From the NCBI GenBank assembly GCA_018058545.1, contig JAGOZU010000025.1:1-33740 (forward strand): DNA of 33,740 bases, written 5' to 3'. Below, in pieces: positions 1 to 33,740 of this stretch (the first letter of the stretch is position 1; each line of letters opens with the position of its first letter). The notes beneath the pieces were generated by a model that was not told the origin of the DNA, did no database searches, and was given only the letters and a program-made list of their open reading frames with translations. Both the position numbers and the translations under genes were made by a program. This stretch comes from Promineifilum sp. Lineage in GTDB: Bacteria; Chloroflexota; Anaerolineae; Promineifilales; Promineifilaceae.

Positions 1-1
1 C

Positions 2-787
2 AAACGAATCCTAATGCCGAAGTATAGTCGCATGGTTCAGCGCTACATTGCCCGCCGCGCAGCCCGGATCATCACCGTTTCGTCTCATTCGCGTGATGAC
101 CTCACCCGGGTTCTGGGTATTGAGGAGTCGCTCATCCGGGTGATACCAATTGCACATTCACCGATATTTAAACCCAGGTCTGCGGTCGAAGTGGACGTGT
201 ACCGACACCGAATGAACTTACCTCCGGAATTTATGCTGAGCATGGTGTCATCCTCTCCACGCAAGAATGCGGACGGTCTGTTGCGTATCTATGCTCGCTT
301 GCCCGAGTCTCTACGCGCGCGCTTCCCGCTGGTGATGCTCTGGACGCATGCTTCGCTGTTACCAGAAATCGAGGCACTGGTGGCGAAACTAGAACTCAGT
401 CATTTCGTCCGGTATCTACACCAAATCACCGATGATGAGTTGGTGTTGCTCTATAACGCGGCATCCGTCTTTGTCTTTCCGTCGCTCTATGAGGGCTTCG
501 GCTTGCCGGTACTCGAGGCGATGGCCTGTGGCATACCCGTCGTGGCCAGCAATCTGACGTCTGTCCCCGAATTGACCGGTGAAGCAGCCCAATTGGCTGA
601 TCCGACCGACGAAGATGTATTTGAGGCTGCGCTAAGGCATGTTCTTGAATGTCCTGAGCGGCGTGTAAACCTACGCGATGCAGGCCTGTGCCGCGCAGGC
701 GAATTCTCCTGGCACCGAACAGCGCGCATGACGCTCGATGTCTATCAGGAGGCATTCGAGCGATTTAAGCCGGCACGAGACTACTAA
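2..787 (+). CDS. GT4 family glycosyltransferase, C-terminal part (5' end outside window)
   Basis: This is the C-terminal part of a cytoplasmic GT-B fold glycosyltransferase that would move a nucleotide-activated sugar to a growing polysaccharide or lipid-linked chain. The reading frame is open to the window edge with no stop before the ATG at 14. The text ARRAARIITVSSHSRDDL is the usual mid-protein strand of GT4 enzymes, so ATG 14 is internal and the true start lies upstream. The C-terminal half carries the family nucleotide-sugar motif FPSLYEGFGLPVLEAMACG, with the paired glutamates spaced E-x7-E, near residues 160-175 of the visible part. It is followed by other glycosyltransferases on the same strand, which places it in an exopolysaccharide locus. 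Donor and acceptor sugars cannot be read from the sequence. Confidence 0.88.
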   Translation, partial: KRILMPKYSRMVQRYIARRAARIITVSSHSRDDLTRVLGIEESLIRVIPIAHSPIFKPRSAVEVDVYRHRMNLPPEFMLSMVSSSPRKNADGLLRIYARLPESLRARFPLVMLWTHASLLPEIEALVAKLELSHFVRYLHQITDDELVLLYNAASVFVFPSLYEGFGLPVLEAMACGIPVVASNLTSVPELTGEAAQLADPTDEDVFEAALRHVLECPERRVNLRDAGLCRAGEFSWHRTARMTLDVYQEAFERFKPARDY

Positions 788-817
788 TCCTCTCAGCTTG
801 ACGATCAAGTATTAAAT

Positions 818-2020
818 ATGCGCATTCTCTTCCTCTCCCAACTCATCCCCTGGCCCCTCGACGCCGGGCCGAAGGTGCGCAGCTATTATGTTCTGCGTCA
901 TCTGGCCGGGGCCGGGCATGAGATAACCTTGCTGGCTTTCAGCCGGGAGAGCGACACAGCCGAGAGCATCGATCGCGTTCGGCAATTCTGCACCGCAGTC
1001 TATACTGTGCCGATGAAGAGGTCTCGCGTTCGGGACGCCTGGCATTTCGGCCGCAGATTGCTGACCGGCATCCCCTTTCTCATCGCTCGCGATAGCGTCG
1101 CCGAGATGACAAGCATGGCCGGGAGGCTGGCCGCGTCCGGCGGGGTGGATGCCATCCATGCCGACCAGCTGTGGATGGCGCAATATGCCTTATCGGCCGC
1201 CCGAGCTGTGCCCGGCAAAGCGCCACGCCTTGTGCTGGACCAACATAATGCCATGTTTCTTATCCCGCAGCGACTGGCTGAGGGCGCGGCTGGCCCGATC
1301 CAACGCGCCCTGCTGCGCCGTGAAGCGTCCCTGATGCGTCGCTACGAGGCCGATACTTGCGGCAGGTTCAATGATGTGGTTTGGGTGACGGCCGATGATC
1401 AGGAGGCGGTCGGCCTGCCCGAGCCGCCGGCAGGCCCCCGCGCGTATGTCATCCCGATCTGCGTCGATCCGCAGGAGACCCCAGTCATCAAACGCACCGC
1501 CCAGCCCCACCGCGTTATCTTCCTTGGCGGGCTTCACTGGCCGCCCAATGCTGCGGGCATCGTCTGGTTTGCTCGTGAGGTGTGGCCGAGTGTCCGCGCC
1601 GCTTGCCCCGACGCCGTGCTGACGATTATCGGCAAGTCGCCCCCCAAAGAGCTGGATGGCCGTGGCGAAGGTATCGAAGTCACCGGTTACGTCGATGATC
1701 CGATGCCATACCTGAAGGAAACGGCCGTCTTCATCGTGCCTCTCCATGCCGGCGGGGGCATGCGGGTCAAGATACTGGACGCCTGGGTGTGGGGGCTGCC
1801 GGTTGTTTCCACATCCATCGGGGCGGAGGGGATCGACTGCCGTCATGGCGAAAACCTGCTTATTGCCGACACGGCGACGGGTTTCGCCACAGCTGTACAG
1901 CAAGTGATGACCGATCGCCAATTGGCGCGCAGTTTGGCTAACGCTTGCCGGGCAGCGGTAGGTGACTGCTACGACTGGAGGGCAGTCTACTCAGCCTGGG
2001 ATGCGATTTACCCAATTTAA
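818..2020 (+). CDS. GT4 family glycosyltransferase
   Basis: A 400-residue GT-B glycosyltransferase, full length for the family. It opens with MRILFLSQLIPWPLDAGPK, the glycine/proline-rich N-terminal loop typical of GT4 enzymes that act on exopolysaccharide or lipid-linked acceptors. The second Rossmann half starts near residue 230 (VIFLGGLHWPPNAAGIVWF). The donor-binding region near residues 305-340 reads VFIVPLHAGGGMRVKILDAW, where the usual first glutamate of E-x7-E is replaced by a GGGMRVKILDAW pattern common in this subfamily. It starts 30 nt after the preceding glycosyltransferase and is probably in the same transcript. The substrate is unknown. Confidence 0.9.
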   Translation: MRILFLSQLIPWPLDAGPKVRSYYVLRHLAGAGHEITLLAFSRESDTAESIDRVRQFCTAVYTVPMKRSRVRDAWHFGRRLLTGIPFLIARDSVAEMTSMAGRLAASGGVDAIHADQLWMAQYALSAARAVPGKAPRLVLDQHNAMFLIPQRLAEGAAGPIQRALLRREASLMRRYEADTCGRFNDVVWVTADDQEAVGLPEPPAGPRAYVIPICVDPQETPVIKRTAQPHRVIFLGGLHWPPNAAGIVWFAREVWPSVRAACPDAVLTIIGKSPPKELDGRGEGIEVTGYVDDPMPYLKETAVFIVPLHAGGGMRVKILDAWVWGLPVVSTSIGAEGIDCRHGENLLIADTATGFATAVQQVMTDRQLARSLANACRAAVGDCYDWRAVYSAWDAIYPI

Positions 2021-2168
2021 CGCAAACCTTACGGCCACCTTGCAGGTCGTCATCTATGATTGGGTAAGTTCCTCGCTCGCACGAACTCTCACAATCTGTT
2101 GTTGAGTGGGTGAAAACATAACCCTATCTTGGCTTCGTTTTCATTACGGCGGGTGCAGGGAGGCGAAT

Positions 2169-3563
2169 TTGGCATCCGAGAGTACGAAATATCTTGTTGA
2201 GCGCCGCGAATCCAATCATCTTTCGCTTAATGTGCCTCTGATAGTGGGTTTGTCGGTAGGGCTGCGCCTGATCGCCGCGCTCTATCTCGGCAACACCGTC
2301 GATGTGCTGCCTGGCATCTTCGACCAGGTCTCGTACCATGCCCTGGCCCTGCGCGTTCTGGGCGGGCATGGGTTCTCGTTTGAGCATGCGTCGTGGCCAA
2401 TGACGGCCGCCGGAGCCCCCACCGCTCACTGGAGCTTCCTCTATACGCTCTATCTGACGGCCGTCTACGCACTCTTCGGCCCCAACCCGCTGGTGGCTCG
2501 CATCATCCAGGCGGTCATCGTTGGCGTGCTGCATCCCTGGTTGGCTTACTTGCTCGGCAAGCGAGTGTTCGGCGAACGCGCCGGATTGTTGGCGGCGGCG
2601 TTCACGGCCGTCTATATCTACTTCATCTACTACAGCGCCGCGCTCATGACCGAGCCGTTTTATATCACGGCCATCCTGGGCGCGCTGTACGGCCTGTTGT
2701 GGCTGCGCGACGTTGAACCTGGCCGGGAGAGGCGATGGGCGCTTGCTGCGGGTTTAGCGTTAGGTGTTGCTGTGCTCCTGCGGCAGTTGTTTCTTCTGCT
2801 CATCCCATTTCTATTGCTATGGCTTTGGGCAGTGCGCTATTACGATGGACGACGAGCGGGTGCGGGGAGGCGGGGGCTTAAAGACCTGCTATTCGGCCAG
2901 CGCGCTCCCTGGCGTTCGTCAGCGGTCATTGTGGGCCTTGTCATCCTGATGATCCTGCCCTTCACGGTTTATAATTACGGCCGCTTTGGACGTTTCGTCT
3001 TGCTCAACACCAATGCAGGATTCGCCTTTTTCTGGGGCAATCACCCGATCTACGGCACCCGATTTCAGGGGATTCTGACTCCGGAGATGGGATCGTACCA
3101 GAGTCTCATCCCCGAGGAGCTGCGAGGATTGGACGAGCCGGCGCTGGAGCAAGCCTTAATGAAGCGTGGTTTGCAATTTGTCGTCGATGATCCCGGCCGT
3201 TATACGCTATTGTCTCTCAGCCGCGTGCCGGTCTACTTCCTGTTCTGGCCTTCCGCCGAGTCGGGGGCGCTCAGCAATATCTCCCGCGTCGGCAGCTTTG
3301 GCCTGTTTCTGCCGCTCATGCTGGCCGGTCTAATCTATTCACTGGCCAATCGGAAAATGCGCCGACGGACGTTCGGCAACGCCTCGTTGCTCTTGCTGTT
3401 CGCCGTCCTGTATACGGTCGTCCACTTGCTTTCCTGGGCGCTTGTGCGCTATCGCCTGCCGGTGGATGCTATCCTCTTGCTCTATGCCGGGCTGGCGGCC
3501 GAGGCGGTGTGGGTATGGCTCGTTTCCCGTCGTTCGCCGTCTTTGGGTTCGGGGGGGATCTGA
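2169..3563 (+). CDS. GT39-like (PMT/ArnT type) membrane glycosyltransferase
   Basis: A multi-pass membrane protein of about 464 residues resembling the PMT_2/GT39 family, which transfers sugars from polyprenyl-phosphate donors on the outer face of the membrane. Near the N-terminus, after the first hydrophobic segment, lies FDQVSYHALALRVL, the acidic loop position that carries the catalytic Asp in this superfamily. At least eight further hydrophobic segments follow (for example ILMILPFTVYNYGRF, then LPLMLAGLIYSLA and LLLLFAVLYTVVHLLSWAL). I chose TTG 2169 because AGGGAGG lies 5 nt upstream; the GTG at 2106 is in frame but has no good ribosome-binding site. It overlaps the next gene by one base (TGATG). 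The sugar and acceptor are not determined. Confidence 0.82.
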   Translation: MASESTKYLVERRESNHLSLNVPLIVGLSVGLRLIAALYLGNTVDVLPGIFDQVSYHALALRVLGGHGFSFEHASWPMTAAGAPTAHWSFLYTLYLTAVYALFGPNPLVARIIQAVIVGVLHPWLAYLLGKRVFGERAGLLAAAFTAVYIYFIYYSAALMTEPFYITAILGALYGLLWLRDVEPGRERRWALAAGLALGVAVLLRQLFLLLIPFLLLWLWAVRYYDGRRAGAGRRGLKDLLFGQRAPWRSSAVIVGLVILMILPFTVYNYGRFGRFVLLNTNAGFAFFWGNHPIYGTRFQGILTPEMGSYQSLIPEELRGLDEPALEQALMKRGLQFVVDDPGRYTLLSLSRVPVYFLFWPSAESGALSNISRVGSFGLFLPLMLAGLIYSLANRKMRRRTFGNASLLLLFAVLYTVVHLLSWALVRYRLPVDAILLLYAGLAAEAVWVWLVSRRSPSLGSGGI

Positions 3564-4816
3564 TGTTAGCCACCCGACGTATCCTCTTTATCGTTCCCTA
3601 CATGCCCAACGTCATTCGCACGCGACCATATAACTTGATCCGTGCGCTGGCTGGAGAAGGGCATGCGATCACTGTCCTCACACTGGTGCAGGATGACGCG
3701 GAGGTGGCGGACGCCGAAGCGTTGAGGGCGGAGGGAATTCGGGTAATTACTCGGCCGTTATCTCGCGCGCACTCGTTGATGAACAGCGCGATGGCTCCGG
3801 CGAGACGGGAACCGCTCCAGGCAGCCTATTGCTGGCAGTCTTCATTGGCGGCCGACTTGTCCGCCCTCTTGCGGGATGAAACATTCGACGTCGTCCATGT
3901 TGAGCATCTCCGAGGTTCTCGTTACGGCATCCTTGCCAGGTCGACTCTCGCCGCCGCCTGTCGAACAACGCCGGTTGTCTGGGACAGCGTCGACTGCATT
4001 AGCCATCTGTTTCGCCAGGCATCCGCGTACGGCACGAGATGGTTGAACCGCATGATAGCGCGGGTGGAGTTGCCGGGAACGGAGCGTTTTGAAGGTCGTA
4101 TCCTCAAGCACTTTGATATGGTTCTGACGACCTCACCGGTCGATCGGATGGAACTCATTCGACTGGCCCGCCAACAGAATTCGGCCGCCCCCTCGGTGAA
4201 CGTACTGCCAAACGGCGTCGATCTGGATACGTTCAAGCCTGATCTCGCAGTCGAACGGGACCCCGCAACACTGGTTCTCAGCGGCAAGATGAGCTATCAC
4301 GCCAATGTTGCCATGGCCGTCCATTTGGCGCAGGAGATCATGCCTATCGTCTGGGCTGAACGCCCGGATACCCGGCTACAAATCGTCGGTAAGGCTCCCA
4401 CAGCCGAAGTACGTTCACTGGCAAAGGATCCGAGGATTATCGTCACCGGGCAAGTGCCGCAAATCCAGCCTTATTTAAGTCGGGCTACTATCGCTGTAGC
4501 ACCAATTGTCTACAGTGCCGGGATCCAGAACAAAATCCTGGAGGCGATGGCCTGCGCCACGCCGGTGGTGACAACATCATCCGCAATGCAAGGATTGGCA
4601 GCCGAACCGGGGCGGCATCTGTTGGTTGGTGAGGATAAACACCAGGTAGCCGAGGCCATAATCGGCCTGATTAATGATCCCGTTCGGCGCGAGGAGATGG
4701 GACAAGCCGGGCGATATTTCGTTGAGGAGAATCACAATTGGTGTTCCATTGCCGGGCAACTCTCCCGGCATTACGAGGACTTAATGACATATCGTTCCGA
4801 ATTCGTGGCGGTATGA
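3563..4816 (+). CDS. GT4 family glycosyltransferase
   Basis: A 417-residue GT-B glycosyltransferase. The start at ATG 3563 gives MLATRRILFIVPYMPN, the expected N-terminal strand and loop, and sits 6 nt after a GGGGGGG ribosome-binding tract. The ATG overlaps the upstream TGA, so translation is probably coupled to the membrane glycosyltransferase. A longer in-frame start at 3509 would lie inside the upstream gene and adds nothing recognisable. The second domain begins near residue 235 (TLVLSGKMSYHANVAMAVHLA). The donor site reads APIVYSAGIQNKILEAMACATPVV near residues 310-335, with NKILEAMA matching GT4 enzymes related to exosortase-system and exopolysaccharide sugar transferases. The precise substrate is unknown. 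Confidence 0.9.
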   Translation: MLATRRILFIVPYMPNVIRTRPYNLIRALAGEGHAITVLTLVQDDAEVADAEALRAEGIRVITRPLSRAHSLMNSAMAPARREPLQAAYCWQSSLAADLSALLRDETFDVVHVEHLRGSRYGILARSTLAAACRTTPVVWDSVDCISHLFRQASAYGTRWLNRMIARVELPGTERFEGRILKHFDMVLTTSPVDRMELIRLARQQNSAAPSVNVLPNGVDLDTFKPDLAVERDPATLVLSGKMSYHANVAMAVHLAQEIMPIVWAERPDTRLQIVGKAPTAEVRSLAKDPRIIVTGQVPQIQPYLSRATIAVAPIVYSAGIQNKILEAMACATPVVTTSSAMQGLAAEPGRHLLVGEDKHQVAEAIIGLINDPVRREEMGQAGRYFVEENHNWCSIAGQLSRHYEDLMTYRSEFVAV

Positions 4817-4883
4817 TGATTGCAAGCCTATTGAAATTCGAAATGAAAGGTTGGTTCGGCATTATGTTACTCATGACGATTCT

Positions 4884-4899
4884 TTGCCGATATCGGCAA
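4884..4899. repeat. 16-bp perfect palindrome
   Basis: TTGCCGATATCGGCAA is a perfect dyad in the intergenic space after the third glycosyltransferase and before the sugar transferase gene. As RNA it gives only a 6-bp stem with an ATAT loop and has no T-run, so it fits an operator for a dimeric regulator better than a terminator. No regulator can be assigned from the sequence. Confidence 0.4.
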
Positions 4900-4944
4900 G
4901 AACTCGCTCATGAACTGTTATGCTGCCCAACACAGTACATGAGG

Positions 4945-4989
4945 GACCAATGATTCAGGGAAAACCTTTCATGGGGGTTTTCATTGGTC
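4945..4989 (+). promoter_or_regulatory. Structured 5' leader hairpin upstream of the sugar transferase gene
   Basis: Two nested inverted repeats stack into one long hairpin: outer arms GACCAATG (4945-4952) and CATTGGTC (4982-4989), inner arms AAAACC (4961-4966) and GGTTTT (4976-4981), a 9-nt loop and an 8-nt one-sided bulge (ATTCAGGG). It ends 29 nt before the start codon at 5019. There is no T-run after it, so it is not a simple terminator. It matches no riboswitch class I recognise; a regulatory leader or an RNA-binding protein site is possible. Confidence 0.4.
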
Positions 4990-5018
4990 TTACGATCTGA
5001 CATAAAGCGGGGTTTGTA

Positions 5019-6527
5019 ATGGAATCGTCGATCCAATTGACCGAAAATAAAGCCGCAGCCAAGAATGTGGCTCTGGTACCGCGTCCTATTGCCGATTTGT
5101 CTCCCGATATTCAATGGAGTGGCTATCGAGTCTCTCTGATTCTGACCGATGTCTTCCTGAGCTTGTTAGCCTTGTGGTTTGCAGGATGGGTTCGCTTTAA
5201 TGTGATGCTTCCGATTTTTAATTTGGAAGCAACACCGGCGGTGCCCACTCTCTCGGTTATTGCATTTGGCTTTATACCAATGTGGCTGCTCATCTTTGCC
5301 GCCCATGGTTTATACCGAGAACGGGTATTATTGGGTGGCACCCAGGAATATGAGCTTGTTTTTCGAGCAACATCAGTCGGGATGCTGATCATAATTATCT
5401 TTGGCTTTATCCAGCCTGACAGGGATCCGGCCAGAGGTTGGGTACTTCTGGCATGGATTTTTGTTGCCATCCTTGTCATGGCCGGTCGTTTCTTTTTGCG
5501 CCGGATTGTCTATGCCCTGCGACGAAGAGGGTATTTCCTGAGTCGGGCGCTCATCATTGGGAACAACCCGGAGGCGCATTCTCTGGCTGAGCAATTGACG
5601 GGATGGCAAACCTCCGGCCTGGCTGTTCAGGGTATTGTGTCGACCGACCCATTAATAGGAGACCACGGCCCCAAAAGTTTGCCGGTTCTTGGGACGCTCA
5701 ATCATCTGGACGAGATCATTCAAGAGTTCAACATTAATGAAGTGGTATTGGCTAGCAGCGCCTTGACCCAGGACCAAATCCTCTCGATATTTAAACGATA
5801 TGGCATATCCGATACGATCAATCTGAGACTTTCGAGCGGACTGTTCGAGGTGATAACGACTGGGCTGGAGGTGAAGGAGGTTGCCTCCGTTCCTCTAATG
5901 CGGGTGAATCAGGTTCGATTAACCGGTGTGAACTATGTGGTCAAGTGGATAACGGATATTTCCCTTGCGATCGCCTTGTTAATGCTAAGCTTGCCAATTC
6001 TGGCGGTCATTGCCATTGCTATCAGACTGGATTCGCCCGGCAAGGTTATTTATCGGCGGCGTGTGATGGGCCTTAACGGGAACCAGTTTGATGCCTTTAA
6101 ATTTCGAACGATGTACGTCAATGGCGACGATATCCTCGCGGCACACCCGGATAAGGAAACGGAATTGGGGCAGGCCTTCAAGCTTAAGGAAGACCCTCGC
6201 GTGACACGTGTCGGTCGCTTCCTGCGCAAATATAGTCTTGATGAATTACCGCAACTGGGCAACGTCTTGCTGCGCCAGATGTCATTAGTCGGCCCACGCA
6301 TGATCTCTCCCGATGAACTTGTCAAATATGAACAATGGGACCTGAACCTGCTGACCGTCCCGCCCGGCATTACCGGCTTATGGCAGGTCAGCGGTCGTTC
6401 CGATTTGTTTTACAGTGACCGAGTTCAATTGGATATGCGGTACATTCGCAACTGGAGCATTTGGCTGGATCTCCATATTTTGATGCGTACCGTGGCAGTC
6501 GTCCTCAAGGGAGAAGGCGCTTATTAA
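5019..6527 (+). CDS. Polyprenyl-phosphate sugar-1-phosphate transferase (priming glycosyltransferase, WcaJ/WbaP type)
   Basis: The enzyme transfers a sugar-1-phosphate from a nucleotide sugar to undecaprenyl phosphate at the inner face of the membrane, the first step of repeat-unit assembly. The 502 residues show four N-terminal transmembrane segments (about 35-58, 75-98, 117-133, 140-165), a nucleotide-binding-like CoA_binding_3 region (about 170-290), and a re-entrant hydrophobic segment (about 310-335). The C-terminal catalytic domain has the family blocks YRRRVMGLNGNQFDAFKFRTM, SLDELPQLGNVLLRQMSLVG and PPGITGLWQVSGRSD. The length is normal for the family. GGGG lies 6 nt before ATG 5019. 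The gene follows the glycosyltransferases and precedes the chain-length/tyrosine kinase protein, a standard order for an exopolysaccharide locus. The sugar (glucose, galactose or other) cannot be read. Confidence 0.93.
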   Translation: MESSIQLTENKAAAKNVALVPRPIADLSPDIQWSGYRVSLILTDVFLSLLALWFAGWVRFNVMLPIFNLEATPAVPTLSVIAFGFIPMWLLIFAAHGLYRERVLLGGTQEYELVFRATSVGMLIIIIFGFIQPDRDPARGWVLLAWIFVAILVMAGRFFLRRIVYALRRRGYFLSRALIIGNNPEAHSLAEQLTGWQTSGLAVQGIVSTDPLIGDHGPKSLPVLGTLNHLDEIIQEFNINEVVLASSALTQDQILSIFKRYGISDTINLRLSSGLFEVITTGLEVKEVASVPLMRVNQVRLTGVNYVVKWITDISLAIALLMLSLPILAVIAIAIRLDSPGKVIYRRRVMGLNGNQFDAFKFRTMYVNGDDILAAHPDKETELGQAFKLKEDPRVTRVGRFLRKYSLDELPQLGNVLLRQMSLVGPRMISPDELVKYEQWDLNLLTVPPGITGLWQVSGRSDLFYSDRVQLDMRYIRNWSIWLDLHILMRTVAVVLKGEGAY

Positions 6528-6687
6528 CCACAATCACGTGTACAGGCGAATGGGTCCTGATGGGAATGACTTTTTAACGTGATGTATACGGATGACATAA
6601 TTGTTTCAACGTATTATTAACATATGGATTGCTGTAAGTTTGGTACGTGTCAGTTCATTATGAATTCCAAGGTTTGTAAGAGGTAGC

Positions 6688-8394
6688 ATGGAGCTTAGGG
6701 CATACATAAAACCGCTACTGAAATGGTGGTGGTTATTTTTAGCCTCTGCTCTGCTTGCTGGAGCAACCAGTTATTATGCTGTGAGTCAGCAACCGAGTAT
6801 TTATCAGGCGCATACAACGCTCCTGATTGGAAGCGCCATTAATAACCCCAACCCTACCGGAAATGAATTTTGGTTAAGCCAACAGTTGGCCCAGACCTAT
6901 AGCGATATCGCCCGTCGAGAAGTCATCCAACAAGCTGTCATGGACGAGCTTGGATTAACCTGGCTCCCTGCCTATACCGCCCAACCTGTGGCCGATACGC
7001 AGTTGCTCGAAATCAGGGTCAATGACAGCAGTCCCGAGCGGGCCATGGTGGTGGCCAATGAATTGGCCGAGCAGTTGATCTTGCGAACTCCGACAAGCGG
7101 TAACGAGCAGGGGGGAGCAGAAAGACAGGCGTTTATCAGTCAACAATTGGATGACCTCGAAATCAAAATCGAACAGACCAGTGAAGAGATTCTTGCCAAA
7201 CAAACCGAGTTGGCCGGTCTGTTTAGCGCACGACAAATCGCCGATGCCCAGACACAGATCCGAGCCCTTGAAGCGAAACAGGACTCAATGCGATCTAATT
7301 ATGCTTCGCTCCTGGCCAGCACGTCCCGAGGCGCGGTTAACAGTTTGAGCATTATCGAGCCGGCTGTCCTCCCAAAAGCGCCGATTGGGCCTGAGGTTCT
7401 AATGACCGTTCTGGCGGCGGCCGCTATTGGGTTGTCGCTTGGGGTCGGCGCCGCTTACCTGCTTGAATATCTGGATGACACAATCAAAAGCTCGGAGGAT
7501 ATCGAACGCGCCACGGAATTAACTTCTCTGGCCGGAATTGCCGACCACAAACAGGAGAACGGCAAACAGCGCGGATTGGTTACGATTTCTCAAGCGCGTT
7601 CACCGGTGTCGGAATCCTACCGTTCCTTAAGGACGGCTGTCCTGTATTCCAATGTTGACCGACAGACCCGCACTATGGCTGTAACGAGCGCTAACCCGCG
7701 AGAGGGGAAGAGCATTACCTCTGCCAACCTGGCGGTAGTTTTGGCTCAGGGCGGCCATCGGGTGCTCCTGATCGATGCCGATCTCCGCCGGCCGACGCAA
7801 CATATTCATTTCAATAAACCTTCCGGCTATGGATTGACAAATCTGTTGCTGGATATGCCGCCGACAATTGATTCGTCCAGGATCGGCGATATGTATTCTC
7901 AACTCAGCCGGGCCGTAACGACCACATCCGTCGGCGGTTTATATTTGATGACCAGTGGCGAATTACCTCCCAATCCGGCGGAATTGGTTGGTTCCAATCG
8001 GATGAAAACCCTCATCAAGGCGTTGGCTACCCGGTTTGATTTCATAATAATCGACACGCCGCCAATCTTGCCGGTGACCGATGCTGTCGTACTTGGCGCG
8101 CGAGTGGATAGCGTTTTACTGGTTTCACGCGCGGGGAGTACCCGACAAAGTCATTTGAAGCACGCGGCTATCCGGCTGCGAGAAGTGAATGCCAATATAG
8201 TGGGTGTTGTACTCAATCGTCTGAACAGCCGTAGCGGCGAGTATTACCATTACTATAAAGGATATTATGCGACAGATGATGGCAAGTCGGGGAAGGATGA
8301 AGAACCTGTGGTGCCGCCCACGGTCGACTCGGCCCAGGTTGACGGCGGCCGAGGAGAGCAGTTGCGCGGTATCCTGACCAGGATTATGAGCTGA
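6688..8394 (+). CDS. Wzz-domain / BY-kinase fusion, polysaccharide chain-length regulator and tyrosine autokinase
   Basis: This 568-residue membrane protein joins a Wzz-type polysaccharide co-polymerase to a bacterial tyrosine kinase, controlling export and length of exopolysaccharide. The first transmembrane segment is near residues 13-33 and the second near 236-258 (a run of Ala, Leu and Gly), with an extracytoplasmic coiled-coil region between them. The cytoplasmic kinase has Walker A SANPREGKSITSANLA (about 332-347), Walker A' LLIDADLRRP (about 360) and Walker B FIIIDTPP (about 451). Near 517-530 a tyrosine cluster, EYYHYYKGYY, is the expected autophosphorylation tail. AGAGGT lies 3 nt before ATG 6688. 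The 160-nt gap to the preceding gene could hold its own promoter, but I see no convincing one. Confidence 0.92.
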   Translation: MELRAYIKPLLKWWWLFLASALLAGATSYYAVSQQPSIYQAHTTLLIGSAINNPNPTGNEFWLSQQLAQTYSDIARREVIQQAVMDELGLTWLPAYTAQPVADTQLLEIRVNDSSPERAMVVANELAEQLILRTPTSGNEQGGAERQAFISQQLDDLEIKIEQTSEEILAKQTELAGLFSARQIADAQTQIRALEAKQDSMRSNYASLLASTSRGAVNSLSIIEPAVLPKAPIGPEVLMTVLAAAAIGLSLGVGAAYLLEYLDDTIKSSEDIERATELTSLAGIADHKQENGKQRGLVTISQARSPVSESYRSLRTAVLYSNVDRQTRTMAVTSANPREGKSITSANLAVVLAQGGHRVLLIDADLRRPTQHIHFNKPSGYGLTNLLLDMPPTIDSSRIGDMYSQLSRAVTTTSVGGLYLMTSGELPPNPAELVGSNRMKTLIKALATRFDFIIIDTPPILPVTDAVVLGARVDSVLLVSRAGSTRQSHLKHAAIRLREVNANIVGVVLNRLNSRSGEYYHYYKGYYATDDGKSGKDEEPVVPPTVDSAQVDGGRGEQLRGILTRIMS

Positions 8395-8417
8395 CCATAT
8401 ATCTCGATCTCGTTTGG

Positions 8418-8513
8418 CGGGAGCGGATGGGAGTCGAACCCACCGCCGCCTACTCAGCGTAGCCGGCCACTCATTTTGAAGACGAAGGCATCCACCGGGA
8501 CACAACCGCTCCC
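8418..8513 (-). tRNA. selC: tRNA-Sec (anticodon TCA)
   Basis: The - strand folds into a selenocysteine tRNA. It has an 8-bp acceptor stem (GGGAGCGG with CCGCTCCC), a 6-bp D stem closed by a CGGT tetraloop, an anticodon loop CTTCAAA with anticodon TCA, and a long variable arm of 9 positions per side with one mismatch. The T arm is 5 bp with loop TTCGACT. Acceptor plus T stem is 8+5 bp, the bacterial tRNA-Sec signature. The discriminator is G (position 8418) and an encoded CCA follows at 8417-8415; none of the other tRNAs in the window encodes CCA. SelB, SelA and SelD are not in the window. The TCA anticodon could in principle be a suppressor tRNA, but the extended acceptor and D stems argue strongly for tRNA-Sec. 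Confidence 0.95.
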
Positions 8514-8520
8514 ATCGTTA

Positions 8521-8549
8521 ATTGTGGCCGTAAGGGTGCTGCTTGTCAA
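8521..8549 (-). promoter_or_regulatory. Promoter of the selenocysteine tRNA gene
   Basis: On the - strand a perfect -35 box TTGACA (8549-8544) is followed, after exactly 17 nt, by CACAAT (8526-8521), a 4/6 match to the -10 box. Only 7 nt separate the -10 box from the first base of tRNA-Sec (8513), so the transcript probably starts at or next to the mature 5' end. Confidence 0.7.
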
Positions 8550-8648
8550 CGCCGTAAACGCTAACCGAAGAATCCACGGATTGCGCTGAGAGTGTAGCCG
8601 TCGGCCGTTTAGATTCTGTGGTCGCTGAGCCGTCAGGGCGAACTGGAC

Positions 8649-8677
8649 TTGACAGCTTAGGGTCATTCCGATAGAAT
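8649..8677 (+). promoter_or_regulatory. Promoter of the tRNA-Phe/Gly/Cys transcript
   Basis: TTGACA (8649-8654), a 17-nt spacer and TAGAAT (8672-8677) make a near-consensus sigma-70-type promoter 35 nt upstream of tRNA-Phe. It is back-to-back with the tRNA-Sec promoter. Apart from these two promoters I see nothing coding in 8514-8712. Confidence 0.8.
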
Positions 8678-8712
8678 CCGCCTACCATTAACAAACAAGG
8701 CAATTCCCACTG

Positions 8713-8785
8713 GCCGGGATAGCTCAGTTGGTAGAGCACTTCACTGAAAATGAAGGTGTCCCCAGTTCGAGTCTGGGTCCTGGCA
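8713..8785 (+). tRNA. tRNA-Phe (anticodon GAA)
   Basis: A complete cloverleaf: acceptor GCCGGGA paired with TCCTGGC (one G-T pair), D arm, anticodon stem CTTCA/TGAAG around loop CTGAAAA, T loop TTCGAGT, discriminator A. CCA is not encoded. It is the first of three + strand tRNAs behind a strong promoter. Confidence 0.96.
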
Positions 8786-8818
8786 TAGGTTCAGATTCGA
8801 CCAGTCAGTCAATTCCAT

Positions 8819-8890
<72 letters not shown>

Positions 8891-8902
8891 CTGGTTCTCA
8901 AA

Positions 8903-8932
8903 CGGCAGGCCCCGCGGCCTGCCGTCTTGTTT
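8903..8932 (+). terminator. Hairpin between tRNA-Gly and tRNA-Cys, possible weak terminator or processing site
   Basis: CGGCAGGCC and GGCCTGCCG form a 9-bp stem with a CCGC loop, followed by TCTTGTTT. The T-run is imperfect and tRNA-Cys follows immediately without a visible promoter, so partial read-through or an RNase processing site is as likely as termination. Confidence 0.5.
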
Positions 8933-9003
8933 GGCGACGTAGCCAAGCGGTAAGGCAGAGGTCTGCAAAACCTCCATCACCGGTTCGAATCCGGTCGTCG
9001 CCT
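8933..9003 (+). tRNA. tRNA-Cys (anticodon GCA)
   Basis: Acceptor GGCGACG/CGTCGCC, anticodon stem GAGGT/ACCTC around loop CTGCAAA, T loop TTCGAAT, discriminator T as expected for tRNA-Cys. CCA is not encoded. It is the last gene of the + strand tRNA run and is followed by a strong terminator. Confidence 0.95.
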
Positions 9004-9023
9004 CTAAGGCGATATTTTCAACC

Positions 9024-9056
9024 AAAGCTCTTGCGGTCGCAGGAGCTTTCTTTTTT
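9024..9056 (+). terminator. Rho-independent terminator of the tRNA operon
   Basis: AAAGCTCTTGCG and CGCAGGAGCTTT pair almost perfectly around a very short loop, followed by TCTTTTTT. This is a classical intrinsic terminator 20 nt after tRNA-Cys. Confidence 0.88.
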
Positions 9057-9183
9057 GGTAAAATCCTCCCGCGGTAATGTGTTGTGATGAACTCATATAA
9101 CGTCATTCGACGCCTTCCCGGAACTTATGGTTGGCACGTCGTTATACTGACTATTGCCCATGAGCATGACTGGAGAACCTGAT

Positions 9184-10905
9184 ATGTCCCTTACTAGTAT
9201 TCCCAATATGCCCTTTCCTGTAGACACCTCACGATGGGAGGGATTCCAGGAACGATATGATCGGTTAAGCGAACAACCCCTGACCGAGAACGGGCTGACC
9301 GGCTGGCTCCGCGAGTGGTCAGACTTGAATCGATTTGTCGATGAAGTCGGCGCCATCGCCTATATCGGAACCACGCTGGATACGGCCGATGAGGTTAAGC
9401 AGCAAGCATTTCTCAATTATGTCGAGAACATGGAGCCAAGGTTTCGGCTGGCCGATCAGGCGCTGAAAGAGCGGCTGCTTGGGTTTTCGGCCGCCGGAGA
9501 CCAACTGGACGGGGATATGCGCGTGCCCATGATGAAGATGCGCAATCAGGCGGCCCTCTTCCGCGAAGCCAATGTGCCACTCTATACCGACCTGGCCAAG
9601 CTTGGCAATGAATATGACAAGACAACCGGTGGATTGGAGGCTGATTGGGAGGGGGAGAAGAAGAACCTCAACCAGCTTAATTCATTGCTGCTCGATGAGG
9701 ACCGCGACGTTCGCGAGCGAGCCTGGAAGGCTATCATGGGGTTGTGGGCAAGCAAGCGCGAGGAGCTTAATGCTATCTATCGCAAGATGTTTGAGCTGCG
9801 AAAGCAAATCTCTGATAACGCCGGATTTCCTGACTATCGGGCTTACACCTTCCGCAGTTCCAATCGGTTTGATTACACGCCTGAGGACTGCTTGCGCTTC
9901 CACGAGGCCATTGAGGCTGTAGTCGTGCCCGCGGCCGAACGCATCTATGAAAGCAAGCGGGTGAAGCTGGGTCTCGATCGCTTGCGGCCGTGGGATGTCT
10001 TCGTAGACCCCTCCGGTAAGCCGCAACTCAAGCCCTATTATGGGCAGGACGAGCTTGTCCAGGGAAGTCTGGATATCTTTCAACATGTTGATCCGGCTCT
10101 GGCGCGACATTTCGCGACGATGGCGGAGGAGAATCTGCTTGACCTGGACACCCGTGCCGGTAAAGCCTTGGGAGGGTATTGCGCCACGCTACCCTGGCGA
10201 AAGCGTCCATTCATCTTTATGAATGGTGACGGCAAACATGACGATGTCCAGACGATGCTTCACGAAGCCGGCCACGCGTTTCATGCCTTTGAGTGTGGAT
10301 CCTTGCCCTATATTTGGCAGATGGACGTTCCCCTGGAGTTCTGTGAGGTGGCCTCGATGAGTATGGAGCTTCTGTCCGCCCCCTACTTGGAGCGACAGTT
10401 CGGCGGTTTTTATACGCCGGATGAGGCTGCTCGGGCACGTATCGAGCATTTGAGCGGTGTAATCACCTTCTTGCCCTATATGGCGGTCGTAGACGCCTAT
10501 CAACACTGGGTTTACACTCATCCCGAATTGGCGACGGATTCCGCGGCATGCGACAGGACATGGGGCGATTTGTGGGCACGCTTCATGCGCGGGATCGACT
10601 GGACCGGTTTCGAGGATGAATGCGTCACCGGCTGGCATCGCAAGCTTCATATCTTCCAAATCCCGTTCTACTATATCGAATATGGTATGGCCCAAGTGGG
10701 AGCGTTGCAGGTATGGCGTAACGCTCTTCAGGATCAAGCCGCGGCCGTCGCCACCTACCGGAGCGCGCTGCAGCTCGGAGGAACGCGTTCCTTGCCGGAG
10801 CTATTTGCCGCCGCGGGGGCCGAATTCCGCTTCGACAAATCGATGCTCTCCAGCCTTGTCGCACTGATCGAAGATACTCTGGCACAGCTTGAACAAATAA
10901 ATTAA
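9184..10905 (+). CDS. M3 family oligoendopeptidase (PepF-like)
   Basis: A 573-residue zinc metallopeptidase that hydrolyses short peptides in the cytoplasm. The active-site motif HEAGH is at residues 360-364 (in MLHEAGHAFHAFE). The third zinc ligand is expected in the glutamate block EFCEVASMSMELL about 30 residues later, as in M3 enzymes. The helical N-terminal part and the final bundle match the length of the M3B/PepF subfamily. I chose ATG 9184 because GGAGA lies 7 nt upstream; ATGs at 9160 and 9166 and TTG 9154 are in frame but poorly placed. It stands alone after the tRNA terminator, and the next gene starts 5 nt after its stop. Confidence 0.93.
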   Translation: MSLTSIPNMPFPVDTSRWEGFQERYDRLSEQPLTENGLTGWLREWSDLNRFVDEVGAIAYIGTTLDTADEVKQQAFLNYVENMEPRFRLADQALKERLLGFSAAGDQLDGDMRVPMMKMRNQAALFREANVPLYTDLAKLGNEYDKTTGGLEADWEGEKKNLNQLNSLLLDEDRDVRERAWKAIMGLWASKREELNAIYRKMFELRKQISDNAGFPDYRAYTFRSSNRFDYTPEDCLRFHEAIEAVVVPAAERIYESKRVKLGLDRLRPWDVFVDPSGKPQLKPYYGQDELVQGSLDIFQHVDPALARHFATMAEENLLDLDTRAGKALGGYCATLPWRKRPFIFMNGDGKHDDVQTMLHEAGHAFHAFECGSLPYIWQMDVPLEFCEVASMSMELLSAPYLERQFGGFYTPDEAARARIEHLSGVITFLPYMAVVDAYQHWVYTHPELATDSAACDRTWGDLWARFMRGIDWTGFEDECVTGWHRKLHIFQIPFYYIEYGMAQVGALQVWRNALQDQAAAVATYRSALQLGGTRSLPELFAAAGAEFRFDKSMLSSLVALIEDTLAQLEQIN

Positions 10906-10910
10906 CAGGC

Positions 10911-11579
10911 ATGGAATATCGCGACGATCTGGCACCCAGCGCGGCGATGCGTGGCTACCTGGCCGAGATTTATCGGCTCCAGGAGGATTCGCCGACGGTC
11001 AGCACCACCAGTCTGGCGGAGCGCCTGAACGTGTCGCCGCCGGCCGTCCCCAGGATGCTCAAGCGTCTGCAGAACGCCGGCTATGTAAAACACGTTCCCT
11101 ATCAGGGTGTGGAACTGACTTCCCGCGGCCGCGGTGAGGCCCTGCGCGAGGTGCGTCGCCACCGCATCCTGGAAGTATTCCTGGTCAAAGTGATGGGCTT
11201 TGCCTGGCATGAGGTTCACGAACACGCCGAGGGGCTGGGGGCAGGACTGAATGATGCCCTGACCGATCGAATGGCCGAGATGACCGGGTATCCGACCCGT
11301 TGCCCACACGGCGAGCCTATCCCCGACCAGGAAGGCCGATTGCCGGAGATCGAAGATATGTGTATCGTCAATCTTGGCGTCGGGCACAAGGGGGTCGTCA
11401 GCCGCGTACGCACCCATGAGCCGGAGAAGCTCCAGTATATCGCCAGCCTGGGCCTGATACCCGGCACAGGGTTTGAGATATTCGGCCGCGCGCCATTCAA
11501 CGGCCCCATGCGTCTGCGGGTCGGCCGCGATGAGGTGGTTATCGGTTTTGAATTGATGAAGTCGTTGTGGGTGACGTGA
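10911..11579 (+). CDS. DtxR/MntR-family metal-dependent transcriptional regulator with FeoA domain
   Basis: A 222-residue metalloregulator of iron or manganese homeostasis. Residues 1-70 form the winged helix (SLAERLNVSPPAVPRMLKRLQNAGYV is the helix-turn-helix region). The dimerisation/metal domain follows, with HRILEVFLVKVMGFAWHEVHEHAE containing the His/Glu ligands. The last 75 residues form an SH3-like FeoA domain (LGLIPGTGFEIFGRAPFNGPM). This is the three-domain DtxR/IdeR layout. Whether it senses Fe or Mn is undecided. It starts 5 nt after the peptidase stop and is probably co-transcribed with it. No metal transporter lies nearby, so its targets are elsewhere. No clear DtxR-type operator was recognised here. 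Confidence 0.9.
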   Translation: MEYRDDLAPSAAMRGYLAEIYRLQEDSPTVSTTSLAERLNVSPPAVPRMLKRLQNAGYVKHVPYQGVELTSRGRGEALREVRRHRILEVFLVKVMGFAWHEVHEHAEGLGAGLNDALTDRMAEMTGYPTRCPHGEPIPDQEGRLPEIEDMCIVNLGVGHKGVVSRVRTHEPEKLQYIASLGLIPGTGFEIFGRAPFNGPMRLRVGRDEVVIGFELMKSLWVT

Positions 11580-11580
11580 A

Positions 11581-11600
11581 CGCCCGGTAATCAGCGGGTG
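11581..11600. terminator. Short hairpin between convergent genes
   Basis: CGCCCG and CGGGTG give a 6-bp stem (one G-T) with an 8-nt loop in the 11-nt gap between the regulator and the convergent FtsB-like gene, reaching into the latter's last codons. There is no T-run in either direction, so termination is only a suggestion. Confidence 0.25.
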
Positions 11601-12022
11601 GGTTGTGGAGCGTCGGTCAACAAGCGCCACCATGCTTGCCAAGGCCGGGCCTGTAGCGCCGGGTCAGGTGTCGCCGGGGGGATTGGCGTTGGTTCGGGAG
11701 CCGCCTCTTGCAGCATCGGCACGATGCGTCGCTCGCCGGGTAAAATCATACCGGCCTCATTGCGAGCATAAGAAGCCACATAATCATCGCTGGTCACGTA
11801 TTCGAGCGTTGCCTGCAGTTCAACTTGTCGCGTGCTCTCGTGGTCGATTTGAACCTGGAGGGCTTCCTCACCTTGACCGACCAGCCGGCCGGACTGAGCC
11901 CGGTTGTTCAAATCGATGGAGATGATGATCGCGCCGGCAATGACCATGAAGAACACGACTTGCGGCAGATTGAACAGCGGTCGCGAGCGAAATACATTCG
12001 AGTCGAACAACTTCCTGGCCAT
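11591..12022 (-). CDS. FtsB/DivIC-type septum formation initiator protein
   Basis: A 143-residue single-pass membrane protein of the FtsB/DivIC family, which links early and late division proteins at the septum. There is a short basic cytoplasmic N-terminus, one transmembrane segment near residues 18-38 (VVFFMVIAGAIIISIDL), a polar coiled-coil-like stretch, and the family's C-terminal block YVTSDDYVASYARNEAGMIL followed by PGE. A proline-rich tail (EPTPIPPATPDPA) follows, as is common in such proteins from this kind of organism. I prefer ATG 12022; a TTG at 12058 would add 12 residues. It is transcribed divergently from the sugar kinase gene, with about 76 nt between their starts. Confidence 0.85.
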   Translation of the reverse strand: MARKLFDSNVFRSRPLFNLPQVVFFMVIAGAIIISIDLNNRAQSGRLVGQGEEALQVQIDHESTRQVELQATLEYVTSDDYVASYARNEAGMILPGERRIVPMLQEAAPEPTPIPPATPDPALQARPWQAWWRLLTDAPQPTR

Positions 12023-12098
12023 CCCTGAAATCTTATCTGCAAAAACCCGCGCATGCAACCGGGTCTTGGCATACTGAGTCGCCCTAAGGTAGAATGAA

Positions 12099-12983
12099 AT
12101 GATGCTGTCAACGGCCGCGACTCATCCGCCAATCGACTTTCTGACGATCGGCCATATCTGTTACGATCTGGTCGCCGGCGGCCGCGTGGTCGGTGGGGCT
12201 GCGGCCTATACGGGGATGACGGCCCAGGCTCTTGGTTGTCGCCCGGCTATCGTAACGAGCGCAGCCCCCGCCGATGATTGGGCGGCCGAATTGCCGGGTA
12301 TCCCCATCCATGTTGCCGGCGCCTCGGCTACGACCGTTTTTGAGAATATTTACCTTCCAACCGGGCGCATCCAGACCGTTCATTCTGTCGCCGGGCGGCT
12401 GGAGGCCGAGGATGTTCCTCTAACTTGGGCGCAGACACCGCTCGTTTTTTTGGGTCCTATCGCTAACGAAATCGATCCGAATATCATTCATTTGTTCGGC
12501 AACAGCGTCGTCGGTGTCGGCCCGCAGGGTTGGATGCGTCGTTGGGATGATCGAGGGCGAGTATATGCCGTCGATTGGCAGGACGCAGGCGACGTTCTGC
12601 CGATGGCATCGGTCACATTTATCAGCCGCGAAGATCTGAGCAATCCCGCGCTAATCGATGCGTACGCTCAACAGGCGAATTGTCTGGTCGTCACAGACGG
12701 CTCCAGAGGATGTCGAGTTTACTTCCGTGGTGAGGAACGATCCTTCCCCGCGCCGGAAGTCACCGCGATCGATACCACCGGTGCGGGGGACATCTTTGCC
12801 GCGACCTACCTTGTGCGACTTCATCAAACTGAGGGAGACCATTGGGAAGCGGCCGAGTTTGCCAATCAGGTGGCTTCGTGTTCGGTCACATGCGTTGGCC
12901 TGGAAGCCAAGGCCAAGGTAATTCGCCGTTTGATGGCCGAAGTTTTTTATCAAGGTCATGCTGAGGCGAGGGAAATCCATTAG
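12099..12983 (+). CDS. PfkB-family carbohydrate kinase
   Basis: A 294-residue ribokinase-like kinase that would phosphorylate a sugar or nucleoside with ATP. The N-terminal glycine motif is VVGGAAAYTGMTAQALG. The C-terminal signature DTTGAGDIFAATYL (about residue 225 on) contains the catalytic Asp and the anion hole. The protein is at the short end for the family and lacks an obvious lid insertion, so the substrate is not predictable. Its stop is followed 2 nt later by the parA start, so the two are probably one transcript. No functional link to chromosome partitioning is known. Confidence 0.88.
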   Translation: MMLSTAATHPPIDFLTIGHICYDLVAGGRVVGGAAAYTGMTAQALGCRPAIVTSAAPADDWAAELPGIPIHVAGASATTVFENIYLPTGRIQTVHSVAGRLEAEDVPLTWAQTPLVFLGPIANEIDPNIIHLFGNSVVGVGPQGWMRRWDDRGRVYAVDWQDAGDVLPMASVTFISREDLSNPALIDAYAQQANCLVVTDGSRGCRVYFRGEERSFPAPEVTAIDTTGAGDIFAATYLVRLHQTEGDHWEAAEFANQVASCSVTCVGLEAKAKVIRRLMAEVFYQGHAEAREIH

Positions 12984-12985
12984 AG

Positions 12986-13780
12986 ATGGCCCGAATCTAT
13001 GCCATCGCGAACCAGAAGGGAGGAGTGGGCAAGACGACGACCGTCGTCAATCTTTGCGCTTACCTCGCCGGCAGCGGCCGTCGCGTCCTGATGGTCGATC
13101 TCGATCCCCAGGCCAATGCCACCTCAGCCCTTGGCTATGACAAGAGCGAGATGGAGCCATCTACCTATCATCTGTTGCTGGAGCAATCTCCGGCTTCCGA
13201 GGTGCGGCTTCGCCACGAGGAGTTCAAGATCGATCTGCTGCCCTCCCATCCGTCTCTGGCTGGGGCGGAGATCGAGCTTGTTCACGCCATAGGCCGTGAA
13301 TATCGATTGCAACGGGCCTTGCAGGGACTCGATGCCAAATACGACTACATCCTGATCGATAGCCCGCCGAGTCTGGGTTTGCTGACTCTAAACTCCCTGA
13401 CCGCCGCCCGGGACGGGATTCTTATCCCGGTTCAGTGCGAGTACCTGCCGCTGGAGGGGTTGAGCCAACTGACCAAGACGATTCACCTTGTTCAGGAGTA
13501 TCTCAATCCTTCGCTCCACATTCGCGGTGTCATGATGACCATGTACGACAGTCGCACCAATCTGAGCCGGCAAGTTGTTGAAGAAGTTCGCCGGCATTTT
13601 CCCAACAAGGTATTTCGAACGATCATTCCGCGCAATATCCGGCTGAGCGAGGCCCCCAGCTTCGGTCGGCCGATTAACTATTACGCGCCCCATTCTCCCG
13701 GCGCTGTCGCCTACAAGCTGCTGACGATGGAACTGCTCAACGGCGACCGTCGTAATGGAGGAGGCGAACATGCCGGCTAA
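12986..13780 (+). CDS. parA: ParA/Soj chromosome-partitioning ATPase
   Basis: A 264-residue deviant Walker A ATPase that cycles on the nucleoid and positions ParB-parS complexes. Walker A KGGVGKTT is at residues 11-18, Walker A' LMVDLDPQANAT near 37-48 and Walker B DYILIDSPPSLGLLTLN near 118-134. The absence of an N-terminal DNA-binding domain and the length fit chromosomal Soj-type ParA rather than plasmid P1-type ParA. It starts 2 nt after pfkB and overlaps parB by 11 nt. Usually this pair sits near oriC with gidB/rsmG; neither rsmG nor dnaA is present in the window. Confidence 0.95.
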   Translation: MARIYAIANQKGGVGKTTTVVNLCAYLAGSGRRVLMVDLDPQANATSALGYDKSEMEPSTYHLLLEQSPASEVRLRHEEFKIDLLPSHPSLAGAEIELVHAIGREYRLQRALQGLDAKYDYILIDSPPSLGLLTLNSLTAARDGILIPVQCEYLPLEGLSQLTKTIHLVQEYLNPSLHIRGVMMTMYDSRTNLSRQVVEEVRRHFPNKVFRTIIPRNIRLSEAPSFGRPINYYAPHSPGAVAYKLLTMELLNGDRRNGGGEHAG

Positions 13781-14627
13781 ACGACAGGCTCTTGGCCGCG
13801 GACTGGATGCCCTGTTCTCCTCATCGGGCGAGCGGACGTCTCGCGAGGGGGGGGTGCGCTCTGTCCCCGTCGGGCAAATCATGGCCAACCCTCACCAGCC
13901 TCGCTCATCGTTTGATGAAGAAAAGCTGGCCGACCTGGCGGCGTCGATCAAGGTTCATGGCCTTATCCAACCGCTTATCGTCACCGAGACCGTCGAAGGT
14001 TACGTGCTGATCGCCGGCGAACGGCGGTGGCGCGCGGCGCAGCTCGCCGGATTGGGGCAAGTGCCGGTTATCGTTAAAGAGACGACGCCGCAGAGCATGT
14101 TGGAGCTAGCGCTCATTGAGAATATTCAGCGGGCCGACCTGAACGCGCTCGAGGAGGCCAATGCCTATCGCCAGCTCATCGATGAGTTCGGCCTGAGGCA
14201 GGAGGATGTGGCCGAGCGCGTCGGCAAGGCGCGTTCGACCATAGCCAACCTGGTGCGATTGCTGACGCTTCCGGAGAGCGTGCAGGCCGCGGTTGTTGAC
14301 GGCCGTCTGGGAGGAGCCCATGCCCGGGCCTTGCTGCCGTTGCCGACGCCCGAGATGCAGGTTGCGGCGATGAATCAGGTGATCAAACTGGGGTTGAGCG
14401 TGCGCCAGACAGAGCTGTTGGTGACCAATCTGATGGCCGAAAAGCGGCCGCCTCCCAAACAGCGGAGTCAGTTGTCGCCGGAGTTAGCGGAACTGCAGGG
14501 TCGCTTCGAGTCTGCCCTCGGTACGCGGGTCAACATCGAGAAAAGCGCCAAAGGCGGCCGCGTCGTGATCCACTTCTATTCCGACGAGGATCTGGACGCG
14601 CTATTTGATGCCATTGTGGGGGAGTAG
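13770..14627 (+). CDS. parB: ParB/Spo0J chromosome-partitioning protein
   Basis: A 285-residue parS-binding CTPase clamp. The N-terminal basic segment KRQALGRGLDALFSS is the ParA-stimulating peptide. The ParB/sulfiredoxin-like CTP-binding domain follows, with LIENIQRADLNALEEA and GERRWRAAQLAGL (the second near residues 85-97). Next is the helix-turn-helix EDVAERVGKARSTIANLVRLL, and then a C-terminal dimerisation domain. I chose ATG 13770 over the in-frame ATG at 13755 because GGAGGAGG lies 5 nt upstream and the protein then starts MPAKRQALGRGLDALF, as in homologues. It overlaps the end of parA. I found no parS-like palindrome within the window by eye. Confidence 0.95.
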   Translation: MPAKRQALGRGLDALFSSSGERTSREGGVRSVPVGQIMANPHQPRSSFDEEKLADLAASIKVHGLIQPLIVTETVEGYVLIAGERRWRAAQLAGLGQVPVIVKETTPQSMLELALIENIQRADLNALEEANAYRQLIDEFGLRQEDVAERVGKARSTIANLVRLLTLPESVQAAVVDGRLGGAHARALLPLPTPEMQVAAMNQVIKLGLSVRQTELLVTNLMAEKRPPPKQRSQLSPELAELQGRFESALGTRVNIEKSAKGGRVVIHFYSDEDLDALFDAIVGE

Positions 14628-14641
14628 GCGGATTCTACTCC
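14621..14641. terminator. Perfect hairpin spanning the stop codons of convergent genes
   Basis: GGAGTAG (14621-14627) and CTACTCC (14635-14641) are perfect inverted repeats around a 7-nt loop. The left arm contains the parB stop and the right arm contains the stop of the - strand gene. A bidirectional stop structure is plausible, but T-runs are lacking on both sides. Confidence 0.35.
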
Positions 14642-14847
14642 GTGCTTCGCATAACCTTCCGAGATTTCTTCCTGGCCAATAATTCTTCCAACTCCCGAAC
14701 GCGTACCTGAGCCGCGGCGTACCGATCCAGCAGATCCAGGGCGCCGTCTTCGGTGGAGGTGGCTTTTTGATAGTACCAGATCATCAATCCGGTCAGCGCC
14801 GCGATGAGGAGGCCGATCACGAGGGTTGAGCGATGAACTTGAATCAT
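14635..14847 (-). CDS. Small single-pass membrane protein with coiled coil, function unknown
   Basis: A 70-residue protein with one transmembrane helix at residues 8-26 (LVIGLLIAALTGLMIWYY) and then a charged amphipathic region (LLDRYAAAQVRVRELEELLA) likely to form a short coiled coil. The C-terminus is basic. The layout resembles small bitopic division or envelope proteins, but I recognise no family. It is convergent with parB, with only 7 nt between stop codons. The ordinary codon use and clear membrane/coiled-coil pattern support a real gene. Confidence 0.6.
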   Translation of the reverse strand: MIQVHRSTLVIGLLIAALTGLMIWYYQKATSTEDGALDLLDRYAAAQVRVRELEELLARKKSRKVMRSTE

Positions 14848-15031
14848 GTCGATATTATATCAGCCTCAGTCGATGATGTCCCCGGTTCCTCACGATTGAC
14901 CTAATCCGCTATAATCATGAGCCACCGGACGGCTGAGTGAATCGCCGTTCCAAATCCTAATCCTGAGCGAGGGAACCCTGTTTTCCGCGAGAGATCGTAT
15001 CCCGTCCCGTCCCAATAAATATCTGCGCCAT

Positions 15032-17830
15032 TTGCCCGGCATCGTCCTGGGCATATTTCTGGCGCGGGTTTTGGGCGAACAGACAGGGGTTCCCGGCATA
15101 TGGGTGGCCGTCGCTGTAAGTGTCCTGTTTGGAGCAGTGGGAGGGTGGGTGCTGGCTCGATGGCCCTTTGCCGAAACATGGCCCGCGCTCATTCCGATAG
15201 CCTATATTATTCACCCTGAGCTGGACTTGCTCCTGGCGTTACCCATTGCCGCCATAAGCCTCGTTGCCGGGTGGTTGCAATGGCGGTTCTCGAATCATCG
15301 CCCAAGGGTTGCAGGCCGGAGGGAGGCTCTCTTGCCACCCGCGCTGGCCGGTGCGACCGCGTTTGCTCTCTTTGTCGCCACTCTCGCCCCGGACGTGCTC
15401 GCGGCCGACAGCGGCGAGCTGCAAACGGTGGCCGCTCAGCTTGGTGTGGCCCACCCGCCTGGCTTTCCCCTGTATGTGATGGTGGCCCATCTTTTCACGC
15501 GCGCCCTGCCGTTCGTGTCGGCCGCCTACGCCGTAAATCTGTTCTCGGCCGTGACCAGCGCTATAGCGGTTGGTCTCGTGTATCGATGCGTTTGTCTTCT
15601 GACCGGCCGGCATACACCAGCTATTATCGCCTCTTTGGCATTGGCGACGGCCACGACCTATTGGTCGCAGGCGACGACGGCCAATGTCCGCAGCCTGACA
15701 GGTTTGTTTGCCGCGCTCATATATCTGGCCTTGATCCATTTTCGGGACGCGACTACGAATAAGGATACGGCTTTGGCCGATCGCTGGTTGATGGCAGCCG
15801 CCTTGGCGATGGGTTTCGGCCTGACCCATCACATATCGCTGCTGTTCCTGGTTCTCATCGGTTTGGCCTTTATTGCCCTGACCGAACGGTCATTGATTCG
15901 TTCCCCGCGCCGCTGGCTGCGACCTGTATTGGCCGCTCTGTTGGGCTTGCTGCCGTTGCTCTACTTGCCGTTGCGGGCGTCGGCCGATGTCCGCGGCGCG
16001 TCGCCTGGCCTGGCTACGTGGTCCGGCTTTCTCGAGCACGCTCTGGCCGTCGGGTTTCGCGGCGATCTCTTTTACTACCTGGCCCCGGCCGAGCTGGGCC
16101 AACGTCTGCTCATCATGGGCAATGTCCTGACCTTCCAGTTTGCTTTGGTTATTCTGGTCGGGATCACGATCGGTTCCATTCTGATCCTCCGACGCGACCG
16201 GATGCTCGCTTTCCTGTTGGTAGGGACATTTGTTGCCTATACGCTGGTGGCGGCTACCTACCGCGCCCCCCAGACAGTCGAGTACATGATCCCGGCCTAT
16301 GTCGCCATGGCCATCCTGTTAGGCTATGCCGTTCGCTGGTTACCTGAATCGCTCGGTCTGTCCGGGCAAGGTCAAAGGATCGCCTCCAGTTTGTTGATTG
16401 CGCTAACACTGGTGGCGGCTGCGGGACAATTGACCGGCAATATCTCCGCCTCAGGAGCACGGCATGAGGCGACGGCCGCGCGCGATTACGCCATGCCGTT
16501 GCTGACTGACGCCCCGGAAGGCAGCGTCATCCTGGCCCATTGGCACTGGGCGACTCCCTTGTGGTATCTGCGGGAAATCGAGGGCTTGCGCCCCGACGTC
16601 GATGTGCGCTTCGTCTTTCCCGAGGGAGAACCCTACGAGGCGACGTGGGAACGACGAACGCGAGAGGCTTTCTCTGAGGGCCGGCCGGTCGTCACCACCT
16701 GGATTCCCCCGGCCATGCTGGAGGGCTTGCCCGTGGCCGAGCCGCTCGGTGAGGCGGTCCTCTTCTCGCAGGTTGAACGAACAACACTCCCGCAGGATTT
16801 CACCCTTGTGGATTTGGCGGTTGGCGAAGCGATCGAGATCGCCGGCTATCGCATTGATCTGCCCACCGGCGGTCTCACTTCAGGAGATGAGGCGGTGATC
16901 ACAGTTGCCTGGCGACAGGGGGGGGTGTTCTCGGATGCATCGAACCTGTTTGTTCATCTGGTAGGAGCAGATGGAGCGATATACGGGCAGGATGATCGCC
17001 CGTCAAGCGCTGCCGGAGATATCACGCTGACCCAGTTTCGGGTGACGCCTCGACCAGGCACGCTGACAGGTGATCTGACAATTTTCGTCGGTGTGTCGGG
17101 GCAGGGCGGGAGTGACCGGGTGGCCCTGACCCGGATTGACATTGTGCCATCGTCTTCGGCGCCATTTACGCAAAACCGGGTTGAGCGACGGCTGGTGGGG
17201 TCGCCCTCATCGAAGCTGGTCGGGTATGACTGGGATCATACTGTTGTAGGCCGCTCGCGTCTGTACCTGCGCTGGCGCAATGGCGAGAGTTATTCCACAC
17301 AAGTGGTGGATGACGCAGCGATCGATGGGCTGCCGTTCGGCCCTTACCGTGGACCTTGGGGCGTTCCGGTTGAAAACTGGCGCTTTCCTCGAGGCCGCGA
17401 CGGAGGTCATTACGTCCCGTTGGGAGAGGGAATCGTCTGGACGGGCGAGATCATGGATGGAATGAGCCTGTCGCCCGGCGAGGCCGTCGTCCTCGGTCAG
17501 CGATTCCATAGCTCGCGGCCGATCAATCGCGACTACGTCGTTTCCGTTCGTCTCATCGGTCTGGAGCCGGATGGCATCCATTGGGCTTGGTGGGACTTGC
17601 GTGATTCGATTCCGGCCATGGGGGCCATCCCGACGCTGAAATGGGTGGAAGGGTCGTTCGTTCGCTCGCCTCATCGAATGACGGTATCCGAATCGGCCGG
17701 GTCAAATCAGGCATTGACCGGCGCGTTGATCCTCTATGATGCCTTCACCAACCGGCCACTGCCCATCCTTGATGAACGCCTGACGGTCGTCAACCCGTGG
17801 ATTTCGTTGGGACAAGCTTCTGTCAGGTAG
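15032..17830 (+). CDS. DUF2723-type polytopic membrane glycosyltransferase-like protein
   Basis: A protein of about 932 residues. The N-terminal half has many transmembrane segments and the DUF2723 signature ADSGELQTVAAQLGVAHPPG followed by FPLYVM (about residues 125-150). This family is related to GT-C glycosyltransferases (TMEM260-like O-mannosylation enzymes). The region after about residue 560 is predicted soluble and probably extracytoplasmic, with beta-rich segments seen in other large membrane glycosyltransferases. The start is uncertain: the frame is open from 14921, there is no ATG near the expected N-terminus, and TTG 15032 has no good ribosome-binding site; CTG/TTG/GTG alternatives exist. 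A consensus TATAAT lies at 14910-14915 but has no partner -35. Its 3' end converges with the tRNA cluster. Confidence 0.85.
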   Translation: MPGIVLGIFLARVLGEQTGVPGIWVAVAVSVLFGAVGGWVLARWPFAETWPALIPIAYIIHPELDLLLALPIAAISLVAGWLQWRFSNHRPRVAGRREALLPPALAGATAFALFVATLAPDVLAADSGELQTVAAQLGVAHPPGFPLYVMVAHLFTRALPFVSAAYAVNLFSAVTSAIAVGLVYRCVCLLTGRHTPAIIASLALATATTYWSQATTANVRSLTGLFAALIYLALIHFRDATTNKDTALADRWLMAAALAMGFGLTHHISLLFLVLIGLAFIALTERSLIRSPRRWLRPVLAALLGLLPLLYLPLRASADVRGASPGLATWSGFLEHALAVGFRGDLFYYLAPAELGQRLLIMGNVLTFQFALVILVGITIGSILILRRDRMLAFLLVGTFVAYTLVAATYRAPQTVEYMIPAYVAMAILLGYAVRWLPESLGLSGQGQRIASSLLIALTLVAAAGQLTGNISASGARHEATAARDYAMPLLTDAPEGSVILAHWHWATPLWYLREIEGLRPDVDVRFVFPEGEPYEATWERRTREAFSEGRPVVTTWIPPAMLEGLPVAEPLGEAVLFSQVERTTLPQDFTLVDLAVGEAIEIAGYRIDLPTGGLTSGDEAVITVAWRQGGVFSDASNLFVHLVGADGAIYGQDDRPSSAAGDITLTQFRVTPRPGTLTGDLTIFVGVSGQGGSDRVALTRIDIVPSSSAPFTQNRVERRLVGSPSSKLVGYDWDHTVVGRSRLYLRWRNGESYSTQVVDDAAIDGLPFGPYRGPWGVPVENWRFPRGRDGGHYVPLGEGIVWTGEIMDGMSLSPGEAVVLGQRFHSSRPINRDYVVSVRLIGLEPDGIHWAWWDLRDSIPAMGAIPTLKWVEGSFVRSPHRMTVSESAGSNQALTGALILYDAFTNRPLPILDERLTVVNPWISLGQASVR

Positions 17831-17861
17831 AGCAGGCGGAGGGATAGAGGGGAGGGCTAGA

Positions 17862-17933
17862 TGGGCCCGCAAGGATTCGAACCTTGAACCAATCGGTTAT
17901 GAGCCGACCGCTCTGCCGTTGAGCTACAGGCCC
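17862..17933 (-). tRNA. CAT-anticodon tRNA, probably tRNA-Ile2 (lysidine-modified), otherwise elongator tRNA-Met
   Basis: Acceptor GGGCCTG/CGGGCCC, anticodon stem GTCGG/CCGAT around loop CTCATAA, T loop TTCGAAT, discriminator A, CCA not encoded. The fully paired acceptor end excludes initiator tRNA. The C4-G69 and C5-G68 pairs are those that E. coli TilS uses to tell tRNA-Ile2 from elongator tRNA-Met. The gene is also the last member of a cluster headed by tRNA-Leu and tilS. I therefore favour Ile2, but CAT tRNAs cannot be assigned with certainty by eye. Confidence 0.9.
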
Positions 17934-17946
17934 TTGGGGAAACGAG

Positions 17947-18017
17947 AGCGGCAGACGGGATTCGAACCCGTGAAAACAGCTTGGAAGGCTGATGTGTTAC
18001 CACTACACCACTGCCGC
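17947..18017 (-). tRNA. tRNA-Gly (anticodon TCC)
   Basis: Acceptor GCGGCAG/CTGCCGC, anticodon stem TCAGC/GCTGT with loop CTTCCAA (outer pair imperfect), T loop TTCGAAT, discriminator T. CCA is not encoded. It lies 9 nt after tRNA-Pro and 13 nt before the CAT tRNA on the - strand. Confidence 0.94.
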
Positions 18018-18026
18018 GAATCACTG

Positions 18027-18100
18027 TCGGGGCGGCCGGACTCGAACCGGCGGCCTCTCGGTCCCAAACCGAGCGCTCTGCCAAGCTGAGCTACGCCCCG
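18027..18100 (-). tRNA. tRNA-Pro (anticodon TGG)
   Basis: Acceptor CGGGGCG/CGCCCCG with the C1-G72 pair usual for bacterial tRNA-Pro, anticodon stem CTCGG/CCGAG around loop TTTGGGA, T loop TTCGAGT, discriminator A. CCA is not encoded. Its 5' end lies 27 nt downstream of the tilS stop on the same strand, so it may be cut out of a longer tilS transcript. Confidence 0.95.
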
Positions 18101-18127
18101 GACACCGGACTGCCAGCAAGTATACTG

Positions 18128-19570
18128 TCATCCCCGTGGAGCGTCAACTTGCCGGATGCACAGCAGCCGCACAACGGAGACGCTCTCCCGGTTCACACTC
18201 GCGCGTTCGTCGAGCACATGCCCGACGATCCAGATCGCGTGATCACCGGTGGCGACGATGGGCCAGCTCCCGCGAGCCGAGGCCGGGATCTTGCGGTCGA
18301 TCATGATCTCTTTCACTTTCGTCTCCCCGCCGAGACCCAGCGGCCGAATCCGCTCACCGCGCTTTCTAGGCCGCACGACCAATTCGCTTAAGCCTGTATC
18401 GACATAGGCCGTCCACATATCGTCGTTGGTTGTGATCGCCTGCCTGTCGATATCATCAATTCGTTCGGCCGTGAGTCGCCAACCCTCGGTCAGCGCGATC
18501 TCTCCGGGAACGGGCAGCGTCATGGCCTCGTCGGACAATAATCGAGGATACCGACTGTTTTCGACCGCAGGCCCGTTTCCAATCAGTAATTTCCCATAGT
18601 CGACACATAACCATGACCCTCCCGGCAGCGTAGCGGTCGATCCCGTCTCCCCGCGCTCGGCGACCGACCGAGCGGATTCGAGCGTCTCAAAGCCTGTGTC
18701 GCGCTGATCCGGCTGAAGGCGGCCAAGCGCTTGACGGAGCGTCCGCCGACGCATGGCCAACGGCAATGCCAGCCAGCTCTCGCGGTTTAGTTCAATCATG
18801 TTCTCCGATTCTGAGAGAACGATCGCTGCCCAGTATGATTGGGTTAAATCGCGCAGCAGGTCTTCATCCGCGGCAATGACCTCTCCCATATGGCGTAGTC
18901 GTTGCCGGATTTGTGGATTGTACGTTTCCAGCCGCGGCAATAGCTCGTGGCGGATTCGGTTGCGGAAGTAGGCGGGATCGGCGTTGCTGGTGTCGATGAT
19001 CGGATTGAGGCTATGCCAGGCGCAGTAGCTCTCGATTTCATTGCGAGTGGCATTGAGCAGCGGCCGAACCAGCCATAACCCGTCGTGTCCTGCCAGTGGG
19101 CTTGCCTCCCGCATGCCGGCCAGGCCGGCCAATCCACTGCCGCGCAGAAGATGCATCAGGATTGTCTCGGCCTGGTCATCGGCGTGATGGCCCACCATAA
19201 TGGCTGATGCGCCTTCACGCTCGGCTGCATCAGCCAGAAAGTCGTAGCGTGCCTGACGGCCGGCTTCCTCGACCGACAGTCCTCGTGCTCGCGCCATCCC
19301 GGCAACGTCAACACGCTCGGAGTAGAATCGCAGGTCGCCGGCCTCGGCCGCGACGATCGATGCCTCCCCGGCCGAACCCAGTCGCAGCCCATGATCCAGA
19401 TGAGCGACAATAAGCCCTTCATGACGCCGGATCGACCGGATCGCGTGGAGTAATGCCAGCGAATCAGGCCCACCGGAGATGCCAAGGACGATCGGCTCGT
19501 CAAACAGATCGCAACCTGTTGCCGCGGCCGCCCGGCTGAGCGCTGCGTGTACTCGTTCAACCAGTCTCAT
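18128..19570 (-). CDS. tilS: tRNA(Ile)-lysidine synthase
   Basis: TilS uses ATP and lysine to convert C34 of the CAT-anticodon tRNA-Ile2 to lysidine, changing it from Met to Ile decoding (AUA). The 480-residue protein has the PP-loop SGGPDS at residues 32-37 (LGISGGPDSLALLHAI), VAHLDHGLR shortly after, and HHADDQAETILMHLLRGSG in the catalytic core. The substrate-binding and C-terminal domains (RPRKRGERIRPLGLGG) match full-length E. coli-type TilS rather than the short form. The gene lies between tRNA-Leu upstream and tRNA-Pro, tRNA-Gly and a CAT tRNA downstream, all on the - strand, so enzyme and probable substrate share a transcription unit. Confidence 0.95.
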   Translation of the reverse strand: MRLVERVHAALSRAAAATGCDLFDEPIVLGISGGPDSLALLHAIRSIRRHEGLIVAHLDHGLRLGSAGEASIVAAEAGDLRFYSERVDVAGMARARGLSVEEAGRQARYDFLADAAEREGASAIMVGHHADDQAETILMHLLRGSGLAGLAGMREASPLAGHDGLWLVRPLLNATRNEIESYCAWHSLNPIIDTSNADPAYFRNRIRHELLPRLETYNPQIRQRLRHMGEVIAADEDLLRDLTQSYWAAIVLSESENMIELNRESWLALPLAMRRRTLRQALGRLQPDQRDTGFETLESARSVAERGETGSTATLPGGSWLCVDYGKLLIGNGPAVENSRYPRLLSDEAMTLPVPGEIALTEGWRLTAERIDDIDRQAITTNDDMWTAYVDTGLSELVVRPRKRGERIRPLGLGGETKVKEIMIDRKIPASARGSWPIVATGDHAIWIVGHVLDERASVNRESVSVVRLLCIRQVDAPRG

Positions 19571-19661
19571 ATCATTCAGACCAGATGCGGGGCTTATGGC
19601 GGAATCGGCCGTTCGGGAGGAGATATTCAGATAGCATGCGGCAGGTGGTCGGGCACATGAG

Positions 19662-19744
<83 letters not shown>

Positions 19745-19762
19745 GCAGGATTGATGCTCAAT

Positions 19763-19791
19763 ATTATATCTTTGATGAGGCTTCACCACAA
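19763..19791 (-). promoter_or_regulatory. Promoter of the tRNA-Leu/tilS cluster
   Basis: On the - strand TTGTGG (19791-19786), a 17-nt spacer and a perfect TATAAT (19768-19763) lie just upstream of tRNA-Leu (first base 19744). Spacing and position fit a sigma-70-type promoter. No other promoter is evident between tRNA-Leu and tilS, so tilS may be read from here too. Confidence 0.7.
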
Positions 19792-19858
19792 CCTGCCTCA
19801 TCAGGCGTTAGCGGCTGGTCGTTGCCTGTCTCACCAATGCCCCCTACAATTGATTTCG

Positions 19859-21847
19859 ATGATCCCCCCGCATTCGACATTACCCATCGACATCGACTTT
19901 GATGTCGAGCTTGGCGACGATCTGGCTCGTCTGGAAACCTATAACAAGCACCACTATCGGCCAAATACCTACCTTCACAAATGGTGGGGCAGACGCTGCG
20001 GCACCACCTTTCGCCTCATCCTGAAGGGGCTGGTCGATGATCCGGAGCGTCGGGCTTACTATGAACCGGGAGGGCTGGAGGGCAAGGTCATCCTCGATCC
20101 CATGATGGGTGGCGGCACGACCCTGCATGAGGCGATACGCCTGGGAGCATCGGTCATTGGAGTTGACGTCGATCCGATCCCGGTGTTGCAGGCCCGCGCG
20201 ACGCTGACTGACCGGTCGATTAAGCTCCTGCAATCCGAATTTCGGCGCTTGTACGACGAGCTGGCCCGATCAGTTGGCGATCTGTTCCAGACCCATTGCC
20301 CCGACTGTGACGAACCCGCGCCTCTGTGGTACGCGCTCTATGGGCTGCGGCGGAAATGCACCTGCCGGGAAATGCTGGTTGTGGATTCCCTTGCCTTGCG
20401 TCATGAGCCGGACGGCCGAACCTTGCGCTGGTGCCCCGATTGCGGCGAATTGACCGATGGGCAAGACCATATCTGTCGGGGAGGCGATCTCCATCTGGTC
20501 GAAAAGGGGCAAGGCAGTTGCGAGCGCTGCGGTGAACTGTTCAGCGATCTCACCGATCGGCCGTACTATATGCGCTATGAAATGCTCGCCGTCGCCGGCC
20601 ACTGTGATGCCCACGGCCTGTTCCACAAGTCGCCGGACTGGCGAGACAGGGCAGCTCTGGAGCGGGCCAATGCGCTCAGGTTGTCGCTGCCGTTGAGAGC
20701 GGATGAGTTTTGCATTACCGGCGGAGACAAGTCGATTCAACTGATCCGCCGGAATATCAGGAACTATCTGGATCTGTTCTCCAGCCGCCAATTGCTGTTT
20801 CTGGATGCCGCCCTACGCCATCTACCGGATGATGATCCCGCCATCCGCCTCAACCTTGCATTGCTGGTCTCGACGTCATTGGAGTTCAACTCGATGCTCT
20901 GCGGCTATAAGGGGGTCGATAAGCGACGTGCCGGGGCCGTCCGCCACACCTTTTCCCATCATGGCTATTCGTTCCCGTATACGGCACTGGAGAATAACCC
21001 TATCTATCCCCGCCGTGCATCGGGCACTTTGCAGAAGCTTTTCCAGAGCCGCATCGTACGCGGCCGTCGTTGGGCGGCCGCCCCGCAAGAGCGCGTCGTT
21101 GGTGGAGGGTCAGCCCGGTTTATCCCGATCGAGGGCGAGCGTGACAACGGGATCGAGATGGACAATGCGGCCGACCTGCATGAGGCCGGCAGGAGCTTCT
21201 TCCTGATGCAAGGTTCGTCGATAAGCCTGCCTGTTGAATCGGGCAGTGTCGATGCCGTTGTGACTGACCCGCCATACTATGACAGCATCCAGTATGGCGA
21301 TCTGGCAGCGTTCTTTCGCGTCTGGCTGCGCCAATTTTTGCCGGATGCGGCCGATTGGGATTACGATGAGTCGGCCGCGGCGGTCAATTCCGAACGGGCC
21401 AACGGCAACGATCAGTATTATGAGCTTATGGGAGAGATTTTCGGGGAGTGTCGCCGGGTGTTGAAGCCTGAGGTCGGCCGTCTCATCTTCACCTTTCACC
21501 ACTGGCAGCCGCGGGCCTGGGCGGCACTTTCGGCTGCCTTGAGCAGCGCCGGCTTCACCCTGCTCAATCGCTACGTCGTCCATGCCGAGCATCCGATTTC
21601 GGTCCATATTAACAGAATGCACGCTCTGACCCATGACGCCATCGTCGTTCTTGCTCCTCGCGGCCCAGCCATCGCCTCGCGATGGCCCCGGCCGCGCGCG
21701 ATCGATCGCACCGACAGCCACCGTTTCACGGCAACTTGCGCGGAATTTATGGGCTGGATACTCGATCAGCCGGAGCTATCCAGAGATGATATAGAGCGTT
21801 TGTGGGCAGATTTCCTGCCTGCGAATGGCGGCCATCAACCGCATTAG
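19859..21847 (+). CDS. Adenine-specific DNA methylase with Zn-ribbon domains (COG1743/DUF1156-like)
   Basis: About 662 residues. The SAM-binding motif DPMMGGGTTLHEAI followed by GVDVDP lies near residues 80-105. The catalytic motif DPPYYDSIQYGDL is at about residue 470, an alpha-type order (SAM motif first, catalytic motif last). Between them are Cys pairs spaced like Zn-ribbons: CPDCDEP with CTCREM, then WCPDCGELTDGQDHIC, and CERCGELF (about residues 147-235). The N-terminal HHYRPNTYLHKWWGRR is the lead-in of the DUF1156 methylase group. Relatives are often defence-linked, next to DUF499-type ATPases; here no ATPase, nuclease or restriction subunit is adjacent, so it appears to be an orphan. 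I chose ATG 19859; in-frame codons further left run into tRNA-Leu. Confidence 0.85.
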   Translation: MIPPHSTLPIDIDFDVELGDDLARLETYNKHHYRPNTYLHKWWGRRCGTTFRLILKGLVDDPERRAYYEPGGLEGKVILDPMMGGGTTLHEAIRLGASVIGVDVDPIPVLQARATLTDRSIKLLQSEFRRLYDELARSVGDLFQTHCPDCDEPAPLWYALYGLRRKCTCREMLVVDSLALRHEPDGRTLRWCPDCGELTDGQDHICRGGDLHLVEKGQGSCERCGELFSDLTDRPYYMRYEMLAVAGHCDAHGLFHKSPDWRDRAALERANALRLSLPLRADEFCITGGDKSIQLIRRNIRNYLDLFSSRQLLFLDAALRHLPDDDPAIRLNLALLVSTSLEFNSMLCGYKGVDKRRAGAVRHTFSHHGYSFPYTALENNPIYPRRASGTLQKLFQSRIVRGRRWAAAPQERVVGGGSARFIPIEGERDNGIEMDNAADLHEAGRSFFLMQGSSISLPVESGSVDAVVTDPPYYDSIQYGDLAAFFRVWLRQFLPDAADWDYDESAAAVNSERANGNDQYYELMGEIFGECRRVLKPEVGRLIFTFHHWQPRAWAALSAALSSAGFTLLNRYVVHAEHPISVHINRMHALTHDAIVVLAPRGPAIASRWPRPRAIDRTDSHRFTATCAEFMGWILDQPELSRDDIERLWADFLPANGGHQPH

Positions 21848-21911
21848 CTCGATAAGGCATTTCCGGAATTGACCGGATAGTTGATAAGTATGGCGATTGC
21901 CGTCAAGGGTA

Positions 21912-22727
21912 TTAAAACCTCAGGCGCATTTGCTTCCCGGCGGTCAACCCCGGTCTGTCGGCGCGAACACAGTAGAGCAAGCCGTGGGGGCACTCCTCGC
22001 GCTGGACGATGAAACCGGCGTCCTCCAGGGCGGCGCGCCACTTCTCGCTTCCCGGCAGGGTGAATGTGACCGGTCCCGTGAGCATTGGATTGATTTGGGA
22101 TCGGATTCGTTCGGCTACCAGCAGTCTCCCTTCGGGGATCAGGATGCGGAATACTTCCGCCAGCAACCTGTCCCGTTCCTCGGATAGCCAGAACTCGGAA
22201 AGGATTTGATTCATGAACACCGTGCCGATGCTGCGGTCGGGCAGAGGCAACAGGTCGATGCTGCCGTCTATCCAGTTGAGGCGCGGATCGTAGAGGGGCT
22301 TGGGTGCCAGGTCGCGGCCACGACGCAATGCGGCCCCGGTGTTGGATTGCGGATTGTAGACATCGATAACTGTGACCACACCCGTCGTCAATCGTTGGGC
22401 GGCTGTCACGGCCGTTGTTCGCAGACCGAGGTCGATACACACGATGTTGTTTGACGGCTGTGCTTGCGACATCTCGAACAGTAGCTCGGCCGCGTCGCTG
22501 TTGGGGGCGTCGTTCAACCGGTAGGCAACGTAGACGAAGGCAACCAGCAAGTAGGAGGCCACGAGCATCATCGCCAAAGAGAACGGGACGAACGAATACC
22601 AGCCGGACGCCAGCCCGACGCCGATCAGCAGAATGGCGAATACCAATATCCCGTAGAGGATGAAAAATACCGGCCAATGTATCCGGATGTATTGCAGCGT
22701 GTGGCGCGGGCGTTTGACAGTTGCCAT
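21912..22727 (-). CDS. Membrane-anchored class I SAM-dependent methyltransferase-like protein
   Basis: A 271-residue protein with two adjacent N-terminal transmembrane helices (about residues 18-40 and 44-70). A cytoplasmic Rossmann-like methyltransferase domain follows: VCIDLGLRTTAVTAAQRL is the motif I strand but with a degenerate glycine loop, VVTVIDVY is motif II, and LLPLPDRSIGTVFMNQILSEF is the post-motif acidic strand. ALEDAGFIVQREECPHGLLYCVRA is a typical C-terminal methyltransferase strand pair. Because the GxGxG loop is changed, catalysis is not assured. The methyl acceptor is unknown; a membrane lipid or lipid-linked substrate would be an inference. It is divergent from the next methyltransferase gene. 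Confidence 0.72.
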   Translation of the reverse strand: MATVKRPRHTLQYIRIHWPVFFILYGILVFAILLIGVGLASGWYSFVPFSLAMMLVASYLLVAFVYVAYRLNDAPNSDAAELLFEMSQAQPSNNIVCIDLGLRTTAVTAAQRLTTGVVTVIDVYNPQSNTGAALRRGRDLAPKPLYDPRLNWIDGSIDLLPLPDRSIGTVFMNQILSEFWLSEERDRLLAEVFRILIPEGRLLVAERIRSQINPMLTGPVTFTLPGSEKWRAALEDAGFIVQREECPHGLLYCVRADRPGLTAGKQMRLRF

Positions 22728-22858
22728 TTGTTGAACATCGAATTTCCAATTGCCGATGCCTTGTGCTATTGTACCCCAAGGGCTTCAACGGGACGGCAAT
22801 TCAATTTCCGGCCAAGCGACATTCCGTCCGCAGATATTTCCGATGCAGGTGTATCCAT

Positions 22859-23467
22859 ATGACTGACGATTCGACCCTCTACGACAGATTCCTGGGACGA
22901 TATGAGGAAGGCCTTATTCCCTGGGATGATCCCGTGCCTCCACCGGAGATCATCGCCTTGGGAACGGAGTTGCCGCCGGGACGCGCTCTTGACCTGGGAT
23001 GTGGATTCGGCCGCACGGCTATCCATCTGGCGAGGCTTGGTTGGTCTGTGGACGGCGTGGATTTCATTCCCCACGCCATCGAGGTCGCTCGCGAGCGGGC
23101 CGCGGTCGCCGGTGTGGCCGAGCACGCCCGATTTTATCAGGCGTCGGTGGCGGAGCTTGATTTTCTGAAGCCGTCCTATGATCTGGCGATCGACATCGGT
23201 TGCATGCATTCCTTTGACGATGATCTGCTGCGCGGGTACGAGGCTGGGCTGGCGAGGCTTCTGCATTCCGGCGGTCGGTATGTGCTTTTCGCCCACCTTC
23301 TTGATGCGGTGGTTGATATGGCGGATCGGCCGCGCGGCATCGCCGAAAGCAGGATCATGGCATTGCTGAGCGATCATTTCCAGCTGGACGAGGTTGAGCA
23401 TGGCACCACCCGGATGGGTGATAACCCGATCTGGAACTCCGCCTGGTACTGGTTCCGCCGCCACTAA
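22859..23467 (+). CDS. Class I SAM-dependent methyltransferase
   Basis: A 202-residue soluble methyltransferase. Motif I ALDLGCGFGRTAIHLARLGW is near residues 42-61, with the acidic ribose contact in VDGVDF shortly after. Motif IV-like YDLAIDIGCMHSF and the C-terminal WYWFRRH strand complete the fold, which resembles the thiopurine/TehB-like small methyltransferases. I chose ATG 22859 because AGGTG lies 7 nt upstream; an in-frame upstream ATG would add 46 unconserved residues and overlap the start of the divergent gene. The acceptor is unknown. Confidence 0.88.
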   Translation: MTDDSTLYDRFLGRYEEGLIPWDDPVPPPEIIALGTELPPGRALDLGCGFGRTAIHLARLGWSVDGVDFIPHAIEVARERAAVAGVAEHARFYQASVAELDFLKPSYDLAIDIGCMHSFDDDLLRGYEAGLARLLHSGGRYVLFAHLLDAVVDMADRPRGIAESRIMALLSDHFQLDEVEHGTTRMGDNPIWNSAWYWFRRH

Positions 23468-23470
23468 ATA

Positions 23471-24607
23471 TCAGGTTTGTTGTCGGGACATAGCGGCGAA
23501 CGTCTTGTCATATCGGCCGGCCAATACGCTCCAGTCAAATCGGGCGACTGCCGCCGCCAAGCCGCTGGTGACGGTGTGTGTGGCAGCCACATCGGACAGC
23601 GCCCACCGCAAGCGATTCAGGAGATCGAGCCGCCCATGATACAGACAGTCGGGGTGGAACTCGGCCGGGATCAGTTCGGGATAGCTAAGACGCGCCGGCA
23701 GCAGCGGAAACGTGTGGCAGTAGATCGCCTCCAGAATGGAGATACCGAAATATTCATGGCCGGCGGTGGAGATGGTGACGGCCGATTCCCACAGCAAGCG
23801 GCTATAGGTGTCGCCGTCGGCGAACCCGTTGTGAATCACGCGATCGCCCAGAGCCTGAACTCCTGCCTCCCAACGTTCGCCCGGTTTGCCGAAGCGCTCG
23901 CCACAAAGGGCTACCCGAAACGGCACACCCTCCTCGGCCAGGGCAACCAGCACATTGATAAACCCCTCGGGATTCTTGTCATATTCCAGGCGCTGATTCC
24001 ACAAAACAAGGGGCGCGGCCGCGGGATCGCCGGACCTGGCGGCCGAATCAAAGCACCGCAAGTCGACCCCCACCGGCAGTACTTCGCTCTTGCGGCGCAA
24101 TAACTCGATGCTGTCCAGTTCGTTATACTCGGGATAGTGACGCAGGAAGGGCGGCAGGGCGGCGAAAAGGGTATCCAGATGGTATTGGGAATTGAAGAAG
24201 ACACGGTCGGCGGCCATCATTGACGCGTAATTGATGAAACTGTAGTGTCGGTCGCGCTCCCCTAACTGACGTCGCATTGGCCCGATGGTTGGATCTTCCG
24301 GCAATGGGTAGGTTAGCTGGTTCTCGTGCATGTAGAGGGCAGCGGGGATGGCGGCCATTGTTTCGCGAGTCAGAGCCAGAAATGTGGTCAAATCGAGCAG
24401 GTCGGTCGCCAGGATGAGGTCGGGCGGCGGGGCGGAATTGGCAAGCCAACGACGGGCCAAAGTCACCGCGCCGCCATGCATGCGCCACTTCCAGAACCGC
24501 GCCGGCAGCGTGAGCAGCGACACCTCGTGGGCGCTGTTCCTTTGATAGCCCTCGGCCCATGCTCGATGGCTGCCGCCATGATACGGAGAGATGAGAATGA
24601 TGCGCAT
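23471..24607 (-). CDS. DUF3524 glycosyltransferase, tRNA-queuosine alpha-mannosyltransferase (QTMAN/GTDC1) family
   Basis: A 378-residue GT-B glycosyltransferase. The N-terminus reads ISPYHGGSHRAWAEGYQRNS, then LLTLPARFWKWRMHGGAVTLARR, which is the signature block of DUF3524. The C-terminal GT4-like half has GHEYFGISILEAIYCHTFPLL, with the donor-binding E-x7-E-like pair. In animals this family (GTDC1/QTMAN) attaches mannose to queuosine in tRNA-Asp; activity of bacterial members is an inference from similarity. I chose ATG 24607, giving MRIILISPYHGG. It sits divergently from iscX-nuo and a few kilobases from tilS and tRNA genes, but in no obvious operon with queuosine genes. Confidence 0.85.
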   Translation of the reverse strand: MRIILISPYHGGSHRAWAEGYQRNSAHEVSLLTLPARFWKWRMHGGAVTLARRWLANSAPPPDLILATDLLDLTTFLALTRETMAAIPAALYMHENQLTYPLPEDPTIGPMRRQLGERDRHYSFINYASMMAADRVFFNSQYHLDTLFAALPPFLRHYPEYNELDSIELLRRKSEVLPVGVDLRCFDSAARSGDPAAAPLVLWNQRLEYDKNPEGFINVLVALAEEGVPFRVALCGERFGKPGERWEAGVQALGDRVIHNGFADGDTYSRLLWESAVTISTAGHEYFGISILEAIYCHTFPLLPARLSYPELIPAEFHPDCLYHGRLDLLNRLRWALSDVAATHTVTSGLAAAVARFDWSVLAGRYDKTFAAMSRQQT

Positions 24608-24664
24608 GATGCAAGAATCAATCCCGCCGATAACCATTGACTTGTGGATTTATGGCGGCGACAA

Positions 24665-24694
24665 TTCGACCTCTGCAATATAATTGACTATACT
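24665..24694 (+). promoter_or_regulatory. Candidate promoter of the iscX-nuoBCDI operon
   Basis: TTCGAC (24665-24670), an 18-nt spacer and TATACT (24689-24694) fit a sigma-70-type promoter. The start site would fall about 25 nt before the iscX start. A second consensus TATAAT at 24679-24684 has no usable -35 box. Confidence 0.5.
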
Positions 24695-24724
24695 TATCCA
24701 TGATTTACCGACAGGATCGAAATT

Positions 24725-24940
24725 TTGTCCGATTATGAACCTGAACTATTTTGGGATTCGACCTACGCTATCGTTGTTTCGTTAATGGAAAATTATCCCA
24801 CACGACACCCCAATGATATCGGCATCGAGGAATTAGCGATGCTGGTCGAAACCCTGCCCGGTTTCCAGGACGATCCAGCCCAGGTGACCGAGCAGTTTTT
24901 ACTGGATATTTTAACCGTTTGGTATGAGGAGGCGACATAG
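24725..24940 (+). CDS. iscX: IscX-like Fe-S cluster assembly protein
   Basis: A 71-residue acidic protein matching the IscX (YfhJ) family along its whole length: [17 protein letters not shown], then a conserved run of hydrophobic/acidic positions, [18 protein letters not shown] and VWYEEA. In E. coli IscX is a small iron-binding regulator and partner of IscS in the ISC pathway. I chose TTG 24725, with AGGA 8 nt upstream; no ATG precedes the conserved region. The stop is 2 nt before nuoB, and nuoB's ribosome-binding site lies in the last codons, so translation is probably coupled. This is an unusual neighbourhood for iscX, which normally follows hscA-fdx. Confidence 0.85.
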
Positions 24941-24942
24941 CT

Positions 24943-25632
24943 ATGACCGTAGCAAATACGGGAGCCGCCAACGGGGATATCCCCGTCCCGGGTGAGGTGG
25001 CGAATAATGTCTTCATCACCAACATCGCCAAGTTGTTGGACCCGGTCTATAACTGGTCGCGGCGAAATTCAATCTGGCCGGTTACGTTCGGCCTTGCCTG
25101 CTGCGCCATCGAGATGATCTGCACGGCCTCGAGCCGTTATGACCTGGCCCGCTTCGGCATGGAAGTGTTCCGAGCCACCCCCCGACAGTCGGACCTGATG
25201 ATCATCTCCGGCACCGTCACCAAGAAGATGGTTCCGGCGATCGTTCGCTTGTATAACCAGATGCCCGAACCGCGCTACGTGCTGAGCATGGGCGCTTGCG
25301 CTTCCGGCGGCGGTCCTTTCAAGGAGGGGTATAACGTCGTGGACGGAATCGACAAGTTCCTGCCTGTCGATGTTTACGTACCCGGCTGCCCGCCAACTCC
25401 GCAGGCGCTGGTCAATGGACTCATCGCCCTGCAAGAGAAGATCGATCAACAATCCATCGCCACCGTGCCCTGGTATCGCAAGGATGATCCGACGACCGGG
25501 CTATACCCTGTGCCCGTGCTTGGCCCTGACTTGGTCGATATGCGTCAACTGGACGTCATCCGAGCCAAGGCCGCCGAATATGAGGCCGCGGCCCAGACCG
25601 CCGGTGTTGAAGCAGAAGGGGCGGCCGCCTGA
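24943..25632 (+). CDS. nuoB: NADH-quinone oxidoreductase subunit B
   Basis: NuoB binds cluster N2, the last Fe-S centre before quinone in complex I, on the membrane-proximal side of the peripheral arm. The 229-residue protein has the four N2 ligands: the tandem C53-C54 ([10 protein letters not shown]), C119 ([10 protein letters not shown]) and C149 ([10 protein letters not shown]). The tail after residue 185 is an Ala/Glu-rich extension beyond the usual core. It follows iscX by 2 nt and precedes the fused nuoCD by about 40 nt. Cys placement is fully normal. Confidence 0.97.
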
Positions 25633-25674
25633 TCGTAACCCAATGACGGTTGGCCTTAAGTAACCGGAGAAGTG

Positions 25675-27495
25675 ATGAGCGATACAATTCTCGAACCTAC
25701 CGCGGACGCCCAGGACCCGGATATCGTACTGACTCCTGCCCAGGAAGCGACCGCTAAACTCAAGGATCTGCACCCCAATGTCGTCTCCGACGACACGCGC
25801 GAAGGCTATGAAGGCCTGATCGTCTATGGCGACTCCATCACCGAGGTCGCCAGGACCCTGCGCGACGATCTGGGCTTCAATTATTTGTCCAGTGTCACCG
25901 GCGTGGATTTAATCGAAGAGGACAAGATGGAGGTGGTCTACCATCTCTACAGCATCGAACGTGGCGGCGGCCCAGTCGTCCTCAAGGTGCAAGTCAACCG
26001 CGATGAGCCGGTATTGCCCTCGTTGGTTCCTGTCTTTCCGGGAGCCGACTTCCAGGAGCGTGAGGCCTTCGACATGTATGGCTTCAACTTCCTGGGCCAT
26101 CCTGACTTGCGACGCATCCTGACCTGGGATGGCTTTGCGGGTCATCCGATGCGCAAGGACTGGAAAGAGCCTTATTTTGAGGATGAGAACAAGCCCTTTG
26201 GCAGTCGTTGGCCGGACGGCCATGTCATCCGCTCCGAAGAGAACAATCCCTACGGTAAAAACGTGCAGTACCCGCCCGGATGGTTACCCACCGGCGATGA
26301 GTACGATATCGAGACCGACGTCTATCTCGGTCTGTCCTACTCGCGGGACGCCACCCCTGGCCTGAAAACCGACAAGGTAACGATCAACATGGGGCCGCAA
26401 CACCCGTCCACTCACGGTGTGTTCCGCATGGTCGTCACACTCGACGGTGAAACGATCGTCGATCTGAAGCCCGTCATGGGTTATTTGCACCGCAACCATG
26501 AGAAGATTGGCGAGCGCAACACGTTCATCATGAACATGCCCTATACCGACCGGTTGGATTACCTCTCTCCGATGTCGAATAACCTGGGTTACGCCATCGC
26601 CATTGAGAAACTCTTTGATCTGACGGTCCCGGAGCGGGCGGAGTGGATTCGGATATTGATGGTCGAGTTGACGCGAATCAGCAACCATCTATGGGCGTTG
26701 GGCTTCCTGCTCAACGACCTGGGCGCGCTGCAGACGCCGATGCTCTATTATTACCTTGAGCGCGAGCTAATCATGGACGTGTTCGAGGCCTCGGCCGGAT
26801 CACGCATGATGTGTAATTTCATGCGATTTGGCGGCGTTGCCTATGATCTGCCGGATGAAATTCGCGGCACGCCGACCATGAAGTACCTCGAGGAACTGGT
26901 CTACAACCGGCTGCCGAAGGTGATCGATCAGGGCGACGTTCTCATGACCAACAATGAGATCGTTCGCGCACGCGCCATCGGCGTCGGCATTCTGACGCCT
27001 GAGGATGCCATTGCCATGAGCACAGCCGGCCCGCTGCTGCGTGCCAGCGGCGTCCCCTATGATATTCGTCGCGCGGAGCCGTATTCCTATTACGAGCATC
27101 TCGATTTTGATGTGGCTGTCCGTTACAACGGCGATATCTATGATCGCTATCTCATCCGCGTGGACGAGATGCGCCAAAGTATAAGGATTTTGGAGCAGGT
27201 ACTGCCCCGACTTAAGCAAACCCAGGGCGCGCCGGTCTACGGAGAGAAGCCGCAATACGCCGTGCGTGCCCCGAGGGCAGGCGAATCCTACGGCCGCGTC
27301 GAAAACCCCAAGGGCGAGTTGGGCTATTATGTGACCACCAAGCGTCGCAACAGCAATCCGGACCGCTACCACGTCCGCGCCCCATCCTTCATCAATCTGA
27401 CCGCCCTCGGCCCCATGTCGAAGGGCTATAAGGTGGCCGACGTTGTGGCCATCCTGGGCAGCATTGATATCGTTCTCGGCGAGGTCGATCGGTAG
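25675..27495 (+). CDS. nuoCD: NADH-quinone oxidoreductase subunit C/D fusion
   Basis: A 606-residue fused subunit of the complex I peripheral arm. The NuoC part (about 1-165) ends in the family signature EREAFDMYGF followed by GHPDLRRILTWDGF. A linker of about 65 residues follows. The NuoD part (about 235-606) has INMGPQHPSTHGVFRM and GYLHRNHEKIGERNTF, the quinone-pocket region homologous to the NiFe-hydrogenase large subunit. The quinone-contact His pair in QHPSTHG is retained. I chose ATG 25675, with GGAG 5 nt upstream, over the GTG one codon earlier. C/D fusion also occurs in E. coli and some other lineages. Confidence 0.96.
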   Translation: MSDTILEPTADAQDPDIVLTPAQEATAKLKDLHPNVVSDDTREGYEGLIVYGDSITEVARTLRDDLGFNYLSSVTGVDLIEEDKMEVVYHLYSIERGGGPVVLKVQVNRDEPVLPSLVPVFPGADFQEREAFDMYGFNFLGHPDLRRILTWDGFAGHPMRKDWKEPYFEDENKPFGSRWPDGHVIRSEENNPYGKNVQYPPGWLPTGDEYDIETDVYLGLSYSRDATPGLKTDKVTINMGPQHPSTHGVFRMVVTLDGETIVDLKPVMGYLHRNHEKIGERNTFIMNMPYTDRLDYLSPMSNNLGYAIAIEKLFDLTVPERAEWIRILMVELTRISNHLWALGFLLNDLGALQTPMLYYYLERELIMDVFEASAGSRMMCNFMRFGGVAYDLPDEIRGTPTMKYLEELVYNRLPKVIDQGDVLMTNNEIVRARAIGVGILTPEDAIAMSTAGPLLRASGVPYDIRRAEPYSYYEHLDFDVAVRYNGDIYDRYLIRVDEMRQSIRILEQVLPRLKQTQGAPVYGEKPQYAVRAPRAGESYGRVENPKGELGYYVTTKRRNSNPDRYHVRAPSFINLTALGPMSKGYKVADVVAILGSIDIVLGEVDR

Positions 27496-27535
27496 TGGGG
27501 CGCTACGCCCGCAGGTTGGAACGGGAGTTCTTCTT

Positions 27536-28222
27536 ATGTATGGATTAGGTATTTTTAAGGGAATGGGGGTTGTTCTCCGCCATTTCATTAACAGCTACGT
27601 CGACGATCTGAAATGGGCCGGCAAGGGCGGTCGTTATTACAACGCCGAGGCTTTTGCGGTTCGCCAGGGTCCCCTGGGCGAGGGCGTCAAGACTGTCTTC
27701 TATCCCGAAGAGAAACTGGACACGCCGGAGCGGTTCCGCTTTGTGCCGTTCCTGGTGACCGATGATCCGCCGCCCAGCCAGCGCTGGGGACACGACTGGT
27801 GTACGTCGTGCGGCATCTGCGCCAAGGTATGCCCGCCCCAATGCATCTGGATCGAGCGAGGCAAGCAACCCAATGGTCGGCCGAAGCCGGAGCCGGAGAA
27901 GTTCTTCATCGACATCGACATCTGCATGAATTGCGGTCTTTGCGCTGAGTTCTGCCCCTTCGATGCGATCAAGATGGATCACGACTACGAGCTGGCCAGC
28001 TATGACCGAAACACGGCCCATATCTACGACAAGGAACGCCTGAGCAAGCCGCTCAGCTACTGGCGCGAGATCGCGCCGAAGAAGGCCGAGGCCGAAGAGC
28101 TTGCGCGGCAGATGGCCGAAGCCGCCAAGACCAGAAAGAAAGACAAGGATGGCGACAGCCGCGAGGATCGAATCTCCGAGGCGGCGGCTCGCCAGCTTTA
28201 CTACAAGGGTTTGTATTATTAA
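27536..28222 (+). CDS. nuoI: NADH-quinone oxidoreductase subunit I
   Basis: A 228-residue 2x[4Fe-4S] ferredoxin-like subunit carrying electrons through N6a and N6b towards N2. The two cluster motifs are complete: C89, C92, C95, C99 (CTSCGICAKVCP) and C130, C133, C136, C140 (CMNCGLCAEFCP). The N-terminal amphipathic region contacts the membrane arm. The C-terminal 50 residues form a charged Lys/Glu/Arg-rich extension (KAEAEELARQMAEAAKTRKK) longer than in typical NuoI. I chose ATG 27536 with GGGAG 8 nt upstream. It ends the operon; subunits A, E-H and J-N are not in the window. Confidence 0.95.
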   Translation: MYGLGIFKGMGVVLRHFINSYVDDLKWAGKGGRYYNAEAFAVRQGPLGEGVKTVFYPEEKLDTPERFRFVPFLVTDDPPPSQRWGHDWCTSCGICAKVCPPQCIWIERGKQPNGRPKPEPEKFFIDIDICMNCGLCAEFCPFDAIKMDHDYELASYDRNTAHIYDKERLSKPLSYWREIAPKKAEAEELARQMAEAAKTRKKDKDGDSREDRISEAAARQLYYKGLYY

Positions 28223-28233
28223 TTTGATGGTTC

Positions 28234-28281
28234 AAAACCCTGGCGACTCGATGAGAATAGCATCCGACCGCCAGGTTTTTT
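28234..28281 (+). terminator. Rho-independent terminator of the iscX-nuo operon
   Basis: AAAACCCTGGCG pairs with CGCCAGGTTTT (one bulged C) around a 23-nt loop that can itself form a small GATG/CATC stem. It runs into TTTTTT, 12 nt after the nuoI stop. Confidence 0.78.
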
Positions 28282-28335
28282 GATATTGGCTCCAAGCAAT
28301 TCGCGTGGTTCGCCAAACGATTAGATGACTGCCGG

Positions 28336-28356
28336 AATCGCTCCGCCGGAGCGATT
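28336..28356 (+). repeat. Perfect 9-bp inverted repeat in the mrp upstream region
   Basis: AATCGCTCC and GGAGCGATT are separated by GCC, ending 30 nt before the mrp start codon. The hairpin is followed by TCTCC rather than T's. It may be a leader structure or operator. The mrp ribosome-binding site GGGAG lies downstream of it, 9 nt from the ATG. Confidence 0.4.
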
Positions 28357-28386
28357 TCTCCTAAGGCGGTCCGGGAGTTTTGCTTC

Positions 28387-29463
28387 ATGTTTGGAAATAA
28401 AGTCAAGCAGTCGGGAGTGACAAACGACGCGGTCATGGCGGCGCTCTCGACTGTGATCGAGCCTGATCTGCATCGCGATCTTGTCTCGCTCAATATGGTT
28501 CGCAACCTGGAGATCGACGGCAACAACGTCACCTTCACGATTATGCTCACTACCCCCGCCTGCCCTTTGCGCGGCAAGATGGAGGGGGATTCGCGTGCCG
28601 CCCTGTCCCGCGTACCTGGAATCGGCGAAGTGACGATTAATTGGGATTCAAACGTCCCTTCTGACCGGCGCATTCGGGATCAGATTGGCCAGAGTTTCCG
28701 CAATACCATCGCGGTCTCCAGCGGCAAGGGCGGTGTGGGCAAGACCACGGTAGCCGTCAATCTGGCGATCTCGCTGGCGATGGACGGCGCGCGCGTCGGC
28801 CTGCTCGACGCCGACATCCTTGGGCCGAACGTACCCATGATGATGGGGCAGGATCAAATGCCCAAACCCGTCAATCGCAAGATGGTCCCGGCCGAAAACT
28901 ACGGCGTCAAATTCATCTCCATGGCCTTCCTGGTCAAGCCCGATCAGCCGCTCATCTGGCGCGGCCCCATGCTCCACAGCGCCATCCGCCAGTTGTTGAC
29001 CGATGTCGATTGGGGAGAGCTGGACTACCTCGTCGTCGATTTACCGCCGGGCACGGGCGATGCCCAATTGACTCTGGCGCAGGTTCTGCCGCTATCGGGA
29101 GCCGTCGTCATTACCCAACCCATGCAGGTTGCGGCGTCCGATGCGGTGCGCGGCCTCAAGACCTTTGAGAAGCTAGAAGTGCCGATTATCGGTGTCATCG
29201 AGAACATGAGCGGTGAATTCTTCGGCACGGGCGCGGGCGAGCAACTGGCGAAGAAATATGATACCGAGTATCTCGGTTCGATCCCGCTGGAGGCGGAAGT
29301 GCGCAAGGGCGGCGACAGCGGCCGGCCCATCGTCGTCGCCTACCCGGATTCGGATGCAGCCAAAGCCATCCGGCAGATTGCCCAGCGCGTGGCCGCGCGC
29401 GTCAGCGTGCTGACCTTGCAGGTTCAGGCGGAAAACGTTATCCCGATCAGTATGATCGGCTAA
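28387..29463 (+). CDS. Mrp/NBP35-family P-loop ATPase with MIP18 domain, lacking the CxxC motif
   Basis: A 358-residue protein of the Mrp/ApbC family, normally a scaffold/carrier for [4Fe-4S] clusters delivered to apoproteins such as complex I subunits. The N-terminal MIP18/DUF59 domain (about 12-88) has the conserved C59 in TTPACPLRGKME. The deviant Walker A SGKGGVGKTT is at 112-121, Walker A' LLDADILGPNVP near 139-150 and Walker B YLVVDLPPGTGD near 214-225. After IENMSG (271-276) the usual CPHC-type CxxC is absent: the chain continues EFFGTGAGEQLAKK. C59 is the only Cys I find. It lies just after the nuo operon but behind its terminator. Confidence 0.9.
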   Translation: MFGNKVKQSGVTNDAVMAALSTVIEPDLHRDLVSLNMVRNLEIDGNNVTFTIMLTTPACPLRGKMEGDSRAALSRVPGIGEVTINWDSNVPSDRRIRDQIGQSFRNTIAVSSGKGGVGKTTVAVNLAISLAMDGARVGLLDADILGPNVPMMMGQDQMPKPVNRKMVPAENYGVKFISMAFLVKPDQPLIWRGPMLHSAIRQLLTDVDWGELDYLVVDLPPGTGDAQLTLAQVLPLSGAVVITQPMQVAASDAVRGLKTFEKLEVPIIGVIENMSGEFFGTGAGEQLAKKYDTEYLGSIPLEAEVRKGGDSGRPIVVAYPDSDAAKAIRQIAQRVAARVSVLTLQVQAENVIPISMIG

Positions 29464-29493
29464 TCGGGACGATTGAATCGAATGAGGAATGGG

Positions 29494-29533
29494 GGGCGAG
29501 TGGTCGCATGATGATCGCTCGCCCTTTTTCTTT
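29494..29533 (+). terminator. Rho-independent terminator of the Mrp-family gene
   Basis: GGGCGAGTGGTC and GATCGCTCGCCC make a 12-bp stem (two G-T pairs) with a 7-nt loop, followed by TTTTTCTTT, about 30 nt after the stop. Confidence 0.88.
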
Positions 29534-29539
29534 GACGGG

Positions 29540-29569
29540 TTGCGTATAAGGCAGCCAATTCGGTATAAA
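29540..29569 (+). promoter_or_regulatory. Candidate promoter of ricT-HD-moeA
   Basis: TTGCGT (29540-29545), an 18-nt spacer and TATAAA (29564-29569) lie after the mrp terminator and leave a leader of about 130 nt before ricT. The rest of the leader (29570-29703) contains only a 15-codon frame at 29604-29651. Confidence 0.5.
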
Positions 29570-29703
29570 TAATCATTAACATATTTAAGAGGAACCATTG
29601 CAGATGACTCAAGGGTTGGTTGGGATCGATGCAGCTATCGGCCGATCGTGAAACCCGTGTCATCTGTTGATGCTTCCCATTATTACTGTGAGGAAACAGG
29701 CCT

Positions 29704-30648
29704 ATGGCCACTGTGATGGCTCCCGGAGAAACCTCTGACTTTATAGGGGTTCGATTTCAAAAACTCGGGAAGCTCTACCACTTTAAGGTAGGCTCCCATA
29801 AGGATCTGGTCGCGGGCGATCATGTCGTCGTCGAGACCAAGCGCGGCAAACAATTAGGCCAGGTGATTGCCTTCATCGAGCCGAAAGAAGTCCATCATCA
29901 AAAGGGACTGCGTGCCGTTCAGCGCAAGGCGACTCCCCGCGACCTGGTTATGAAGCAGGTGTGGGAATCGAAAGAGCTTGACGCCCTGATCACCTGCCGC
30001 GAAGAGGCGTCCAAGGCCGGTATTAAGGACGCCAAGTTCGTTAAAGCCGAGTACAGCTTTGACGGCTCCTGGCTGACCATCGCCTACACAACCGAGGACA
30101 AGAAGCTCGACTTGCGTGGCGTGCAAAGCGCCCTCGGCCGAACCTTCCAGACGCGCGTCGAAATGCAACTTGTCGGCCCGCGCGATGTGGCCAAGATGAT
30201 GGGCGGCTATGGCGCGTGTGGCGTTCCGCGCTGCTGCTCCACCTTCCTGACCGAATTTAGCCCAATCTCCATCAAGATGGCCAAGGAACAGGGTATATCG
30301 CTCAGCCCCCAGGAAATCACCGGCATGTGCGGTCGCCTGCGTTGCTGCCTCGTCTATGAGTATGAGCAGTACGTTGAGGCCAAAAAGCAATTACCCAAGG
30401 TGGGCAAGACCATCGGCACACCCCACGGGGAGGGTCGGGTCCTTGATGTGCGGCCGTTGCGTGACTCCGTCATGGTGCTCGTTGAGGAAACCGTCCACGA
30501 AGTTTTTCGTCGCGAGCTTGAACCCCTGGAGGAGTTGGAGGCGCTGAAGAAGAAGGCCGAAGCCGGTTGCTCCAAACATGAAAATGGGGGATGTGATTGC
30601 GGCGCCAAACAGCCCGGGGGCAAGGACGCTCAATCCGGCGATGAATAA
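29704..30648 (+). CDS. ricT: RicT/YaaT-type PSP1-domain protein
   Basis: A 314-residue PSP1-family protein. In Bacillus the homologue RicT (YaaT) joins RicA and RicF in the Y-complex, which binds Fe-S clusters and promotes mRNA maturation by RNase Y. The cluster-ligand blocks are present: C172, C177, C178 (ACGVPRCCSTF) and C209, C214, C215 (MCGRLRCCLVYEY). An extra tail after residue 285 has three more Cys (C289, C297, C299) in a Gly/Lys-rich context. GAGGA lies 10 nt before ATG 29704. It overlaps the HD-domain gene (ATGAATAA). RicA and RicF are not in the window. Confidence 0.9.
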   Translation: MATVMAPGETSDFIGVRFQKLGKLYHFKVGSHKDLVAGDHVVVETKRGKQLGQVIAFIEPKEVHHQKGLRAVQRKATPRDLVMKQVWESKELDALITCREEASKAGIKDAKFVKAEYSFDGSWLTIAYTTEDKKLDLRGVQSALGRTFQTRVEMQLVGPRDVAKMMGGYGACGVPRCCSTFLTEFSPISIKMAKEQGISLSPQEITGMCGRLRCCLVYEYEQYVEAKKQLPKVGKTIGTPHGEGRVLDVRPLRDSVMVLVEETVHEVFRRELEPLEELEALKKKAEAGCSKHENGGCDCGAKQPGGKDAQSGDE

Positions 30649-31246
30649 GGCCAAGACCCGGCAGGATGCCTGGGACATCGTCTGCCGCCATGTGCAGGAG
30701 CGCGGCCTGCGGCGGCACATGCTCGCCGTGAGCGTGGCCATGGCTGATTATGCCCGCCGATTGGGTGAGGATGCCGCCTATTGGGAGACGGTCGGGTTAC
30801 TCCATGACTTTGATTGGGAGATTCACCCTAATCTCGACCAGCATCCCGGCAAGGGGTCGGGTATTCTGCGGGCCGAGGGCTGGGACGAGGAAACCATCCG
30901 CGTCATCCTCTCCCATTACACGGAGGGCACGGGTGTCGAGCGCGAAAAGCCCATCGATTATGCCCTGCTGGCCTGTGACGAAATCACCGGCCTCATCATC
31001 GCCGCGACCCTGGTGAAGTCTTCGCGCAATATCGCCGATGTGACCGTCAGCACGATCCGCAAGAAATGGAAGGATCGCCGCTTTGCCGCCGGAGTGGATC
31101 GTGATGATGTGACGGCCGTAGTATCTGATTTCAGCCGGGTCTGCTTCGACGGTCACCTGGAGCTGTGGGAACACATTGAAAACGTGCTGACTGCCATGCA
31201 ATCGGCCGCGGCCGAGCTTGATTTGGACGGCCGCCTGGCCGCCTGA
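30641..31246 (+). CDS. HD-domain (HDIG-type) hydrolase
   Basis: A 201-residue HD-superfamily protein, expected to be a metal-dependent phosphohydrolase. H26 (RRHMLAV) and H55-D56 (GLLHDFDWE) with a following His (IHP) give the HD metal site, and the later Asp (LLACDEITGL) completes it. The substrate (nucleotide, cyclic nucleotide or tRNA end) cannot be inferred. I chose ATG 30641, which overlaps the ricT stop, since an in-frame upstream start lies within ricT. It is followed by moeA after 13 nt, with a strong ribosome-binding site between. Confidence 0.85.
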   Translation: MNKAKTRQDAWDIVCRHVQERGLRRHMLAVSVAMADYARRLGEDAAYWETVGLLHDFDWEIHPNLDQHPGKGSGILRAEGWDEETIRVILSHYTEGTGVEREKPIDYALLACDEITGLIIAATLVKSSRNIADVTVSTIRKKWKDRRFAAGVDRDDVTAVVSDFSRVCFDGHLELWEHIENVLTAMQSAAAELDLDGRLAA

Positions 31247-31259
31247 GGGAGGAGCCGTT

Positions 31260-32522
31260 TTGGCTCGTACTGAGGATTTAGCCGTCTCCGAGGCCCTGGC
31301 CCTCGTTCTGGGGCGAATAAACGCTCTGGAAGCCGAGGACACGCCTTTGGCCGAGGCGCTGGGCCGTGTCCTGACCGCCCCGATCATCGCTTGTGACGAC
31401 CTGCCGCCCTTCGCTAATTCCTCGATGGATGGCTATGCCGTGCGCGCGGCCGATCTGGCGGGCGCGTCCGGGAGTACACCGGTGAGCTTGCGCGTGCTGG
31501 CCGATATCGCCGCCGGGGCCACTCCCACTGTTGTTATTCAACCGGGGACTGCCGCGCGCATCATGACCGGCGCGCCAATGCCGTCGGGAGCCGACTCTGT
31601 TGTGCCGGTTGAGGATACGGATGAACCGTGGCGGGGGGGCGATCGGCCATTGCCGGAGGTAGTATTCATACAACGCGCGGTGGAAGCCGGAGCTTTTGTG
31701 CGCCATCCGGGAGAAGATATCCGCTCCGGGATGACGGTGCTACAGGCGGGCCATGTTTTGCGACCGCAAGAGATTGGCGTGCTGGCGTCTCTGGGTATAG
31801 CTCGCGTGCCGGTTGTCCGTCGGCCGCGGGTGGGAATCCTTTCCACCGGCGATGAGCTGGTCAATATTGACGCCGACCTGACTCCCGGCAAGATTCGCAA
31901 CAGCAACAGCTACGCACAGGCGGCTCAGGTTCTGGCGTTAGGGGGAGTGCCGGTGATGCTGGGCGTCGCCCGCGATAGCGAGGCCGATATTCGCGCCAGG
32001 CTGGATGCGGCCGCTGCCGAGCGAGTTGATTTATTGATTAGCTCGGCCGGGGTCTCTGTCGGCGCCTATGACAAGGTGAAAGAAGTGCTGGATGGGGCGG
32101 GAGACGTCGCTTTTTGGCGCGTGCGCATGAGGCCGGGCAAGCCGCTGGCGTTTGGCTCCTATAGCGGAATTCCCTATCTGGGCTTGCCGGGAAACCCGGT
32201 ATCGGCGATGGTCTCGTTTGAAACGTTTGCTCGCCCGGCCATCCTCAAACTTGGTGGCCACACCGATTTCGAACGGCCGCGCGTGCAGGCTATCCTTCTG
32301 GAGGATATTCGCTCGGACGGAAGGGAGAGCTATTTACGGGCGGTGGTGACGCGGGATGAGCGAGGTTATGTGGCCCTGACAACCGGTAGTCAGGGCTCTC
32401 ATATCATGATGTCACTGGTGAGGGCGAATGCGTTGCTGGTGATCCCCGAGGGTGTGACCGAGGTAACGGCCGGCACACCCTTGACTGCGTTGATGCTGGA
32501 TTGGTCCGGCGGCGTGTTCTAA
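31260..32522 (+). CDS. moeA: Molybdopterin molybdenumtransferase
   Basis: MoeA inserts molybdate into adenylated molybdopterin, the last step of Mo-cofactor synthesis. The 420-residue protein has the full family layout: N-terminal domains with LPPFANSSMDGYAVRAADL (about residues 43-61) and RIMTGAPMPSGADSVVPVED (about 100-119). The MPT-binding domain has PRVGILSTGDELV, GVSVGAYDKVKEVL and LPGNPVSAMVSFE. A C-terminal beta domain closes it. I chose TTG 31260 because GGGAGGAG lies 5 nt upstream; the earlier in-frame ATG 31218 lies inside the HD gene. No other Mo-cofactor gene is in the window. Confidence 0.94.
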   Translation: MARTEDLAVSEALALVLGRINALEAEDTPLAEALGRVLTAPIIACDDLPPFANSSMDGYAVRAADLAGASGSTPVSLRVLADIAAGATPTVVIQPGTAARIMTGAPMPSGADSVVPVEDTDEPWRGGDRPLPEVVFIQRAVEAGAFVRHPGEDIRSGMTVLQAGHVLRPQEIGVLASLGIARVPVVRRPRVGILSTGDELVNIDADLTPGKIRNSNSYAQAAQVLALGGVPVMLGVARDSEADIRARLDAAAAERVDLLISSAGVSVGAYDKVKEVLDGAGDVAFWRVRMRPGKPLAFGSYSGIPYLGLPGNPVSAMVSFETFARPAILKLGGHTDFERPRVQAILLEDIRSDGRESYLRAVVTRDERGYVALTTGSQGSHIMMSLVRANALLVIPEGVTEVTAGTPLTALMLDWSGGVF

Positions 32523-32569
32523 ATTCTCCGTCCGCCGGTTACCTTCGCACCGACTTGTTCTGTCTCGTC

Positions 32570-33427
32570 CTAGTTTTCGCTCTGTAACGTCAGCGTTCGC
32601 TTGAGCAAGTCTTCCTGCACGCGACGCTGATCCTCGCGCTGGGCTTTCTTGTTCTTGCGGCCGTCACGCTGCTCGCTCTTTACGGCTGTGATAGTCTCGT
32701 TGCCCAAGGCGCGACGCATGGCGATCTCCATGGCTGTCGGCGCTTCCTCGACTTCGTCATCGACGATTTCGTATTCTTTCGGATCGAAGCGTTCGCGATT
32801 GGAACGACGCTGCTTGTTGCCGCCACCGTCTCGGCCGCCGCCCGAACGTTGCGGAGCGGGAGTCGCCACGACTTCAGGCTTTTCGGTCAGCGCCTTCATG
32901 CTCAGGTCGATACGCCGCTTGCGGCGATTGAAACCCAGCACCTTGACCTGTACATCATCACCCACGTTGACGACTTCGTTAGGATGCTTGATGTAATTGT
33001 GGCTCAGTTCGCTGATGTGGACGAGGCCCTCACGCTCGGCGCCGATGCTGACGAATGCGCCGAAGGTCTCCAGACGGGTTACCTTGCCCTCATAGACCTG
33101 ATCGGTCTTCAGTTCGGTCCAGTCGACCGCCAGCGGCGGAACCATGGTCAACATGACCTGCTGCCGCTCGGGATCGACCTTTTCGACCCAGACGCTGACT
33201 TCCTGTCCTTCTGTGAGGACATCGGAAACGCGGTTGACCTGTTCGCTGCCAAGTTTTGAGATGTGGATCAGACCGGTCGCGTCCAGACCGAGGTCGATGA
33301 ACGCGCCGTACAACTCCAAGCGTTTGACCGTGCCCGTGAGTTGCATTTTGGGCTGGAGCTCCGCAATGCCGGTGGGCGCGGACTCGGTCGTAATTTCGGG
33401 GATGATTTCAATAGTTTCTGCACTCAT
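32570..33427 (-). CDS. S1-domain RNA-binding protein (ribosomal protein S1-like)
   Basis: A 285-residue protein with two S1 OB-fold domains: about residues 28-95 (GTVKRLELYGAFIDLGLDA, GLIHISKL) and about 110-182 (GKVTRLETFGAFVSIGAE, GLVHISELSH). Each has the aromatic/Gly RNA-binding face. A Gly/Arg-rich linker (SGGGRDGGGNKQRRS) and a charged C-terminal helix (KNKKAQREDQRRVQEDLL) follow. It is shorter than the four- to six-domain ribosomal S1 and may act as an S1 analogue, a translation factor or an RNA chaperone. I chose ATG 33427, with AGGAG 8-9 nt upstream. A consensus promoter lies about 120 nt upstream. Confidence 0.9.
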   Translation of the reverse strand: MSAETIEIIPEITTESAPTGIAELQPKMQLTGTVKRLELYGAFIDLGLDATGLIHISKLGSEQVNRVSDVLTEGQEVSVWVEKVDPERQQVMLTMVPPLAVDWTELKTDQVYEGKVTRLETFGAFVSIGAEREGLVHISELSHNYIKHPNEVVNVGDDVQVKVLGFNRRKRRIDLSMKALTEKPEVVATPAPQRSGGGRDGGGNKQRRSNRERFDPKEYEIVDDEVEEAPTAMEIAMRRALGNETITAVKSEQRDGRKNKKAQREDQRRVQEDLLKRTLTLQSEN

Positions 33428-33549
33428 GACAGAACTCTCCTGCAAAGGCGATTTGGGAATAGCGTCGGGCGAACCGAGGCGCGTCATTCGCTTGTGCGTT
33501 GTTCAATGGGGGTTAGAACATTGCCAAAGTGTTAATACGATAGGGTAGG

Positions 33550-33577
33550 ATTATACCAATGGAGGCTTTTGTGTCAA
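33550..33577 (-). promoter_or_regulatory. Consensus promoter of the S1-domain gene
   Basis: On the - strand TTGACA (33577-33572), a 16-nt spacer and TATAAT (33555-33550), both perfect, predict a strong promoter. Transcription would start near 33543, leaving a leader of about 115 nt before the ATG at 33427. Nothing coding is seen in 33428-33676. Confidence 0.85.
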
Positions 33578-33676
33578 CCATTTTGAAGCCGCTGCGTCGT
33601 GCCGGCGACCTCAATATGTATCCTGCCCTAATTCCCTTACGACGCTAATGACGACGGTCAAAAGAGGTCTGTCTGA

Positions 33677-33740
33677 TTAAAAATCGTCTTCGGCGACGGA
33701 GCCATTTTCGGCGAGCGGTTCCTTAACTTGTGGTTGGCCG
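33677..33740 (-). CDS. C-terminal end of an unidentified protein (5' part outside window)
   Basis: The last 64 nt read on the - strand as an open frame ending in TAA at 33679-33677, with the C-terminus KEPLAENGSVAEDDF. The acidic hydrophilic tail and lack of stops suggest the end of a real gene, but the fragment is too short to name. An acidic tail like this occurs in several unrelated cytoplasmic proteins. Confidence 0.45.
   Translation of the reverse strand, partial: GQPQVKEPLAENGSVAEDDF

Follow-up and report, generated by a model that had tools for sequence, protein, structure and literature searches.

The selenocysteine tRNA gene and its surroundings

The window, the whole stretch of 33,740 nucleotides analysed here, carries on its minus strand at 8415-8513 a gene for selenocysteine tRNA (tRNA-Sec, selC), 99 nt long including the encoded CCA. 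ARAGORN calls a tRNA-SeC (tca) at exactly these positions, and the Rfam model RF01852 matches at full length from 8419 to 8513 (-) with 62.2 bits, above its gathering score of 47 (E 1.6e-10 for the window). Upon search of the whole genome (3.6 Mb, 98% complete) with the same model, the gene was the sole match above the cut-off and selC is in this sense single copy, with the runner-up at 45.2 bits. The predicted minimum-free-energy fold of 8415-8513 (-) is the tRNA-Sec cloverleaf (-44.5 kcal/mol). All on the minus strand, this structure comprises an acceptor stem of 8 bp (5' strand 8506-8513 with G1 as first base, 3' strand 8419-8426), a D stem of 6 bp with a CGGT loop (8488-8503), an anticodon stem of 5 bp presenting the anticodon UCA (8477-8479), a long variable arm (8445-8467) of 4+4 bp around a non-pairing column, a T stem of 5 bp including one G-U pair with its loop (8427-8443) and the discriminator G73 followed by the encoded CCA (8415-8418). 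Acceptor and T stem together form the 13 base pairs (8/5), not 12, of bacterial tRNA-Sec (PMC5330540), and the combination of a UCA anticodon with G73, which equally characterizes the bacterial molecule, is present. The initial annotation had described the same gene with its 8/5 stems, 6-bp D stem, CGGT loop, long arm and TCA anticodon and had proposed a check with a dedicated tRNA-Sec model; the check has been run, and ARAGORN, RF01852 and the fold agree with that description.

The gene is located immediately in front of a Phe-Gly-Cys tRNA cluster, on the strand opposite to it, and in the vicinity of an M3 peptidase gene, and a tRNA-Sec gene occupies the same position, with the cluster and the peptidase, in 10 other named contigs. 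Contigs L028, L030 and L038, which end too near the cluster, were left out of this comparison. In L032 and L040 the Phe-Gly-Cys cluster and the M3 peptidase gene are present without a tRNA-Sec gene in front, possibly as a consequence of local loss or relocation. For the M3 peptidase nearby, the nearest relatives come from Chloroflexota, with Promineifilum sp. BROCD045 as the top match and nearest named relative (81% identity over the peptidase), in which the order of the tRNA genes is the same as in the window, in line with the earlier assignment to a probable Chloroflexota genome.

In the structure alignment of the 11 syntenic genes all 32 of 32 pairs, including acceptor pairs 1-8 and the D and T stems, form in all rows (100% of 352 cells), compared with 43-58% of cells for slid control structures, and the anticodon is invariant. 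Changes on both sides occur in nine pairs, among them four of the variable arm, a number reached in 0 of 500 shuffles. The purine-purine mismatch within the variable arm (window positions 8463 and 8449, alignment columns 51 and 65) is kept in all 11 genes, as G-G, including in the window, or as A-G in L026.

It could be argued that the locus is a degenerate tRNA-Sec relic, or that a long-armed tRNA of Ser/Leu type or a UGA suppressor has been miscalled, as ordinary tRNAs with a long arm in the source genome also give RF01852 matches, which stay below the cut-off. Such a reading is extremely improbable, however, as the window gene lies 17 bits above the next match and has the 8/5 fold, all pairs are kept with covariation in the orthologues, and its presence together with selA, selB, selD and UGA-containing genes for SelD and a SelW-like protein (see below) contradicts it. 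Thus, 8415-8513 (-) is a genuine tRNA-Sec gene, rightly recognized beforehand, and, as a gene, an ordinary one, another example of the known bacterial tRNA-Sec.

Elsewhere in the window, at 25672-27495 (+), the 30-kDa and 49-kDa subunits of NADH dehydrogenase are fused in one frame of 607 aa (NuoCD type), which adjoins genes for the 20-kDa subunit and a 4Fe-4S protein. The frame at 23471-24637 (-) encodes, in a bacterium, the N-terminal domain of a tRNA-queuosine mannosyltransferase (PF12038, E 1.3e-56). A 725-aa frame at 19670-21847 (+) contains two DNA-methylase (N6_N4_Mtase) stretches; its called start codon, GTG, overlaps with a tRNA-Leu gene on the opposite strand, and the true start is probably located further downstream.

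Selenocysteine machinery and selenoproteins

The genome that carries the tRNA-Sec gene also encodes, outside the window, the three proteins of the bacterial selenocysteine pathway, each scoring above the curated cut-off: SelA (C11:2958-4316; 540 bits), SelB with its winged-helix domains (C175:7002-8843; 342 bits) and SelD (C175:1092-2024; 374 bits), the latter with one in-frame TGA. By homology to the known bacterial pathway, the tRNA would be charged with serine by SerRS, SelA would turn the seryl form into Sec-tRNA using selenophosphate made by SelD, and SelB would bring the Sec-tRNA to UGA codons with a hairpin behind them, at least in SelD and a SelW-like protein. The gene at 8415-8513 is hence almost certainly the single selC of an uncultured bacterium of the Anaerolineae (Chloroflexota), a near relative of Promineifilum, with a selenocysteine pathway comprising SelA, SelB and SelD.

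Selenocysteine decoding is the rule in the class, and the system of the window is ordinary because 246 of the 298 genomes of the class have a selA match above the cut-off. For this estimate of prevalence selA was used in place of RF01852, whose tallies without cut-off (matches in 301 of 301 genomes of the phylum and, among 14 named control genomes, in 13 in one run and in all 14 in another) were discarded because the model also matches ordinary tRNAs. A plasmid search with the window tRNA gave no match.

Selenoproteins were sought family by family in targeted stretches of the genome, and the two that were found represent a minimum number. In SelD the in-frame UGA (C175:1122; L106:1122) stands in the context SCAGUASKLAP, with U at the position of the UxxK motif which marks selenocysteine in Sec-SelD (PMC9312934). 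The hairpin predicted behind this UGA is more stable than those of 198 of 200 shuffled sequences (z -2.8). In a search of 56 genomes of the order, every SelD match above the cut-off that includes the N-terminus has exactly one in-frame TGA, whereby the figure for the order is a count of TGA codons and the codon position is that verified in the genome of the window only. With such a selD gene, selenophosphate synthetase needs its own product for its making. The second gene, at C56:24937-25215 (-) (L127:1450-1728), encodes a SelW-like protein with a TTG start, one TGA and the CVPU motif in the context YCVPUNYWPRA. The hairpin modelled behind its UGA is weak (z -1.2), bacterial SECIS elements being beyond proof by folding alone. 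As selenoproteins of Chloroflexi have already been known (PMC1794560) and both Sec-SelD and SelW-like proteins belong to known bacterial selenoprotein families, these two show no notable difference from described systems. The earlier proposal that some UGA codons are probably read as selenocysteine in this genome is supported by these genes.

The initial annotation had also suggested looking for formate dehydrogenase among the proteins with an in-frame UGA, which did not hold, as the FdhA-like protein carries Cys (ARLCHA). Selenocysteine-decoding bacteria without FdhA all had Sec-SelD (Zhang et al., PMC1794560), a pattern resembled by the source genome, in which, among the families tested, the FdhA-like protein is found only in the Cys form. 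In the matched parts of the peroxiredoxin-type and AhpD/CMD families of the source genome there was no in-frame UGA. Within the window, reading through UGA codons after likely genes gave no protein-like extension, a weak negative which agrees with the earlier expectation that selenoproteins, like SelA, SelB and SelD, are encoded elsewhere; one long read-through after 23471-24637 was rejected as antisense to a likely gene. Gene calling in this genome must allow for UGA as selenocysteine, as standard annotation would break or mis-start selD and the SelW-like gene, the latter probably missed or shortened by standard gene callers.

A predicted promoter placed for a start at the first nucleotide

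Upstream of the tRNA-Sec gene, a -35 box TTGACA with a 6/6 match (8544-8549 (-)) is separated by a 17-nt spacer from a -10 box CACAAT (8521-8526 (-)), which ends 7 nt before G1 and is thus placed for a start at nucleotide 1. L026, L027 and G328, a sister genome (in L225), have both boxes with the same spacing and a diverged spacer sequence, and other syntenic tRNA-Sec genes have TAAACT at the same -10 place. Sigma-70 polymerase initiates about 7 nt past the -10 box, so that the transcript should begin at G1 (8513), a start predicted from the sequence. This sigma-70-type promoter probably sets the transcription start at G1, in which case the primary transcript would already possess the mature 5' end and no RNase P cut would be needed there.

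To place this arrangement in the context of the phylum, 80 further upstream regions of tRNA-Sec genes were taken from across Chloroflexota, with 117 non-Sec, first-of-cluster tRNA genes from the same genus serving as controls. A promoter was counted when the -10 box had A2 and T6 and ended within 31 nt of nucleotide 1, the -35 box matched in 4 or more positions at 16-18 nt and the total was 8 of 12 or higher, criteria which were chosen after a first look. By this consensus a recognizable promoter precedes 35 of 100 distinct tRNA-Sec genes, leaving 65 without one, versus 84 of the 117 other tRNAs. Among those recognized, a distance of 6-8 nt from the end of the -10 box to nucleotide 1 is seen in 27 of 35 tRNA-Sec genes, but in only 2 of 84 other tRNA genes (Fisher 2e-17, a P value that kinship makes too small), with median distances of 7 nt and 13 nt respectively. 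The spacing is repeated in 22 of 30 recognizable promoters when the 11 loci where the pattern was first noticed are excluded. Within the class Anaerolineae, together with the named syntenic contigs, 15 of 15 recognized tRNA-Sec promoters have it, and outside the class it is shared by members of families f23, f25, f54, f62 and f64; other spacings outside the class are 10-12 nt (f14, f27, f38, f74), 18 nt (f80) and 30 nt (f42, f48).

The base at the presumptive start was considered with respect to a start 1-3 nt before G1, for example at A8515, from which RNase P would trim a very short leader. Bacterial polymerases can initiate roughly 5 to 9 nt past the -10 box, and the ordinary tRNAs of the genus, with their median distance of about 13 nt, would have short leaders of about 5-6 nt. 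On the other hand, all 27 tRNA-Sec genes with the 6-8 nt spacing have C or T at -1 and G at +1, as expected if initiation occurs at G1, versus a pyrimidine at -1 in 51 of the 73 remaining tRNA-Sec genes (Fisher 7e-4, again too small owing to kinship). As RNase P too favours a pyrimidine at -1, this base is not decisive, and such an upstream start appears rather unlikely, though a reasonable candidate beside the start at G1.

The position of the -10 box might also be an accident inherited from a common ancestor and not a product of selection, as the trait clusters in certain families and related sequences are not independent. That this position is held by different -10 sequences (CACAAT, TAAACT, TATCCT, TATGCT, TACAAT, TAGCAT, GATACT) in eight or more families, with diverging flanks, argues against such an accident and makes it improbable. 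The favoured reading of initiation at G1, extended to the phylum, suggests with moderate confidence that in much of Chloroflexota tRNA-Sec, unlike other tRNAs, would be transcribed without a 5' leader and that the promoter, not an unusual RNase P cut, would set the 8-bp acceptor stem.

Comparison with known systems

In its 8/5 fold, 6-bp D stem, long variable arm, UCA anticodon and G73 the tRNA-Sec of the window resembles E. coli selC and the family represented by RF01852 (PMC5330540). The difference lies upstream, where E. coli selC has a TATAAT 31 nt before the gene and hence a leader of about 24 nt, whereas for the Chloroflexota gene the start is predicted at G1. In E. coli the eighth acceptor pair is retained through an unusual cut by RNase P (Burkard and Soll 1988, cited in PMC3874170), which the Chloroflexota tRNA-Sec would avoid. 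Among seven proteobacterial genes, including that of E. coli, retrieved with the E. coli selC query, mostly GC-rich and with three ARAGORN starts that may be one base early, none has a recognizable -10 box 6-8 nt before G1. A text search of literature that included few subscription journals brought up no description of a bacterial tRNA-Sec without leader.

Vertebrate tRNA-Sec is transcribed from its first nucleotide without a 5' leader by RNA polymerase III and has a 9/4 fold. The leaderless start predicted here would be shared with it, and polymerase and fold differ; if true, the Chloroflexota gene would constitute a parallel among bacteria to the vertebrate one and would explain, for one lineage, what gives the odd acceptor stem of 8 bp its exact end. 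Leaderless tRNAs, with 5' ends set by transcription, are also those of Nanoarchaeum equitans, in which RNase P is absent (PMC10941002). While the absence of RNase P is the reason in that organism, in the Chloroflexota genome tRNA-Sec alone is predicted to depart from the other tRNAs, which, if true, would set the biogenesis of tRNA-Sec apart from that of the cell's remaining tRNAs.
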